Notes under the pieces: model-generated
The model's input: only the letters and a program-made list of their open reading frames with translations
Told to the model about the DNA's origin: nothing
The model's database searches: none
Source: Immundisolibacterales bacterium
Lineage (GTDB): Bacteria > Pseudomonadota > Gammaproteobacteria > HK1
DNA length: 64,000 bases
Assembly (NCBI GenBank): GCA_026712715.1
Contig: JAPOPW010000039.1
Location: 1 to 64,000 of the forward strand
Reading direction: 5' to 3'
Shown here: positions 1 through 64,000 of the stretch, piece after piece
How positions within the stretch are numbered: the first letter of the stretch is position 1
Layout: each line of letters starts with the position of its first letter
Translations under genes and position numbers: made by a program

Positions 1-480
1 CAAGCGCGTGCGCGAACTCACCCCGCGAGTGTGGAAGTCTCTCTTCGCTCACGACCCCTTGCCATCCCCACTCGGGCACCACAACCACGACCCACCACAC
101 TGAGCGCCGGGCGACAAGTACGGCTCAGATTGCCCGGTTACCTTGCGCAGCATGATCCGGTAATGCACCGTGCACGAGTTCGCTACGAACCACCGTGGCC
201 GGGTAGGCGACGCTCCCCGTCAACGCCGGGCCATTCGTCCCGTGTCGATCACGGACGCCGAAGTTTGGGAGCGAAGTTCTACTGCTCGCTGGGATCCGTT
301 CGGCGCTCGGGGGATAAGCGCGGGGACAGATTAGGCCGAACGGTCGGAAGGTCGCGCCTTCCCTCGGAACTGCGTCACCCCGGTAGAGACCGCGTGTAGT
401 CCGTTCCCCGGGACCCGAACGGTTACGACGACAGTCATCTCTCAGGCGTTGCGTGCGGCGACTGTGGTTGGAATCCAAGT
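1..480. other. No recognisable gene
   Basis: I find no recognisable protein in any frame. Open frames exist on both strands (for example 31-399 plus and 125-478 minus), but their translations are arginine/proline-rich, without domain-like hydrophobic patterning, as expected for chance frames in G+C-rich DNA. The stretch lies outside the tRNA-Arg fragment and may be the far side of an integration site. Confidence 0.5.
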
Positions 481-567
481 GCTTCCCAAAAACTTCCCAG
501 TTTGAAATCCTCGGAAGAATGGGAAGTCCATCAATTCCATTTTTTCTATATTTTTCATAAGGTTATA
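481..567. other. Attachment-site-like flank beside tRNA-Arg fragment
   Basis: This A+T-rich flank lies immediately 3' (minus-strand sense) of the tRNA-Arg fragment. It carries two direct copies of CTTCCCA at 482-488 and 493-499 and an inverted copy, TGGGAAG, near 520-526. The same layout occurs beside tRNA-Lys at 2887-2971, with the paired motif at almost the same distance (about 66-87 nt) from the tRNA 3' end and a shared TATATTT stretch. Short repeats at fixed distance from a tRNA 3' end are typical of tyrosine-integrase arm or accessory sites. No integrase is present, so this is inference. Confidence 0.5.
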
Positions 568-613
568 TGGCGCGCCCGGAGAGATTCGAACTCCCGACCC
601 CCTGGTTCGTAGG
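568..613 (-). pseudogene. tRNA-Arg 3' fragment (displaced att half)
   Basis: On the minus strand the sequence has the 3' half of a tRNA: a CCAGG anticodon-stem strand, a GGGTC variable loop, a five-pair T stem closing TTCGAAT, the acceptor strand CGGGCGC, and GCCA. The GCGCCCG acceptor partner this implies is typical of bacterial tRNA-Arg. The 5' half is absent: upstream of about 613 the sequence does not pair with the anticodon stem. A truncated tRNA 3' end is the usual scar (attR) of an element integrated in a tRNA gene. The matching complete tRNA-Arg is not in this window. Confidence 0.75.
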
Positions 614-771
614 AATGAACAGCGGCGTACGCCTTCACAGCCCGCAACGACGACTCACTCCAAAGTCGATCGCAGAGAATATCGGCTGCACCACATAGAC
701 GTGACGCAAGTGACTCAGTCAGGCCGAGCGAGGCCAGGACCGGACATCGGGGCGAAGGAGCGCAATCGCGC

Positions 772-1302
772 CTACGCGCTTGCTTCCACAGTCCCTGGTG
801 GTAAGCCAATGTCGCGAAGCAGCGCTAGCGCCCGATCAAGCCGGCCGCCGTTGACCTTGCGCCCCTTGCGACGACGCAAAGACTCCTGCCAGTCGTCCTG
901 TCCTTCCTCCTTGACCAGCCAGTTGGCGGTAGCGGCGAGTTCAAGCACGGTAACGTTCGCTTCCTGAAATTCCTGCAGCAAACGCTGGAGCTCGACTCCA
1001 TCAAGCCGGCCGATCATCGCGGGCAACTCATAGCCTTCGTCGGTGAGCTTGAAGATGCTGTAGCGGGCACCATCGACCTGCCGGCGTCCAAACTTCTCCT
1101 CTACGAGCTCGAACGCTTCGGCGTCGGCCACAGCGTTGTCGATGTCTCGGGAGAAGGGACCGTAGTGGTGATAATCGTAGTCGAAGCCGCTCTCGAGTCC
1201 CAACTGGTCCAGCAGATAGACGGTCTTTTGGAGACGAACTCGGCCGACGAGCTGCCCGCCTGCAGCCTTCAGCAAGGCCGCGACGATCTCTTCCCGTTCC
1301 AT
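772..1302 (-). CDS. YwgA/Panacea-like protein
   Basis: This 176-residue protein resembles the YwgA (COG3432) group and, more distantly, the SocA/Panacea (DUF4065) antitoxin domain. The signature is an N-terminal RLQKTVYLL helix (about residues 23-31) followed by YHHYGPFSRDI (about 44-54). The start is ATG 1302 because an excellent AGGAGG lies at 1309-1314; an in-frame GTG at 1308 is too close to it. The stop codon of the HD gene (1305-1307) falls in the gap between this Shine-Dalgarno and the start, so the pair is translationally coupled. As I recall, ywgA lies next to the HD gene ywfO in Bacillus subtilis, so the pairing may be ancient. The function is unknown; an antitoxin or regulatory partner of the HD enzyme is inference. 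Confidence 0.75.
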   Translation of the reverse strand: MEREEIVAALLKAAGGQLVGRVRLQKTVYLLDQLGLESGFDYDYHHYGPFSRDIDNAVADAEAFELVEEKFGRRQVDGARYSIFKLTDEGYELPAMIGRLDGVELQRLLQEFQEANVTVLELAATANWLVKEEGQDDWQESLRRRKGRKVNGGRLDRALALLRDIGLPPGTVEASA

Positions 1303-1304
1303 AA

Positions 1305-2669
1305 TCACCTCCTATTGATCGCGATGTCGCGATCCGCCGCATCCGCAAAGTAGTATCGCGTGAATTGGCGCTTGCTGGCCAGTGCCTCGACAATCTTCGA
1401 CATTTCCGTGATTTCGCGGGGCCCACTGGCGTCGAGAATGTGCAGCTTCTTGTGCATCTTGTCCTCGTCCCCGCCAATTGGCGTATAGATGCCGACCGAG
1501 GCGCTTTCATCCTTGATCACTGCACCGCTGTCGATCTTCTCCCTGAACGTCCGATCAATCCTTCGAGCGGCCTGACGTTGCTTCCCAATGTCGGACCCGA
1601 AGCGACTGATGTCGAGCGCCTTGTAGAGCCGCCGTTCACGAAGTCGTGCCGCCAACTCCGCGACCACAGGGTCATCCCCTCGTCGCATTTTCTCCAGCGA
1701 GCCAGTGATGGCCGAATCGTCAAGCGCAAGGTAGTTCTCGATTGTCTCGCCGCCTGGGGCGAAGAAACGCAGTAGGACCTGGCTCGCCTCCAGTCCTGTC
1801 TGAACCGATGCCCTGTCAGGGTCCACAGCAACCGTCGCAATCCGCCTAAGTAGCGTGCCAATCATGGCTTCGATGCAGCGGGTCGTCTTGTGCAGATAGA
1901 CTTGCTCATGGAGGGTGTAGCGCGACAGCAGGAACTGCTCGGCCGCGGGGAGCGCCTTGAGGTCGAGGCAGAAAGTCGCCACCGTAATCGTGTCCTCCTC
2001 CGTATCGCCCTCAGGGGCGTCGATGACGATGTCGGCGACCCGGACATGCTCCATCAGCCAGTCGAAGTCGATGGCGCCCGCGCCGGTCCCCGTCATCAGC
2101 CGATCGCGCCGTAGGTAGTCCAGGCGATCCGCATCGAATGAGCTCGACACCACGGCGTGATAGATGTCTATTGGATCCTCTGCCGCCAGAAGCGAGGCCA
2201 CCTCCTCTGTGGTACCGGCTCGATACCCCTCGAGCAGGGGACAGACGCCACCGTCGGGATTGCGGATAAGCTCAGCAGTCCATTCCTCGTGCCGCTTCCC
2301 AACCCCGCGCGACATCTGCACCCCTTCGAAGGCGTGGCTGAACGGACCATGGCCTAGGTCGTGCAGAAGGGCGGCGATTATCGCAACTTCGGCGCGATTG
2401 TGGTCGAAGGGCCGGGCGGCGGTGGCCTCGCGCTCAATGATGCGCACCAACTCCCGCGCGACATGAAACACCCCAATGGAATGAGCGAAGCGGCTGTGGA
2501 CCGCACCCGGAAAGACGAACTCCGAGACACCGAGCTGCTTGACCCGCCGAAGTCGCTGGAACTCTGGCGTGTTAATCAGCCTCCAAGCGAGTTGGCCCAG
2601 ATCGTCATTCTCCTCAAAGACGATCAGGCCGTGGACGGGGTCCCGGAGACGTTGTGTGCGAAGTGCCAT
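1305..2669 (-). CDS. HD-domain phosphohydrolase (COG1078/YwfO-like)
   Basis: This 454-residue protein of the COG1078 HD family includes dNTP triphosphohydrolases related to EF1143 and SAMHD1. The N-terminal IRDPVHG-type opening is seen here as RLRDPVHGLI (7-16). The metal-binding set is H63, the H103-D104 doublet (ALLHDLGHGPFSH) and a late aspartate in SSSFDADRLDYL (D181 or D184). It is probably cytosolic and hydrolyses a nucleotide or phosphate ester; the substrate cannot be read from sequence. The start at 2669 has no strong ribosome site. It is co-transcribed with the YwgA-like gene, and the pair sits between two tRNA attachment-like sites. That position and the dGTPase-like fold suggest phage defence by nucleotide depletion, which is inference. 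Confidence 0.85.
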   Translation of the reverse strand: MALRTQRLRDPVHGLIVFEENDDLGQLAWRLINTPEFQRLRRVKQLGVSEFVFPGAVHSRFAHSIGVFHVARELVRIIEREATAARPFDHNRAEVAIIAALLHDLGHGPFSHAFEGVQMSRGVGKRHEEWTAELIRNPDGGVCPLLEGYRAGTTEEVASLLAAEDPIDIYHAVVSSSFDADRLDYLRRDRLMTGTGAGAIDFDWLMEHVRVADIVIDAPEGDTEEDTITVATFCLDLKALPAAEQFLLSRYTLHEQVYLHKTTRCIEAMIGTLLRRIATVAVDPDRASVQTGLEASQVLLRFFAPGGETIENYLALDDSAITGSLEKMRRGDDPVVAELAARLRERRLYKALDISRFGSDIGKQRQAARRIDRTFREKIDSGAVIKDESASVGIYTPIGGDEDKMHKKLHILDASGPREITEMSKIVEALASKRQFTRYYFADAADRDIAINRR

Positions 2670-2886
2670 GGGCGACGGTTCTACAACCGCACTCCGCCGC
2701 CCGTCATCCGATCTAAGGCCTTAAGCACCGGGCACCGGGAGCGGTACTCGTCCGATTGGCTTCGTTCTTCCGCTCGAGGTGCGGACGGTCTCGGTCGGCC
2801 ATCCGATCCCGCATCAGCTTCCATTCCTCCGGAGCGCCAACTCCTCGAGTCCCCCCGCCGTTGACGACGGGAGATTGATTCCTGAT

Positions 2887-2971
2887 GCTTCCCAATTGCT
2901 TCCCAGCGTGGAAATGTCCAAGACATCGACAAACCCTCATTCGTTTTAGTTCCTATATTTCAATCAGTTAT
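2887..2971. other. Attachment-site-like flank beside tRNA-Lys
   Basis: This flank lies directly 3' of tRNA-Lys in the minus-strand sense. It contains CTTCCCA at 2888-2894 and again at 2899-2905, then GGAAATGTCC, and an A+T-rich tail with TATATTTCAAT near 2954-2964. Motif content, order and distance to the tRNA 3' end match the flank of the tRNA-Arg fragment at 481-567. It probably derives from the attP arm of a tRNA-targeting integrative element of the same family. Confidence 0.5.
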
Positions 2972-3047
2972 TGGTGGGCCGTGTTGGAATCGAACCAACG
3001 ACCACCTGATTAAAAGTCAGATGCTCTACCGACTGAGCTAACGGCCC
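2972..3047 (-). tRNA. tRNA-Lys (UUU)
   Basis: This is a complete 76-nt cloverleaf on the minus strand. The acceptor GGGCCGT pairs with ACGGCCC, there is a normal D arm, the anticodon stem has loop CTTTTAA (anticodon TTT, genomic 3012-3014), the T arm contains TTCGAAT, and CCA is encoded at 2974-2972. It appears intact and functional, and probably also marks the boundary of the accessory patch at lower coordinates. Confidence 0.97.
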
Positions 3048-3174
3048 GGCGAGGGAGCGAATGATACCGGATGGGATCGGCGGAGCGGGCGCGATGATGG
3101 CCGCCGGGGGGGGGCGGTATGGCGGCAGCGGAGCGCGGCCGCCCGTGCTTGCGGCGGCGCGGGATGGTCGCGCG

Positions 3175-3522
3175 TCAGTCGGCCGCGGCCGCCGGCTTCG
3201 TGTCGCCGCCCGAGTCCTTCTTCGCCGCCGACTCGGGCTTGGCGCCATCCTTCGCGGCCTCCTTGCCGGCGCCGTCCGCGTCGGGCTTGCCCCCCGAGTC
3301 GCCGGACTGCTTCTCCTTCTTGTCCCCGGCCTTTGCGCCCTTGTCGCGGAAATCGGTCACGTACCAGCCCGTGCCCTTGAGGTGAAACGAGGCCGCGGAA
3401 ATAAGCTTCCTGACCGGTGCCTTCTCGTCGCAGTTGCACTCGGTCAGTCGAGGGTCGCTGAACTTCTGGATGTTCTCGAACACCTTGCCGCACTGCTGGC
3501 ATTCGTATTCGTAGATGGGCAT
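3175..3522 (-). CDS. FmdB-family zinc-ribbon protein
   Basis: This 115-residue protein starts MPIYEYECQQCGK, the classic FmdB/CxxC_CXXC_SSSS opening. CxxC at residues 8-11 and a later cysteine pair in LTECNC (about 28-30) would bind one zinc. After about residue 60 it becomes a low-complexity tail of Lys, Asp, Gly and Ala, as is common in this family. I chose ATG 3522 because the conserved N-terminus begins there, although the frame is open further upstream. The role is unknown; FmdB proteins are proposed regulators. It is a single gene just upstream of tRNA-Lys on the same strand. Confidence 0.9.
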   Translation of the reverse strand: MPIYEYECQQCGKVFENIQKFSDPRLTECNCDEKAPVRKLISAASFHLKGTGWYVTDFRDKGAKAGDKKEKQSGDSGGKPDADGAGKEAAKDGAKPESAAKKDSGGDTKPAAAAD

Positions 3523-3704
3523 CGGCCGTCCTCCAGAGTCACCGGACCGAGGGAACGTGGAGTCGAAGCCGGCGGTTTTCAAGGGCAGGCGCGGATGGAG
3601 GCGCTCGCGGCGCAGAGCCCGTGCGGCCTCCCCCTCCCGCGCCGACTCCGGGTCCGACCCGGCTGGTCCATAATCGCGGTTACCCCCTTCACGGAGCACC
3701 GGAC

Positions 3705-4091
3705 ATGGGCGCGAAGTTCACCCTCGAGATGCTGAACGAAATCCAGGATGCGTTCAACCGCCACGATGTCGACGCGATCCTGTCCTGGTTCGTGGATGAC
3801 TGCGAGTGGCTGATGGCCCGCGGGCCGGACTCTCCCGACGCGCGCCGGCTCCGCGGCAAGCAGGCGATCGGGGACGTGCTGCGCGCCCGATACGAGGTCA
3901 TTCCCGACATGCGCTGGGTCGACATGAAGCACTTCATCTCCGCCTGCGGAACCCGCGCCGCTTCGGAGTGGACCGTGAAGGGAACGCCAGTCGACGGCGA
4001 ACCCATCAACTCGCTCGGCTGCGATCTCTGGTCGTTCCGGGACGGAAAGGTCGTCTGCAAGGACACCTACTGGAAGTTCATCGACTCCTGA
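3705..4091 (+). CDS. NTF2/SnoaL-like domain protein
   Basis: This 128-residue single-domain protein has an NTF2-like (SnoaL) cone fold. It contains an N-terminal helix, FNRHDVDAILSWFVDDCEW, a middle KQAIGDVLRARYEVIPDMRW, and terminal strands including GCDLWSFRDGKVVCKDTYWKF. Members are small isomerases, hydrolases or ligand carriers, and no specific substrate can be assigned. ATG 3705 begins the conserved domain; the open frame upstream is proline-rich and probably untranslated. It diverges from the fmdB-like gene. The following 233 nt to sucD contain only low-complexity GCGGCGG-type sequence. Confidence 0.8.
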   Translation: MGAKFTLEMLNEIQDAFNRHDVDAILSWFVDDCEWLMARGPDSPDARRLRGKQAIGDVLRARYEVIPDMRWVDMKHFISACGTRAASEWTVKGTPVDGEPINSLGCDLWSFRDGKVVCKDTYWKFIDS

Positions 4092-4324
4092 TCGGTCCGG
4101 GAGCTCGCAGCCGGACGTCCGGCCGGAATACCGCGTCGGCTCGGCACGCGCGCGGCAGTGCGGCGGCTACTGCGGCGGTGGGGGTTGCTGCTGCGGCGGC
4201 GGGAGGCTCGCAGGAGGAGGGACTTCGTCGCGCTCGAGGTGAGCACGCGGCCGGACCCGGGCTTCCGCCGCGACGGATCGGTGCCCCGACCGCACGACGA
4301 GACGGGGCGGGACGCGCGGCACGG

Positions 4325-5200
4325 TCAGCCGCGCAGGGCCTCCGCGACCGCTTCGCCGAGCTTGGCCGGGGAGCGCGCGACCCGGATCCCCGCCCGCTCC
4401 ATCGCTTCGATCTTGTCTTCCGCCCGGCCGCTCCCGCCCGAGATGATGGCGCCGGCATGCCCCATCCGGCGCCCCGGCGGCGCGGTGACCCCGGCGATGA
4501 AGCCGGCCATCGGTTTCTTCACCTTCGAGCGCCGGATGAACTCCGCGGCCTCCTCTTCCGCGCTGCCCCCGATCTCCCCGATCATGACGATGGCCTCGGT
4601 CTCGTTGTCTCCGAGGAACATCTCCAGGCAGTCGATGAAGCTGGTCCCGTTGACCGGGTCCCCACCGATCCCGATGCAGGTGGTCTGGCCGAGGCCAGCC
4701 GCCGTGGTCTGGGCGACCGCCTCGTAGGTGAGGGTGCCGGAACGCGACACCACTCCGACCTTGCCCCGGCGGTGAATGTGGCCCGGCATGATGCCGATCT
4801 TGCATTCGCCGGGGGTGATCACTCCGGGACAGTTGGGGCCGATGAGTCGCGTCCGCGAGCCCTCGAGGGCGCGCTTGACCCGGACCATGTCGAGCACCGG
4901 GATCCCTTCGGTGATGCATGCGACGAGCGGGACCTCGGACGCGATCGCTTCGAGGATCGCGTCCGCCGCGAACGCCGGCGGAACGTAGATGACGCTCGCG
5001 TCGGGGGACGTGCGCTCCACCGCGTCGGCCACCGTATCGAACACCGGCAGGCCGAGGTGCTCGCTCCCGCCCTTCCCGGGAGTGATTCCGCCCACCATCC
5101 GCGTCCCGTAGGCGATGGCCTGCTCGGAATGGAAGGTGCCCTGGGCGCCGGTGAACCCCTGGCAGACAACCCGCGTGGCGGCATCGACGAGAACGGCCAT
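4325..5200 (-). CDS. sucD: Succinyl-CoA ligase alpha subunit
   Basis: This 291-residue alpha subunit of the TCA-cycle succinyl-CoA synthetase interconverts succinyl-CoA plus NDP and succinate plus NTP in the cytosol. Hallmarks are the CoA-binding N-terminus [20 protein letters not shown], the [10 protein letters not shown] loop, [25 protein letters not shown], and the phosphohistidine region [16 protein letters not shown] near residue 245. Its ATG overlaps the sucC stop by one base (TGATG), so the subunits are coupled. Length is normal for the family. It is the last gene of the leftward pckA-sucC-sucD cluster. Confidence 0.97.
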
Positions 5201-6396
5201 CAGTGCGCTCCCCGCACGGCTTCGACCACCTTGCGCGCCGCGTCGTCGAGCCCGTCCGCGGAGAGAATGGGCAGGCCCGATTCGGCGAGGATCTTCTTCC
5301 CGATCTCCACGTTGGTCCCTTCGAGGCGCACCACGAGCGGAACCGCGAGGTCCACCTCCCGGGCAGCCGCGACCACCCCTTCCGCCACGATGTCGCAGCG
5401 CATGATCCCGCCGAATATGTTGACCAGGATCCCCTTCACGTTGGGGTCGGAGAGGATGATCTTGAACGCGGCGGTCACTCGATCCCTGGTCGCGTTCCCG
5501 CCCACGTCGAGGAAGTTCGCGGGCTCGCTGCCGTGGAGCTTGATGAGGTCCATGGTGGCCATGGCGAGTCCGGCCCCGTTCACCATGCACCCGATCTCGC
5601 CGTCGAGGGCGATGTAGTTGAGATCGTGGCGGCTCGCCTCGACTTCGGCCGGATCTTCCTCGTCCTCGTCGCGGAGCCGTTCGAGATCGGGATGGCGATG
5701 GAGCGCGTTGTCGTCGAAGCTCATCTTGGCATCGAGGGCGACGACTTCTGCGTCCCCGGTCACGACGAGCGGATTCACCTCGACGATGCTCGCATCGAGG
5801 TCGACGAGCGCCCGGTAGAGGTTCGCGACGAGGCCGGCGCCTGCGCGCGCCGCACCGCCCCGGAGCCCGAGCGCGGACGCGAGCCGGAGTCCGTGGAAGG
5901 GCCGCAGCCCGGTCGCCGGATCGATGGAGACGGTGAGGATCCGGTCGGGGCTCTCTTCCGCAACCTGCTCGATGTCCATCCCGCCCTCGGTCGAAGCCAT
6001 CGCCATTCCCCGCCCCGAGCCGCGGTCCACGAGCATTGCGAGGTAGAGCTCGCGCGCGATGTCGCAGCCCTCCTCCACGTACAGCCGCCGCACCGTGCGC
6101 CCGTTCGCCCCGGTCTGCTTCGTGACCAGAACGCCGCCCAGCATCGCGCCCGCATGCGCGCGCACGTCGTCCAGGGTCGCGGCGAGCCGCACCCCGCCCT
6201 TTCCGTCCGGTGCGCCCGCAAACCGCCCCGCACCCCGTCCGCCGGCGTGAATCTGGGCCTTGACCACCCAGGGTCCGCCGCCGCTCGCCGCGGCCGCCGC
6301 CACCGCTTCATCCACGGAGAACGCGGAGCCGCCACGCGGGACCGGCACGCCGAACCCGCGCAGCAGCTCCTTGGCCTGGTATTCATGGACGTTCAT
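5200..6396 (-). CDS. sucC: Succinyl-CoA ligase beta subunit (ADP-forming type)
   Basis: This 398-residue beta subunit starts [17 protein letters not shown]. An ATP-grasp domain occupies roughly residues 1-240. The C-terminal ligase/CoA domain carries [11 protein letters not shown], the glycine-rich FLDVGGNA and [13 protein letters not shown]. It forms the heterodimer or tetramer with SucD. The start has AGAGAG upstream at a suitable distance. It lies 80 nt downstream of pckA and is probably co-transcribed with it, grouping two enzymes around the C4/TCA node. All expected core motifs are present. Confidence 0.97.
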
Positions 6397-6476
6397 GCAA
6401 GCTCTCTTTCCGCAGTAGGGGGGCGACGCCCCGGACCGGCTCCGGGCGTGACGGACGGGGCGTGACGAACGGGGCG

Positions 6477-8135
6477 CTACATCGCCTCGCGGATTCCGTA
6501 GCAGGCGAACCCCTTCTCCTCGAAGTTGTTTCGGAACATCTCCCGAAGACGGCCGGCGGCGGCATCGTATGCCTCCTTGTCGCTCCACACGGCCCGGGGA
6601 TTGAGGGCCTTCGGATCGACGCCGGGGCAGCTCTTCGGCATCTTGAGCTTCAGCACGGGATGCGTCTCGTATTCCGCGCCCTCGTCGTGCAACCGGCCGT
6701 CGAGGGCGGCGCCGAGCAGGGTGCGCGTCAGGCGGATCGGCATCCGGTCGGCCTTTCCCACGGCCCCGCCCGACCATCCCGTGTTGAGCAGCACGCACCG
6801 GGCCCGGTGACGCTCCATCTTGGTCCGCAGGAGCTCCGCGTAGACGTTCGGGGGGTGCGACATGAATGGCGCGCCGAAGCAGGAGCTGAATGTCGCCTCG
6901 GGCTCCTCGAGCCCCACCTCGGTGCCGGCCAGCTTGGCCGTGAACCCCTGGACGAAGTGGTACATCACGTCCTCGCCGTCGAGGAGGGATACCGGAGGCA
7001 GCACGCCGAAGGCATCCGCGGTCAGGAGCACGATGGTGGTCGGATGTCCTCCGCGCGAACCTTCCGCAACGTTCGGATTGCAGGTCAGCGGATAGGAGAA
7101 TCGCGTGTTCTCGGTGATCGAGGCGTCCGTCAGATCGAGATCCTGCGGATCGGTGTCGTCGAACGCCCGGCCGCGAGGGGACGGCACGTTCTCGATGATC
7201 GTTCCCGGCATCGAGAGCGCGGAGGCGATCACCGGCTCCGCCTCCTTGTCGAGGTTGATGAGCTTCGCGTAGCACCCGTCCTCGAGGTTCGAAAGCCCTC
7301 TCTCCGTCCAGCCGGTCTCGTCGTCGCCGATGAGACGCCGGTTCGGATCGGCGGAGAGGGTGGTCTTGCCGGTGCCGGAAAGGCCGAACATGATCGCCGC
7401 ATCGTCGCGCGCGCCGATGTTGCTCGAACAGTGCATCGACAGGTGTCCGGCCTCGGGAAGCAGGAAGTTCATCACCGTGAAGATGGTCTTCTTGACGATC
7501 CCGCAATAGTCCGCACGCCCGACGACAAGGCAGATCCGGCTCCGGAAATCGATGACGACGGCCCGGTCCGATCGGGTGCCGTCACGCCTGGGGTCGCACC
7601 GGTACGACTGCACGTTGAGCATCGTCCAGCGCTTCGCGTCCGGATCGACGAGCCCGGGCACTTTGCGTGGAAACATGTTGCGGGCGAAGAGCGCATGGGT
7701 GGCGTACTCCCCGACGAAGCGGTAGGGAATCGCGTACGCCGGGTCCACACCCACGCATCCGTCCTGCACGTACAGGGTCGCACCCGAAGCATTCAGGTGG
7801 TCCGTCACACGTTTGAGCAGCGGCTCGAAACGGTCCGGATCGAAGCGCCGGAGGCTGTCCTTCCACCACACGCGCTCCTCGTACTCCGGCCACGCCACCG
7901 CGAACGTGTCCTGCACCGGGCGTCCGGTGCAGGTCGGATCCGTATGGAAGACGAGCGGCCCCTGAACCCCGAGCCGGGTGGCGAATGCCTTGCGCTCCGA
8001 TTCCCCGCCGCCGGTCCGGACCCGGCCGCGATCGTTCGCGATCGCCTCGTGGAAGAGCTGGGAGGGAGAGAGACCGTAACGATAGCGGACCGTCTCGAGG
8101 CCGAGCGTCACCCTGAGCGCGTGGCGGACATCCAT
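6477..8135 (-). CDS. pckA: Phosphoenolpyruvate carboxykinase (ATP)
   Basis: About 552 residues. It catalyses oxaloacetate + ATP to PEP + CO2 + ADP, the first step of gluconeogenesis. Clear family motifs are the Walker-type [14 protein letters not shown], metal-binding [21 protein letters not shown] and a C-terminal [11 protein letters not shown]. The N-terminal substrate loop is unusual: the common TGRSPKDKF appears as TGRPVQDTF, so the catalytic arginine is kept but the Ser-Pro-Lys part is altered. Start choice is uncertain: ATG 8135 (MDVRHALRV) gives the family length, while the open frame extends to 8228. It precedes sucC on the same strand. Confidence 0.92.
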
Positions 8136-8320
8136 GGTGGCATTCCGGACCGGTTCGAGGGATTCTCGCACGCCCCCGATCCGGCCCACAACCGCGAATG
8201 CGTCACGGTCTGTCCGAGGCGGCGGCAAGCGCCTGCGGCGGCGAATCGGCGCGCGCGGCGGGTCATCCGGGCGACGGACGTGCCGCCAAGCGGGCCGCCG
8301 GCCTCGCCGGTACCGAGCTC

Positions 8321-8344
8321 CGCTCCCGCCGGCCGGCGGGAGCG
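8321..8344 (-). terminator. Perfect 24-nt palindrome after rho
   Basis: The sequence is a perfect inverted repeat with 10-nt arms (CGCTCCCGCC and its complement) around GGCC. It lies about 47 nt past the rho stop codon and upstream of pckA. It would form a very stable hairpin. No run of T follows on either strand, so it may be an RNA 3'-end stabiliser or pausing site rather than a classic intrinsic terminator. Confidence 0.5.
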
Positions 8345-8390
8345 GACGAATCGGACTGCCGGGATCCGGCGCCGAGATTCCCGGCCGGTC

Positions 8391-9647
8391 TCAGCGGCGC
8401 ATCGACTCGAAGAATGCCGAGTTCGTCCTCGTGGTCTTGAGACGGTCGACGAGGAACTCCATCGCCGCGATCTCCTCCATGGGCTGGAGGAGCTTTCGCA
8501 GGATCCAGATACGCTGCAGCTCCTCGGCCCGGGTGAGGTACTCCTCGCGCCGGGTCCCCGACCGGTTGAAGTTGATTGCGGGGAAGATGCGCTTTTCCTG
8601 CAGCTTTCGCTCGAGGTGGATCTCGTTGTTGCCGGTACCCTTGAATTCTTCGAAGATGACCTCGTCCATGCGCGAACCGGTGTCGATGAGCGCGGTCGAC
8701 ATGATCGTGAGGCTTCCCCCTTCCTCGATGTTGCGGGCAGACCCGAAGAACCGCTTCGGCCGTTGCAGGGCGTTCGCGTCCACCCCCCCGGTGAGGACCT
8801 TTCCCGACGACGGGACCACCGTGTTGTAGGCGCGTGCGAGACGCGTGATCGAATCGAGCAGGATCACGACGTCGCGCTTGTGCTCGACGAGCCGCTTCGC
8901 CTTCTCGATCACCATTTCGGCAACCTGGACATGCCGGGACGCCGGCTCGTCGAACGTGCTCGAGATGACCTCGCCCCGCACCGAGCGCTGCATCTCCGTC
9001 ACCTCCTCCGGCCGCTCGTCGATGAGGAGAACGATGAGGTTCACCTCGGGGTAGTTGCGCGAGATCGACTGGGCGATGTTCTGCAGCAGCATCGTCTTCC
9101 CGGCCTTCGGCGGGGAAACGATGAGTCCGCGCTGCCCCTTTCCGATCGGAGCCGCGAGGTCGATGATCCGGGCCGTGAGGTCCTCGGTGCTCCCGTTGCC
9201 CTGCTCCAGCGTGAAGCGGGACTGGGGAAAGAGCGGAGTCAGGTTCTCGAAGAGAATCTTGTTGCGGGCGTTCTCCGGCTTGTCCAGGTTGAGCTGGTCG
9301 ACCTTGAGCAGCGCGAAGTACCGCTCCCCGTCCTTCGGCGGGCGGATCTTGCCGGACACGGTATCGCCGGTGCGCAGCCCGAAGCGGCGAATCTGGCTCG
9401 GCGAAACGTAGATGTCGTCGGGTCCGGCGAGATAGGAGCTGTCCGCAAAACGAAGGAAGCCGAAGCCGTCCTGCAGGATTTCGAGGACTCCGTCGCCCTC
9501 GATGTCCTCCCCCCGCTTGGCCCGCGCCTTGAGCAGGGAGAAGATGATCTCCTGCTTGCGCATGCGCCCGAGTCCGTCCAACCCCATCGACTGGCTGAGA
9601 TCGAGCAGCGACGGGAGCGGTTTCTTCTTCAATTCAGTCAGATTCAT
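8391..9647 (-). CDS. rho: Transcription termination factor Rho
   Basis: This 418-residue hexameric RNA-DNA helicase/translocase ends transcription at rut sites. The N-terminal helical and OSB RNA-binding domain includes [16 protein letters not shown] and [16 protein letters not shown]. The ATPase core shows Walker [10 protein letters not shown], Walker [13 protein letters not shown], and the Q and R loops ([12 protein letters not shown] and [18 protein letters not shown]). It is very close to E. coli Rho in order and length, which supports a gammaproteobacterial origin. ATG 9647 ([11 protein letters not shown]) matches the family start. No trxA neighbour is present, unlike many relatives. Confidence 0.98.
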
Positions 9648-9970
9648 GTCCGATCGGAAAGGTGGAACTTGTTGTTGCGAGGGAACAGGCGAACGGGCGG
9701 CGGAATTCCGTCTGCGCTCACGCGCCGGCCGGTCGGTCTCTCGTTCCCAAGACGGGGCCCACACTGGGACGAAGGCGGGAGCGGTTTCCGTTGAATGGGC
9801 GCCAAATCGACCCATGGGGGTCCGCGTCTACGTGCCCTATCCGGAGTGGAATCGCAAGAGCCCGCGGTATTCCGGGCGAGGCGACCAGCCGGACGGGGCG
9901 CCCAACGGGCCGGAACGCTAGCATGCTCCGCGAATCGTGTCCAGCCAAGGGTCGTAAGCTTCGCCCCGCA
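9648..9970. other. rho leader region
   Basis: About 320 nt without a convincing gene lies between the rho start and the end of the small ORF at 9971. In other gammaproteobacteria rho has a long autoregulated leader, so a regulatory 5' UTR is plausible here. I see no clear promoter hexamers or leader peptide. Confidence 0.35.
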
Positions 9971-10099
9971 TCATGACGAGTTCATGAACTCGCGGAGCTC
10001 GTTGAGGGCTTCGCCTCGGACCCGTCTCGCCGGAAGGGAATTGTAGCGCACGAGGACTTCGCCCCGGTGGGGTCCGGGGTGGGCGACCGATTCAATCAT
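9971..10099 (-). CDS. Possible 42-residue coupled small ORF
   Basis: This frame begins at ATG 10099, overlapping the stop of the short-chain dehydrogenase gene by eight bases, and ends at TGA 9971-9973. The translation starts MIESVAHPGPHRGEVLVRYN and ends in the helix-like ALNELREFMNSS. Codon third positions are mostly G or C and the overlap would allow translational coupling, but no family is recognised and chance is possible. A perfect 16-nt palindrome (9977-9992, CGAGTTCATGAACTCG) lies inside its 3' end and could be an operator or RNA hairpin. Confidence 0.3.
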   Translation of the reverse strand: MIESVAHPGPHRGEVLVRYNSLPARRVRGEALNELREFMNSS

Positions 10100-10859
10100 C
10101 CGCGAACCGGCTGCGAAGGCGGCGCATCCCCGTGAGCCAGCGGTCATGGTCCGCGGCCTTGCGCCGGATGTACTCGAGGACCTGCGGATGAGGCAGGATG
10201 AGAAACTCTTCCCGTTCCATCGTCTCGACGACGCAGTCCGCGAGCGCCTCGGGCTCGATCATTCCATCGATGCTCGCGACCCCCTCCTCGCGGCCCTCGG
10301 TCATTGCCGTGCGCACCGCCTGGGGGCAGAGCACCGACACCCGCACCCGGCGGTCTCCGTACGCGATGGACAGGTACTCGGCAAGGGCCACCGCGGCATG
10401 CTTGGTGACGGCGTAGGTCGCGGACCCGACGTGGGTCAGCAGCCCGGCCGCGGAGGCGGTGTTGACGAGGTATCCGCTCCCGCGGGCGGCCATCTTCGGG
10501 GCCACCGCCCGAGCCGCGTAGACGTGGGCCATGACATGCACGTCCCAGTTCAGCCGCCATTCTTCGTCGGGCGCCTCTTCGCCGCCGTCGAGCGCCACTC
10601 CCGCGTTGGAGCAGAACACGTCGATCGGGCCGAAACGCTCCTCCGCCTCGGCCGCGAGGGCGCGAACCGCCGCTTCGTCCGTCACGTCGCAGGTTACCGC
10701 GAGGCCCCCGATCTCGTCGGCAACGGCCTGGAGCGGGCCGGCCTGACGGTCCGCGACGGCGACGCCCCTCGCCCCTTCCGCGACGAAGCGCCGGGCGAGT
10801 GCCCGGCCGATACCGCTCGCCGCGCCGGTTACAACCGCCACCTTGCCTTCGATCTTCAC
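10092..10859 (-). CDS. Short-chain dehydrogenase/reductase
   Basis: This 255-residue classical SDR is an NAD(P)-dependent oxidoreductase. The cofactor motif TGAASGIG is at about residues 11-18, NAG-type SNAG near 86-90, and the catalytic set is Ser in NTASAAG and Tyr-x3-Lys in YAVTKHA. The aspartate in VADRQ after the second strand suggests a preference for NAD over NADP. The C-terminal ILPHPQVLEYIRRKAADHDRWLTGMRRLRSRF resembles SDRs found with acyl-CoA metabolism and phosphotransferase genes like the one upstream. The substrate is unknown. It follows the phosphotransferase gene by 171 nt on the same strand. Confidence 0.9.
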   Translation of the reverse strand: MKIEGKVAVVTGAASGIGRALARRFVAEGARGVAVADRQAGPLQAVADEIGGLAVTCDVTDEAAVRALAAEAEERFGPIDVFCSNAGVALDGGEEAPDEEWRLNWDVHVMAHVYAARAVAPKMAARGSGYLVNTASAAGLLTHVGSATYAVTKHAAVALAEYLSIAYGDRRVRVSVLCPQAVRTAMTEGREEGVASIDGMIEPEALADCVVETMEREEFLILPHPQVLEYIRRKAADHDRWLTGMRRLRSRFADD

Positions 10860-11030
10860 GCCGTTCCTCCTCGAATCCGACCCCGTTCGGTGCGCGCCGC
10901 CGGCGGCGGAATCCGTCGTGCCCGATCGGAACCCGCCGGCACGCGAAGCGTTTCCGCAGACCCGGACTCGAGCGACCCGGAGCCCAGCCGCGCCGGCACC
11001 CGGGCACCGAATGCGGGCGCGACGATCGGG

Positions 11031-12086
11031 CTATCCATCCCCGCTCGCGAGCCGCCACGCCCGCTCCGCCCGTACCCGGCAGTAGCCCGCGAAGCCGAGG
11101 GCGGTGTCGGAGCTCGCGTTGCCGTCGAGCCCCCGCTTGTAGACCCCCTGGATGATCGCGGCGCTCCGGAACAGGTTGTAGACGAGGTAGAAGTGCCAGT
11201 TCTCGATGGCGCCCCGTCCCGCCATCTCGCAGTAGCGGCCGACGAACTCCTCCTCGGTCGGGATGCCGAGCTCGTGGAGGTTGGGGCGGTTCAGCCCATG
11301 CTGGTCGTCCGCGTCCGCGTAATAGGTCTGGCAGACGTAGCCCAGGTCGGCGAGCGGGTGGCCGCGGGTCGAGAGCTCCCAGTCCAGCACCGCCACGATG
11401 CGCGGCTCGGTGGGGTGCACGATCGCGTTTCCGAGCCGGTAGTCACCGTGCACCACCACCGTCTCGTCCGCAGCGGGAATGTGCCGGGGGAGCCACTCCA
11501 TGAGCGCGTCCATCTCCGCGATGTCCTCGGTGCGGGAGGCGACGTACTGCTTGCTCCAGCGCGAGATCTGACGCTCGTAGTAATTGCCCGCCCGGCCGAA
11601 CGATCCGAGCCCCACCTCCTCCGGCACGACGGCGTGCAGCGCAGCGAGCACGTCCGCGAGATGGCGGTAGACGGCGGCGCGCTCGGCTCGCGTCGCCTCC
11701 GGCATGAGCGGGTTCGCGTAGACGCGGCCCTCGACGTTCTCCATCAGGTAGAACTTCGTGCCGATGACCCCCGGGTCCTCGCAGAGCAGGTGCATCCGCG
11801 GCACCGGAACGGCCGTCGTCTCGAGCGCCTTCATGACGCGGTACTCGCGGTCCACCTGGTGCGCGGACGGCAGGAGCTCGCCCGGCGGCTGCTTTCTAAG
11901 GACGTACGCTTCCTCGCCCGCCTCCAGCAGGAACGTCGGGTTGCTCTGCCCGCCCTCGAACTGCCGTACCAGCAAGGGCCCGCGGGCGGGGAAGCCCGGC
12001 AGCTCCGCCCGGAGGTAGCGCTCGAGGGCGGATTCGTCGAATCGGTGGGCGGGTCGAACTGGCGTCAGGACGGGAATGTCGCTCAA
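11031..12086 (-). CDS. Aminoglycoside-phosphotransferase-fold kinase (ACAD10/11-like)
   Basis: This 351-residue protein belongs to the APH/choline-kinase-fold family seen beside acyl-CoA dehydrogenase and SDR genes and fused to them in ACAD10/11. It has a nucleotide-binding N-lobe (QFEGGQSNPTFLL, AYVLRKQPPG with the ATP lysine), Brenner motif VVHGDYRLGNAIVH, and the magnesium site VAVLDWELSTRGHPLADLGY. ACAD10/11 kinases phosphorylate 4-hydroxyacids or acyl-CoAs for beta-oxidation; a similar role with the downstream dehydrogenase is a reasonable inference. There is no sign of an antibiotic-resistance context. Confidence 0.85.
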   Translation of the reverse strand: MSDIPVLTPVRPAHRFDESALERYLRAELPGFPARGPLLVRQFEGGQSNPTFLLEAGEEAYVLRKQPPGELLPSAHQVDREYRVMKALETTAVPVPRMHLLCEDPGVIGTKFYLMENVEGRVYANPLMPEATRAERAAVYRHLADVLAALHAVVPEEVGLGSFGRAGNYYERQISRWSKQYVASRTEDIAEMDALMEWLPRHIPAADETVVVHGDYRLGNAIVHPTEPRIVAVLDWELSTRGHPLADLGYVCQTYYADADDQHGLNRPNLHELGIPTEEEFVGRYCEMAGRGAIENWHFYLVYNLFRSAAIIQGVYKRGLDGNASSDTALGFAGYCRVRAERAWRLASGDG

Positions 12087-12451
12087 GGGCGGATCCTCAA
12101 CAGCCTGCGGCGCCGAATGATACCCGTAGCGACCACGTCCGTGTCGCGCGCTCTCCGCTGCGCGGCGCGGCTATACTTCGCGTCCACGCGCCGGCGGGCG
12201 CCGCGTCCCGGAGAGCGGGCCCGGTCCGCGGCCACCCATGCTCCGCGGCGCCGTGCCGGGGCCGCGCTCCGTCAACCACCGCATCCAGGACCGCATGACC
12301 TCAGCACGCCCGGGGGCCGTCGCTCCACATCGCCCCGCATGTCCGTCCCCCCCGCACGGCGACTCCGGCACCGGCCGCGGCCGGCGGGCGACCCGGGGGT
12401 TCGCCCTTGCCGCGTTCGCATCCGCATCCGCATCCGCATCCGTCGCGCAGC
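12087..12451. other. Divergent intergenic region
   Basis: About 365 nt separate the leftward phosphotransferase gene and the rightward TerC-type gene. It contains no recognisable gene, and the only notable structure is the hexanucleotide array at 12417-12440. Promoters for both genes should lie here but I cannot point to hexamers. Confidence 0.5.
12417..12440 (+). repeat. Four tandem CGCATC hexamers
   Basis: Four exact CGCATC units end 11 nt before the chosen start of the TerC-type gene, where a ribosome-binding site would normally be. If translation began further upstream in the same frame the array would encode alternating His-Pro. A length change by whole units would not shift the frame but would alter spacing in the leader. 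Confidence 0.9.
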
Positions 12452-13075
12452 ATGCTTCCCGAGATTGAGTTCGGCGCCTTCAGCGCCCTCGTCCAGGTCA
12501 TCCTGATCGACCTCGTCCTCGCGGGCGACAACGCGGTGGCGGTGGCGCTCGCCGCGGCGGGGCTCCCTGCGCACCAGCGCCGGAAGGTGATCGTGACCGG
12601 CATCGCGCTCGCGGCCGTGCTGCGGGTGCTGTTCGCGCTCGTCACCGTGCAGCTCCTCAAGGTCCCCGGGCTTCTCCTCGTCGGCGGTCTCCTCCTCCTC
12701 TGGATCGCGTGGAAGCTCGCACTGGAGCTCCGGCACCACGGGCCCGCTCCCGGAGATCAGCCCGCGGAGCGGATGCGCAAGCACGCTCCCGGAAAGACGG
12801 TCCGCCAGGCGATGCTCCAGATCCTGATCGCGGACTTCTCCATGTCCCTCGACAACGTCCTGGGCGTGGCCGCGGTCGCGCGCGAGCACCCGGTAGTCCT
12901 CGTCATCGGGCTCGTCCTGTCGGTCGCGTTCATGGGGTTCGCCGCATCCCTCATCGGCCGGCTGCTCGAACGGCACCGCTGGATCGCCTGGGTAGGCGTC
13001 GCGATCATCTTCTGGGTCGGGATCGTGATGGTCCTCGAAGGGGGACCGGAGATCCTCGAGCTCGTCCGCGCCTGA
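12452..13075 (+). CDS. TerC/YjbE-type integral membrane protein
   Basis: This 207-residue polytopic inner-membrane protein of the TerC superfamily has about six to seven transmembrane helices. It contains two copies of the diagnostic acidic motif: LIDLVLAGDNAVAVALA near the N-terminus and LIADFSMSLDNVLGVAAVA mid-protein. A hydrophilic, His/Arg-rich loop separates the halves. TerC-like proteins are linked to Mn2+ or other metal-ion efflux and metal loading of secreted enzymes; the ion here is not determined by sequence. Start ATG 12452 begins the first helix. The open frame upstream runs through the hexamer repeat and is judged untranslated. Confidence 0.88.
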   Translation: MLPEIEFGAFSALVQVILIDLVLAGDNAVAVALAAAGLPAHQRRKVIVTGIALAAVLRVLFALVTVQLLKVPGLLLVGGLLLLWIAWKLALELRHHGPAPGDQPAERMRKHAPGKTVRQAMLQILIADFSMSLDNVLGVAAVAREHPVVLVIGLVLSVAFMGFAASLIGRLLERHRWIAWVGVAIIFWVGIVMVLEGGPEILELVRA

Positions 13076-13096
13076 CTCCAGGCTCCTCGCGGGACC

Positions 13097-13235
13097 CCGA
13101 TTTACAGATGAGTCAAGCTTGCAAGTCGGTGTCAGGAGCGAAGCGTACGAAGCGGCCACCGCTACCGAGCGGCCGGGTCTCGAACGAGGATGGATGGCTT
13201 CGAACAGGTCTCGTCGGTTCGAGGCGCAGCCCCGC
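13097..13235 (+). repeat. Dispersed ~140-bp repeat, copy A
   Basis: First of three similar copies (others at 41495-41638 plus, 51870-52010 minus). Shared blocks in order are GATGAGTCA-GCTTGCAA, a TCAGGA-CGAA core, and a terminal GGCTTCGAAC ... GAGGCGC-GCC. The terminal block folds as a nine-pair hairpin in this copy (GCTTCGAAC with GTTCGAGGC). It lies between the TerC-type gene and ileS. It shows no transposase and no obvious target duplication. Confidence 0.88.
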
Positions 13236-13339
13236 CAGGTCCGACGATCCGATTAGAATTCCCGCCCGCGGCGGGACGCACGGGGCAGAGCCTTGATCCG
13301 CCGGCACAATTGCCCGGTATCGCCACCCACGGGGACACC

Positions 13340-16300
13340 ATGAGCTTTCGGGAAGTCAACAGCCGTTACGACGGGGTGCGGATCGAGGAGGAGATCCTCG
13401 ACTGGTGGCGCGCGGACGGGGTGTTCGAGGCCTGCCAGCGGCAGACCGAAGGCCGGCCCCTCTACGTCTGGAACGAGGGGCCGCCGACCGCGAACGGACG
13501 ACCCGGGATCCACCACGTCCTCGCCCGCACCTTCAAGGACATGTTTCCCCGCTACAAGGCGATGCGCGGCTATCACTGTCCGCGCCGGGCCGGCTGGGAC
13601 ACGCACGGCCTCCCCGTCGAGCACGAGATCGAGAAGGAGCTCGGGATCTTCGACAAGTCCCGGATCGAGCGCGAGGTCGGGATCGAGGAGTTCACCCGCC
13701 GGTGCCGCGAATCGGTCATGCGCTACATCGGCGACTGGGAGCGAATGACCGAGCGCATGGGGTTCTGGGTGGACATGGGCGACGCCTACTACACCCTGGA
13801 CAACGACTACATCGAGTCGGTCTGGCATCTGCTGAAGGTCATCTGGGACAAGGGGCTCCTCTACCGCGGATACAAGGTCGTGCCCTACGATCCGCGGATC
13901 GGGGCGACGCTGTCGTCGCACGAGGTGTCGCTCGGCTATCGCGAGGTCGAGGATCCGTCCGTGTACGTTCGCTTTCCCCTCGTGGACGAGGCGGGCCGCG
14001 GCGGCGCGGGGGGCGCCGGCTCCACGTTCGGGGGCGCCGACACGAGCCCGGACGGTCGCCGGGTCTCGTTCCTCGTCTGGACCACCACGCCCTGGACCCT
14101 CCCTTCCAACCTCGCCCTTGCCGTCCACCCGGATGTCGACTACGCCTTCGTGCGCGACGGCGACGAGGTCCTCGTCCTCGCGCAGGCACGGGTCGAAGCG
14201 GTGCTCGGCGATCGAGCCGCGGGCGTCGAACGCACCGTCAAGGGGCGCGACCTTGCCGGCGCACGTTACGAGGCGCCGTTCGACTTCCTCGATCCCGGCC
14301 CGGAAGCGGCCGAGCGCGCACATCGGGTGAGAATCGCGGACTTCGTGACCACCGAAGACGGAACCGGGGTGGTGCACGCCGCGCCCGCCTACGGGGCGGA
14401 CGACCTACGCCTCGGCGAGGAGCACGGGCTCCCGGTGCTGCACGGGGTCGGGCTCGACGGTCACTTCCTTCCCGAGGTGGAACCGGTCGCCGGACGTTTC
14501 TTCAAGGACGCCGACCCGGTGCTCGTCGACCTCCTGCGCGCGAGCGGACGCCTCTACCGGGCCGAGACCCACGTGCACAACTACCCGCACGGCTGGCGCA
14601 CCGGCGATCCGCTCATCTACTACGCGAAGCACGCCTGGTACATCCGCACCACTGCCCGGCGCGACCGGCTCGTGGACCTCAACCGCACCATCAACTGGGT
14701 GCCGAAGCACGTGCGCGACGGGCGCTTCGGCAACTGGCTCGAGCACAACGTCGACTGGGCGCTCTCGCGCGAACGCTTCTGGGGGACGCCGCTCCCGGTG
14801 TGGACGGACGGCCGCGGCGACTTCATCTGCATCGGCTCGCGGGCGGAGCTCGAGCGGCTCTGCGGGCGCGAGCTCGGGGACCTGGACCTGCATCGGCCCG
14901 CGGTGGACGATGTCGAGTTCACCCACCCGGAGAACGGCCGCACGTACCGCCGCGTGCCGGAGGTCATCGATTGCTGGTTCGATTCCGGCGCGATGTCCTA
15001 CGCCCAGTGGCACTGGCCGTTCGAGAACGCGGACCGGTTCGGGGAGGGCTTTCCGGCCGACTACATCTGCGAGGCGGTCGACCAGACGAGAGGGTGGTTC
15101 TACACCCTGCACGCCATCTCCACCCTGGTCTCGGACAGCGTGGCGTACCGCAACTGCATCTGCCTCGGTCACATCGTCGACGAAGAAGGGAAGAAGATGT
15201 CGAAGTCGGTCGGCAACATCGTCGACCCGTGGGATGTCTTCGATCGGGTCGGGGCCGATCCGCTGCGCTGGTACCTCGCCGCCCGCATCGCGCCGGGGGC
15301 GCAGAAGCGGGTCTCCATCGGCCTCGTGCGCGAGGTCGCGCAGACGTTCATCAACACCTGGTGGAACACCTACGCGTTCTTCGTGCTCTACGCGCGCCTC
15401 GACGCGGTGGACGTGACGTCCCGGATCCCGGTCGCGCGCCGGCCCGAGGTCGACCGCTGGATCCTCGCCCTCCTCCAGCGGACGATCGAGACGGTGACGG
15501 CGTGCATGGACGCCTACGACGCGCAAGGTGCGGGGCGGGCGATCGAAGCGTTCGTCGATCAGCTCAGCAACTGGTACGTGCGGCGCAACCGCCGGCGCTT
15601 CTGGAAGGCGGCGGCGGGAGAGGACAAGCAGGCCGCCTACCTCACGCTCTACGAATGCCTCGATGCGGCGAACCGCATGATGGCCCCGTTCATGCCGTTC
15701 ACTTCCGAGGCGGTGTACGCGAACCTCGTGCGGACCGTGCGGACCGACGCGCCGCCGAGCGTCCACATCTGCGCATGGCCGGAGCCGGACGACGCGAAAC
15801 GCGACGACGCGCTCATCGCGGACTTCGACGCCGCCCAGCAGGTGGTCGCGCTCGGGCGGGCGGCCCGCAACGACTCCCGTGTCCGGGTGCGACAGCCCCT
15901 GCCCCGGCTCCTCGTGCGAGCGCCCGACCGGGACGCGGCGCACGCGGTCACCCGGCTCGAGGCGCACATCCTCGAGGAGCTGAACATCAAGCGCCTGGAG
16001 ATCGCGGCGCAGGACGACGAGCTCGTCAGCTACCGGATCCGGCCGAACCTGCCGCGGCTCGGCCGGCGGTATGGCCGACTGGTTCCCGCCATCCGCAAGA
16101 GCCTCGAGGAGGCTTCGGAGGAGTCACGCCGGGCGATTGCGCGCGCGGTCGCGAACGGCGAAGGCCATCGGCTCGCGGCGGGCGGCGAGACCCTGGAGCT
16201 TGAGGCCGAGGACTTCCTCGTCGAGAGCACGTCGGCCGAAGGCTACGCGTCCGCCGAAGACGGCGGCTACCTGGTCGGGCTCGACACCCGGGTCGACGAG

Positions 16301-16567
16301 ACGCTCCGCCGGGAGGGACTCGCCCGCGAGCTCGTGCGCACGGTCCAGGAGGCGCGCAAGCAGGCGGGACTCGAGGTGTCGGATCGGATCCGGCTCCGCG
16401 TCGTCGGGTCGCCGTCGATCACCGCCGCCCTCGACGCGCATCGCGAATACGTGATGGAGGAGACGCTCAGTCACGAGCTCGCACCGAACGGCACGTTCGC
16501 CCCGGAGTACGAGGCCGAGCATCGTCTCGAGAACGAGCACTGGTCCATCGCCCTCGCCCGGCGCTAG
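13340..16567 (+). CDS. ileS: Isoleucyl-tRNA synthetase (type 2-like)
   Basis: This 1075-residue class Ia synthetase charges tRNA-Ile. The HIGH-type signature appears as PTANGRPGIHHVLART near residue 55, a CP1 editing insert follows (TTPWTLPSNLAL, then TEDGTGVVHAAPAYGADD), and KMSKS is exact in EEGKKMSKSVGN near 618. The C-terminus lacks the cysteine-rich zinc finger that ends E. coli-type (IleRS1) enzymes. The GIHHV signature and overall layout resemble the eukaryote-like IleRS2 group, often associated with mupirocin tolerance. ATG 13340 begins the conserved protein. It is a single gene and is not followed by lspA. Confidence 0.95.
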   Translation: MSFREVNSRYDGVRIEEEILDWWRADGVFEACQRQTEGRPLYVWNEGPPTANGRPGIHHVLARTFKDMFPRYKAMRGYHCPRRAGWDTHGLPVEHEIEKELGIFDKSRIEREVGIEEFTRRCRESVMRYIGDWERMTERMGFWVDMGDAYYTLDNDYIESVWHLLKVIWDKGLLYRGYKVVPYDPRIGATLSSHEVSLGYREVEDPSVYVRFPLVDEAGRGGAGGAGSTFGGADTSPDGRRVSFLVWTTTPWTLPSNLALAVHPDVDYAFVRDGDEVLVLAQARVEAVLGDRAAGVERTVKGRDLAGARYEAPFDFLDPGPEAAERAHRVRIADFVTTEDGTGVVHAAPAYGADDLRLGEEHGLPVLHGVGLDGHFLPEVEPVAGRFFKDADPVLVDLLRASGRLYRAETHVHNYPHGWRTGDPLIYYAKHAWYIRTTARRDRLVDLNRTINWVPKHVRDGRFGNWLEHNVDWALSRERFWGTPLPVWTDGRGDFICIGSRAELERLCGRELGDLDLHRPAVDDVEFTHPENGRTYRRVPEVIDCWFDSGAMSYAQWHWPFENADRFGEGFPADYICEAVDQTRGWFYTLHAISTLVSDSVAYRNCICLGHIVDEEGKKMSKSVGNIVDPWDVFDRVGADPLRWYLAARIAPGAQKRVSIGLVREVAQTFINTWWNTYAFFVLYARLDAVDVTSRIPVARRPEVDRWILALLQRTIETVTACMDAYDAQGAGRAIEAFVDQLSNWYVRRNRRRFWKAAAGEDKQAAYLTLYECLDAANRMMAPFMPFTSEAVYANLVRTVRTDAPPSVHICAWPEPDDAKRDDALIADFDAAQQVVALGRAARNDSRVRVRQPLPRLLVRAPDRDAAHAVTRLEAHILEELNIKRLEIAAQDDELVSYRIRPNLPRLGRRYGRLVPAIRKSLEEASEESRRAIARAVANGEGHRLAAGGETLELEAEDFLVESTSAEGYASAEDGGYLVGLDTRVDETLRREGLARELVRTVQEARKQAGLEVSDRIRLRVVGSPSITAALDAHREYVMEETLSHELAPNGTFAPEYEAEHRLENEHWSIALARR

Positions 16568-17338
16568 CCGCAATTTCTCTCCGATGTCCTGCGGTGGACG
16601 CCAACCTTGCGGGACTGCCGCCCGAACGCGATTGCCCGCCGGGCGGCGGCCGGCCATGCTCGAAGTTCGGGTCGTGACCGAGCCCGGCGTCCCGCGGATC
16701 CGGGTGCTCGGCGACGAGGATGCCACGCTGGTCCAGGTCCGTCCGCTCGTCTGGCGCGACGGCCCATTCGACGGTAGCCGGGAAGACTTGCACGGCCCGG
16801 GCGGAAATGTGCCGGGCGTCACCACCGCACACCCGCAGCTCGGCTTCGCCGGGAACCCGGCGATTCTCGACGCGACCCGCCACCGCGCCATCGACGGTCA
16901 CTCGCCATCGCGTTCCGGGTCTACCCCCCGTCCCTGAACGCCGAATACGACGAAGACGGCGCGTTCGTGACATTGCCAACTTACGAATGGTCCGGCAACG
17001 CGACCGTAAGCGACGGTCGGAATCGACGAACCGGTCATCACGGCGGTCGGAATCGGGCGCCGGACTCGGGCGCCGGATTCGGGCGTTTCGGCTTTCGGAC
17101 GACAATGCGTGCCGCGAGATGAACACGGTCACGGAGCTCGATCTCCAGCGCAGCGGCGATAATCCGGTCCGGATCGAAGGGTTCGCCGAGGATGGATGTC
17201 ACACCGGGAGCGGTCCAGCCTTCGCCGTTCGCGGAGCCTGACGAGGCGACCGGGGTCTTCGGGGTGGATGCCCCGCGAACGAGCGCGGCCGCCACAATCG
17301 AGCTCGCGATCATGCTTACGGCACCAAGGGGAGAAACG
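16568..17338. other. Long non-coding or eroded region
   Basis: About 770 nt follow ileS without a recognisable gene. Short open frames on both strands (for example 16656-16937 plus and part of 16467-17132 minus) have protein-like stretches but no family I can name, and none has a convincing start. Near 17040-17090 short direct repeats of GGTCGGAATCG and GGCGCCGGA occur. It may be an eroded gene. Confidence 0.45.
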
Positions 17339-18133
17339 ATGATGTCGACCGTATCGGACCTGCACCCCCCGCACCGGAACCCGGGCGAGTTCCCGCCCGA
17401 GGAGTGGGCGGTGCGGTGCGACCTCGCCGCCGCCTATCGCCTGTGCGCGCTCTATGGCTGGACGGACCTCAACAACACCCACATCTCGGCCCGCGTGCCC
17501 GGAACCGGGGACGAGTTCCTGCTGAATCCCTTCGGGCTCTTCTTCGAGGAGATCACCGCCTCCTCCCTCATTCGGGTGGACCGGCAGGGAAACGTGGTGA
17601 GCGGCTCGGACTTCGGGATGAACAAGGCGGGGTTCATCATCCACGGTGCGATCCACCTCAACCACCCGCACCTGCACTACGTCATGCACACGCACTCGCG
17701 GTACGGCGTCGCGGTGTCGATGCAGAAGGAGGGCCTGCTCCCGAACAGCCAGAAGGCGCTCACCATCCTCGGCTGGACCGGCTACCACGACTACGAGGGA
17801 ACCGCGACCGAGGCGGACGAGCGGCCGCGCATCGTCCGCGACCTCGGCGACCGGCGACTGCTCATCCTGCGCAACCACGGACTGCTCTCGGTGGGAGAGA
17901 CGATGGGCGAGGCGTTCGTATGGATCTACCGGCTGGAGACCGCGTGCCGCCACCAGATCGACGCGCTCGCGGGGGGCGCCGAGCTGCAGCCGCTCTCCCC
18001 CGAGACCCGGGAACGGACCATCCGCCAGGGGCTGAAGATGTACGGACCGGGGGGATTCATCGAGGTCGGCAAGGAATGGCCCGCGCTACTGCGCCAGCTC
18101 GCGCGCGCCGGAATGGACGACTATTGCACCTGA
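17339..18133 (+). CDS. Class II aldolase/adducin-family protein
   Basis: This 264-residue class II aldolase/adducin head-domain protein has an N-terminal YRLCALYGWTDLNNTHISARVPG and GLFFEEITASSLIRVD. The zinc-site histidines are seen in YVMHTHSRYG (two His), with the third in LRNHGLLSVGETMGEAF. The family contains fuculose-phosphate aldolases, ribulose-phosphate 4-epimerases and decarboxylases; the AAxF-type tail (AFVWIYRLETACRHQI) is typical of the uncharacterised proteobacterial subgroup. Start ATG 17339 is preceded by AGGGGAG. The next gene, an FAH-family dehydratase, is convergent, and both could act on sugar-acid derivatives (inference). Confidence 0.88.
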   Translation: MMSTVSDLHPPHRNPGEFPPEEWAVRCDLAAAYRLCALYGWTDLNNTHISARVPGTGDEFLLNPFGLFFEEITASSLIRVDRQGNVVSGSDFGMNKAGFIIHGAIHLNHPHLHYVMHTHSRYGVAVSMQKEGLLPNSQKALTILGWTGYHDYEGTATEADERPRIVRDLGDRRLLILRNHGLLSVGETMGEAFVWIYRLETACRHQIDALAGGAELQPLSPETRERTIRQGLKMYGPGGFIEVGKEWPALLRQLARAGMDDYCT

Positions 18134-18236
18134 CCGCGCGTTCGGAGCGTGCCCTTGCCCGTCGCCGCCCGCCAGGCCCTCCGGTGGCGCCGAACTCTCG
18201 CCAGGGCCACCGAGCCACGCGCGCCGGCGCGCCGAG

Positions 18237-19091
18237 CTACGCGACCTCGTTCACGAGCACCAGATCGCCGAGAGACACCCGAACCGAATCGCCCGGAGCC
18301 AGGGAAAACTCGTCCGGGGGAACGATCCCGGTCCCGGTCATGAGAAACGCCCCGTGCGGAAACGCGAGATCGGCGAAGAGCCATTTCGCGATCTCCTCGA
18401 GCGAGCGCTTGAGCCGGGAGGTGCGGGTCTCCCCGTCGAACACCGGCACGCCCCGGCGCTCGATCACGAGCGTTATCGGGAGATCGCGCATATCGTCCGG
18501 ATGGGCGACGACGATTCCGGGCCCGAGCGCGCACGATCCGTCGTAGACCTTCGCCTGCGGGAGGTAGAGCGGGTTCTCCCCCTCGATGCTGCGTGAGGAC
18601 ACGTCGTTTCCGGCGGCGTACCCCGCGATCTCTCCCGTTCGATTCAGCACCAGCGCGAGCTCGGGCTCGGGCACGTCCCACGTACTGTCGGGGCGAACCC
18701 GAATCCGCCCGCCCTGGCCGACCACCCTCCATCCGTTCGCCTTGAAGAACACCTCCACCCTCTCGGCGTCGTAGACCCGGTCGTAGATGTCCGCGGTCGC
18801 CGACTCCGCCATGCGGGCTTCCCGGCTGCGAAGATAGGTGACCCCGGCCGCCCAGACCTCCTGACCATCCTCGATGGGAGCCAGCACCCGGCCGGCGGCC
18901 GGTTCGTCTCCCCGCGCATCCGCGAGTGCGGCGCGCAAGTCGGCGAGCGAGTTGGCCAGGACCATTCCCAGGCGAAACCCGGCGGGCAGCCAGTTTCCGT
19001 CCACCGCCCAGCGCGGTCCGGTGGACGCTTCGTGACGCGTCAGGTACATGGTTGGGATGTTCTCCAAGCGGTGGCGGGCAATCCACGGCAT
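18237..19091 (-). CDS. FAH-family dehydratase/hydrolase (2-keto-3-deoxy-arabinonate dehydratase-like)
   Basis: About 284 residues. The C-terminal fumarylacetoacetase fold carries VRPDSTWDVPEPELALVLN (metal-ligand glutamates), GNDVSSRSIEGENPLYLPQAK and VYDGSCALGPGIV. This combination is typical of the 2-dehydro-3-deoxy-D-arabinonate dehydratase group rather than classical tyrosine-pathway FAH. The metal, usually Mg2+, would bind E, E and D residues in these motifs. The start is uncertain: ATG 19091 or ATG 19049. Genes for sugar-acid oxidation are not adjacent, so the physiological substrate is open. Confidence 0.85.
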   Translation of the reverse strand: MPWIARHRLENIPTMYLTRHEASTGPRWAVDGNWLPAGFRLGMVLANSLADLRAALADARGDEPAAGRVLAPIEDGQEVWAAGVTYLRSREARMAESATADIYDRVYDAERVEVFFKANGWRVVGQGGRIRVRPDSTWDVPEPELALVLNRTGEIAGYAAGNDVSSRSIEGENPLYLPQAKVYDGSCALGPGIVVAHPDDMRDLPITLVIERRGVPVFDGETRTSRLKRSLEEIAKWLFADLAFPHGAFLMTGTGIVPPDEFSLAPGDSVRVSLGDLVLVNEVA

Positions 19092-19375
19092 CTCCGTGCG
19101 AAGCTGCACGGGTCCTTCGGTGCCGGCGATTCTGGCGCGGCCGCATCCATGCGGCAAGACGAGGTCACGCGGCGGGACGCAGCCCGGCAATCCTGCTCCA
19201 GCCGAAGAGCCCCTTCCCTGGTGACACCCGACGAATGCGGGGACGCTCCAAGGTGGACGGAAGACGCCACCCTCCGCCATCGAGCCAGTCGGCCTGAGCT
19301 GCCTCTTCCGAGACCGCGCGCCCCGGGCTGCGCCGCCGCGCGCCCGGCTGGAGCCTGCCGGCGGCTGCCGTCAGT

Positions 19376-19567
19376 TCATTTGCCGGCCCCTTCCCGGTTG
19401 CTTTCACCCTGCCGGATTCGATCGTAGATTTCCTCGCGATGCACGGCCACCTCGCGCGGAGCGGTCACACCGATCCGCACCTGCTGGCCTTTCACTTCGA
19501 GAACCTTGACTCGGACATCTTCCCCTATGACCAAGGTTTCGCCCGTTCGCCGCGTCAATATGAGCAT
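19376..19567 (-). CDS. csrA: Carbon storage regulator CsrA
   Basis: This 63-residue RNA-binding dimer controls translation and stability of many mRNAs by binding GGA motifs. The whole family core is present: [33 protein letters not shown] and [16 protein letters not shown], including the conserved arginine (R44) needed for RNA binding. A GGAGAGAGG ribosome site precedes ATG 19567. It stands alone between the ubiD-like and FAH genes, all leftward, with an A+T-rich upstream region suggesting its own promoter. In many gammaproteobacteria csrA sits after alaS; that context is absent here. Confidence 0.97.
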
Positions 19568-19599
19568 CAACCTCTCTCCTGCATTCGGGCAGGTATACA

Positions 19600-19650
19600 T
19601 ATCATAACGTATTCGTCTTATTTTACGCCGCCGCCCTGAAGAAGTCGCAA
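19600..19650 (-). promoter_or_regulatory. Possible csrA promoter
   Basis: This is an unusually A+T-rich patch directly upstream of csrA. On the minus strand it contains TATGAT (19606-19601) and TAAAAT (19625-19620), both like -10 elements, with TTGCGA at 19650-19645 as a weak -35 at 19-nt spacing from the second. Local composition differs sharply from the surroundings, but the assignment is tentative. Confidence 0.3.
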
Positions 19651-19787
19651 ATACAACATTAATTGGAGACTTTGCACGGCGGAGACGAGCGGCGGACGAC
19701 CGAGAGCACCGAAGAAATCCGGAAATCGGTGCCTTCTGGGCAACTTTCTGCCACATTTGCGACATTCCGCGGAGGCGCAGTCCACGG

Positions 19788-21146
19788 TCATCCATCGGCC
19801 AGCCAGCGCTCGACCTCCGGGTCGTCCTCACCGGGGACGTGCACGACGGTGAATCGAAAGCGTTCCGCCTCGAGGGGCCGGGTGGCGTCGAGCCCCATCT
19901 TGTCCACCCGACCGTCCCGAGCGGAGGGGTCCAGGCGCGATCCCTGCGCCCCGGGGACCACGACGAGGTCCTCCCCGGCCTGAAACCGGGTTGCCACCGC
20001 CCACTCGACGGCCTGCGGGTCGTGCACGTCCACGTCCTCGTCCACCACCACGACCTGCTTGATGTCCGCATGGCCCGCGAATGCGCCCATCATGATGTTG
20101 CGCGGCTCGCCGTCCCAGCGTTTGCGGATCTGCACGTAGAGGTGGTAGCGGCAGACCCCGCCAACGGGAAGATGCACGTCGATGACGCTCGGGAAGCTCC
20201 GGCGAAGCAGCGACAGGAGCGATGCTTCGCGAGGGATGGCACCGAGGAGCAGGTGCTCCATCGCCGCGGGCACGATGGTGTGGAAGATGGCGTCGCGGCG
20301 GCGGGTCAGCGCGTCGACCACCAGTACCTGCCGGTCGCCGGCCGGCCCGTAGTACTGGGGAAACTCGCCGAACGGTCCCTCGCGGGCGCGCTCGTGGGGA
20401 AGGAGCCGGCCCTCGATCACTATCTCGGCGTCGGCCGGCACCCGGACGGGATTGGAGACGCACCGCACTACCGGGAGCGGGGCGCCGTGCAACGCTCCCG
20501 CGACCTCGAGCTCGTCCGCATTGAGCGGCAATATGGCCTGGGAGGCAAGCAGGGTCGCCGGGTCCACCCCGATCACCACCGCAACCGCAAGCGCCTCGCC
20601 GCGCGCCTCCGCCGCATCGTAGAAGCGGTGCAGGTCGCGCGGGAGCATGAGGATGCCGAGCCGATCCGGGCCGCTCACCTGCAGGCGGTTGATCGACACG
20701 TTCTGATCCCCGGTCTGCGGGTTGGCCGCGATGACGAGGCCGGCCGTGATGTACGGGCCGCTGTCGTGCTCGTTGTGGACGGGAATGGGCAGGTCGCGCT
20801 GGAGATCGACGTTGCGGACGACCTCCTCGTGCACCGACGCCCGGGCCGTTTCCCGGCATGCGAGCGGGGCCTCGATGGCCTGCTGGTAGCGATCGAGCAG
20901 GCCCGCTTCGTCCGTGCCGAGGGCCTCCGCGATCCACGCCCGGGTGGACACGAGGCCGGAAACGACGGGGATCGAGTGGTGGCCGTCCGGCTCGGGGAAG
21001 TACGTCGCCCGCCGCCCGTCGAGCCGCTTCGCGAGCGCGGCAAGGGTGAACCGCAGCGGTATGCCGGAACGGGCGCGGGCAAGCCGCCCGGACTCGTCCA
21101 GCCGTTCCAGCCAGCCGCGAAGGGTCGGCACCGGGGTGTTGCGCAT
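19788..21146 (-). CDS. UbiD-family decarboxylase
   Basis: This 452-residue member of the prenylated-FMN-dependent UbiD family reversibly decarboxylates aromatic or alpha,beta-unsaturated acids. Recognisable blocks are the N-terminal [58 protein letters not shown] (containing family Arg/Glu active-site positions) and [21 protein letters not shown] 21146 lies seven nt past the enoyl-CoA hydratase stop, so it is the last gene of the operon. No UbiX flavin prenyltransferase gene is in the window. Ubiquinone synthesis is unlikely given the catabolic neighbours. Confidence 0.9.
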
Positions 21147-21153
21147 CGCCGGG

Positions 21154-21963
21154 TCACTCACCGCTGAACACCGGCCGGCGCTTCTCGACGAACGAAGCCA
21201 CCCCTTCGCGGAAGTCCGCCGAGGAGCGGAGCCGTCCGTAGGTGTTGCCCTCGATCTCGATCCCGGCCTGCAAGGAGGTGTGCTGGGCCGTGTTGAGCAC
21301 GTCCTTGGCGGCACGCTGGGCAAGCGGCGAGAAGCCGCGAAGCTCGTCCGCAAGGGCGTCGGTCGCGGCCTCGAGCTCGCCGTCCGGGACGCAGTCCCCG
21401 GCAATCCCCCAATCGAGGGCTTCCGCTCCCGCGAGCCGGCGCGTACGCATCACCATGTCCTTGGTGCGCGCGATCCCGATCATGTGGAGGAGCCGGATGG
21501 AGCCTCCGGAGCCCGGGATCATGCCGATGCGCTGTTCCGGCAGCCCCACGACGGCGGTCTCGGACACGATCCGGAAGTCACACGCGAGGCATAGCTCGAA
21601 GGCGACCCCGAAGCAGTAGCCCCGAATCGCCGCGACGACCGGCTTGCGGCAGCGCTCCGGCGCGGCCACGTTGCGGGCGAGCTCGGAGACGTGCTCGGGA
21701 CTTCGCTCGAGGAAGCCCGGGATTTCCCCCCCGCTCGAGAAGTTCTCCCCCTCGGACCGGAGCACGACGATTCTCACGTCCTCGTCCCGGTCGAGCTCCT
21801 CGAACACCAGGCGGAGCTGGTCGCGCTGCGGCATTCGCACGATGTTGAGCGGCGGGCGGGCGAGCACCACGTCCGCGCGTTCGCGCTCCGGGTCGATCTC
21901 CACCCTGAAGCCGTCGAGCTTCTCGACGATGCTCGCGACCGTGCTCCGGAAGGCTCTCGTCAT
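21154..21963 (-). CDS. Enoyl-CoA hydratase/isomerase family protein
   Basis: This 269-residue crotonase-fold protein has an oxyanion-hole region, SEGENFSSGGEIPGFLE, and a second one, AIRGYCFGVAFELCLACDFRI. It also has VVGLPEQRIGMIPGSGGSIRLLHMIG and the C-terminal trimerisation helix. The usual hydratase glutamate near MIPGSGG is not obvious, so isomerase, hydrolase or ring-cleaving activity is possible. In ring-cleaving crotonases (BadI, DpgC-like) the same fold acts on cyclic acyl-CoAs. It lies between the CoA ligase and ubiD-like genes, suggesting action on the CoA thioester made by the ligase. Confidence 0.88.
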   Translation of the reverse strand: MTRAFRSTVASIVEKLDGFRVEIDPERERADVVLARPPLNIVRMPQRDQLRLVFEELDRDEDVRIVVLRSEGENFSSGGEIPGFLERSPEHVSELARNVAAPERCRKPVVAAIRGYCFGVAFELCLACDFRIVSETAVVGLPEQRIGMIPGSGGSIRLLHMIGIARTKDMVMRTRRLAGAEALDWGIAGDCVPDGELEAATDALADELRGFSPLAQRAAKDVLNTAQHTSLQAGIEIEGNTYGRLRSSADFREGVASFVEKRRPVFSGE

Positions 21964-22067
21964 TCCCGTCCTCTCCTCTCTTCATGTGATCTCGTCGTGT
22001 TCCGCGTTCGGACCGCCCCCCGCGTTCGATTCCGGTTTCCGCACGCGCAGGCGCGGCCGGGGCCGCG

Positions 22068-23597
22068 TCAGTCCGCCGGCTCGACTTCGCCGGCCACGAG
22101 GCGCCGGCGGAGGATCTTCCCGACCGGCGACTTCGGAATCCCGCGAACGAACGCGTACTCCCGCGGCCGCTTGAAGGCGGGAAGGCTCGAGGCCCGGCAG
22201 TGCGCGTCGAGCGCCTCCCGGGCAACCGGCTCGCGCCGCACCACGAACGCCGCGACTCGCTGGCCCCACCGCTCGTCCGGGAGCCCGGCCACCGCCACCT
22301 CGGCCACCGCAGGATGCAAAGACAGCACGTTCTCGACCTCCACCGGCGTGATGTTCTCGCCGCCGCTGATGATCATGTCGTCGACCCGGCCGGTGACGAA
22401 GAGGTCGCCCTCGCCGTCCCGGTGTCCGGTGTCGCCGGTGAAGTACCACCCCCGGTGGAGCGCCTTCGCGTCCGCGTCGGGACGGCGCCAGTATCCGTCG
22501 AACGCCTCGTCGTGGTCGAGCCGGACCACGATCTGCCCCTCCTCGCCGGGCGTCCCCACCACGTCTTCGGAATCGGTCGAGCCGAGGCGAACGATCCGCA
22601 CCTCCTGACCGAGGCCGGCCCGGCCGGCCGATCCCGGCTTGGCATGCGCGCGCTGCTCGATCGTGAAGGTGAAGACCTCCGACGATCCGTAGTGGTTGAC
22701 GAAGAGATCGGGCCGGATGCCCTCGCGCACGCGCCGCACCAGCGCATCCGTCATCGGCATGCCCGCGAAGCTCGCGCGGCGCACGCTCGCCACCCGCTCC
22801 GGGGAGAAGCTCGGGTGGCTCAGGAGATCGTGATAGAGGGTGGGCACGAGAAAGAGGGCGGTGAGGCGCTCCGACTCGATGAGATCGAGCGCCTCCGCGG
22901 CGTCGAAGCGCGGCTGGCAGACGAAGCGGCCGCCGAGCAGGGCCGACACGAGGAGCGCGCGCACCCCCATCGTGTGGTAGAGGGGCATGACCCCCAGAGT
23001 CGACTCGCCGAACGCGTACTGGTGATGGGCGATGCACGAGAGGGCCGCCGCGTGCTCGGCGCGGTGGCGGCGCGGGACGCCCTTGCCGCGCCCGGTGGTG
23101 CCGGAGGTGTAGAGCATGAGGGAGATGTCATCCCCCGTCGCCCGGGGCGCGACCCCGGCGGCCGGGCGCGCGGTCTCGAAGACGCCGGCCCACGACCCGG
23201 TCGAGCCGGGGCCGCCGTCAATCGCGATTCGAGGCACGCCCTCGGCGCCGGCTGCGACCACGGCCGGGGCCGACGCCGGTTCGTACACGAGGGCGCGAGC
23301 GTGCGCGTCGCCGAGCACGAATGCGAGCTCGCCGGGGGTCGCCCGCCAGTTGACGGGAGTGACGATGACCCCGGCGAGCTGGCACGCCCAGTGCAGGGTG
23401 GCCGCCTCGAGCCGGTTGCGGAGCGCGGTCACCAGGTGGTCGCCCGGGCGAAGCCCGAGCGCGTCGAGTCCGGCCACCGCCGCGAAGATCCGCTCCAGCC
23501 AGTCGGCGTAGCTCAGGCGGCGCTCCCCTTCGACGATGGCGCAGGCAGCCGGGCTTCGCGCCGCCGCGGCGAGGAACGCCCGTCCGAGATCAGGCAC
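22068..23597 (-). CDS. Acyl/aryl-CoA ligase (AMP-forming)
   Basis: This 509-residue ANL-superfamily ligase activates a carboxylic acid to its CoA thioester through an acyl-AMP. Motifs are the P-loop ISLMLYTSGTTGRGKGV, A5-type VNHYGSSEVF, A7-type WYFTGDTGHRD, hinge VTGRVDDMIISGGENI and the catalytic lysine in KSPVGKILRRRL. The nearest look-alikes are 4-chlorobenzoate/cyclohexanecarboxylate-type ligases. It lies 39 nt after the FAD/FeS gene and upstream of the hydratase and ubiD-like genes, consistent with catabolism of an aromatic or cyclic acid. The exact acid is unknown. Confidence 0.9.
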   Translation of the reverse strand: MPDLGRAFLAAAARSPAACAIVEGERRLSYADWLERIFAAVAGLDALGLRPGDHLVTALRNRLEAATLHWACQLAGVIVTPVNWRATPGELAFVLGDAHARALVYEPASAPAVVAAGAEGVPRIAIDGGPGSTGSWAGVFETARPAAGVAPRATGDDISLMLYTSGTTGRGKGVPRRHRAEHAAALSCIAHHQYAFGESTLGVMPLYHTMGVRALLVSALLGGRFVCQPRFDAAEALDLIESERLTALFLVPTLYHDLLSHPSFSPERVASVRRASFAGMPMTDALVRRVREGIRPDLFVNHYGSSEVFTFTIEQRAHAKPGSAGRAGLGQEVRIVRLGSTDSEDVVGTPGEEGQIVVRLDHDEAFDGYWRRPDADAKALHRGWYFTGDTGHRDGEGDLFVTGRVDDMIISGGENITPVEVENVLSLHPAVAEVAVAGLPDERWGQRVAAFVVRREPVAREALDAHCRASSLPAFKRPREYAFVRGIPKSPVGKILRRRLVAGEVEPAD

Positions 23598-23635
23598 CGT
23601 CCGGCTCCACCGCCGGTCCAGGGGAGCATCGAAGC

Positions 23636-25072
23636 TCAGACATCATCCGTCCGCCCAGACGCCGCGTCCAGCACCGCGGCGACAATCGGCGCGTAGCCCG
23701 TGCAGCGGCAAAGATGGCCGCTCAGCACCGCGCGTACCTGCGCTTCGTCCGGCTCGCGACCCGTCGCCGCGAGCCGCTCGAGCCACTCCGTCATCGTCAT
23801 CAGGATACCCGGAGTGCAGTACCCGCACTGAAGCGCGTGATGCCGGCGGAACGCCTCCTGGAGCCGCGACAGGGTCCCGTCCGGCGCCGCGAGGCCCTCC
23901 ACGGTGTCCACGCGGCGGCCGTCCACCTGGACCGCGAAGAGCAGGCATGCACGCGCCGGCGAACCGTCGACGCGCACCGTGCACGCGCCGCACACCCCGT
24001 GCTCGCACCCGACGTGCACGCCGCGCCGCCCGAAGCGGTGGCGGAGGAAGTCGCTGAGGAGGAGGCGGGGGGGCACCTCCGCGGAGCGCCGTTCCCCGTT
24101 CAGCACGAATTCGACCCGTTGGCGCCCACCGGCGGGAATGGGCGGGATCACGGGAGCCGGGATGACCTCCGGCTTGGCGCCGCGGACGCCGGACTCGGCT
24201 GGCGGCGGCACATCCCGGACGGCCACATTCGCCGGAGAGGGCGCCGGAACCGCCGCCGCGGCACGTTCCACCGTTCGCCGGCCGAGCGTGCGGACGAGGC
24301 CGCGGCGATACTCGGCGCCCCCTTCCCCGTCGTCGACGATCTCGATCCGCTTCGCGAGATCGGCGAAGGCATCGTCGAGGGCGTCGCCCGCGAGCCGCGG
24401 CCACTCGCGAACCACCGGAGCATCCGCGACCCCGCCGAACCCCACCACCATCCGGTCTTCGCACACGCGCACGGCACACGAGGCGATGGCGAAGTCGCCG
24501 TGGCGAAGCGCGACCTCGTCGAAGGCATGCCGCTCGCCCGGGTTGGCCGCCGGCCAGCGGGTCGCGACCACCATCTCGTCCTCCCGGCAGGCGGTCGCCA
24601 GGGCACCCTCGAAGAACGCACGGGCCGGGATCAGGCGCTCCCCGTTCACCGCGGAACGCACGCGGACCGATCCGTCGAGGACCGCGAGCGCGAGAGGAAG
24701 CTCCGCGCTCGGATCCGCGTGGGCGACAGACCCGCCCACCGTTCCGCGGGCACGGGTCGGGTAGTGCCCGACATGGGGAAAGGCCGCCGCGAGGAGCGGG
24801 AGGCGGTCCTCGAGGTGCGGCCAGCGCTCGAGCTCCGCCTGCGCGACCCCGGCCCCGACCTCGATCCCCGAGCCGTCATCAGAGATCGCCTGCAGCCCGC
24901 CGATTGCGCCGATGTCGACGACGACGGCGGGCGTCACCATCCGGAAGTTCATCATCGGGACGAGGGAGAGGCCGCCGGCGAGGATCCGCGCGTCGTCCCC
25001 GCCTTCGCCGAGGGCGGCAACCACCTCCTCGACCGCGGTTGGGCGAAGGTAGTCGAATGGCGCCGGCTTCAC
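23636..25072 (-). CDS. Fused FAD and 2Fe-2S subunits of a molybdenum hydroxylase
   Basis: This 478-residue fusion of the two small subunits of a xanthine-oxidase-family enzyme has a CoxM/FAD domain first (about 1-285) with FDYLRPTAVEEVVAAL, ILAGGLSLVPMMNFR and TRARGTVGGSVAHADP. A Pro/Ala-rich linker (about 285-325) follows. Then comes a CoxS-type ferredoxin domain: plant-type cluster GCEHGVCGACTVRV ... ARAC and the second cluster CGYCTPG ... GHLCRCTGY. Bacterial XdhA fusions normally have iron-sulphur first, so the order is reversed. GTG 25072 overlaps the stop of the large-subunit gene by four bases, so expression is coupled. Electrons would pass Mo to 2Fe-2S to FAD. Confidence 0.9.
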   Translation of the reverse strand: MKPAPFDYLRPTAVEEVVAALGEGGDDARILAGGLSLVPMMNFRMVTPAVVVDIGAIGGLQAISDDGSGIEVGAGVAQAELERWPHLEDRLPLLAAAFPHVGHYPTRARGTVGGSVAHADPSAELPLALAVLDGSVRVRSAVNGERLIPARAFFEGALATACREDEMVVATRWPAANPGERHAFDEVALRHGDFAIASCAVRVCEDRMVVGFGGVADAPVVREWPRLAGDALDDAFADLAKRIEIVDDGEGGAEYRRGLVRTLGRRTVERAAAAVPAPSPANVAVRDVPPPAESGVRGAKPEVIPAPVIPPIPAGGRQRVEFVLNGERRSAEVPPRLLLSDFLRHRFGRRGVHVGCEHGVCGACTVRVDGSPARACLLFAVQVDGRRVDTVEGLAAPDGTLSRLQEAFRRHHALQCGYCTPGILMTMTEWLERLAATGREPDEAQVRAVLSGHLCRCTGYAPIVAAVLDAASGRTDDV

Positions 25073-27501
25073 GATCGCTCTCGCGCGCCGCCGCCCGGGC
25101 CGGTTCGCCGCCGCGCGCGGGCGGCCGTGACGTAGGGGGCAAGGCGCGCGGGAAGGAGGGGCAGGGTCAGCACCTCCCCGGTCCCGAGCGCGTCCGCGAC
25201 CGCGTTCGCGATGCAGACCGGGGTGCTCATCGAGACCCCTTCCCCCACACCCTTCGCGCCGAGCGGAGTGACGGTGGACGGGATGTCGTGGTGGACGATG
25301 ATCGGGGCCGGGACCTCGCACGCGGTCGGAATCGGGTAGTCCGCCAGGGTCGCGGCGAGGAAGGTGCCGCCCGCGTCGTAGCGGAGCTCCTCGTACAGGG
25401 CCGCCCCCACCCCTTGCGCGAACGCCCCCCGGATCTGGCCGTCCACCATCGCGGGATGCAGGCGAACCCCCGAGTCGTGGCCGGTGACGTACCGGTCGAT
25501 GCGGACCCGGGCGGTGTCCGGATCCAGCTCGACCCCGCAGAAATCGAACACGAAGGCGTAGGCCCCCGCGCCATTGACCCGGTCGTCGGGATCGGGGGGG
25601 GCAAGGGCAGGCGGCGACCACATCTCCGTCACCCGGAGCCCCGGCTCCATCCCCTCGGGAAGCGAGGAAGGCGACCAGTGGAACAGCCCCGCGACGCGGG
25701 CGAGCGCAATTGCATTCCCGGGATTGTCCGCCGACCGGATGCTTCCCGCCGCGAAGACGAGCCGATCGGGCCGCGCATTGAGCCCGCGCGCGGCCACCGC
25801 CGCGAGCCGGTCGCGGACCCTGAGCGCGGCGCGGTGGGCCGCGCCCGCCACCGCTCCCGCGAAGCGGCTCGAGTAGTTGCCCGAAGCGATGGACCAGCCT
25901 TGCGTCTGCGTATCGTGCTCGAGGTTTACGACCACCTCTTGCGGGGCGAGCCCGAGGACTGCCGCCACGACCTGCGCGAGCACGGTGCGGTGGCCCTGCC
26001 CCTGGGGCGCAGAGGCCGCGGTCACGGTCACCGCGCCGCCCGGGTCCAGGCTCACCGTCGCGGTCGCCACCGCGCCGTCCTTGGGACCCGCCCGCGCCCG
26101 GATTTCCGGGGCCAGCAAGGCGGTGATGTAGCCCATATTCGAAATGCTCGTCTCGACGATCGCCGCGTAGCCGATCCCGTAGAGGCGACCCTCGTTCCGG
26201 GCCGCGTGCCGGCGGGCGAGCAGCTCGTCGAGCCCGCCCTCGGCGACCGTCCGCTTGAGGAGGGCCGGGAAGTCACCCGAGTCGTAGCGGGCGCCGGCCG
26301 CCGCCCGATAGGGAATCGCCCCGGACGGAACCAGGTTCCGGCGGATGACCTCGAGCGGGTCGAGGTGCAGCTCTTCGGCAACCCGGCGCATGAGCGTCTC
26401 AAGCGCGAAGTACACCTGGGGGCCGCCGAATCCGCGATTGAGGCCGGTCGGGGTCTTGTTGGTGAGCGCCACCCGGTTGCGGATCGCGAGATGCTCCACG
26501 TCGTAGCCGCCGGTCATGAGACCGTGCATGCGGTAGAGGGTGGCGGGCTCCGGGGCGCGCAGGTAAGCGCCGCAGTCATCGACCTGGTCGTAGCGGAGCG
26601 CCCGCACCGTGCCGTCGCGTTCGACGGCCGCCTCGAGCCGGACCACGCGGTTGGTGGCCGCGGTGGCGGCGCAGAGGTTCTCCATCCGGTCCTGGGTCCA
26701 GCGAACCGGCCGGCCGGCCGCGCGAGCCGCTAGCGCGAGGGCGACGATGTCGACGAACGCCGACTGCTTGACCCCGAAGCTGCCCCCCGAGTTGCGCGCG
26801 GCGCGCAGGCGCAGGCGCGAGCCCGGAACGCGGAGCGCGCGCGCCATGACCGGGTGCAGCGAGTACGGCCCCTGGAAGTTCGACTGGACCTCGAAGACGC
26901 CGTCGCCGGGCAGCCAGGCCGCGGTGACCACGATCCCCTCGATCGGCGTGCAGACGTTGCGCGGATAGCGGACGTCGACCGCAATCCGGTGCGCAGCGTC
27001 GCGGAACGCGGCCTCCGGCTCGCCGTAGCAAAAGCTCCGCTCGTGGACGAGGTTCGATCCGAGCGCCTCGTGGAGCACGGGCGCCGCTTCCCCGAGCGCC
27101 TCCTCGGGGTCGACCACTGCGGGACGGGGGGCGTACTCGACCCGAACCCGTTCCGCCGCGTCCTCCGCGGCGTAGCGGTCGCACGCGACGACCACCGCCA
27201 CCGGCTCGCCGGCGTACCGTACCCGGTCGGTGGCGAGGCAGCGGTGCTCGACCGGCGCGCGCACCCCGACGAGGAGCGGGTCCGACCAGGCGGCGGCGCC
27301 CGGACCGGTGAGCACCGCGTGCACCCCGTCCATCGCGAGCGCTTCGCCCGCATCCACTCCCACGATGTCGGCGTGCGGCCAGGGGGAGCGGACGAAACAT
27401 GCGTGGCCCGCGTCGGACGGCAGGGGCACGTCGTCCGCGAACTCGGCCTCTCCGGTGAGGAGGGCGGCGTCCTCGACCCTCGGGATCGATCGTCCAATCA
27501 T
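25069..27501 (-). CDS. Molybdenum hydroxylase large subunit (xanthine dehydrogenase family)
   Basis: This 810-residue molybdopterin-binding catalytic subunit opens MIGRSIPRVEDAALLTGEAEFADD, as in CoxL/CutL/QorL-type proteins. It contains RNSGGSFGVKQ, GLNRGFGGPQVYFALE, ASAPQGQGHRTVLAQ and the catalytic glutamate in GAKGVGEG near the C-terminus. The AYxCSFR loop of aerobic CO dehydrogenase is absent (GFGGPQ instead), so this is a hydroxylase of an organic substrate, perhaps an N-heterocycle, aldehyde or aryl-CoA. It is the first gene of the catabolic operon after the MFS gene. Maturation factors are not in the window. Confidence 0.92.
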   Translation of the reverse strand: MIGRSIPRVEDAALLTGEAEFADDVPLPSDAGHACFVRSPWPHADIVGVDAGEALAMDGVHAVLTGPGAAAWSDPLLVGVRAPVEHRCLATDRVRYAGEPVAVVVACDRYAAEDAAERVRVEYAPRPAVVDPEEALGEAAPVLHEALGSNLVHERSFCYGEPEAAFRDAAHRIAVDVRYPRNVCTPIEGIVVTAAWLPGDGVFEVQSNFQGPYSLHPVMARALRVPGSRLRLRAARNSGGSFGVKQSAFVDIVALALAARAAGRPVRWTQDRMENLCAATAATNRVVRLEAAVERDGTVRALRYDQVDDCGAYLRAPEPATLYRMHGLMTGGYDVEHLAIRNRVALTNKTPTGLNRGFGGPQVYFALETLMRRVAEELHLDPLEVIRRNLVPSGAIPYRAAAGARYDSGDFPALLKRTVAEGGLDELLARRHAARNEGRLYGIGYAAIVETSISNMGYITALLAPEIRARAGPKDGAVATATVSLDPGGAVTVTAASAPQGQGHRTVLAQVVAAVLGLAPQEVVVNLEHDTQTQGWSIASGNYSSRFAGAVAGAAHRAALRVRDRLAAVAARGLNARPDRLVFAAGSIRSADNPGNAIALARVAGLFHWSPSSLPEGMEPGLRVTEMWSPPALAPPDPDDRVNGAGAYAFVFDFCGVELDPDTARVRIDRYVTGHDSGVRLHPAMVDGQIRGAFAQGVGAALYEELRYDAGGTFLAATLADYPIPTACEVPAPIIVHHDIPSTVTPLGAKGVGEGVSMSTPVCIANAVADALGTGEVLTLPLLPARLAPYVTAARARRRTGPGGGARERS

Positions 27502-27655
27502 GGCGGCGCCATTGCGTTGCGGACCGCGGCGCGCACCACCCACCCGTGCGCGGCGCGCAGCCGGCGCGGCGGGCCGCTCGCCGGGTCCGCGTCCGCGCGG
27601 CGGCCGCCCCACGGTCGGCGAACCGCGACGGCCCCGTAACCGTGCCCTGTCTCCC

Positions 27656-29176
27656 TCACCCGACCGGCCTCCTCCGGATCCGGACGAACAGCAGGAGGGG
27701 AAGGGTGACGAACGAGAGCGCCGCGTACAAGGCGAACGAGTTGGCGTAGCCCACCATCATCGCCTGCCGGTTGACCTCCGCCCCGAACCGCGCGAGCCCC
27801 GGAACGGTGTCGAACGACCACATCCCGCCCACCGCGGGGAGCCGGACCCCTTCGGAGTATGGGGTCACGTGTTCGGAGAGCTCGGCATAGCGGACCTTGG
27901 CCGTGCGCACGACCACGAACACGCTGACGGAGATGAAGAAGCTCGATCCGAAATTGCGGAGCAGATGAAAGAGCGACGATGCCTCGGGCAGCATCCGCGC
28001 CGGCAGGGTCGCGAACGCGACCACGGACAGGGGGACCCACATGAGCCCGGTGCCGATCCCCTGCAGGACACCGTTCCAGGCGACCGCCCAGGGACCCACG
28101 TCCAGGTTGAACAGGGCCATGTTCCAGCCGCTCGCTCCGATCATGGCGAGGCCGATGATCATGCCGACCCTCGGATCGAACCTTCCCATGCGCCCGGCCA
28201 TGAAGAAGCCGATGATCATCCCCGCCCCCCGGGCGGCGAGCAGGACCCCGATCATGGAGTCCGGATACCCCATGAGGTTCTGCAGCATCGGCGGCATGAG
28301 CACCGTGGGCGTGAAGTTGAGCATCCCGTACACGAGGACGAGGACGAGACCGATCGCGAAGTTCCGGTCCCGGAACAGGGCCGGATTGATGAAGGGGTTC
28401 TTCGCGGTCGCGGTATGGGCAAGGAACACCCAGACGCTCGCGATCAGGATGCCGGCAAGGGTCAGGATCTGGAGCGAATCGAACCAGTCCTCGCGCTCGC
28501 CCCGGTCGATGATGAACTGCGCGCAGGTGATCGCGATGGAGAAGGCGAGGAACCCCGTCCAGTCCAGGCGCACCCGCTCGCCCCGGATGTTGTCCCGGAT
28601 GTACACGAGCGCGAGGACGAACGCGGCGACGCACAAGGGGACGATGAGCAGGAACACCCATCGCCAGTTGTACTCCTCGGCGAGGTAGCCGCCGAGGGCG
28701 GGCGCGATGGCGGGTCCGAACACGACCGACATCCCGAACATGCCCTGGGCCCACGCCCGCCGCTCGGGCGGATAGGTCGCGATGATGATCGCCTGGCCGA
28801 GGGGCACGAGCGGAGCCCCGAAGACCCCCTGGCCGATCCGGTACGCAAGAAGCGGCACGAGGCTCTCGGCCGTCGCGCACAGCAGCGAGCACACCGCGAA
28901 GAAGAAGACGCTCCAGAGGATCAGCCGGCGCTCGCCGAAACGCGCGACCAGCCAACCCGTCATCGGGGTCGCGACCGCGGTCGCGATGACGTTGAGGGTG
29001 ACGACCCACGAGACCTGTTCCGGGGTCGCCGAGAGCGCGCCCTGGAGCTGCGGGAGGACGACGTTCACGATGGTGACGGTGAGCGCGTAGAGCGTCACGC
29101 ACATCGACACCGTGATGAGGATCATCACGCGCGGCGGCTCGGCCGGGCGCGGGGCGGCGTCGGGTTGGGCTTGCAT
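27656..29176 (-). CDS. MFS transporter, DHA2/EmrB family
   Basis: This 506-residue inner-membrane drug/H+ antiporter-type carrier has about 14 transmembrane helices. Family marks are LQGALSATPEQVSWVVTLN in the first loop, GWLVARFGERR (motif A), RIGQGVFGAPLVPLGQA (motif B) and GPAIAPALGGYLAEEYNWRWVF (motif C). It lies 154 nt upstream of the molybdenum-hydroxylase genes on the same strand, so it may export or import a substrate of that pathway; no EmrA-type membrane-fusion partner is present. ATG 29176 was chosen for MQAQP preceding the first helix. Confidence 0.9.
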   Translation of the reverse strand: MQAQPDAAPRPAEPPRVMILITVSMCVTLYALTVTIVNVVLPQLQGALSATPEQVSWVVTLNVIATAVATPMTGWLVARFGERRLILWSVFFFAVCSLLCATAESLVPLLAYRIGQGVFGAPLVPLGQAIIIATYPPERRAWAQGMFGMSVVFGPAIAPALGGYLAEEYNWRWVFLLIVPLCVAAFVLALVYIRDNIRGERVRLDWTGFLAFSIAITCAQFIIDRGEREDWFDSLQILTLAGILIASVWVFLAHTATAKNPFINPALFRDRNFAIGLVLVLVYGMLNFTPTVLMPPMLQNLMGYPDSMIGVLLAARGAGMIIGFFMAGRMGRFDPRVGMIIGLAMIGASGWNMALFNLDVGPWAVAWNGVLQGIGTGLMWVPLSVVAFATLPARMLPEASSLFHLLRNFGSSFFISVSVFVVVRTAKVRYAELSEHVTPYSEGVRLPAVGGMWSFDTVPGLARFGAEVNRQAMMVGYANSFALYAALSFVTLPLLLFVRIRRRPVG

Positions 29177-29390
29177 GCGGCGGTCCCGGGGGCGGCGGCG
29201 CGATCTTATCCCGCGCGCGGCACCCGGCACGGCCGGCGCCCCGGCGCGTACCGCTCCGGTTCCGCTCGCGAGCGCATCGCCGGGATTCCGCGGACGAAGT
29301 CCTCACTTCACCGGGGCATTCCCGCGAGTGCGATAATCGAGGAGCTCACCGGGACGTCCGTCCACCTCGGCCGGACTCGGGACACGGGCG

Positions 29391-30644
29391 ATGCCCCTCA
29401 CCGGAGATGCCGGAATGCCGCGCGCACGTCTCAGCTTCCTGTTTCTGAACCTGGGACACTTCCTCGATCACTTCTTCATGCTCATCTTCGCCACCGTCGC
29501 CGCGCTGCGGCTGACCGGCGAGTGGGGCATGAGCTACGCCGAGCTCATCCCCTACGCGACCCCGGGCTTCGTCGCGTTCGGGGTCGGCGCGATCCCCGCC
29601 GGATGGCTCGCCGACCGGTGGAGCCGGGAAGGCATGATGGTGATCTTCTTCATCGGCATCGGGGTGAGCTCCATCCTCACCGCGCTCGCGGGGTCACCCC
29701 TCGAGATCGCGATCGGGCTCGCCGCGGTCGGGCTATTCGCGGCGATCTATCACCCGGTCGGCCTCGCGCTCGTCATCCAGGGGCGAACGAAGACCGGCGT
29801 CCCGCTCGCCGTCAACGGCATCTTCGGCAACATGGGGGTCGCGTGCGCGGCGCTGCTCACCGGCTACTTCATCGACAACGCGGGCTGGCGAAGCGCCTTC
29901 GTGCTGCCGGGCGCGGCCTCCATCGCGTTCGGAGTCGCCTATTGGGTGTTCGTCTCGTGGGGCCGGGCGGAGCGCGCCCGTGCCGCCGCTGCCGCGGAGG
30001 CGGCGACGGCGAAGCGCGCCGGCACCGGGGGCGCGGACGCGTCCATCGACCGCGACACGCTCATCCGCGTGTTCGCGATCATCGCGTTCACGACCGCGAT
30101 CGGCGGCCTCATCTTCCAGAGCACGACGTTCGCCCTGCCCAAGGTGTTCGACGAGCGGCTGGGGGATCTCGCGAGCTCCGCGACCGCCATCGGCGGGTAC
30201 GCCTTCGCGGTCTTCACGGTAGCCGCATTCGCCCAGCTCGTGGTGGGGTATTTCGTCGACCACCACTCCGTGCGCACCGTCTTCGGCTTCGTCGCGGCGC
30301 TTCAGGCGGCCTTCTTTGCCATCATGTACCAGCTCACCGGAGTCCCGGCCCTCGTCGTTGCGGTCGCCTTCATGCTCGTCGTGTTCGGCCAGATTCCGAT
30401 CAACGACGTGCTCATCGGCCGGGTCACCAAGAGCGCGTGGCGAAGCCGCGCCTTCTCCGTGCGCTACATCGTGACGTTCTCCGTGAGTGCGTCGACGCTC
30501 CCGCTTATCGCCTGGATCCACGGAAGCTGGGGGTTCGGCACCCTCTTCGTGGCGATGGCGGCGGCCGCGGGCGCGATATTCGCGGCGGTCATGCTGCTTC
30601 CGCGCCGCGGAGCGTTCATCGCGCGCACTCCGGCCGCCGCGTGA
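29391..30644 (+). CDS. MFS transporter, 12-helix
   Basis: This 417-residue major facilitator has about 12 helices and a basic cytoplasmic loop after helix six (RAERARAAAAAEAATAKRA). It contains PAGWLADRWSREG (motif A-like) and IYHPVGLALVIQGRTKTG, the latter typical of a subgroup related to the fosmidomycin-resistance/Fsr and oxalate/formate carriers. The substrate is not predictable. The start may be ATG 29391 or ATG 29415. It diverges from the DHA2 gene with a 214-nt shared upstream region and converges with the nuclease gene. Confidence 0.85.
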   Translation: MPLTGDAGMPRARLSFLFLNLGHFLDHFFMLIFATVAALRLTGEWGMSYAELIPYATPGFVAFGVGAIPAGWLADRWSREGMMVIFFIGIGVSSILTALAGSPLEIAIGLAAVGLFAAIYHPVGLALVIQGRTKTGVPLAVNGIFGNMGVACAALLTGYFIDNAGWRSAFVLPGAASIAFGVAYWVFVSWGRAERARAAAAAEAATAKRAGTGGADASIDRDTLIRVFAIIAFTTAIGGLIFQSTTFALPKVFDERLGDLASSATAIGGYAFAVFTVAAFAQLVVGYFVDHHSVRTVFGFVAALQAAFFAIMYQLTGVPALVVAVAFMLVVFGQIPINDVLIGRVTKSAWRSRAFSVRYIVTFSVSASTLPLIAWIHGSWGFGTLFVAMAAAAGAIFAAVMLLPRRGAFIARTPAAA

Positions 30645-30799
30645 GCTCCTTGCCGAGGCCGCCCTCGAAGGCGTCATCCCGAACCCGACGCAAGGACCCC
30701 GAACCCGGCCCGAACCGCAACCCGATACCCGAATCCGAGTCCGAACAGCCCCCGTCCCCCCGGAACGACCGAACGCCGTGACAACCACGGCGCATCCGG

Positions 30800-31804
30800 T
30801 CAGGTCACGACGCGCTGCACGTGCTCCAGGAAGTTATTCTCGTTCGCGAACGTCACTGCGTACATGCTGTTGAATCCCTGGATCTGCTTCTCGTCGAGCC
30901 CCGTCGCGCAGACGAGGAACTGCGACTTCTCGAGCTTGAGCTTCCTGATCAGCCTCGAGTACTTTTCGATGTCGTGGCGGAACTCTCCCGTCTTGCATTC
31001 GACACACAGGGGAATCCGGTTGTCGACGAGCATGAAGACGTCGAGCTCGTGGACATCCTCGTTCGGAAACGTGATCACCGGATTGCGCAGGCACGCGACC
31101 GGAACCCTCCTTTCCCGGAAGAAGGCGAGGAGCTTGATGAACACGTACCACTCGAGCCACTCGCCGTTGAAGAACCTGACGATCTCGGGCGCGGTCTGAA
31201 GGGTGAGCCAGGCGATCTTCTCATCCTTTTGATAGAAGTACTTCGCGACGAACGAATATTGATGGAGCTCGCGGCAAAAGCTCGTGAGGGCGGCAAACTC
31301 GTCCTCGCTGCTCGCCGACAACGCGAGCCTGGCGGCACCGAACCCCTTGCGCTGGGCGAACTTCAATTGGTTGACGACCGGCTTCAGGGTCTCGTAGCCG
31401 TCGCCCAAGCGGACGGCCACCTCGTCGAAGAACCCGGTGGTATCCATCGCGCGATGGTTGATCTCGAACTCGATCCGTCGCTGCTCGAACCATGCGAGAA
31501 CCGGTGCGAACTGTCGCGGATCGGCTAGCGCGTCCGTATCGTGGATGTCGATGTCCGAAAGCGGCGGTCCGTCGGGGACCGGCTGCTCGACCGCCGCCTC
31601 GCCCTCGCCGGGAACGAGCTGCGCCCTCAGCTCGCGAAGCTCCGTCCGCTGCGCGCGGTACTCCCCGATCACCCGGTTGAGGAACGTCACTGTGTCGTGG
31701 ATGGACCCGGACTCCCGGCACCGGGGGCAATCCACCGATCGTCCGATGTACTCGCTCGACACTTCGCGAACGTGTCCGCACCTGCCGCAAAGAAATACCG
31801 CCAT
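30800..31804 (-). CDS. Zinc-ribbon protein with PD-(D/E)XK (Card1-like) nuclease domain
   Basis: 334 residues in three parts. Residues 6-29 form a CxxC-x16-CxxC zinc ribbon (CGRC and CPRC). About 40-70 is charged and probably coiled-coil. The C-terminal domain has a PD-(D/E)XK active-site pattern: HELDVFMLVDNRIPLCVECKTG, with D255, E269 and K271 as likely catalytic residues after a WLEWYVFIKLLAFF helix. The nuclease core resembles the DUF1887/Card1 group, but I see no CARF domain. ATG 31804 has AAGGG upstream; ATG 31858 is an alternative with a poorer site. It is a solitary gene. A restriction or defence role is inference. Confidence 0.7.
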   Translation of the reverse strand: MAVFLCGRCGHVREVSSEYIGRSVDCPRCRESGSIHDTVTFLNRVIGEYRAQRTELRELRAQLVPGEGEAAVEQPVPDGPPLSDIDIHDTDALADPRQFAPVLAWFEQRRIEFEINHRAMDTTGFFDEVAVRLGDGYETLKPVVNQLKFAQRKGFGAARLALSASSEDEFAALTSFCRELHQYSFVAKYFYQKDEKIAWLTLQTAPEIVRFFNGEWLEWYVFIKLLAFFRERRVPVACLRNPVITFPNEDVHELDVFMLVDNRIPLCVECKTGEFRHDIEKYSRLIRKLKLEKSQFLVCATGLDEKQIQGFNSMYAVTFANENNFLEHVQRVVT

Positions 31805-32000
31805 GTACCCTTGGTCGCGCTCCAATCGGCCCGAACCGCGTTCGAGCAGGTCCTTCATCGCGGGGTCCCGAATCCTGCCTTCGAGTCTATCAGCGCACCC
31901 GGCGGGGGCGTCGCGGACAATCGCTCCGCCGTTGTCGGGCGGGCGGGGATGGTAGGCTTCGCGCTTCTCTTCGTACGGCAGCGGCGGGCGGCGGCAAGCG

Positions 32001-33740
32001 ATGGCGGACGGCACGATTCGGCGCGGGATGCGCAAGGGCCTCACCCGCTACGGGGACGAGGGGTTCTCCCTGTTCCTCCGCAAGGCGTTCATCAAGGCGA
32101 TGGGCTACTCGGACGACGCCCTCTCGCGTCCGGTCGTCGGCATCGCGGACACCGGAAGCGACTACAACGCCTGTCACGCGAGCGTCCCGAGGCTCGTCGA
32201 AGCGGTCAAGCGGGGGGTGATGCTCGCGGGCGGCCTGCCGATGGCGTTCCCCACCATCTCCCTGCACGAGTCGTTCGCGCACCCGACGAGCATGTTCCTT
32301 CGCAACCTCATGGCAATGGACACCGAGGAGATGGTGCGCGCCCAGCCGATGGACGCGGTCGTCCTCATCGGCGGCTGCGACAAGACGATCCCGGCCCAGC
32401 TCATGGCCGCCGCAAGCGCGGACGTGCCGGCTCTCGTCCTGCCGACCGGGCCGATGATGACCGGGCACTGGCGGGGCGAGCGCCTCGGAGCGTGCACCGA
32501 CTGCCGCCGCTTCTGGGGCATGTACCGGGCGGGGGAGCTCGGCGACGACGAGATCGAGGACGTGAACGACCGGCTCGCCCCGACCGCCGGAACCTGCATG
32601 GTGATGGGAACCGCGAGCACCATGGCCTGCATGACGGAGGCGCTCGGCATGATGCTGCCGGGCGGGGCCACCATCCCCGCGGTGCACGCCGACCGGGAGC
32701 GCTTCGCCGAGCGGACCGGGCGCCGCGCGGTCGAGATCGCGGCCGAAGACCTGCGCCCGTCCCGGATCCTGGGCGCGGACGCTTTCCACAACTCGCTCGT
32801 CACCCTGCAGGCGATCGGCGGATCGACGAATGCGCTCGTGCACATCACCGCAGTCGCCGGGCGGCTGGGGCTCGAGGTCGACCTCGAGGAGTTCGACGCG
32901 ATCGGGCGCCGGGTGCCGGTGCTGGTGGACCTCAAGCCCTCCGGGGATCACTACATGGAGCACCTGCACGATGCGGGCGGTCTGAACGCGGTGCTGCGCG
33001 AGCTTCGCCCGGAGCTTCGGACCGGCGCCCCCACCGTGTCGGGGCGAACCCTCGGGGAGAACATCGAGCTCGGGGACCGGGTGCCCGGACAGACCGTGGT
33101 GCGGAACGCGAGCGACCCCATCCACCCGTCGGGGGGCATGGCGGTCCTTCGCGGCAACCTCGCCCCCGGCGGGGCGGTCATCAAGCACTCGGCGGCCTCG
33201 CCCGGTCTGCTCGACCACGCCGGGCGGGCGGTCGTGTTCGATTCGCTCGGCGACCTCGCCGAGCGAATCGACGATCCCGCGCTCGACGTCGAGCCCGACG
33301 ACGTTCTCGTGCTTCGTGGCGCAGGGCCGAAGGGGGCGCCCGGGATGCCGGAAGCGGGCTACATCCCCATCCCGAAGAAGCTCGCGGCGCGCGGGGTCAG
33401 GGACATGGTGCGGATCTCGGACGCGCGCATGAGCGGCACCGCCTTTGGCACCATCGTCCTGCACGTGAACCCCGAGTCCGCGGCCGGCGGACCGCTCGCC
33501 CTCGTCGAGACCGGGGATCGCATCCGCCTCGACGTTGCCGCGCGCCGCCTCGACCTGCTGGTGCCGGAGGAGGAGCTCGGCGCGCGACGCGCGCGCTGGA
33601 CCCCGCCCCCGCCCCATCCGGGTGCGGAGCGGGGCTACCTCCGCCTCTTCCTCGACTCCGTGACGCAGGCGGATCGCGGCTGCGACTTCGACTTCATGCG
33701 CGGCCCCCCGCCTTCCGTCGGGGAGGCTCCCGGGGAATGA
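32001..33740 (+). CDS. IlvD/Edd-family dehydratase
   Basis: This 579-residue iron-sulphur dehydratase family includes dihydroxyacid dehydratase, 6-phosphogluconate dehydratase and sugar-acid dehydratases. Cluster cysteines are visible in DYNACHASVP, LIGGCDKTIPA and TAGTCMVMGTASTM. The C-terminal VRISDARMSGTAFGTIVLHVNPESAAGGPLAL is the family signature. Features such as MRKGLTRYGDEGFSLFLRKAF and the C-terminal FLDSVTQADRGCDFDF point to the sugar-acid (arabonate/xylonate or related) group rather than the biosynthetic IlvD. It starts a rightward cluster with the flavoprotein and ThDP enzyme, suggesting a catabolic role. Confidence 0.9.
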   Translation: MADGTIRRGMRKGLTRYGDEGFSLFLRKAFIKAMGYSDDALSRPVVGIADTGSDYNACHASVPRLVEAVKRGVMLAGGLPMAFPTISLHESFAHPTSMFLRNLMAMDTEEMVRAQPMDAVVLIGGCDKTIPAQLMAAASADVPALVLPTGPMMTGHWRGERLGACTDCRRFWGMYRAGELGDDEIEDVNDRLAPTAGTCMVMGTASTMACMTEALGMMLPGGATIPAVHADRERFAERTGRRAVEIAAEDLRPSRILGADAFHNSLVTLQAIGGSTNALVHITAVAGRLGLEVDLEEFDAIGRRVPVLVDLKPSGDHYMEHLHDAGGLNAVLRELRPELRTGAPTVSGRTLGENIELGDRVPGQTVVRNASDPIHPSGGMAVLRGNLAPGGAVIKHSAASPGLLDHAGRAVVFDSLGDLAERIDDPALDVEPDDVLVLRGAGPKGAPGMPEAGYIPIPKKLAARGVRDMVRISDARMSGTAFGTIVLHVNPESAAGGPLALVETGDRIRLDVAARRLDLLVPEEELGARRARWTPPPPHPGAERGYLRLFLDSVTQADRGCDFDFMRGPPPSVGEAPGE

Positions 33741-33930
33741 TGCGATACGACCGCCGGAGCACCGACCGCCACCGGACGGTCTCGCCCCCCCGGGCGCGGG
33801 CGCGGGCGCAGGTGCGAGCCACCACCCGACCGCCGTCCGGACCGACGCCGCAAACATCGTTCAGACCATCCGAAAAGGCCGGGTGCGGCCGCGCGCTGCA
33901 CGCGAAAGCGGGACCGGGGAGGCACTCCTG

Positions 33931-36405
33931 ATGGCGCAATCACTACCGGAACGGGCATCGGCCGTCGTCATCGGCGGCGGGGTCATCGGCGCGAGCACCG
34001 CCTACCACCTCGCCAAGCTCGGCTGGAGCGACGTGCTGCTCCTCGAACGCGCCCGGTTCGCGGGCGGGACGACCTGGCATGCAGCCGGCCTCATCGGCAC
34101 GGTGCGCCCGCACGAGAGCCTCGCGAAGCTCCTTGTCTACTCGCGCGATCTGCTCACCGAGATCGAGGAGGAGACCGGGCAGTCGACCGGGTTCCGGGCC
34201 GTCGGCAGCCTCGCCATCGCCCACAGCCGGGACCGATTCGAGGAGCTGAAGCGCCTCGCCGCGATGAACAACGGTTTCGGGATCACCCGCGTGCACCTCG
34301 TGACCGCGGACGAGATCGCATCCCTCTACCCGCTCATCAACAAGGACGGGCTCATCGGCGGGACCTGGGTCCCGACCGACGGCATGGCGAGCCCCGTCGA
34401 CGTGGTCGCGGCCTTCGTCCGGGGGGCGCGCGACCGGGGGGCCCGCTGCCTCGAGGGTGTGGAGGTCACCGCCGTCCACCACGAGAACGGCCGAGTGACC
34501 GGAGTCGGGACGCAAGCGGGCAACGTCAGCGCCGACTTCGTGGTGAACTGCGCGGGCCTGTGGGGGCGGGACGTCGGCCGCATGGCCGGGGTCAACGTGC
34601 CCCTCTATCCCTGCGAGCACTACTACGCCCACACCGAGAAGATCCCGGACCTCCCGTCCGACCTCCCGACCCTTCGCGACTACGACATCGCGGCCTACAT
34701 CCGCGAGGATGCGGGGAGCCTCCTCGTCGGGTCGTTCGAACCCGTCGCGCGCCCGATCGACGTTTCGGAGCTTCCCGCCGACTTCTGCTTCGACGAGTTG
34801 CCCGGCCACGCCGAGGAGCAGCTCATGCCGGTTCTCGAGGACGCCATGCACCGGCTCCCGGTCCTCGGCGAGATCGGCTGGCGAAGCTTCTTCTGCGGCC
34901 CCGAGAGCTTCACCCCCGACGACCAGTTTCACCTTGGAGAAGCACCGGGGCTTCGCGGATTCTTCGTCGCGTGCGGACTCAACTCCGTCGGCATCCAGTC
35001 CGGGGGCGGGGTCGGGAAGGCGGTCGCGGAGTGGATGGAGCGCGGGCACGCCCCTCTCGACCTCGCCGGCAACGACGTCCGCCGGATGGTCCCGGTCCAG
35101 GGCACCCGCCGCTACCTCCGGGAGCGGGTGAGCGAGACCCTGGGGCTCCTCTACGCCCGCCACTACCCGTTCCGGCAGTACGAGACCGCCCGCAACGTGC
35201 GCCACTCGCCGCTCCACGAGCGCCTCGCCGCGCGTGGCGCCTGCTTCGGCGAGACGGCCGGCTGGGAGCGGCCCAACTGGTACGCCCCGCCCGGGGTCGA
35301 GCCGGTCTACGAGTACTCCTTCGGCCGCCAGAACTGGTTCGAGCACTCCGCTGCCGAGCACCGCGCGGCGCGCAAGGGGGTCGCCCTTTTCGACCAGTCG
35401 AGCTTCACCAAGTTCCTCGTTGAGGGTCGCGACGCCGCCGCGGTGCTCCAGCGCGTCTGCACCGCCAACGTGGACGTGGACCCCGGACGCATCGTCTACA
35501 CCCACTGGCTGAACGAGCGCGGCGGCATCGAGGCGGACCTCACCGTCACTCGCCTCACCGAGCGCCGCTTCTGGGTGGTGACGGCGGCCGCGAGCGCGGT
35601 GCGGGACCTCGACTGGCTCCGCCGCCACGTCCCGGCGGACGCCGACTGCGTCGTCGCCGACATCACCGCGGGATGGGCGACCCTCGGGTTGATGGGGCCG
35701 GAGAGCCAGGCGCTCCTCGAGACGGCGAGCGGCGAGGATCTCTCGGCACACGCCTTCCCGTTCGGCGCCTCGCGCGAGGTGGAGATCGGGTGCACCCTCG
35801 CCCGCGCGACGCGCGTTTCTTACGTCGGCGAGCGGGGCTGGGAGCTCTACGTGCCCGCGACCGAAGCGCGCCACGTCTTCGACGCGCTGATGGACGGCGA
35901 TGGCGCCGGAGCGGACGGCGGGGGCGACGGGACCATCCGGCTCGCCGGCTTCCACGCGCTCGACTCGTGCCGGATCGAGAAGAAGTTCCTCCACTTCGGG
36001 CATGACGTGGCGGAGGAGGACACACCCCTCGAGGCGGGGGTCGGCTTCGTCTGCGACTTCCAGAAGCCGATCGACTTCATCGGCCGCGACGCGCTCCTCC
36101 GCCAGCGCGAGGGGCCGCTTCGAAAGCGCCTCGTCCAGTTCCTGCTCGAGGATCCGGACACCATGCTCTATCACCACGAACCGATCCTCCGGGACGGGAG
36201 CGTGGTGGGCTACCTGACCTCCGGAAACTACGGGCACACCCTCGGGGGTTCGGTGGGGCTCGGCTACGTGCACGCACCCGACGGGGTGAGCGCCGCGTGG
36301 GTCGAGTCCGGCCGGTTCGAGATCGACGTGGGGGGCGAGCGGGTGCCCGCACGGGCGAGCCTACGCGCAATGTACGACCCGACCGGGGCCCGCGCGCGGA
36401 CCTGA
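33931..36405 (+). CDS. Dimethylglycine/sarcosine dehydrogenase-like flavoprotein with GcvT domain
   Basis: 824 residues. The N-terminal DAO-type FAD domain has VVIGGGVIGASTAYHLAKLGW and GGTTWHAAGLIG, where the histidine is the usual covalent FAD attachment point in DMGDH/SARDH. The C-terminal half (about 430-820) is an aminomethyltransferase/GcvT fold with YEYSFGRQNWFEH, GVALFDQSSFTKF, YVGERGWELYVP and GHTLGGSVGLGYV. It would demethylate an N-methyl amine and pass the methyl group to tetrahydrofolate. ATG 33931 follows GGGGAGG. Downstream is a ThDP enzyme. A link with betaine breakdown is plausible given the BCCT carrier and homocysteine methyltransferase elsewhere. Confidence 0.9.
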   Translation: MAQSLPERASAVVIGGGVIGASTAYHLAKLGWSDVLLLERARFAGGTTWHAAGLIGTVRPHESLAKLLVYSRDLLTEIEEETGQSTGFRAVGSLAIAHSRDRFEELKRLAAMNNGFGITRVHLVTADEIASLYPLINKDGLIGGTWVPTDGMASPVDVVAAFVRGARDRGARCLEGVEVTAVHHENGRVTGVGTQAGNVSADFVVNCAGLWGRDVGRMAGVNVPLYPCEHYYAHTEKIPDLPSDLPTLRDYDIAAYIREDAGSLLVGSFEPVARPIDVSELPADFCFDELPGHAEEQLMPVLEDAMHRLPVLGEIGWRSFFCGPESFTPDDQFHLGEAPGLRGFFVACGLNSVGIQSGGGVGKAVAEWMERGHAPLDLAGNDVRRMVPVQGTRRYLRERVSETLGLLYARHYPFRQYETARNVRHSPLHERLAARGACFGETAGWERPNWYAPPGVEPVYEYSFGRQNWFEHSAAEHRAARKGVALFDQSSFTKFLVEGRDAAAVLQRVCTANVDVDPGRIVYTHWLNERGGIEADLTVTRLTERRFWVVTAAASAVRDLDWLRRHVPADADCVVADITAGWATLGLMGPESQALLETASGEDLSAHAFPFGASREVEIGCTLARATRVSYVGERGWELYVPATEARHVFDALMDGDGAGADGGGDGTIRLAGFHALDSCRIEKKFLHFGHDVAEEDTPLEAGVGFVCDFQKPIDFIGRDALLRQREGPLRKRLVQFLLEDPDTMLYHHEPILRDGSVVGYLTSGNYGHTLGGSVGLGYVHAPDGVSAAWVESGRFEIDVGGERVPARASLRAMYDPTGARART

Positions 36406-36495
36406 CGACGGGCCGGGCACCGGCAGGGAACAGGCACCGGGAGCGGACGCGCCGCTTCGCGCGTGCGACAGGACAACAACGCAGGAGATGCATGC

Positions 36496-38130
36496 ATGAA
36501 AGCGGCCGACGCGATTGCCGAGATCCTCAAGCGCGAGGGAACCGACACCCTCATCGGGTACCCGGTGAACCACATCCTCGAGCACGCCGCGCGGGCGGAC
36601 ATCCGCCCCGTCATCGTCCGCCAGGAGCGGATCGGGCTGCACATGGCGGACGCGATGGCCCGGGTGAGCTCCGGCGACCGCGTCGGGGTGTTCGCGATGC
36701 AGCACGGGCCGGGGGCGGAGAACGCGTTCGGCGGGGTCGCGCAGGCGTTCGGCGAGTCGGTACCCATCCTCGTGATGCCGATGGGCTACCCGCGCGACAT
36801 CGCCCACGTGCGGCCGAACTTCAACTCGACCGCCGCCTTCCGCCCGGTCACCAAGTCGTGCGAGCCGGTGACGAGCGCGGCCGAGATTCCGAACGTGCTC
36901 CGCCGGGCGTTCACCCAGCTCCGGAACGGACGTCCGGGCCCCGCCGTCGTCGAGGTGCCGGCCGACCTCTTCGCGGAGGAGGTTGCCGAGCCGCTCGACT
37001 ACGAGCCGGTCATGAGCACCCGTTCGGGCCCGGACCCGGTGGATGTGGACCGGGTCGCCGCCCTTCTCGTCGAGGCCGAGCGCCCCGTCATCTACGCGGG
37101 GCAAGGCGTCCACTACGCGAAGGCCTGGCCGGCCCTGCGGCGCCTCGCCGAGCAGCTCGCCGCCCCGGTCACGACGAGCCTTCAGGGCAAGAGCTCGTTC
37201 CCCGAGAACCACCCCCTCTCCCTCGGCTCCGGCGGGCTCGCGATCCCGAAGCCGGTCCACACCTTCCTCAACGAGGCGGATCTCATCTTCGGCATCGGGT
37301 GCAGCTTCACCAAGACCAATTTCGGGGTGGACATGCCCGCGGGGCCGACCATCGTGCACGCGACCCTCGACCCCGTCGACCTCAACAAGAACGTGCGCGC
37401 CCACCACGCCCTCGTCGGCGACGCCGGCCTCACCCTCGACGCCCTCAACGAGGCGGTGGCGGATCGGCTGCGCGGCAAGGAGGCGCGCGACGAAGCAACG
37501 GTCGCGGCCCGCATCGCGTCCATCCGCGAAGAGTGGCTCGCCGAGTGGGAGCCGAAGCGGGGCTCGAACTCGGCCCCCCTCTCTCCCTACCGGGTGCTCG
37601 CCGACCTCGCCCGCACCGTCGACCTCGCGAACACCATCATCACCCACGACGCGGGGAGCCCCCGAGACCAGCTCTCCCCGTTCTGGGTGAGCACCGAGCC
37701 GCTCAGCTACCTCGGCTGGGGCAAGACCACCCAGCTCGGCTACGGGCTCGGGCTCGCGATGGGGGCGAAGCTCGCGTCCCCGGACAAGCTCTGCATCAAC
37801 GTGTGGGGCGACGCGGCAATCGGCTTCACCGGGATGGACTTCGAGACCGCGGTGCGCGAGCGGATCCCGATCCTCTCGATCCTCCTCAACAACTTCTCGA
37901 TGGCGATCGAGCTCAAGGTGATGCCGGTCTCGACGGAGAAGTACCGCAGCACCGACATCTCGGGCGACTACGCGGCCATGGCGCGCGCCTTCGGCGCCCA
38001 CGGCGAACGGGTGACCGAGCCGGGCGAGATCGTGCCCGCCATCGAGCGCGGGATCCGGGCGACCCGCGAGGGACACCCCGCCCTCCTCGAGTTCATCACC
38101 GACAAGGAGACCTCCGTCTCGAAGTTCTGA
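36496..38130 (+). CDS. Thiamine-diphosphate-dependent enzyme (acetolactate synthase-like)
   Basis: 544 residues with the usual three domains. The Pyr domain has catalytic-type glutamate in VRQERIGLHMADAMAR; the middle FAD/Rossmann-like domain has RPVIYAGQGVHYAKAW; the PP domain has GDAAIGFTGMDFETAVRERIPILSILLNN, the GDx(n)NN ThDP/Mg2+ motif. The family includes acetolactate synthase, sulphoacetaldehyde acetyltransferase, oxalyl-CoA and phosphonopyruvate decarboxylases, and I cannot choose between them. ATG 36496 has GCAGGAGA upstream. It follows the flavoprotein gene by 90 nt and is probably co-transcribed with it, suggesting a 2-oxoacid or aldehyde made in the same pathway. Confidence 0.88.
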   Translation: MKAADAIAEILKREGTDTLIGYPVNHILEHAARADIRPVIVRQERIGLHMADAMARVSSGDRVGVFAMQHGPGAENAFGGVAQAFGESVPILVMPMGYPRDIAHVRPNFNSTAAFRPVTKSCEPVTSAAEIPNVLRRAFTQLRNGRPGPAVVEVPADLFAEEVAEPLDYEPVMSTRSGPDPVDVDRVAALLVEAERPVIYAGQGVHYAKAWPALRRLAEQLAAPVTTSLQGKSSFPENHPLSLGSGGLAIPKPVHTFLNEADLIFGIGCSFTKTNFGVDMPAGPTIVHATLDPVDLNKNVRAHHALVGDAGLTLDALNEAVADRLRGKEARDEATVAARIASIREEWLAEWEPKRGSNSAPLSPYRVLADLARTVDLANTIITHDAGSPRDQLSPFWVSTEPLSYLGWGKTTQLGYGLGLAMGAKLASPDKLCINVWGDAAIGFTGMDFETAVRERIPILSILLNNFSMAIELKVMPVSTEKYRSTDISGDYAAMARAFGAHGERVTEPGEIVPAIERGIRATREGHPALLEFITDKETSVSKF

Positions 38131-38296
38131 CCACCGGGTACGGCGCGGGCGCCGGCCCGAGCGGGTCCGACGGTCGGCAGCGGGGTGTCGCGCCCGCCCG
38201 GCGACGGCACACCTCGTCGGGCTCCACCGGCGATGCGAGTGCGTCCGTGTCCAGGGGTCCGCAGTGGTCGAACCGACGGATCCACTCGAGGGTCGA

Positions 38297-38327
38297 CGCC
38301 CCGGGCCGGAGGTCGCGGCCCGGGGCG
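38297..38327. terminator. Strong hairpin between convergent genes
   Basis: This is a perfect 11-pair stem (CGCCCCGGGCC and its complement) with a nine-base loop. It sits 10 nt past the stop of the leftward binding-protein gene and about 170 nt past the rightward ThDP gene, and could serve both strands. There is no T tract on either side, so termination may be weak, or Rho-dependent with the hairpin marking the RNA 3' end. Confidence 0.6.
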
Positions 38328-38337
38328 CGTTATCGCG

Positions 38338-39504
38338 TCACTCGAGCCGCGCCACCACTTTCCAGTTCTCGCCCTCGACCACCGACAGGATGGTCTTGTC
38401 CGACCCCTGGTGGTCGTCGGCGGAGTAGTTGACGTGGTTGTCGCTCAGCGGATCGTAGTAGTCGAGGCTCTCCATCGCCGCGAGGAAGGTCTCCACGGTC
38501 AGCTCGCGGCCCGCCTTCTCGAGCGCCCGCGTGAAGCCGGTCGCGCCGAAGTAGCCGAGCATCGCGCCGGTGCTCGGAAACTCGCCGTGTGCCTTCATGT
38601 AGGCGGCGATGAAGGCGGCCGGGACCGGCTCTTGCGCCCGCGAGGCGAGGTCGACCCATCCGGAGGTCGCGAACAACCCTTCCGTCACGCCTCCCGGAAC
38701 CTTGGCGATCACGGTGTGGAAGGCACCGGAGGACCCGAGGAAGACGAGGTGGGTGAGGCCTAGCTTCTTGGCCGTCGCGAGCACCGTGATGACCTGGCGA
38801 ACGCCGAGCGCGAGACCGACGAGGCCGCATCCCTCGGCGTTCAGCTTCTGGAGCGACCCCACGAAGTCCGCGTCGTCGGGCTTGTGGGTGGTCTCGGCGG
38901 CGTACTCGAGGGCGGGGTTCGAAGCGGCCTCGTCGCGCATCGCCTCCTCGATCTCCTTGCCGAAATCGGAGGGGATGAACATGGTGCATGCCTTGGAGAT
39001 ACCGTGCTGCCCGGCGAGGTATCGCGCCCCGAGCCGGGTCTGGTCGTAGTACGAGGCGGAGCCGGCGAATCGAAGGCGGATCGGCTCGTCCAGCATCTGC
39101 CGGGCGGCGGACATCGGGGTGACGTTCGGAATGTTCTTCGGCGTCATCAGCTTCATGCCGGCGATGTTCATCGGCGTCCCGAGGGAGAGCAGCATCGCAA
39201 ACACCTTGTCGCGGTTGATGAGCTTGTTGTAGCCCTGCATCGCCTTCGGCATCTGGTAGCCGCTGTCCTCCACCACGAAGCGGATCTTCCTCCCGTGGAT
39301 GCCCCCGGCCGCGTTCACCTCGTCGAAGTGCAACTGCGCGCCGGCGACGGAAGGCGCGCCGAACGCCGCGAAGACGCCCGAGAGATCGCTGACCGATCCG
39401 ACGACGATCTCGCCGTCGCTCACCCCCTGGTCGGCGAGGGCCGGCGGCACGGCGAGCGCCGCCGCTGCAAACGTCCCCGCGGCGATGGTCTTCAGGAATT
39501 TCAT
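38338..39504 (-). CDS. livK: Branched-chain-type ABC transporter binding protein
   Basis: This 388-residue periplasmic binding protein has a signal peptide MKFLKTIAAGTFAAAALAVPPALA (cut near residue 24-25). The mature part begins as a Leu/Ile/Val-binding fold: GVSDGEIVVGSVSDLSGVFAAFG, then GGIHGRKIRFVVEDSGYQMPKAM. Proteins of this family (Pfam Peripla_BP_6) bind amino acids, amides or aromatic and dicarboxylic acids. It is the last gene of the leftward liv operon, after the acyl-CoA ligase. The ligand is probably the acid activated by that ligase (inference). Confidence 0.92.
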   Translation of the reverse strand: MKFLKTIAAGTFAAAALAVPPALADQGVSDGEIVVGSVSDLSGVFAAFGAPSVAGAQLHFDEVNAAGGIHGRKIRFVVEDSGYQMPKAMQGYNKLINRDKVFAMLLSLGTPMNIAGMKLMTPKNIPNVTPMSAARQMLDEPIRLRFAGSASYYDQTRLGARYLAGQHGISKACTMFIPSDFGKEIEEAMRDEAASNPALEYAAETTHKPDDADFVGSLQKLNAEGCGLVGLALGVRQVITVLATAKKLGLTHLVFLGSSGAFHTVIAKVPGGVTEGLFATSGWVDLASRAQEPVPAAFIAAYMKAHGEFPSTGAMLGYFGATGFTRALEKAGRELTVETFLAAMESLDYYDPLSDNHVNYSADDHQGSDKTILSVVEGENWKVVARLE

Positions 39505-39526
39505 TCTCGGTCTCCCTGTCTGTTGT

Positions 39527-41464
39527 TCAGTACATCTGGTCGATGAGGGCCCGGTGCTTGCGTTCGACGAAGCTCCTTCGCAGCTTCATGGTGGGCGTCA
39601 GCTCGTCGTCCTCGGCGGTGAGGAGAACGTCGATGAGACGAAAGTCCTTCACCTGCTCCACCCGGGCGAAGCGGGCGTTCACCGTCTCCACCTCGGCCCG
39701 CATCAGCTCCTGCACCGGCCGGGACGCGCAGAGCGAAGCGAAGTCGGAGAAGGGCACGCGGTTCTCCTGGGCGAATCTCTCCACGTTCTCCTGGTCGATC
39801 ATGATAAGGGCGGTGAGGAACTTGCGCCGGTCGCCGATCACGACGGCGTCCGAGATGTAGGGCGAGAACTTCATCTGGTTCTCCACCTCGGCCGGGGTGA
39901 TGTTCTTGCCGCCCGCGGTAATGATGATGTCCCTGATGCGGCCGGTGACCCAGACGAAGCCCTGGTTGTCGATTCGCCCGACGTCGCCGGTATGCAGCCA
40001 CCCATCGCGGATGGTCTCCGCCGTCTTCTCCGGATTGTTCCAGTAGCCCTTGAAGACGAGCGGGCCTCGCGCGAGGATTTCGCCGTCCGGAGCGATCTTC
40101 ATCTCCACGCCCGGTACTAGGGGACCGACGGAGCCGACCTTGTTCCGGTCCGGCAGGTTCACCGAGAGGACGCCGGAACTCTCGGTCTGGCCGTAGCCCT
40201 CGAGCATGACGAGCCCGACGGCCCAGTACCATTTGACGAGGTCCGGGGAGATGGGCGCTGCGCCGGTGGTGATGCGGCGCGCGCCGTCGAGGCCCATCAT
40301 CCGGCGAAGGTTCGAGAGCACCAGCCGATCCCAGATCCGGAAACGGAGCTCGAGACCGGGAGGAGCGCGGCGCCCGTCCATGCGGTACTCCGCGCGCTCC
40401 AGACCGCAGGCGACCGCCCGGTCGAACACCAGGCGACCGATCGGGGACGCTTCCCTGGAGAGCATCACGACCCGGGAATGGAGCTTCTCCCACATCCGGG
40501 GCACCGCCGTGAATGCGGCGGGCGAGACCTCGCGCAGGTTGTCGAAGACCGTGTCGATGCTCTCGGCGAAGTTGACGACGGTCTTCGCCGCAATCGGCGC
40601 GAAGACCGATACCAAGCGCTCGAGGATGTGACACAGCGGCAGGAAGCACAATTGCTCCTCTCCCTCCTCGGCCGGCAACGCGGCAAGACCCGAAGCCACT
40701 GAGAAGACGATGTTCTCGTGCGAGATCATCGCCCCCTTCGGCGGGCCGGTGGTGCCGGAGGTGTAAACCAGCACGGCAATGTCGTCGGGTCGCGACCCTT
40801 CGGCCTCTCGCCGGAAGCGGTCGGGGTCCGCGTCGTGCGCCCGGCGGCCGATCTCGCAGAGCTCGTCCAGGAACAGGACCCGGTCGTCGGCGAAGTCGTC
40901 GAGCCCGTCCCGTTCTAGCACGACGCACTTCGACACCCCCGGAACCCGGTCGCGGATCTCGAGAAACTTGTCGAGCTGCTCGTCGTTCTCCACGACGAGA
41001 AACCGGCTCTCCGAGTCCTCGAGGAGGTAAGCGACCTGCTCGGGGCTGTCGGTCGGGTAGACCCCCGAGACGATTCCGCCGACGCACTGGACGCCGAGAT
41101 CAGCGTATATCCACTCCTTGTTGTCCTCGGAGATGATGGAGACCACTTCACCCCGCTCGAGGCCCAGCTCCGCGAACCCCAGGCCGATCGCGCGCGCGGC
41201 CTCCAGGTACGCCGCCCACGAATGGCTCTTCCAGATCCCGAGCTCCTTCTCGCGGTGTGCGGTCCGCTCGCCGAGCGTCCGGCAGCGGAGCAGGAACAGC
41301 TTCACCAGCGTATCGCAGCCGTCGATCAGGAACGGGGGGCCGGACGTACCGCCTCGCGCCCCCGCGCCGTGCGCGGGCGCGGCGCCGGCTCCGGCCCCCG
41401 TTCCAACCGCGGCCTCGGTCTCCGGGACGCGCGGGGGCATGGGCTCCTCCCGATGCTCGTTCAT
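39527..41464 (-). CDS. Long-chain-type acyl-CoA synthetase
   Basis: This 645-residue AMP-forming ligase has P-loop AVLVYTSGTTGPPKGAMISHEN, LEGYGQTESSG, WLHTGDVGRIDNQGF and VTGRIRDIIITAGGKNITP, with a C-terminal LTPTMKLRRSFVERKH supplying the lysine. Its first ~40 residues are low-complexity Gly/Ala/Pro. Acyl-CoA synthetases like this often lie inside liv-type ABC operons and are thought to trap imported carboxylic acids as CoA esters. The gene lies 22 nt before the binding-protein gene and is separated from livF by repeat copy B. The in vivo substrate is not evident. Confidence 0.92.
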   Translation of the reverse strand: MNEHREEPMPPRVPETEAAVGTGAGAGAAPAHGAGARGGTSGPPFLIDGCDTLVKLFLLRCRTLGERTAHREKELGIWKSHSWAAYLEAARAIGLGFAELGLERGEVVSIISEDNKEWIYADLGVQCVGGIVSGVYPTDSPEQVAYLLEDSESRFLVVENDEQLDKFLEIRDRVPGVSKCVVLERDGLDDFADDRVLFLDELCEIGRRAHDADPDRFRREAEGSRPDDIAVLVYTSGTTGPPKGAMISHENIVFSVASGLAALPAEEGEEQLCFLPLCHILERLVSVFAPIAAKTVVNFAESIDTVFDNLREVSPAAFTAVPRMWEKLHSRVVMLSREASPIGRLVFDRAVACGLERAEYRMDGRRAPPGLELRFRIWDRLVLSNLRRMMGLDGARRITTGAAPISPDLVKWYWAVGLVMLEGYGQTESSGVLSVNLPDRNKVGSVGPLVPGVEMKIAPDGEILARGPLVFKGYWNNPEKTAETIRDGWLHTGDVGRIDNQGFVWVTGRIRDIIITAGGKNITPAEVENQMKFSPYISDAVVIGDRRKFLTALIMIDQENVERFAQENRVPFSDFASLCASRPVQELMRAEVETVNARFARVEQVKDFRLIDVLLTAEDDELTPTMKLRRSFVERKHRALIDQMY

Positions 41465-41494
41465 CCCCCTTCCCCCTGGACCCGTCGAGGGGTT

Positions 41495-41638
41495 CCGATC
41501 TTGACGGATGAGTCACGTTCGCAACGCGGTTTCAGGAACGAAACGCACGAGGCTTCCAACGCTACGAAGCGGCCGGGTTTCGGGCAAGGATGGGAGGCTT
41601 CGAACATGTCTCGTCGGTCCGAGGCGCCGCCTCGCTAG
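41495..41638 (+). repeat. Dispersed ~140-bp repeat, copy B
   Basis: This copy matches 13097-13235 and the complement of 51870-52010. Shared blocks include ACGGATGAGTCA, GGTTTCAGGAACGAAAC, ACGAGGCT and a terminal GAGGCTTCGAAC ... GGTCCGAGGCGC. Outer arms here pair as GAGGC with GCCTC, where the third copy has GGGGC with GCCCC. It lies inside the liv operon, opposite in sense to transcription, and its last bases supply the stop codon of livF. Confidence 0.9.
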
Positions 41639-42405
41639 CGCCAGGTCTTGCGGCGCTTCCAGCGGCGCTCGCCGCGCTGGCTTCGCTCCTTCGCGCCCAG
41701 GTAGAACTCGCGGATGTCCCGGTTATCCGCGAGCCGTTTCGCGGGACCGTCCATCACCACCCGTCCGAGCTCCATCACGTAGCCGAAGTCGGCGATGTCG
41801 AGCGCCGCCTTCGCGTTCTGCTCGACGAGCAGCATGGCCACCCCGCGCTCCTCGTTGAGGCGGCGGAGAATCGAAAAGATCTCGCCGACGAGAATGGGAG
41901 AGAGGCCGAGGGAAGGCTCGTCCAGCAGCATGATCTTCGGCCGGGCCATGAGTCCGCGCGCGATGGCGAGCATCTGCTGCTCCCCGCCCGAGAGGGTGCC
42001 GGCGCTCTGGCGAAGCCGTTCCTCGAGGATCGGAAAGTAGCCGAAGATCATCTCCCGGTCCTCGGCCACTCCGTCATCGCTCCGGGTCCAGGCGCCCATT
42101 GCGAGATTCTCCTCGACATCGAGCAGGGGAAACACCTCCCGCCCTTCGGGCACGTGCACGACCCCCTTGCGGACGATCCGGTCCGGCTCGCTCCGCTCGA
42201 TGGACTCGCCGGCGAGAAGCACTTCACCCTTGTCGGGGTCCATGACGCCCGAGACGGTCTTGAGGAGGGTGGTCTTCCCCGCCCCGTTCGCGCCCAGCAC
42301 CGTGACGATGGCCCCCTCCGGCACCTCGAGGCTCGCCCCGCGGATCGCCATGACCGGACCGTAGAAGGCCTCGAGGTTGCGAATCTCGAGGAGGACGTCG
42401 CTCAT
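41635..42405 (-). CDS. livF: Branched-chain-type ABC transporter ATPase LivF
   Basis: This 256-residue ABC ATPase has Walker A LGANGAGKTTLL, signature LSGGEQQMLAIARGLM, Walker B IMLLDEPSLGLSP and H-loop VEQNA. It pairs with LivG on the inner face of the membrane to power LivHM. The start overlaps the livG stop (ATGA). The C-terminus runs about 17 residues past the usual end into a basic AKERSQRGERRWKRRK tail that ends at repeat copy B, which suggests the gene end was reshaped by the repeat. Confidence 0.95.
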   Translation of the reverse strand: MSDVLLEIRNLEAFYGPVMAIRGASLEVPEGAIVTVLGANGAGKTTLLKTVSGVMDPDKGEVLLAGESIERSEPDRIVRKGVVHVPEGREVFPLLDVEENLAMGAWTRSDDGVAEDREMIFGYFPILEERLRQSAGTLSGGEQQMLAIARGLMARPKIMLLDEPSLGLSPILVGEIFSILRRLNEERGVAMLLVEQNAKAALDIADFGYVMELGRVVMDGPAKRLADNRDIREFYLGAKERSQRGERRWKRRKTWR

Positions 42406-43178
42406 GCCGCCTCCCCCGCGTCCGCTCCGAGCCAGGCTTCGATGACCTTCGGGTGCGTCCTGACCTCGTCCGGCGTTCCGGCCGTTACCACCTGTCCGTC
42501 GGCCAGCACCAGCACCCGGTCCGACACCGCCGTCACGAGGCCCATGTCGTGCTCCACCATCAGCACCGTGGCCCCCATGCGCTTGCGGATGTCGTCGATC
42601 CGGAATCGCATGTCCGTGGTCTCTTCGGGAGAAAGTCCGGACGCGGGCTCGTCCAGGAGGATCAGCTTCGGCTCGATGGACAGGGCGCGGCCGACCTCCA
42701 CCATCTTGCGCACGCCGTAGGGCAGACCGGCGATGCGCTGCTCGCGATACGGCTGGAGGTCGAGGAAGTCGATCACCCGCTCGACGGCCGCGCGGTGCGC
42801 GATCTCCTCGCGCCGCACCGCCGGGGTGAAGACGATCTGCGACACGATGTCGGCCCGGCGCCGCACGTGGCGTCCGACGAGGAGGTTCTCGAGCACCGTC
42901 GAGTGCTCGAACAGCTCGATGTTCTGGAAGGTACGCGCAATGCCGAGCGCCGCGATCCCGGATGCCGGGCGGCCGAGGATGCTCTCTCCTTCGAATCGCA
43001 CCTCGCCTTGCGCCGGCTCGCAGAAGCGTGAGATCAGGTTGAAGAGGGTCGACTTGCCGGCGCCGTTCGGCCCGACGATGGCGAAGACCTCGCCCCGCTC
43101 CACCGAGAACGAGACCCGGTCGAGGGCGGTGACGCCCCCGAACCGGAGGCTGACGTCCCGGACCTCGAGCAGGCTCAC
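42402..43178 (-). CDS. livG: Branched-chain-type ABC transporter ATPase LivG
   Basis: This 258-residue ABC ATPase has Walker A VGPNGAGKSTLFN, the LivG-typical GIARTFQNIELFEHSTVLENLLVG, a degenerate signature region LPYGVRKMVEVGRAL, and Walker B LILLDEPASGLSPEE. The ABC signature reads GVRK where GxQ/RR is usual, still within LivG variation. GTG 43178 overlaps the livM stop by four bases. It is the partner of LivF. Confidence 0.95.
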   Translation of the reverse strand: MSLLEVRDVSLRFGGVTALDRVSFSVERGEVFAIVGPNGAGKSTLFNLISRFCEPAQGEVRFEGESILGRPASGIAALGIARTFQNIELFEHSTVLENLLVGRHVRRRADIVSQIVFTPAVRREEIAHRAAVERVIDFLDLQPYREQRIAGLPYGVRKMVEVGRALSIEPKLILLDEPASGLSPEETTDMRFRIDDIRKRMGATVLMVEHDMGLVTAVSDRVLVLADGQVVTAGTPDEVRTHPKVIEAWLGADAGEAA

Positions 43179-44275
43179 CGCATCCGCTCCGTCCTGAGAT
43201 AGCTTTTCTGCCGGCGGAACATGTCGCGGCGGCAGAGGGGGAAGAGGTCGAACCAGACCCGCCACTTCATGATGCGGCCGTGGATCCCGAGCGGCTCGAA
43301 CAGGATGAAGAAGACCAGGATGAGCCCGAAGATGCCGGCCTCGATGCCCGGAATCGCGAGGCCGCCGCCGCCAAACGCGCCCGTGACCCAGTCCCGCGCC
43401 ACGTTGATCGCCTGCGGGACGATCCCGACCACGATCGCTCCGTACCAGGCCCCCTGGATCGAGCCGAGCCCCCCGATCACGATCATCAGCAGGAGCTGGA
43501 TCGAGATGACGATGGTGAAGACCTCGTGGTTGAAGGTGAAGAAGAAATGTCCCATCAGGGCACCGGCCCAGCCCGTCACCATGCACGAGAGGCCGAAGGC
43601 GGCGGCCTTGGTCCGCGCCAGGTTCACCCCCATCGCCTGCGCCGAGACTTCCGAATCGCGGACCGCGACGAAGGCCCGTCCCAACGACGCGCGCAGGACG
43701 TTCCGGTAGCCGAGGGTCACGAGCAGCGCGACCGCGAGACAGAGCCAGTAGAAGCGATCGGGCGAGCCGTAGCGGTCCACCTCCACTCCCGCGATGGTGA
43801 TCGTGGGCGCCACCAGGCCGACCACGCCTCCGGTCCACGGCTCGGCGAGCACGATGATGTCCTCGGTCAGGACGGAGAGAGCGAGGGTGGCGATCGCGAG
43901 GTAGATGCCGTGGAGCCGGAGGGCGGGGATCGCGATGAGAACGCCGGCGAGCCCGGTAACGATGCCCGCCAGGGTGAAGGAGGCGAGGAACGGCAGGCCG
44001 AACCGCTCCATCAGTATGGCGTTGACGTAGCAGCCGGCGGCGAGGAACGCGGCATGGCCGAGGCTCGGCTGCCCGGCATGGCCGGTCAGCACCATGAGTC
44101 CCATGCCCGCGATGGCCCAGATGAGGACGTTGGTGGCCTCCCCGATCAGGAAGTCGTCGAGACCGAAGGGCAGCGCGATCGCGAGCGCGACGAGCCCCGC
44201 GAACCTGAGCGCCCGCCGCGCGTCCGGAAAGAGGCGGATGTCGTGGTGGTAGCTGGTCTTGAGCTGAACGCGCAC
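43175..44275 (-). CDS. livM: Branched-chain-type ABC transporter permease LivM
   Basis: This 366-residue inner-membrane permease has about 9-10 helices. Family marks are GQPSLGHAAFLAAGCYVNAIL, LRLHGIYLAIATLALSVL and the EAA-like loop GRAFVAVRDSEVSAQAMGVNLARTKAAAFGLS. IVIGGLGSIQGAWYGAIVVG near the C-terminus is also characteristic. It forms the channel with LivH, whose stop lies 14 nt upstream. Confidence 0.95.
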   Translation of the reverse strand: MRVQLKTSYHHDIRLFPDARRALRFAGLVALAIALPFGLDDFLIGEATNVLIWAIAGMGLMVLTGHAGQPSLGHAAFLAAGCYVNAILMERFGLPFLASFTLAGIVTGLAGVLIAIPALRLHGIYLAIATLALSVLTEDIIVLAEPWTGGVVGLVAPTITIAGVEVDRYGSPDRFYWLCLAVALLVTLGYRNVLRASLGRAFVAVRDSEVSAQAMGVNLARTKAAAFGLSCMVTGWAGALMGHFFFTFNHEVFTIVISIQLLLMIVIGGLGSIQGAWYGAIVVGIVPQAINVARDWVTGAFGGGGLAIPGIEAGIFGLILVFFILFEPLGIHGRIMKWRVWFDLFPLCRRDMFRRQKSYLRTERMR

Positions 44276-44289
44276 CGGGTCGGACCGTC

Positions 44290-45165
44290 TCAGACCTTCT
44301 TGCCGTGAACCTGGGAGAGGATGCCATGGGGTCGCAGGATCAGGACGACGAGCATCAGCGCATAGGGGGCGACCTGCGAATAGCCGGACGCGACGTAGCG
44401 GGCGGCGAACGGCTCGATCAGCCCGACGACGAGCCCGCCGGCGAGCGCCCCGGGCAGCGACCCGAAGCCGCCGATCACCGCCGCGGCGAACGCCTTGATG
44501 CCGAGGAGACCGGTATTGGGGTCGATCGATCCCTTGGAAGCGAACAGGATCCCCGCGACGGCGGCGGTCGCGCCCGCGAGCGCCCAGGTGAACCCGTGAA
44601 TCCGCTTGACCGGGATGCCCATGTAGTACGCCGCGAGCTGGTTCTGGCTGGACGCCTGCATGGCGACGCCGAGCTTCGTGCGGCGGAAGAAAGCGAACAG
44701 CGCCGCGGTCAGAAGAAGGGTCACGAGGACCACCGCGATCTCGTCCAGTCCGAGCACCAGCCCCCCCAGACGGACGTTCACCCCGGCGATCGGGCTCTCG
44801 AGGGTGAGCGGGTCGTGGCCCCAGATCGTCCCGGCGACGAAGCGCAGCACGAAGCCGAGCGCGATGGTCAGGATCACCACCGCGAGCTGCGACTGGCCGA
44901 ACACGCGGCGAAGGACGGTGCGCTCGAGGAGCCAGCCGACCGCGGCCACGATGACGACGGCTCCGATGCAGGCGACCCAGAACGGGAGGCCGAGGTGCGA
45001 ATCGTTGGCGAGGCCGAGCGCGGTGAACGCGCCGAGCATCATCATGTCGCCCTGCGCGAAGTTGACCTGCTCGGTTGCCTTGTAGATCAGCACGAAGCCG
45101 AGCGCAATCAGGCCATAGACGCAGCCGTTGGCGAGACCGCTGACGATGAGCTGAAGACTGTCCAT
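44290..45165 (-). CDS. livH: Branched-chain-type ABC transporter permease LivH
   Basis: This 291-residue permease has about eight helices and opens MDSLQLIVSGLANGCVYGLIALGFVLIYKATEQVNFAQGDMMM, the LivH signature. Further marks are KLGVAMQASSQNQLAAYYMGIPVKRIHGFTWALAGA and AVIGGFGSLPGALAGGLVVGL. It is the first gene of the leftward livHMGF-ligase-livK operon, with about 240 nt upstream containing the promoter region and the end of the neighbouring dpp operon. Confidence 0.95.
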   Translation of the reverse strand: MDSLQLIVSGLANGCVYGLIALGFVLIYKATEQVNFAQGDMMMLGAFTALGLANDSHLGLPFWVACIGAVVIVAAVGWLLERTVLRRVFGQSQLAVVILTIALGFVLRFVAGTIWGHDPLTLESPIAGVNVRLGGLVLGLDEIAVVLVTLLLTAALFAFFRRTKLGVAMQASSQNQLAAYYMGIPVKRIHGFTWALAGATAAVAGILFASKGSIDPNTGLLGIKAFAAAVIGGFGSLPGALAGGLVVGLIEPFAARYVASGYSQVAPYALMLVVLILRPHGILSQVHGKKV

Positions 45166-45371
45166 GTGCTTGCCCCGGGCGGCACCGCCCGCCTCCCGAG
45201 ACGGATCGTAACCGGTGAACGTCGCCGCGCGCGGCCGGGAACTGTCGGCCGCCGCGCGCGTGACGAATGGAGCACGCGCGGTCGCTCTGAATCGCGGCCC
45301 CCGGCGACCCGCGAAATCAGGGGGCGCTTCGTATCAACCTGCGGTCACGCAACGCCCGCCGGCTTCGCCGC

Positions 45372-45405
45372 CGGGCCCGGGACGCGGGTCGGACCGCCGG
45401 GCCCG
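45372..45405 (-). terminator. G+C hairpin after dpp ATPase gene
   Basis: Two copies of the self-complementary octamer CGGGCCCG (45372-45379 and 45398-45405) can pair across an 18-base loop immediately after the stop of the ATPase gene. No T tract follows. It may be a terminator or an RNA-end stabiliser between the dpp and liv operons. Confidence 0.35.
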
Positions 45406-47055
45406 CTACTTCCGCGCCGCCTCTCCGATGTTGTCGACGCCACGCTGCTCGAGCAGGTGATCGAGCCAGTCCGGGTCCATCTCCGGCACCGAGGAGAGGA
45501 GGAGGTCGGTGTACTCGTGGTGCGGGGGACGGAACATCTCGTCCTTCGGCCCCGCCTCGACCACCCGACCCTCCTTCATCACCACCACGTCGTCGGCGAT
45601 CGAGCGCACGGTGGCGAGATCGTGGGTGATGAACATGTAGGCGAGGTCCAGCTCGTCCTGGAGGCGGCTCAAGAGCCTGAGGATCCCCTCCGCGACGAGC
45701 TGGTCGAGGGCGCTCGTCACCTCGTCGCAGATGATGAACGAAGGCTCCGCGGCGAGCGCCCGGGCGATCCCGACCCGCTGCTTCTGGCCGCCCGAAAGCT
45801 CCGACGGCAGACGATGGTAGTACTGCGAGGGCTCGAGCTCGATCTCGTCGAGCAGCTCGTCCACCCGCTTCTTGAGCTCGGCGCCCCGGCGCCCGCTGTA
45901 GAACGCCACCGGGCGTCCGATGATCTCCCCGATGCGCTTCTTGGGATTGAGGGCGGTGTCGGCCATCTGGTAGATCATCTGCGCTTGGCGGAGCTGGTCC
46001 TTCGTGCGGTTGCGGAAGCTCGCCGGCAACGCCTCGCCGTGGTAGCGGATCTCCCCCGCGGTGGGCGGCAGCAGGCCGGTGATGCACCGCGCCGCGGTCG
46101 ACTTGCCCGAACCGGACTCTCCAACCACCGCCACCGTGCGGCCGCGGTGGATGTCGAAGGAGACATCGTCGAGGACCCGGACCGGACCGTACGCCGCGCT
46201 CACCCCGCTCACCGAGATGACGGGCGTCTCGCCGGCCCCGACCGCCGGCTTCTGCTCGCGCCGGAAGCTTCGTACCGCCCAGAGCGACTTGGTGTATTCC
46301 TCCTGGGGAGACGAGAGCATCGACCGGGTGTCCGCCTCCTCGACCTCGTCGCCCCGGAGCAGCACCTTGATCCGATCGGCCATCTGCGCGACCACCGCGA
46401 GGTCGTGGGTGATGTAGAGCGCGGCAGTGTCGAACTGGTCGACGATGTCGCGGATCGCGGCGAGCACCTCGATCTGGGTGGTGACGTCGAGGGCGGTGGT
46501 CGGCTCGTCGAAGATGATGAGGTCCGGCCGGCAGCTCATCGCCATCGCGGTCATCGCCCGCTGGAGCTGGCCGCCCGAGACCTGGTGCGGGTACCGGAAC
46601 CCGATTTCCTCGGGGTTGGGGAGACGCAGGCGCCGGTAGAGCTCCATCGCGTCCTCTTCGCTCTCGCGCCGGGTTCTGATCTTGTGCTGGACCGGTGCAG
46701 CGGTGTGCTGGTCGATGAGCTTGTGGGCGGGGTTGAACGAGGCGGCCGCCGATTGCGCCACGTAGGCGATCCGCGCGCCGCGCAACATGCGCAGGTCCTC
46801 CTCCGGAGAAGAGGTGAGCTCCATCCCGTCGAACTCGATGGTGCCATCGGAGATGCGGCATCCGTCGCGCGTGAAGCCCATCGCGGCGAGCCCGATCGTG
46901 GACTTGCCGGCCCCCGACTCTCCGATGAGGCCCATGACCTCGCCGCGGTGCAGGTCGAGATCGACGCCGTGCACGATCTCGAACCACTTCTCGTCGGCCC
47001 GGCCCTCGATGCGAAGGCCCCGAATCTTCAGCAACAAGCCCCGTTCCCGAGCCAT
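45406..47055 (-). CDS. Dipeptide/oligopeptide-type ABC ATPase, fused DppD-DppF
   Basis: 549 residues with two complete ABC domains. Domain 1 (about 8-270) has Walker A IGESGAGKSTIG, signature VSGGQLQRAMTAMA and Walker B LIIFDEPTTALDV. Domain 2 (about 285-540) has VGESGSGKSTAAR, LSGGQKQRVGIARAL and FIICDEVTSALD. Unusually, domain 2 has VTSALDQ with Asp-Glu-Val rather than DEPTSALD. It powers the DppB/DppC-like permeases encoded just upstream, four nt away. Substrates in this family are peptides, opines, nickel or glutathione; they cannot be told apart here. Confidence 0.93.
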   Translation of the reverse strand: MARERGLLLKIRGLRIEGRADEKWFEIVHGVDLDLHRGEVMGLIGESGAGKSTIGLAAMGFTRDGCRISDGTIEFDGMELTSSPEEDLRMLRGARIAYVAQSAAASFNPAHKLIDQHTAAPVQHKIRTRRESEEDAMELYRRLRLPNPEEIGFRYPHQVSGGQLQRAMTAMAMSCRPDLIIFDEPTTALDVTTQIEVLAAIRDIVDQFDTAALYITHDLAVVAQMADRIKVLLRGDEVEEADTRSMLSSPQEEYTKSLWAVRSFRREQKPAVGAGETPVISVSGVSAAYGPVRVLDDVSFDIHRGRTVAVVGESGSGKSTAARCITGLLPPTAGEIRYHGEALPASFRNRTKDQLRQAQMIYQMADTALNPKKRIGEIIGRPVAFYSGRRGAELKKRVDELLDEIELEPSQYYHRLPSELSGGQKQRVGIARALAAEPSFIICDEVTSALDQLVAEGILRLLSRLQDELDLAYMFITHDLATVRSIADDVVVMKEGRVVEAGPKDEMFRPPHHEYTDLLLSSVPEMDPDWLDHLLEQRGVDNIGEAARK

Positions 47056-47059
47056 GGAC

Positions 47060-48121
47060 TTACTCCTTGAGACCGGAGGAGAGGTGGAGCATCCAGTCCA
47101 CCACGAAGTTGACGGCCACCGTGAGCAGCGCGATCGCGGCGGCCGGGATCAGCGGGATCATCTCGCCGAACGAGATGAGGGTCGCGTTCTCGCGAACCAT
47201 CGAGCCCCAGTCCGCGGTCGGCGGCTGGATGCCGAGGCCGAGGAAGGAGAGCGCGGAGATGGCGAGGAACACGAAGCAGAACCTGAGACCGAATTCCGCC
47301 ACCAGCGGCGCGGTCGCGTTCGGCAGGATCTCGCGCACGATGAGATACGAAGTCTTCTCGCCCCGCAGCCGGGCCGCCTCGATGTAGTCCATCACCACGA
47401 TGTTCCCGGCGACGGCGCGGGCGAGGCGGAACACGAGCGGCGAGTACAGGAGCGCAATCACCAGGATGAGGTTCACGACGTTGGTGCCGACGATGGTGAG
47501 GAGAAGCAGCGCGAACACGAGCTGGGGGATCGCCATCAAGGTGTCCACGACCCGCCCGAGGGCCTGGTCGACCCAACCGCCCAGGGTCGCCGCCATGAGG
47601 CCGGCGAGCGACCCGACGAGAAAGGCGATGGCGGTGGTGAGGACCGCGATGCCGACCGTGTTGCGCGCGCCGTAGATGATCCGGCTGAACATGTCGCGCC
47701 CGAGCTGGTCGCCCCCGAGCAGCATCTTGTCGTCCGGCGGCGCGTAGGAGCTGCCGATCACCTCCGCCTCCCCGTAGGGGGCAATCACCGGAGCGAACAC
47801 CGCGGCCACCACGTAGACCAGGATCACGAACAGGCCGAACGACGCGGTGAGAGGGGCGCTTCGCATCACCTTGGCCGCCTCGCGCGGGAGGGTCTGGACC
47901 AGGAACTCCCGGAAGCTGTACGCGAGCCCCGCGGATGCGAAGAAGAGCCCGATGGCGATCGCGACGTAGCGAAGCCAGACCTCGCCCCCGAGAAGGCCGA
48001 GCAGGAACGAGGCGAGGGTGAGGCTGAACAGCACCAGGAAGGCGTCGCGCCGATGGTAGTAGGCGGCGACGCACGAGGCGCCGATCATGAGCGTGTAGAA
48101 GACGATTGCGAAGGTGCTCAT
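47060..48121 (-). CDS. Dipeptide-type ABC permease (DppC-like) with N-terminal extension
   Basis: 353 residues, about 60 longer than usual DppC. The first ~85 residues form two to three extra transmembrane segments (FAIVFYTLMIGASCVAAYY, AFLVLFSLTLASFLLGLLGG, VWLRYVAIAIGLFFASAG). The normal family begins after that at about FREFLVQTLPREAAKV. Core marks are LGGDQLGRDMFSRIIYGARNTVG and the EAA loop YIEAARLRGEKTSYLIVREILPNATAPL. It forms the permease with the DppB-like protein. It starts 10 nt after dppB. Confidence 0.92.
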   Translation of the reverse strand: MSTFAIVFYTLMIGASCVAAYYHRRDAFLVLFSLTLASFLLGLLGGEVWLRYVAIAIGLFFASAGLAYSFREFLVQTLPREAAKVMRSAPLTASFGLFVILVYVVAAVFAPVIAPYGEAEVIGSSYAPPDDKMLLGGDQLGRDMFSRIIYGARNTVGIAVLTTAIAFLVGSLAGLMAATLGGWVDQALGRVVDTLMAIPQLVFALLLLTIVGTNVVNLILVIALLYSPLVFRLARAVAGNIVVMDYIEAARLRGEKTSYLIVREILPNATAPLVAEFGLRFCFVFLAISALSFLGLGIQPPTADWGSMVRENATLISFGEMIPLIPAAAIALLTVAVNFVVDWMLHLSSGLKE

Positions 48122-48131
48122 GACGCGCTCC

Positions 48132-49085
48132 TCACTTCGGATGCCGCAGCCGCGGGTTGGAGAGGATCACCCCCACGTCGGCCACCAGGTTGAGGAGGAT
48201 GTAGGTCGCGGCGAATACGAGGCAGCAGGCCTGCACCACCGGAAAGTCCCGCTTCGTCACGCTGTCGACGAGGAGCTGCCCGACTCCCGGGTACACGAAC
48301 ACGATCTCGACCAGCACCACCCCGGTGATGAGATAGGCGAGGTTGAGCGCGACCACGTTGATGATCGGGGCGAGCGCGTTCGGCAGGGCGTGCACCGCGA
48401 TGACCTTCCAGCGGGGCTCGCCCTTGAGCCGCGCCATCTCGATGTACGGCGAGGCGAGGAGGGCGATGATCGCGGCCCGGGTCATGCGCATCATGTGGGC
48501 GATGACGACCAGGGTCAGGGTGAGGGCGGGCAGCAGGGTGACGAACACCCGCTCGGTGAACGGCATGTCCGCGGTCACGCTCGATATCGAGGGGAACCAC
48601 GGATTCAGGACCGCGAAGAAGAGGATCAGGATGTAGCCGAGGAAGAACTCCGGGGACGAGATGGAGGTCAGCGTGCTCACGTTCGCGATCCGGTCGAAGA
48701 CGGATTCGCGCCACAGGGCGGCGAGCACCCCCAGCAGGATCGAGATCGGTATGGAGAACGCCGCCGCCACCGCGGCGAGGAACAGGGTGTTCGCGAAGCG
48801 CGGGCCGAGCTGCTCCGCCACCGAGCGCTTGTTGGCCAGGGAGAATCCGAAGTCCCCCCGCACCGCACCGCCCAGCCAGTCGAAGTAGCGCACCACCGCC
48901 GGGCGGTCCAGGCCGAGGTCCTCGCGCAGCGCCTTCACCGTCTCCGGCGTCGCGGCCTGGCCGAGGATCTGCTGAGCGAGGTCCCCGGGGAGCAGCTCGA
49001 CCGCCCCGAAGATGATGATCGAGACGACGAGCAGGGTGACGAGGCCGAGGCCGAGCCGCTTGGCCACCAGTGACACAACGCCCAT
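48132..49085 (-). CDS. Dipeptide-type ABC permease (DppB-like)
   Basis: 317 residues and six helices. It opens VVSLVAKRLGLGLVTLLVVSIIIFGAVELLPGD, typical of DppB/OppB, and has a periplasmic loop GLDRPAVVRYFDWLGGAVRGDFGFSL, which lines up with the family GDLG motif. The EAA-type loop is YIEMARLKGEPRWKVIAVHALPNALAPI. It is followed by DppC with a 10-nt gap. A strong hairpin separates it from the binding-protein gene upstream. Confidence 0.94.
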   Translation of the reverse strand: MGVVSLVAKRLGLGLVTLLVVSIIIFGAVELLPGDLAQQILGQAATPETVKALREDLGLDRPAVVRYFDWLGGAVRGDFGFSLANKRSVAEQLGPRFANTLFLAAVAAAFSIPISILLGVLAALWRESVFDRIANVSTLTSISSPEFFLGYILILFFAVLNPWFPSISSVTADMPFTERVFVTLLPALTLTLVVIAHMMRMTRAAIIALLASPYIEMARLKGEPRWKVIAVHALPNALAPIINVVALNLAYLITGVVLVEIVFVYPGVGQLLVDSVTKRDFPVVQACCLVFAATYILLNLVADVGVILSNPRLRHPK

Positions 49086-49247
49086 AACGCCCTTCTCCTC
49101 CCCCGAACGGTCCGGTATGCGCCTCCCGGCCGGCCGGTATCGCGCCGGACCGACCCGGACTATTTCATGGCATCGCGCACGCGCGCGGCCTCCGTCGCCG
49201 GGTTCCTTCGAGCCCCGGGGCTCCCGCCCGCCTCATCGTGCGCGGCC

Positions 49248-49286
49248 CTCCGGCCGGCGCGGCACCGGGTACCGTGCCGGCCGGAG
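49248..49286 (-). promoter_or_regulatory. Intercistronic stem-loop between binding protein and permease genes
   Basis: The arms CTCCGGCC...GGCAC and GTGCCGGCCGGAG pair across an eight-base loop, with a five-base bulge on one side. The structure lies about 20 nt after the binding-protein stop and about 160 nt before the permease start. A smaller palindrome (AGCCCCGGGGCT) follows at 49211-49222. In malE-malF and similar operons such hairpins protect the binding-protein mRNA and lower permease expression. Confidence 0.5.
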
Positions 49287-49305
49287 CAGTCCGTTGCGGG
49301 TCCGA

Positions 49306-50844
49306 TCAGGCGAACGACCAACGCTCCATCCAGCGCTCCCCGTCGAGATCCCAGTTCGAGCCCATCTGCTCGGGGGTGGCGACCTTGTCGGACGTCGCGA
49401 AGACGTAGGAGGCGAACATGGGAACGATGACCCCTCCCTCGTCGCGCACGATCTGCTGCATCTCCACGTACATCTCGAGCCGCTTGGCCTCGTCGACCTC
49501 CGCCCGGGCCGTTTCGAGCAGCATGTTGAACCGCTCGTGCTCCCACGCGGTGTCGTTCCACGGCTGTCCGGCGGCGTACGCGGTCGAGAACATCTGGTCC
49601 TCGACGGGACGCCCGCCCCAGTAGCAGGCGCAGAACGGCTTCGTGTTCCAGACGTTCGACCAGTAGCCGTCGTTCGGCTCGCGAATGAGATTGAGGGTGA
49701 TCCCGGCCGCCTTGGCGCTCTCCGCGAAGAGCGCTCCGGCGTCGACCGCGCCCGCGAAGGCCGCATCCGCGACGCTCAAGTCCACCGTGAGCGAGTCGAG
49801 ACCGGCCTGCTTGAGGTAGTGCTTCGCCTTGTCCGGATCGTAGACGCGCTGCTCGAGGTCCTTCGCGAAGAAGCGCTGCCCGGGTCCGATCGGGTGGTCG
49901 TTTCCGACGACCCCGAAGCCCTGCAGGATCTTCTCCACCATCTCCTCGCGGTTGATGGCGTGCTTGATGGCCATGCGCACGTTGTTGTCGTCGAACGGGG
50001 CGACGTTGGTGCGCATCGGGAACGTGTAGTGCTGCGTGCCCGCGATCGAATGGACGTTGAGCCCCGCGCGGCGCTTCAGCAGGTGCACGGTCTTGAGGTC
50101 CACCCGATCGATGGCGTCGACCTGGCCGGTGATGATGGCGTTGGTGCGGGCGGTCGGATCCACGATGGTGATCATCTGGATCTCGTCGAAGTTCCCGCGC
50201 TCCGAATCCCAGTAGTCTCCGTGCTTGACGAGGTCGATCCGCACCCCCGGGTCGAAGCTCTTGATCTTGTAGGCCCCCGCGCCGATTCCGGACTGCCAGT
50301 CGGCGGTGCCGTCCTCGCTCGGGAGAATCGGAAGGTGGTAGTCGCTCAGGATGAACGGGAAGTCGGCGTTTCCGGCGCCGAGGGTGAAGACCACGGTGTG
50401 CTTGCCGTCGGCCTTGATGTCGGCGATCGGTTCGACGATGGGCTTGGCGGCGGAGGTCGAATCCTCGCCCCGGTGATGGTTGATGGACGCGACGACGTCC
50501 TGCGCCGTCACCTCGCGGCCGTTGTGGTAGACGACCCCCTGGCGCAGCCTGAACGTCCAGGTCGCGACGTCGGCCGAAGGCTCCCAGCTCTCCGCGAGCT
50601 GGCCGACCAGGGATCCGTCCGCGCCCACCTCGGTCATGTAGCCGTTGTACCCGTGGGTCATCGCGATGGTGAAGCCGTTCTCGTGGGTCCCGGGGTCGAG
50701 GCTGTCCACGGTCTGACCGTGCGCCTTGCCCATGCGCATGACGCCGCCCTTCATGGCGGCGCGGACGGGTCCGAAGGGGGTCGCGAGCACCACTGCGCCG
50801 GCGGCGCTCGTCTGGAGGAATTGGCGGCGTGTCGTTTCGATCAT
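49306..50844 (-). CDS. Dipeptide-type ABC transporter binding protein (SBP family 5)
   Basis: This 512-residue periplasmic binding protein has an N-terminal twin-arginine signal, ETTRRQFLQTSAAGAVVLATPFGPVRA, so it is probably exported folded by Tat. The mature protein shows family-5 blocks: TFRLRQGVVYHNGREVTAQDVVAS, GAGAYKIKSFDPGVRIDLVKHGDYW and VRMAIKHAINREEMVEKILQGFG. Ligands in the family are peptides, opines or nickel. It is the first gene of the leftward dpp-type operon. Confidence 0.93.
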   Translation of the reverse strand: MIETTRRQFLQTSAAGAVVLATPFGPVRAAMKGGVMRMGKAHGQTVDSLDPGTHENGFTIAMTHGYNGYMTEVGADGSLVGQLAESWEPSADVATWTFRLRQGVVYHNGREVTAQDVVASINHHRGEDSTSAAKPIVEPIADIKADGKHTVVFTLGAGNADFPFILSDYHLPILPSEDGTADWQSGIGAGAYKIKSFDPGVRIDLVKHGDYWDSERGNFDEIQMITIVDPTARTNAIITGQVDAIDRVDLKTVHLLKRRAGLNVHSIAGTQHYTFPMRTNVAPFDDNNVRMAIKHAINREEMVEKILQGFGVVGNDHPIGPGQRFFAKDLEQRVYDPDKAKHYLKQAGLDSLTVDLSVADAAFAGAVDAGALFAESAKAAGITLNLIREPNDGYWSNVWNTKPFCACYWGGRPVEDQMFSTAYAAGQPWNDTAWEHERFNMLLETARAEVDEAKRLEMYVEMQQIVRDEGGVIVPMFASYVFATSDKVATPEQMGSNWDLDGERWMERWSFA

Positions 50845-51063
50845 TGGCGTACTCCGAAACTGGATTCATCGGCGACCCGACCCGTCGGGCGGGCCGGGAG
50901 GTTCGCTCTATGCTGGCACGCGAGTACGCATAAGACAAACCACGGCGGTCGCGCGCCCGCGGCCGGTGCGCCGAAAGCGCCCGGATCTTCGTTGACGCCC
51001 CATGCGCCGGTCGTCCCCTGGGTGGCCGCGGGACGTACCGGGCATGCCCCGCGCGGGCGCCGG

Positions 51064-51735
51064 CTACCAGTGCAGATCGTCGGGAATCGGGTACGCCCGG
51101 TAGGGGTCGTCTTTCGCCGCGGCATCCGACCCGGGCGCGGTGTCGGCCGCGTCCGCGCGATGAACGAATACGATGGGACGAAGGGTCCGGATCTCGTCCG
51201 CCACCGAGGCCGGGACGATGTGGTGGCGGCGCCGGAACCCGACGATCGCGAGCTCGCCGGCCGCGAGCTCGAGGCGCTGCTTCTTCGTCACGTACACCCG
51301 CCGCACCGTTTCATCGCGCATGAAGCTGAACGCGAACTCGGCATTGCGATCGTTCTGCGCATGGCGGTCGAGCAGATCGCGGATCCGGAGGTTCAGCGCA
51401 TGAACGGACGGCCCCTGCCCCGACGGCGGCGCATCGGCCGGCCCGTCACCGGAGCGCGGTGCGCCCCTTCGCGCCGCACGTTCACCACCCTTTCGGCGGG
51501 CCGGATGGGCGGCATCGTTCCTCCCTCCGGCATCCCCGGCCGGGGCGCCGCGCGAACCCGGTTCCGGGCGGCGCTGCTTCGGTGGCCGCAGACCTTGTGT
51601 GCGCGAACCGTCCTTCGCGTCCCGCTTGCCTCTCGAATCGCGCCGACGCTCCTGGCGCTGCTCCGCTCTCGCCTTGCGGAGCTGATCGGGCGTCGCGAGA
51701 CCCGCCTTCATCAACTGGTCCTGGAGAGATCCCAC
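51064..51735 (-). CDS. yaiL: YaiL-like protein (DUF2058)
   Basis: About 223 residues. The N-terminus SLQDQLMKAGLATPDQLRKARAEQRQERR and the C-terminal DDPYRAYPIPDDLHW match E. coli YaiL, with ELAIVGFRRRHHIVPASVADEI in between. The middle (about 35-115) is a low-complexity Arg/Gly/Pro/Ala linker longer than usual. The start is probably GTG 51735, with GAGGAG 11 nt upstream; ATG 51711 is an alternative. The molecular role is unknown, though the basic N-terminus suggests nucleic-acid association. This family is mostly gammaproteobacterial. Confidence 0.85.
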   Translation of the reverse strand: MGSLQDQLMKAGLATPDQLRKARAEQRQERRRDSRGKRDAKDGSRTQGLRPPKQRRPEPGSRGAPAGDAGGRNDAAHPARRKGGERAARRGAPRSGDGPADAPPSGQGPSVHALNLRIRDLLDRHAQNDRNAEFAFSFMRDETVRRVYVTKKQRLELAAGELAIVGFRRRHHIVPASVADEIRTLRPIVFVHRADAADTAPGSDAAAKDDPYRAYPIPDDLHW

Positions 51736-52194
51736 GAAATCAGTTACTCCTCGACGTGTCGGACGTTCACCGGACGCCGCTTCCGGCGCATGTCGCCCCC
51801 CGCGCGCGCCAGGCGGCCGACACCCGGACACCGGCCGCTCGCCCGACTCGGGACAATGTCCGCGAGTTCAGCGGGGCTGCGCCTCGGACCAACGGAACAG
51901 GTTCGAAGCCCCCCACATCTCTGCAACCGGTGGAGCGACATACTGGTAGCAGCCTCGTAAGTTTCGTTCCTGAAACCGCTTTGCAAGCTTGACTCATCCG
52001 TAGAGATCGGGGCCCTTCAAGGAGTCTAGTGACGACACTGGAAGATGTCAGCCCGCGTTGGCCCGAAATGAGTAGGATTCGGGCTCGTTTCGACCGGGAT
52101 TCCCGACCGGACGGCGGGACCCGGGAGCCCGGCGGCGGGTTCGGGTTCCCCTCGGGGCGTCAGCCTCCGCGTACGGCAGCGCCCGCCGTCTCGC
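51736..52194. other. Intergenic region holding repeat copy C
   Basis: About 460 nt lie between yaiL and a binding-protein gene. Besides repeat copy C (51870-52010) I see no gene. The part nearest the binding-protein stop is G+C-rich with short GGGTTCGGGTT repeats. Confidence 0.5.
51870..52010 (-). repeat. Dispersed ~140-bp repeat, copy C
   Basis: Read on the minus strand it begins CCGATCT-TACGGATGAGTCA and contains AAGCTTGCAAAGC and GGTTTCAGGAACGAAAC. It ends with GGGGCTTCGAACC ... GGTCCGAGGCGCAGCCCC. The ends are nearly identical to copies A and B, while the central 40 nt is diverged. The terminal arms pair as GGGGCT with AGCCCC. It lies between two leftward genes in the same sense as them. 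Confidence 0.9.
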
Positions 52195-53307
52195 TCAGCG
52201 CGCCGATCCCGAAAGACCGCGCCGGCCACTCGCGAGCCACTGCTCGAATTTCTCCGTGAGCGCCGCCTGGCGGGAGGCCCACCAGCCGGCGTCCATCTGC
52301 AGGGCGTTCGCCATGTTCGCCTCCGCGGTGGGGAGCCTGGCCTTGGTCTCGTCGCCCACCAGCGCCATCGCCGACCGTCGGGCCGGCCCGTAGGTGATGT
52401 ACTTCGTCTGTTCCGCGAGCTGCACCGAGCTCGTTGCGAACGCGATGAAGTCCATGGCTTTCGCGAGGTTCGCGGTTCCCTTGGGGATGCCCCAGGAGTC
52501 GATGTCCCAGAGCTGCCCGTCCCAGACGATCCCGTAGTCCTTTCCCTCCTCCACCATGGGACGGTACATGCGCCCGTTCCAGGCGGAGGTCATGACCACC
52601 GCACCCGAATCGAGGAGCTCCACCGGCTCCGACCCGTCGGTCCACCAGACGATGCCCGACCGGATCCGGTCCAGCATCGAGAAGGCGCGCGCCGGCCCGT
52701 CCTCCGTGTCGAGCGTCGTGTAGACATCTTCCGGTGCGACGCCATCGGCCAACAACGCCCATTCCATGGCGACCCGCGGGTCCCGCCGCAGGCCCCGCTT
52801 GCCGGGGTACTTCTTCATGTCGAAGAAGTCCGCGAGGGTGGCCGGCCGATCGCCCTCGATGCGGGTTCCGTCGAAGGCGACCACGGTCGCCCACACCATC
52901 TGGCCGATGCCGCACTCGGTGAGGGCGCCGGGCATGAAGTCCTGCGCCGCCGGCGTGCCGTCGCTGCCCGCGGCCAGCGCCCCGTGGTCGATCTTCTCCA
53001 GCAGCCCTTCGCGGCACCCGCGGATGAGATCGGACTGCTCGAAGTCCACCACGTCCCAGACGACGTTCTCGGTCGTGACCTGCACGCGGATCTCGTCCAG
53101 TCCGCCTGCGTAGGTCTGCATCGCGACCCACTCGCCAATCCGGCTCCGGTAGGGCTTTACGTAGGCGAGCATCTGGCTCCGGGTGTAGGTGCCGCCCCAG
53201 GAGACGACCGTCAGCTCCTTTTGCACCGGCGACTGGGCCGACGCAGCGGCCACCTGGAACAGGGCCGCCGCCACCCCGGCGGCTCCAAGGCGAAGGAATG
53301 GTTGCAT
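52195..53307 (-). CDS. PotD-like extracellular binding protein (orphan), paralogue 1
   Basis: 370 residues with a Sec signal MQPFLRLGAAGVAAALFQVAAASAQS. It belongs to the spermidine/putrescine-type binding-protein group: ELTVVSWGGTYTRSQM at the mature N-terminus, then TYAGGLDEIRVQV, SGIVWWTDGSEPVELLDSG and VWDGQLWDIDSWGIPKGT. No ABC permease or ATPase of the matching type is nearby. It starts 70 nt after the BCCT carrier gene on the same strand, so both are probably one operon. It has the same length as, and many motifs in common with, the protein at 58989-60101. Confidence 0.9.
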   Translation of the reverse strand: MQPFLRLGAAGVAAALFQVAAASAQSPVQKELTVVSWGGTYTRSQMLAYVKPYRSRIGEWVAMQTYAGGLDEIRVQVTTENVVWDVVDFEQSDLIRGCREGLLEKIDHGALAAGSDGTPAAQDFMPGALTECGIGQMVWATVVAFDGTRIEGDRPATLADFFDMKKYPGKRGLRRDPRVAMEWALLADGVAPEDVYTTLDTEDGPARAFSMLDRIRSGIVWWTDGSEPVELLDSGAVVMTSAWNGRMYRPMVEEGKDYGIVWDGQLWDIDSWGIPKGTANLAKAMDFIAFATSSVQLAEQTKYITYGPARRSAMALVGDETKARLPTAEANMANALQMDAGWWASRQAALTEKFEQWLASGRRGLSGSAR

Positions 53308-53377
53308 TGCCTCGATCTCCCTTGTTCGTTTCTCGTCGTGTGCGTGTCGTGCCGGCGCGGCCGGCCGGACCGGCCTC

Positions 53378-55015
53378 CTAGCCCGCGGGCTCCGGCGCCG
53401 CCGGCCCGCCCGATGCGGGCACCGCGCTCGAGTCCTCGTTCAGGGATTTCACGATCCCGAACGTCATCAGCATCATGATCACGCTCACGGGGAGCGCGGC
53501 CGCGATGGCCGCGGTCTGCAGCGCCTTCAGGCCGCCCGCGAGCAGCAGGACCGCCGCGACGAAGCCCTCGCCGAGACCCCAGACGATCCGGAACCGCTGC
53601 GGCGGATTGTCGTCGCCCATGCTGAGCATGGTGGTGATGACGAGGGTCCCGGAATCGGAGGAGGTGATGAACCAGGTGGCGAGCAGGAACGTGGCAAGTG
53701 CGGCCATCGCCCAGTTCAGCCAGTACACCGGAGTCATGAGCTCAATCGTTCCGTAGAGGGCCGACGAGAGGTTCCAGTCACGCACCAACTGGGCGATGCC
53801 CGCCGTTCCCACCCCGCCGTCCGCCTGGAGCTCGAGGTAGATCGCGTTGCCGCCGAAGATGCACAGCCAGAAGAACGCGATGGTGGTGGGCACGAACATC
53901 ACCCCGAGCATGAACTCGCGAATCGTTCGTCCGCGGCTGATCCGCGCGATGAACATGCCGACGAACGGCGCCCAGGAGATCCACCAGCCCCAGTAGAAGA
54001 TCGTCCAGCCGCCCTGCCAGGCGGACGCGCCCGGCTCGTTGAAGGTCTGGAAGCCCATGGGAATGACGTTCCACAGGTAGTCGCCGACCGTCGTCACGAA
54101 GAACCCCATCAGCCACTGGAACGGTCCCCCGAAGAGGAAGTAGGCGAGCAGCACGACGCTCAGCCAGATGTTCCACTCCGAGATGATGCGGATGCCGTTG
54201 CCGACCCCGGACACCGCGGAGAACGTGGCCACGATGGAGATGATGACGATCAGGATGATCTGGGTGGTCGTTCCCGGGTCGATTCCGAACAGGTAGTTGA
54301 GTCCGGTCGCCATCTGGCTGACCCCGAGACCGAGGGACGTCGCGACCCCGAACACCGTTCCGAAGACGGCCAGCAGGTCGACCGCGTGACCGATGGGGCC
54401 GTAGATCCGGTCCCCGATGACGGGGTAGAGGGCGGAGCGAAGGGTGAGCGGGAGCTTCTTGCGGAACCCGAAGTAGGCGAGGCAAAGGCCGATCATCACG
54501 TAGACCGCCCAGCCGTGGAATCCCCAGTGGAAGTAGGTCACGCGCATCGCGTAGGCTGCGCGCGTCTCGTTCATCGCGGTTACCTGGGCCAGATCCGCGA
54601 AGGGATTGTTCGGATAGCCCCACGGCTGGGTGTTGTCGAAGTAGAACATCGGCTCCGCGATGCCGAAGAAGAGCAGCCCGATGCCGACCCCGGCCGAGAA
54701 CAGCATCGCGAACCAGGAGAAGTTGCTGAACTCGGGCTTGCTGTCGTCGTCACCCAGCTTGATGGCGCCGTGGCGGCTGCACATCATGTAGATGCAGGCG
54801 AAGAGCATGATCGTGAGCGCGCTGATGTAGTACCAGTTGAGCGCCGACTCGATCCACCCGCGCAACGCCGAGTAGATGGAGTTGGCGAACTCGACGTTGA
54901 GCGCGGTGAAGACGACGAACGCCGCGATCATGCCCTTGGAAGCGATCCCCATGGCGGGATGAAGCCCCTTCCAGATGCCGGTCGTCGCTACGAGTCCCGG
55001 GTGTTTCTCTTGCAT
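53378..55015 (-). CDS. BCCT-family betaine/choline/carnitine-type transporter
   Basis: 545 residues and 12 helices. Family marks are AMLFSAGVGIGLLFFGIAEPMFYF, the substrate-binding tryptophan-rich WTIFYWGWWISWAPFVGMFIARISRGRTIREF, and FITSSDSGTLVITTMLSMG. BCCT carriers import quaternary ammonium compounds (glycine betaine, choline, carnitine) or dimethylsulphoniopropionate with Na+ or H+. There is no long acidic C-terminal osmosensor tail, so nutrient uptake is as likely as osmoprotection. ATG 55015 was chosen; the frame is open further upstream but not family-like. It is followed by an orphan binding protein. Confidence 0.93.
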   Translation of the reverse strand: MQEKHPGLVATTGIWKGLHPAMGIASKGMIAAFVVFTALNVEFANSIYSALRGWIESALNWYYISALTIMLFACIYMMCSRHGAIKLGDDDSKPEFSNFSWFAMLFSAGVGIGLLFFGIAEPMFYFDNTQPWGYPNNPFADLAQVTAMNETRAAYAMRVTYFHWGFHGWAVYVMIGLCLAYFGFRKKLPLTLRSALYPVIGDRIYGPIGHAVDLLAVFGTVFGVATSLGLGVSQMATGLNYLFGIDPGTTTQIILIVIISIVATFSAVSGVGNGIRIISEWNIWLSVVLLAYFLFGGPFQWLMGFFVTTVGDYLWNVIPMGFQTFNEPGASAWQGGWTIFYWGWWISWAPFVGMFIARISRGRTIREFMLGVMFVPTTIAFFWLCIFGGNAIYLELQADGGVGTAGIAQLVRDWNLSSALYGTIELMTPVYWLNWAMAALATFLLATWFITSSDSGTLVITTMLSMGDDNPPQRFRIVWGLGEGFVAAVLLLAGGLKALQTAAIAAALPVSVIMMLMTFGIVKSLNEDSSAVPASGGPAAPEPAG

Positions 55016-55633
55016 GGCCGTCGTCCTTTGTTCTCGGCGCGCTACGCGGCGGCGCCGGCCGCGCACGGGCCGGTTCGACCGCCCGGTTTGCAGGCCGTTG
55101 GGATGGAAGTCGAAAGGGTCGTATCCGGACCGGCCGGCGGAGGTCGGCGGCACGCCCGCGATGATGCGTCCGACAATACGCTTTCGAAGGCTGGCGGAAG
55201 ACCGGGCATGCCCGATCGGAGCGAGGGCGCCGTGTACCGAGCAGCGTCCCGTCTCCCGCCGAACTCCGCCGATACCGCCATCTGCAGACCGATACGCCGT
55301 AGTTCGGACCGAGTGTAGCACGCAGGTTCTTTCGGGAACCAAACGCTCACGAGCCTTCCGACAGGACGATCGCGCGCGCCGTTCGCACCCCGTACGATCC
55401 GTTTCATTCGCGTGGAAAAGGACCGGGGACGAGGAGCGCCGAACGGGACGGACGGAGCCGGGCGAGGTGCGCCGGCGAGCCGAGCCGGCTATCCTGATCG
55501 GACGCCGGGGTCCGTACCAAACGTGCCGAAAGATCGAGCTTTCCGAACGGCCGGAACGCGCGGCACGCGGGACGGAGCCCGGGGCTTTCGCGGACCGAAT
55601 CGCCCGTCACGGCAATCCACCGGAAAGGGATCC
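55016..55633. other. Divergent intergenic region
   Basis: About 620 nt separate the leftward BCCT gene and the rightward amidase gene. No recognisable gene is present. The only structure I see is the probable fragment of the dispersed repeat at 55310-55364. Promoters for both flanking genes should lie here. Confidence 0.5.
55310..55364 (+). repeat. Probable truncated copy of the dispersed repeat
   Basis: The stretch TTTCGGGAACCAAACGCTCA followed by CGAGCCTTCCGAC resembles TTTCAGGAACGAAACGCACG and AGGCTTCCAAC of copy B, with two small insertions. Similarity stops after about 55 nt; neither the terminal hairpin block nor the GATGAGTCA start is clear. It appears to be an eroded relic. Confidence 0.45.
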
Positions 55634-57070
55634 ATGAACCAGACAACCGACACCCCATCCACGGACTCCGAGATCGTCTTCTCCCCGGCCGGCGAGCTCG
55701 TGCGCCGGCTCACCGAACGGGAGCTCAGCGCCGAAGAGCTCATGAATCGCTTCCTATCCCGGATCGAGGAGGTGAACCCCGCGGTGAACGCGATCGTCAC
55801 CCTGCTTCCGGACGCGGCCCTCGACGGGGCCCGCGCGGCGGACACGGCGCTCGCTCGGGGGGAGCCTCCGGGTCCGCTCCACGGACTCCCCGTCGCGGTC
55901 AAGGACCTGACGGTGACCCGGGGAATCCGGACCACGTTCGGCTCGCCCATCTATCGCGACTTCGTCCCGGACGAGGACGCGCTCTACGTCGAGCGCCTCC
56001 GGGCGGCGGGGGCAATCGTCGTCGGCAAGACCAACACGCCGGAGTTCGGGGCGGGATCGCAGACCTTCAACCCGGTGTTCGGCGCGACCCGGAACCCCTA
56101 CTCGACGGGGCGTACCTGCGGCGGAAGCAGCGGCGGTGCGGCGGTCGCCGTCGCGTGCGGGATGCTCCCGATCGCGGACGGAACCGACATGGGAGGGTCG
56201 CTCCGCAACCCCGCGTCCTGGTCCAACGTGGTGGGCTTCCGCACCTCGCCGGGAAGGGTCCCGGTCTGGCCCCGCAACATGCTCTACAACCCGCTCGGCG
56301 TCGCCGGCCCCATCGCCCGGCGCGTGGCCGACGCGGCCCTGCTGCTCTCGGCGATGGCGGGTCCGGACCCGCGGGTGCCGCTCTCCATCGAGTCCCCGGG
56401 CGCCCGGTTCGCCGAGCCGCTCGAGCGCGAGTTCGCGGGCACGAGGGTCGCCTGGAGCCCGACCCTCGGCGGGTATCCGATGGATCCGGCCGTGCTCGAA
56501 GTCTGCGGCGCGGCGGCGGCCCGGTTCGAGGAGCTCGGCTGCACGGTCGAGGAGGCGGACCCCGACTTGAGCGACGCGGACGAGATCTTTCAGACCCTGC
56601 GGGCGTTCTCCTTCGCCATGGCCCACGAAGCGCACCTCCGGGACCACCGCGAGAAGATGAAGGACACCGTCGTGTGGAACGTCGAGAAGGGCCTCGCGCT
56701 CGGCGCGATGGAGGTCGCGCACGCCGAGGCGAAACGGGCCGCCCTGCTCGACCGCGTGGTCGCGTTCTTCGGCCGCTTCGACTACCTGGTCTGCCCGACC
56801 ACGCAGGTGCCGCCGTTCCCGGTGGAGACCGACTGGGTGCGCGAGATCGACGGGGTGCAGCTCGAGACGTACATCGACTGGATGGCCGCGTGCTACGCGG
56901 TCACGGTGACCGGATGCCCGTCGATCTCGGTGCCGGCCGGCTTCACCCCGGACGGTCTCCCCATCGGAATCCAGATCGTCGCCCCCCCGAAGTGCGACTT
57001 CGAGGCCCTGCAGCTCGCCCACGCCTACGAAGGAGTCTTCGACTTCGCGGCGCGCCGCCCGCGGCCGTGA
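55634..57070 (+). CDS. Amidase-signature family amidohydrolase
   Basis: This 478-residue amidase-signature enzyme has catalytic triad positions K90 (GLPVAVKDL), cis-Ser S165 (TCGGSSGGAA) and nucleophile S189 (DMGGSLRNPA). The last motif has GGSLR where GGSIR is usual, a normal variation. Family members hydrolyse aliphatic or aromatic amides, carbamoyl compounds or Gln-tRNA substrates; no GatC/GatB neighbours are present, so it is a catabolic amidase. ATG 55634 follows GGAAAGGGA. The region is divergent from BCCT and upstream of SulP, with 73 nt to the latter. Confidence 0.9.
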   Translation: MNQTTDTPSTDSEIVFSPAGELVRRLTERELSAEELMNRFLSRIEEVNPAVNAIVTLLPDAALDGARAADTALARGEPPGPLHGLPVAVKDLTVTRGIRTTFGSPIYRDFVPDEDALYVERLRAAGAIVVGKTNTPEFGAGSQTFNPVFGATRNPYSTGRTCGGSSGGAAVAVACGMLPIADGTDMGGSLRNPASWSNVVGFRTSPGRVPVWPRNMLYNPLGVAGPIARRVADAALLLSAMAGPDPRVPLSIESPGARFAEPLEREFAGTRVAWSPTLGGYPMDPAVLEVCGAAAARFEELGCTVEEADPDLSDADEIFQTLRAFSFAMAHEAHLRDHREKMKDTVVWNVEKGLALGAMEVAHAEAKRAALLDRVVAFFGRFDYLVCPTTQVPPFPVETDWVREIDGVQLETYIDWMAACYAVTVTGCPSISVPAGFTPDGLPIGIQIVAPPKCDFEALQLAHAYEGVFDFAARRPRP

Positions 57071-57143
57071 GGCGCGGCGCAACGGCCTGAGCGACCGTGG
57101 CGGGGCGGGTCCCGCGACCTCGAGCAACGGAGGGCGACCCGGC

Positions 57144-58760
57144 TTGAACTACGACCTCGCCACGCTCCGGGGCGATCTCTTCGGCGGCCTCACGTCCACG
57201 ATCGTGGCCCTGCCGGTCGCCCTCGGCTTCGGCGTCGCTTCGGGTCTGGGGGCGGCGGCGGGCCTCTACGGCGCGATCGCGGTCGGCTTCTCCGCGTCGG
57301 TGTTCGGCGGCACCCGATCCCAGATCTCCGGCCCCACCGGTCCGATGACGGTGGCCATGGCGGTCATCGTCACCAGCTACGCGTCCGATCTCGCCGAGGC
57401 GCTCACGATCGTGGTGATGGCCGGGTTGCTGCAGGTGCTCCTCGGTGTCTCCCGGGTCGGGCGCTACGTGGCCTACACCCCGTACGTGGTCGTCTCCGGG
57501 TTCATGTCCGGGATCGGCATCATCATCATGCTCATCCAGGCCATGCCGTTCCTCGGCATGCCCACCGCGCCCGGAGGACCCATGGGCGCGGCGGCCGCGC
57601 TGCCCGCGGCGGTGGCCGACATGAACGCCGACGCCTTCATCATCGGCGCGGTCACCCTCGCGGTCGCGGTTCTCTGGCCCCGCCGGCTCGCGCGCCTCGT
57701 GCCGGGCCTGCTCGTCGGCCTCGTCGCCGGAACCGGGCTCGGGGTGCTGTGGCTCGACGGCGCGCCGATCATCGGCAGCGTGCCGGCCGGACTGCCCGAG
57801 ATCCGGATCGGAATGCCGTCCGCCGGGTTCCTGCTGCGGGCCGTCGAGCCCGCTCTCATCCTCGCCCTGCTCGGGTCGGTGGACAGCCTCCTCACCTCCC
57901 TCATCGCCGACTCGCTGACCGGCACCCGCCACAACGCGAACCGGGAGCTCGTGGGCCAGGGGATCGGCAACATCGTGGCGGGGCTCTTCGGGGCCCTCCC
58001 CGGGGCCGGCGCGACCATGGGCACGGTGACCAACATCCGCGCCGGCGGCAGCACGCCGGTGTCGGGCGTGCTGCGCGCGCTGCTCCTGCTCGCGCTCGTG
58101 CTCGGCCTCGGCCGCTACGTCGAGCCGATCCCCCTCGCCGCCCTTGCCGGGGTGCTGATGAAGGTCGGCTGGGACATCATCGACTGGCGCCTGATCGCCC
58201 ACGTCCACCGCATCCGGCGCGACCACCTGACCGTGATGGCCCTGACCCTGGGGCTCACGGTGTTCATCGACCTCATCACCGCGGTCGCGATCGGGCTCAT
58301 CGCGGCCGCGATGACCCAGGCGCGGCGCCAGGAGCAGATGGAGCTCGACAGCGTGGTCTCCGTGCCGATCCTCGACCAGACGTTCTTCGACGGCGCGCAC
58401 CATGCGGGGGGGGATGACCCCTACTCGGCCCGGGTCGGGCTGGTGGCGCTCAAGGGAAGCTTCACGGTCGCCTCCTCCAACAAGCTGGCGACCGTCATCG
58501 GAGCCGACATCAAGGAGCACGAGATCACCATCTTCGATTTCTCGGAGGCAACCTATCTCGACGACAGCGCGGCGATGGTGATCGAGCAGCTCATCGAGGT
58601 CGCGCGACGGCAGGAGACCGAGCTCATCGTGATGGGGGCCGCGGGCCGGGTCGCGGAGACCCTGCGCACCCTCGACATCCTGGGGCGGATTCCCCCCGAT
58701 CGGATCGTCGACACCCGCGACGAGGCCCGCGAAGTCGCGACCGTGCTCCTTGGCCACTGA
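57144..58760 (+). CDS. SulP-family anion permease with STAS domain
   Basis: 538 residues. The membrane part (about 1-400, 10-14 helices) opens DLFGGLTSTIVALPVALGFGVASGLG and has the SulP signature region SGPTGPMTVAMA. The C-terminal STAS domain (about 415-535) contains TIFDFSEATYLDDSAAMVIEQLIEVA. Such carriers move sulphate, bicarbonate or dicarboxylates with Na+ or H+. The start is TTG 57144 (NYDLATLRGDLFGG) with GGAGGG eight nt upstream. It follows the amidase gene on the same strand. Confidence 0.93.
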   Translation: MNYDLATLRGDLFGGLTSTIVALPVALGFGVASGLGAAAGLYGAIAVGFSASVFGGTRSQISGPTGPMTVAMAVIVTSYASDLAEALTIVVMAGLLQVLLGVSRVGRYVAYTPYVVVSGFMSGIGIIIMLIQAMPFLGMPTAPGGPMGAAAALPAAVADMNADAFIIGAVTLAVAVLWPRRLARLVPGLLVGLVAGTGLGVLWLDGAPIIGSVPAGLPEIRIGMPSAGFLLRAVEPALILALLGSVDSLLTSLIADSLTGTRHNANRELVGQGIGNIVAGLFGALPGAGATMGTVTNIRAGGSTPVSGVLRALLLLALVLGLGRYVEPIPLAALAGVLMKVGWDIIDWRLIAHVHRIRRDHLTVMALTLGLTVFIDLITAVAIGLIAAAMTQARRQEQMELDSVVSVPILDQTFFDGAHHAGGDDPYSARVGLVALKGSFTVASSNKLATVIGADIKEHEITIFDFSEATYLDDSAAMVIEQLIEVARRQETELIVMGAAGRVAETLRTLDILGRIPPDRIVDTRDEAREVATVLLGH

Positions 58761-58988
58761 CCCGGGCGGAGAACGGGGGAAGCGGAGTTGCTCCTCGGAG
58801 CAGTCGTCCCGCGCCCTCGGTTTCGCGGACGCAATCGTGGGGGCCTGCGCCGGATTGCCGGTTCCGTCCCCGGAGGGTGGCTGAGCCGCGCCCGGCGTGC
58901 CCGTCCCGCCCGCCGCGCCCCGCCCCAGTCCGGTCGCCACGGCCACCGGGCGAGCCTCCCGCGCGACGGATCGCCGGGAGGCGTCCCG

Positions 58989-60101
58989 TCATTCGGCGAG
59001 CCACGCGTCGAAGCGGGACTTGATCCGGTCGTAGAGGCTCGCGTACCACTCGGTGTCCTTGCGGATCGCGGTCCGGAAGTTCGCCGGGCTGGTCGGCAGG
59101 TGCGGGCGCATGTCCACCCCCGTCTCGGCGTGCGTGGACACGAGCTTCATCGAGGAGCGGCGGGCGGGGCCGTACGCGATGTACCGCGCCTGCTCCGCGA
59201 GGGGATGAGTGCCGGTCGCGAAGCGCAGGAACTCGAGGACGTCGTCGCGGCGCCGCGTGCCGCGCGGGATCCCCCACGTGCCGAGCTCGTAGATCTGTCC
59301 GTCCCAGATGATCTCGATGGGATGGCCCTGCACTGCCGCCGCGTCGAACAGGCGCCCGTTGTACTGTGAGGCGAACACCGCCTCGCCACTGATGAGCATC
59401 TGCACCGGCTGGTCCATGGAAGTCCACCAGACTACCTGGTCGCGGATTCGATCGAGCCGCGCGAACGCGAGCCGAAGGCCCCGCTTGGTGCTCAGGAGCT
59501 GATAGAGGTCCTGGCGCGGCACCCCGTACGAACGGAGCGCCCATTCGAGGTTCGCTTCCGGACCACGGTGCAGGGCCCGCTTCCCGGGAAAGCGCTGGAG
59601 GTCGAAGAGATCCCCGATGCGGGTCGGCCGCTCCCCGGGGAACGCGTTCCGGTTGTAGCCGGCCACCATGGAATGAACGATCTGCGCGACCCCGCACTCG
59701 GTGAGGGCTCCGTCGATGAAGTCTCCGGCGGCCGGCGTGCCGTCGGGGGCCGGGTGGAGCTGCGAGTGGTCGAGCGGCTCGAGCAGCCCCTGCCGGCACG
59801 CGGCGCGGTTGTCCGCCATGGTCATGTCCACGAGGTTCCACGCGATGTCGCCGGCCTTCACCTGCCGGCGAAGCTCCTCGAGACCGCCGGCGTAGCGTTC
59901 GGTCTCGATGCGGATCCCGGTGCGTTCGGTGAACGGCGCGAAGTAGGCCCTGAGCTGGCTCTCCTCGTACGGGCCGCCCCAGGTCGCGACCGTGATGGCC
60001 CGATACGGGTCGGCGGGCGCAGCGACCGCGACGGTGGCGGCCCCGGCCCCGGCCGGCAGCGCGGCCGCCGCACAGAGCCCGGCCGCAACGAGCCACCGCA
60101 C
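58989..60101 (-). CDS. PotD-like extracellular binding protein (orphan), paralogue 2
   Basis: 370 residues from GTG 60101, which gives a clean signal peptide (RWLVAAGLCAAAALPAGAGA). It is paralogous to the protein at 52195-53307: shared blocks include TVATWGGPYEESQL, YAGGLEELRRQV, QVVWWTSMDQPVQMLISG, WDGQIYELGTWGIPRGT and RYIAYGPARRSSMKLVS. Frames upstream stay open to 60305 but are not signal-like. No ABC permease is nearby. It starts about 215 nt after the ClC gene on the same strand and may be co-transcribed with it. Confidence 0.88.
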   Translation of the reverse strand: MRWLVAAGLCAAAALPAGAGAATVAVAAPADPYRAITVATWGGPYEESQLRAYFAPFTERTGIRIETERYAGGLEELRRQVKAGDIAWNLVDMTMADNRAACRQGLLEPLDHSQLHPAPDGTPAAGDFIDGALTECGVAQIVHSMVAGYNRNAFPGERPTRIGDLFDLQRFPGKRALHRGPEANLEWALRSYGVPRQDLYQLLSTKRGLRLAFARLDRIRDQVVWWTSMDQPVQMLISGEAVFASQYNGRLFDAAAVQGHPIEIIWDGQIYELGTWGIPRGTRRRDDVLEFLRFATGTHPLAEQARYIAYGPARRSSMKLVSTHAETGVDMRPHLPTSPANFRTAIRKDTEWYASLYDRIKSRFDAWLAE

Positions 60102-60315
60102 GGCACGGGGCGGCGACCCGGGACCTGGCACGGCGACGCCCCGGACGACGCCGGCCGCCCCGGCGGCGGCCTTCACGATGGCAACGGCCCGGGCGACGGA
60201 GACGGGAGCCCGGGCAGCGCGTGCCGCCGTCCCGGCACGCCCGATGCCCGAAGCGGCCGTCCAGGGGAACAAGAGTACGTTGCCGACCTCCATCGCCTTC
60301 TCCACCTGCGGACGT

Positions 60316-62082
60316 TCAGACTCCCGCGTTCTCCTCGCGGCGGATGTCGTCCATCGCTTCCCGGTACGCCTTCACGATGGCCGCCTCGGAGACCACTCCC
60401 AGCATCCGCCCGCCCCCGTCCGCCTCGACCACCGGAATGGTCTCGCCGACGAAGTCCCCCATCCGCTCCATCGCGGCCCAAACCGAAGTCGTCGGGGTGA
60501 AGACGGGTTCCACCCGCTTGGCGAGGGCGCCCACGCCCTCCCCCGATGAGAAGCCGCCACCCTCCCCCGGCTCCTCGTTCGACAATATCTCGGCGAGCTT
60601 CACCCCACCGAGACAGACCCCGTCCGTGTCGACCACGTAGCCCTCGTGGCAGCGCGCGGCGAGAAGGCGCGACCGCGCCTTCGCGAGCGGCAGGTCCGGC
60701 GCGAGCGAGACGAAGTCCCGGCTGACGTGGGCCTCGATCGAGCGGCGCTCGAGGATCACCTTGTCGCGGCCGGCAGAGAGATCGAACCCGCGCAGGTGAA
60801 GCTGCACGTCGAACAGGGAACGGCCGAAGATGCGGTACGCGACCAGGTTCGAGAAGACCACGCTGACCATCGCCGCGGTCGCGAGGTCGTAGTTCCGGGT
60901 GAGCTCGAACACGATGAGGATCGTGGTCAGGGGCGCGCCGATGACCGCGCTCGCGACGGCCACCATCCCGCAGATCGCGTAGATGGCGATATCCGAACGG
61001 AACTCGCCCACCAGCAGCTCGACCCCGTTGCCGGCGAACGCTCCGAACAGGATGCCGATGAGGAGGGCCGGGCTCAGCACCCCACCCGCGAATCCGAAGC
61101 CGATGCAAAGCGCCGTCGCGAGCAGCTTGGCCACGAGCAGGAACGCGAGCTCGCCGGGGGCGAACGCTTGGTCGATGACCGCGAAGCGAAGCGTCTCCTT
61201 GCCGATCCCGAGGATGTCCGGCATCCCGATCGCGGCGACCCCGAGGACGGCGCCGGCGAGCATCGGCTTCATCCAGTCGGCGACGGGCACGCGGCGGGCG
61301 ATGCGGCTCGAGAGGAGGATCGCCCGCATGTAGAGGACGGCGACGAAGGCGCCGGCCACCCCGATGAGGATGAATCCGAGGAACTCCGGCGCGGCGACGA
61401 CGTTCAGCGACTCCACCCGGAACAGGGGCGGGCGTTCGAAGACGACGTTGGCGACGACGTGGCCGACGGCCGCGGCCACCGTGATCGGGGCGAACGCGCG
61501 CAGGGAATAGTGCCGGAGGATGACCTCGTGCGCGAAGACGATCCCCGCGAGGGGAGCATTGAACGCGGTCGAGATCGCGGCCGCGACGCCGCACCCCACC
61601 CACACGGTCGCGTTGCGCTCGGTGTGCCGGGTTAGGCGGGCGACGAGCGATCCGAAAGTAGCGCCGAGGTGGGCGAGCGGCCCGTACTGCCCGACGGAGG
61701 CCCCGGCCCCGAGGGAGACGAGGCTCGTCAGGGCGGAGAGGACCCCGGACCGTGGCGGCACCACGCCATCGAGGCCCTGCACGGCACGGATGATGTCGGG
61801 CGGGCCGTGCGGGCGCCGCTCCGGAATCAGGTAGTGGTGGACCAGCCCGACGACGAGCCCGCCCGCGGCGGGAACGAGGACGGTGGCGACGAGCAGCAGC
61901 GTCCGGTCGTCCTGCATGAACCGGCTTCGCGGCGAGATGAGCAGCCACTCGTTGAGGAGGAGGACGAGGTCCACGAACCCGATCGCGGCGAGAGAGGCCA
62001 CCACTCCGACCGCCATGCCGAGGGCGGCGCTCCACGCGATCCGGGCGGCCGGGCTCGGCTCGAGGGCCCGTCGCCGCCTCAT
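60316..62082 (-). CDS. ClC-family anion channel/transporter with two CBS domains
   Basis: 588 residues. Two pseudo-symmetric membrane halves (about 20-430) contain GASVGQYGPLAHLGATFGS and GFGFAGGVLSPALLIGILFGAFAG. Two CBS domains follow (about 450-580). Filter motifs differ from E. coli ClC: GSGIP appears as HGPPD, and GREGP as GQYGP, so tyrosine occupies the position of the gating glutamate. GxFxP is GGVLSP. Ion selectivity and mechanism (channel or exchanger) may therefore differ. CBS domains usually bind adenosine nucleotides. The gene precedes an orphan binding protein. Confidence 0.9.
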   Translation of the reverse strand: MRRRRALEPSPAARIAWSAALGMAVGVVASLAAIGFVDLVLLLNEWLLISPRSRFMQDDRTLLLVATVLVPAAGGLVVGLVHHYLIPERRPHGPPDIIRAVQGLDGVVPPRSGVLSALTSLVSLGAGASVGQYGPLAHLGATFGSLVARLTRHTERNATVWVGCGVAAAISTAFNAPLAGIVFAHEVILRHYSLRAFAPITVAAAVGHVVANVVFERPPLFRVESLNVVAAPEFLGFILIGVAGAFVAVLYMRAILLSSRIARRVPVADWMKPMLAGAVLGVAAIGMPDILGIGKETLRFAVIDQAFAPGELAFLLVAKLLATALCIGFGFAGGVLSPALLIGILFGAFAGNGVELLVGEFRSDIAIYAICGMVAVASAVIGAPLTTILIVFELTRNYDLATAAMVSVVFSNLVAYRIFGRSLFDVQLHLRGFDLSAGRDKVILERRSIEAHVSRDFVSLAPDLPLAKARSRLLAARCHEGYVVDTDGVCLGGVKLAEILSNEEPGEGGGFSSGEGVGALAKRVEPVFTPTTSVWAAMERMGDFVGETIPVVEADGGGRMLGVVSEAAIVKAYREAMDDIRREENAGV

Positions 62083-62301
62083 CTCACCTCGCCCCGCCGG
62101 GCCCCCCGTTCATGGAGAACATCTTGACCATCGACATCGTCCGCGTACACCATCGCGCTACTCTACCGGAGCCCAAGGATGGGGAAGGTCCGCAAGACGA
62201 CCTCACCGGTTCCTTCGTTTGGATCGGGCCGGTTCGAACGGCTCTGGAGCATGGCTGCCTGGAGTCGCGACCAAATTCTTCCCCAGATTATTCCTTAGTC
62301 T

Positions 62302-62532
62302 TTGGGCTTTATTCTTGTGGTGGATCGGCTCCTGGCGGGGGAGAATCCGATCGCGGTCTTCCGCAGGCACCGCGGCATGAGGCAGCGGCACCTCGCGGAA
62401 GCGGCCGGCATCAACCCCGTCTACCTGTCGCAGATCGAGAGGGGGAAACGGAACGGCTCCACCAGGACCCTGGCCGCAATCGCCGCGGCGCTGCGCGTTG
62501 ATCTGGACGACCTGCTCCCCCCGGCACCATAG
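62302..62532 (+). CDS. XRE-type antitoxin, probably N-terminally truncated
   Basis: This is a 76-codon frame with a helix-turn-helix: VVDRLLAGENPIAVFRRHRGMRQRHLAEAAGINPVYLSQIERGKRNGS then TLAAIAAALRVDLDDLLP. The RLLAGENPI...HRG opening is typical of XRE antitoxins paired with ParE/HigB-type toxins, but these normally have about 25-30 more residues upstream, which are cut off here by TAG at 62296-62298. TTG 62302 or GTG 62317/62320 would be the start. It may be a decayed gene. Confidence 0.65.
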   Translation: MGFILVVDRLLAGENPIAVFRRHRGMRQRHLAEAAGINPVYLSQIERGKRNGSTRTLAAIAAALRVDLDDLLPPAP

Positions 62533-62790
62533 TCAATAGGAAGCGGCCGTCCTCAGTGGCTGAAGTACTACCGCGCCCTGGTCCGGGATTTCGAAGCGAT
62601 TCCGTCCGACCCGGACGGTGGACGCGACCGAAACCTGTTCGCGACGGGACTGCGCTCGATGAGCTACGGGCGCCATGCCATCTTCTTCGCTCGGATCGCG
62701 TCGGCGGACAATGAGCCGGTAATCCTTCGAATCGTCCATCAGCGCCGTCACCTGCCGGCGCTGGTCTACTTCGAAGACCTCGAAGGATGA
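62533..62790 (+). pseudogene. ParE/RelE-type toxin remnant
   Basis: In the same frame as the XRE gene, immediately after its TAG stop, the sequence reads SIGSGRPQWLKYYRALVRDF, then EAIPSDPDG, the ParE-like core LRSMSYGRHAIFFARI, and VILRIVHQRRHLPALVYFEDLEG. The first ~25-30 residues of a ParE fold are missing and no ATG or GTG precedes the conserved part, so it is probably inactive. A toxin placed after its antitoxin, in frame, suggests deletion of the intervening junction. Confidence 0.6.
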
Positions 62791-62874
62791 TGGGTCGCCG
62801 CCGGGGGTGGCACCCGTCCGTCGAGCGCGGCCACTCGGCGGTGCATTCGGGTCGAGGGCCGACGATGACCGTCG

Positions 62875-63813
62875 TCAGGAGCCCTTCAGTCCGTCCGCGA
62901 CGGCACGGATGTGCTCGACTCCGACTCCGCAGCAGCCGCCGACGATGGCGGCCCCGGCTTCGACCCATCGCCTGGCATCGTCCAGGTACTCGTCCGGCGA
63001 TACCTGATCGACGAAGGCCCAGTTCGGTCGGGTCCAGTATCCGGCGTTGGGATAGGCACCGACCGGCCCCGAGTACGCCCCGCGCAGGATCTTGACCGCA
63101 TCCTCGGTCACATCCCGAACCGAGTGCATCATCAGCACGGCCGAGCCGCCAACCGACAAGATCTCCCGGACCGCCTCCGCCAGCGGGCCGTACGTCTCCG
63201 CCACATGGGAAGCTTCGCCGCTTTCCTCGATGCCATGCATGACGGCGCCGGTGTCGCGATCGCGAAGGCAGCTCAGGGCCACCCATACGGGCACCCCGAG
63301 GTCCTTCGTCGCGCTCACCATCGCCCGGACGGTACGTGCGATGGACCCCAGGCTCTCGAGAATCATGAGGTCTACCCCTTCCTCGACCAGGATCTCTCCC
63401 TGGGCGCGAAAGTGGTCGAGCAACGGCTCCCAGTCGAGCGCGTCGAACCGGCCGTAGCTGCTGACCGAGCCGGCAACGGCGACGGACCCCGAACGCGATG
63501 ATCGGTCACGCTCCTCGAGGGCGATGCGCGCCGCGCGCCGGTTCCAGTCCTCGAAGTGCGCAGCGAGGCCATGGCGCTGCATGGCTTCACGGGTGGCGGA
63601 ATAGCTGTTGGCGGTGATGACGTCCGCGCCGGCATCGATGTAGCGCCGGTGGACCTCGTGAACCAGGTCCGGACGGTCGGCGAGCGCACGGGCGCACCAC
63701 ACCCCCTGGTCCATGCGGGCCCCCAGACGCTCGAGCTCGGTCCCAATGGCCCCGTCCAGGATCACCGGCCCCCCGGCCTCGAGCCGTCCTTCAATCCGCT
63801 GGAGCGCTTCCAT
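62875..63813 (-). CDS. Homocysteine S-methyltransferase family protein
   Basis: This 312-residue (beta/alpha)8 methyltransferase has zinc ligands in VALSCLRDRD and the C-terminal VGGCCGVGVEHI. N-terminal GPVILDGAIGTELERLG and DVITANSYSATREAM are typical. The family includes betaine-, S-methylmethionine- and DMSP-homocysteine methyltransferases; which donor is used is not clear. ATG 63813 is preceded by GGAGGAG at good spacing, whereas ATG 63834 is not. A betaine role would fit the BCCT carrier and DMGDH-like enzyme elsewhere in the window (inference). Confidence 0.9.
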   Translation of the reverse strand: MEALQRIEGRLEAGGPVILDGAIGTELERLGARMDQGVWCARALADRPDLVHEVHRRYIDAGADVITANSYSATREAMQRHGLAAHFEDWNRRAARIALEERDRSSRSGSVAVAGSVSSYGRFDALDWEPLLDHFRAQGEILVEEGVDLMILESLGSIARTVRAMVSATKDLGVPVWVALSCLRDRDTGAVMHGIEESGEASHVAETYGPLAEAVREILSVGGSAVLMMHSVRDVTEDAVKILRGAYSGPVGAYPNAGYWTRPNWAFVDQVSPDEYLDDARRWVEAGAAIVGGCCGVGVEHIRAVADGLKGS

Positions 63814-63883
63814 CGATAGCTCCTCCACGCGCATCTCCGCGTCCCACGATCACTGGTGAGCCCCGAACGCTGAAGTGTCGCAC

Positions 63884-64000
63884 CTACGGGCGGCCCCGGT
63901 CGATCGGACCCTGCCACTCGGGGATCTGCTGGTCGTTGCTGAGCCGAATACGCTGCAGGCTGACGGCCGAGAAGATGTCCTCCAGCAGATGATGGAGCCG
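63884..64000 (-). CDS. 3' end of an unidentified gene (cut by window edge)
   Basis: A minus-strand frame runs in from beyond 64000 and ends at TAG 63886-63884. The 38 visible residues include LLEDIFSAVSLQRI and LSNDQQIPEWQGPIDRGRP. The composition is protein-like, but no family is recognised from this tail. It is co-directional with the homocysteine methyltransferase gene and ends 71 nt before it. Confidence 0.45.
   Translation of the reverse strand, partial: RLHHLLEDIFSAVSLQRIRLSNDQQIPEWQGPIDRGRP

What the first reader, a model, noticed from the sequence alone, without database searches (positions are those of the whole stretch)
772..2669. HD hydrolase plus YwgA/Panacea-like cassette between two tRNA attachment-like sites
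A tightly coupled two-gene unit (HD gene stop between the Shine-Dalgarno and start of the second gene) pairs a COG1078 HD phosphohydrolase with a YwgA/SocA-like protein, a fold related to Panacea antitoxins. It lies alone between a tRNA-Arg fragment and tRNA-Lys, a typical integration hotspot. A dNTPase-like effector with an antitoxin-like partner is a plausible anti-phage or toxin-antitoxin system. The family assignments are from motifs; the function is inference.
Basis: partly seen in the sequence, partly recalled or inferred. Interest (0 to 1): 0.72.

Follow-up and report, generated by a model that had tools for sequence, protein, structure and literature searches.

The report
Mobile dNTPase with antitoxin-like partner
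A bacterium carries, inserted behind a tRNA gene, a two-gene unit that pairs a DNA-building-block-destroying enzyme with a small protein shaped like a known antitoxin; the same pair turns up in phages and in anti-phage gene clusters, so it is probably an inhibitor-controlled antiviral (or toxin-antitoxin) device rather than ordinary metabolism.

Summary
HD gene 1305-2669(-) and YwgA-like gene 772-1302(-) lie alone between tRNA-Lys (2972-3047) and a tRNA-Arg 3' half (568-612). The HD protein is an EF1143/YwfO-type SAMHD1-like dNTPase with catalytic residues intact. The partner's best fold match is the C-terminal, toxin-binding domain of antitoxin DarG (7yk3, Z 12.1), not Panacea. Mobility is well supported: a congener keeps the tRNA-Lys locus without the cassette, the family lacks it, its nearest kin are mostly alphaproteobacterial MAGs, and both flanking tRNA sites carry an arm-like repeat found only three times in the genome, each ~70 bp past a tRNA 3' end; the third lies beside an integrase remnant and defence-like genes. 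In all 18 strong stand-alone YwgA loci an HD gene lies directly upstream, and the two proteins co-diverge. Pairs occur on phage contigs, inside an Hma-like anti-phage operon, and beside type I R-M. In Bacillaceae the same pair is chromosomal (ywfO-ywgA), so housekeeping forms exist. Best reading: a horizontally moved dNTP-depleting effector held in check by a DarG-CTD-like protein, analogous to Clover. Inhibition, activity and phage defence are inferred, not shown.

The parts
1305..2669 (-). HD-domain dNTP triphosphohydrolase, EF1143/YwfO/SAMHD1 type, 454 aa; H63, H103-D104, H112, E115, D179/D181 conserved
772..1302 (-). YwgA-like protein, 176 aa, DarG C-terminal-domain fold; proposed inhibitor/regulator of the HD enzyme
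1308..1313 (-). Shine-Dalgarno AGGAGG of the second gene, inside the 3' end of the HD gene
2972..3047 (-). tRNA-Lys(TTT), intact; 3' end faces the cassette; locus syntenic with a congener that lacks the cassette
2886..2906 (-). integrase arm-like repeat CTGGGAAGCAATTGGGAAGCA, ~70 bp from the tRNA-Lys 3' end
568..612 (-). tRNA-Arg(ACG) 3' half, from the anticodon loop to the 3' end: att-like core
480..500 (-). second copy of the arm-like repeat (CTGGGAAGTTTTTGGGAAGCA), at the same distance from the tRNA-Arg fragment

Best explanation
It is a two-gene cargo cassette brought in by tRNA-targeting integrative elements. The first gene makes a SAMHD1/EF1143-type dNTPase that can drain dNTPs. The second, translationally coupled gene makes a stand-alone DarG-C-terminal-domain-like protein that binds the dNTPase and keeps it inactive, or tunes its nucleotide activation, in healthy cells. 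Infection (altered dNTPs, or a phage product that removes the partner) would free the enzyme and starve phage replication. Shown by computation: gene pair, homologies, catalytic residues, tight linkage, co-divergence, att-like sites, empty site in a congener, phage and defence-island copies. Inferred: that YwgA binds and inhibits the HD enzyme, the trigger, and the phage-restricting outcome.
For: HD protein: sequence and fold match EF1143 (2o6i/3irh/4lrl, Foldseek E 2e-24) then SAMHD1; catalytic H..HD..H..E..D residues invariant in 10 aligned relatives, with HD-to-HE spacing like that given for the anti-phage dNTPase CloA (H117/D118, H126/E129; PMC12265719). Partner: AF2 model pLDDT 91.9; best PDB match is the DarG CTD in the DarTG complex, Z 12.1 against 8.0 for the next, profile E 3e-4; DarG's CTD blocks DarT by occluding its active site (PMC11481870). 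In all 18 strong stand-alone YwgA loci an HD gene lies directly upstream, mostly overlapping; pairwise distances of the two proteins co-vary, r 0.91, 0 of 20,000 permutations; r 0.87 (4 of 20,000) without the close kin. Mobility: empty site in congener G002; no close copy in 54 relatives; arm repeats at both sites; closest kin 65-78% identical in MAGs labelled Alphaproteobacteria, Proteobacteria and Solirubrobacterales. Defence/phage context: L073 next to terminase, L074 and L085 beside tail or large phage-like genes, L120 inside an Hma-like operon, L115 between a Ccr-like recombinase and HsdM/HsdS, L119 near HSDR_N and OLD/GajA-like genes.
Against: No activity, toxicity or phage test. Bacillaceae carry the pair at what looks like a housekeeping locus (Priestia) and Listeria keeps the HD gene there without YwgA, so the enzyme can live unpartnered. 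Several loci (L113, L114, L117, L005, L007) have ordinary metabolic neighbours. The acidity expected of a DNA mimic is not conserved in YwgA (pI 4.9-8.6). The complex could not be modelled. PADLOC has no such system.
Confidence: 0.55

Rival explanations
1. Housekeeping dNTP-pool control. The pair is a horizontally acquired version of Bacillus ywfO-ywgA: the HD enzyme trims or sanitises dNTPs and YwgA is a co-regulator; the tRNA sites are just where it landed.
For: Priestia pair next to ywgB/ywhC/ywhD-like genes; YwfO proposed as a nucleotide-cleaning enzyme (PMC4993169); several pairs have plain chromosomal neighbours.
Against: Patchy (8 of 385 genomes in one class), absent from the family, phage-borne and defence-embedded copies.
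Confidence: 0.25
2. Plain toxin-antitoxin (addiction) module that stabilises the mobile element, with no specific phage trigger.
For: Two genes, translational coupling, DarG-CTD-like partner, mobile context.
Against: The EF1143-type enzyme is tolerated without YwgA in Listeria; the effector gene comes first and is large; no labile-antitoxin feature was tested.
Confidence: 0.12
3. Phage or element fitness gene: the pair serves phages and elements themselves, by changing host dNTP pools or by superinfection exclusion.
For: Copies next to terminase and in tail modules of viral contigs.
Against: Most copies are chromosomal or island-borne; overlaps with the defence reading when a prophage defends its host.
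Confidence: 0.08

Closest known systems
YwfO-YwgA of Bacillaceae / EF1143 dNTPase (COG1078)
   Same: same two gene families in the same order; HD fold, catalytic residues and C-terminal region align over nearly the whole length
   Different: 30% identity; fixed-looking locus there, tRNA-inserted mobile cassette here; no paper on YwgA function was found
Clover (CloA HD dNTPase + CloB nucleotidyltransferase; PMC12265719)
   Same: two-gene unit: HD dNTPase effector plus a partner; in Clover the partner restrains toxicity
   Different: Clover restrains CloA with a nucleotide (p3diT) made by CloB; here the partner has no nucleotidyltransferase match and looks like a binding protein; the HD subfamily is EF1143/SAMHD1-like
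DarTG, DarG C-terminal domain
   Same: the YwgA-like protein shares the fold of the domain that binds and blocks DarT
   Different: no macro domain, no DarT; the partner is a dNTPase
Stand-alone anti-phage dGTPases (Tal et al. 2022, as cited in PMC12265719)
   Same: HD dNTP-depleting enzyme
   Different: different HD subfamily (TIGR01353 score 37 against cut-off 152) and here with a dedicated partner

Membership tests
EF1143/YwfO-type (COG1078) dNTPase | HD-superfamily catalytic residues and whole-chain fold | tested here: met
EF1143/YwfO-type (COG1078) dNTPase | dNTP triphosphohydrolase activity, nucleotide-activated tetramer | not testable with these tools
   needs biochemistry
YwgA family | homology to the YwgA-position protein of Bacillaceae and position directly after the COG1078 gene | tested here: met
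DarG antitoxin | N-terminal macro domain | tested here: not met
   176-aa protein with no Macro match; DarG-type proteins L065-L067 and L070 have it
DarG antitoxin | C-terminal toxin-binding domain fold | tested here: met
   7yk3, Z 12.1 over 157 residues, profile E 3e-4
Panacea (SocA/DUF4065) antitoxin | match to a Panacea profile or structure | tested here: inconclusive
   no Pfam match at E<=1 and none among listed folds; absence does not exclude a distant link
Clover | partner is a Pol-beta nucleotidyltransferase | tested here: not met
   partner has no NTase match and has the DarG-CTD fold
TIGR01353 dGTPase / anti-phage dGTPase | score above the curated cut-off | tested here: not met
   37 bits vs 152; 22.7 vs 400 bits
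type II toxin-antitoxin | partner protein binds and neutralises a toxic effector | not testable with these tools
   complex modelling and assays not available
tRNA-integrating mobile element | empty site in a close relative | tested here: met
   G002 tRNA-Lys locus, synteny ends at the tRNA
tRNA-integrating mobile element | att-type sites: tRNA 3' copy and arm-like repeats | tested here: met
tRNA-integrating mobile element | integrase gene and matching direct repeat of the same tRNA at the far end | tested here: inconclusive
   no displaced tRNA-Lys copy in the assembly and no integrase match on contig C34, but the contig ends at base 1

The most novel reading that the evidence does not exclude
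The YwgA/DarG-CTD fold is a promiscuous neutralising domain, a counterpart of Panacea, that is paired on mobile elements and phages with different effectors (DarT, EF1143-type dNTPases, proteasome-like hydrolases); HD-YwgA is an undescribed anti-phage system in which protein inhibition, not a nucleotide signal, restrains a SAMHD1-like dNTPase.
Probability: 0.4. Interest if true: 0.8.

Novelty: new variant of a known kind. Interest (0 to 1): 0.62.

Why it matters
It would give the unstudied YwgA family a function (dedicated restraint of a SAMHD1-like dNTPase), connect bacterial dNTP depletion to the DarTG antitoxin fold, and add a second solution, beside Clover's nucleotide signal, to the problem of keeping a dNTPase weapon safe. 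The claim is directly testable with two genes in a laboratory strain.

Tried and rejected
Panacea kinship: no profile or structural match found. ssDNA mimicry as in DarG as a general mechanism: YwgA acidity is not conserved. Membership in the dGTPase or Clover families: HD scores far under the cut-offs and the partner is different. Simple single-element reading with tRNA-Lys direct repeats: no displaced tRNA-Lys copy found and the second core is tRNA-Arg; recombination among sites of related integrases, or stacked elements, is more likely but cannot be resolved because the contig ends at base 1. Plasmid search with YwgA alone found nothing; viral scans with the HD protein alone or the YwgA alignment found nothing, only the HD alignment did. 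tRNA-end search at L118 and L121 found no duplicated tRNA end, so integration there is unproven. I first took PDB 9mr6 for a possible defence protein; it is a fungal SAMHD1. Enrichment near tRNAs or defence genes was not tested statistically.

Full report
Observation. The window starts at the end of contig C34 of a 5.05-Mb genome. From 1 to 3.1 kb it holds, all on the - strand: tRNA-Lys(TTT) 2972-3047, HD gene 1305-2669, YwgA-like gene 772-1302 and the 3' half of a tRNA-Arg(ACG) at 568-612. The junction of the two genes is AGGAGG-TGA-TT-ATG. Both genes are single copy in the genome.

Mobility. In a congener (G002) the same chromosomal block is 85-92% identical and runs up to tRNA-Lys, then diverges: no cassette there. 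No close homologue of the HD protein exists in 54 other genomes sampled from genus, family and class; the best is 40%. The nearest homologues (65-78%) are in MAGs labelled Alphaproteobacteria, Proteobacteria and Solirubrobacterales; L005, L006 and L007 carry both genes, while L008 ends inside the HD gene. Labels of MAG contigs can be wrong; L007's neighbours look proteobacterial to me.

Attachment sites. The motif CTGGGAAGNNNTTGGGAAGCA occurs three times in the genome with zero control matches: about 70 bp beyond tRNA-Lys(TTT), at the same distance beyond the tRNA-Arg fragment, and beyond a second tRNA-Lys (CTT) on contig C14. At C14 it is followed by an integrase remnant, a 1467-aa helicase with DpdJ-like similarity and a DNA methyltransferase. 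I read these as arm-type sites of one integrase type. The window therefore shows two att-like sites with different tRNA cores flanking the cassette. A simple element with matching direct repeats was not found, and the contig end hides the rest.

Proteins. The HD protein matches EF1143 of Enterococcus faecalis by sequence (E 3e-49) and fold, then SAMHD1; EF1143 is a tetrameric dNTPase (PMC12042053). Catalytic residues are invariant in 10 aligned relatives. The YwgA-like model (pLDDT 91.9) matches the DarG C-terminal domain of the M. tuberculosis DarTG complex, Z 12.1 over 157 residues, next match 8.0, and the sequence hits DarG models in PADLOC and NCBIfam below family cut-offs. In DarTG that domain occludes the DarT active site (PMC11481870).

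The pair as a unit. Profile searches of 398 Pseudomonadota genomes, of 48 and 385 genomes of two classes, and of viral contigs gave, with Priestia and the kin above, 18 strong stand-alone YwgA proteins, each with an HD gene directly upstream, usually overlapping. The pair is rare: 8 of 385 genomes in the better-sampled class. In 12 of the pairs HD and YwgA distances correlate (r 0.91, 0 of 20,000 permutations; r 0.87, 4 of 20,000, without three close kin). On the HD tree the YwgA label needs about four changes, so partners have been lost or gained. Listeria keeps the HD gene at the ywfO-type locus without YwgA.

Contexts. tRNA-linked: the window; L006, with a tRNA-Phe 3' half about 320 bp upstream of HD (tRNA identity read by eye); L072, with an integrase and a tRNA 3' end about 1.9 kb away; L118, HD starting about 294 bp after tRNA-Ser; L121, with tRNA-His 89 bp after YwgA. 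Phage: L073 next to terminase, L074 next to tail genes, L085 next to large phage-like genes without a family match. Defence: L120 inside an operon with HmaB/DUF1156 and HmaC/DUF499 similarity, neighbouring genes overlapping by 4 nt; L115 between a Ccr-like serine recombinase and HsdM/HsdS; L119 near HSDR_N and OLD/GajA-like genes. Plain chromosomal: L113, L114, L117 and the Bacillaceae locus.

Mechanism. A dNTPase that can starve replication needs restraint. Clover solves this with an inhibitory nucleotide made by CloB (PMC12265719). Here the constant companion has the fold of a protein that blocks a toxin's active site. The best-supported reading is direct protein restraint of the dNTPase, released or overridden in infection. 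The link between fold and function is inference; DarG-like acidity is not shared by all YwgAs.

Verdict. Real, mobile and coherent. Components are known; their combination as a mobile, probably defensive, unit was not found in PADLOC or in the papers searched. The literature searched is open-access only, so priority cannot be claimed.

Noticed in passing
L069:1501-2675, L100:1432-2663, L110:1309-2663: Short YwgA-fold proteins lie next to a gene with proteasome/Ntn-hydrolase similarity (Pfam Proteasome); in L069 a tyrosine integrase is also adjacent. Suggests that the YwgA fold pairs with several effector types.
   Followed up: partly
L014:1366-3366 (G002) and L011:1369-3334 (G004): In two relatives of the window's organism an HD-domain gene is followed by a nucleotidyltransferase gene (Pfam NTP_transf_2): a Clover-like pair.
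   Followed up: partly
G000:C14 (L057:2593-9567): tRNA-Lys(CTT) with the same arm-like repeats, an integrase remnant, a 1467-aa helicase with DpdJ-like similarity and a DNA methyltransferase: a candidate defence island.
   Followed up: partly
L037:5631-9422, L038:267-3886, L039:3635-7422: On rhizobial and Roseibium plasmids a COG1078-like HD gene ends a four-gene row: radical SAM, 3'-5' exonuclease, AAA ATPase, HD; in L039 it lies near a DncV-like nucleotidyltransferase gene.
   Followed up: no
L041:2415-6072: Klebsiella prophage carries an HD-domain gene near its integrase, without YwgA; similar YwgA-less HD genes on several viral contigs (L075-L083).
   Followed up: no
L122:6392-9692: A longer YwgA-like protein (about 240 aa) near a Ccr/XisF-like serine recombinase, with no HD neighbour.
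   Followed up: no
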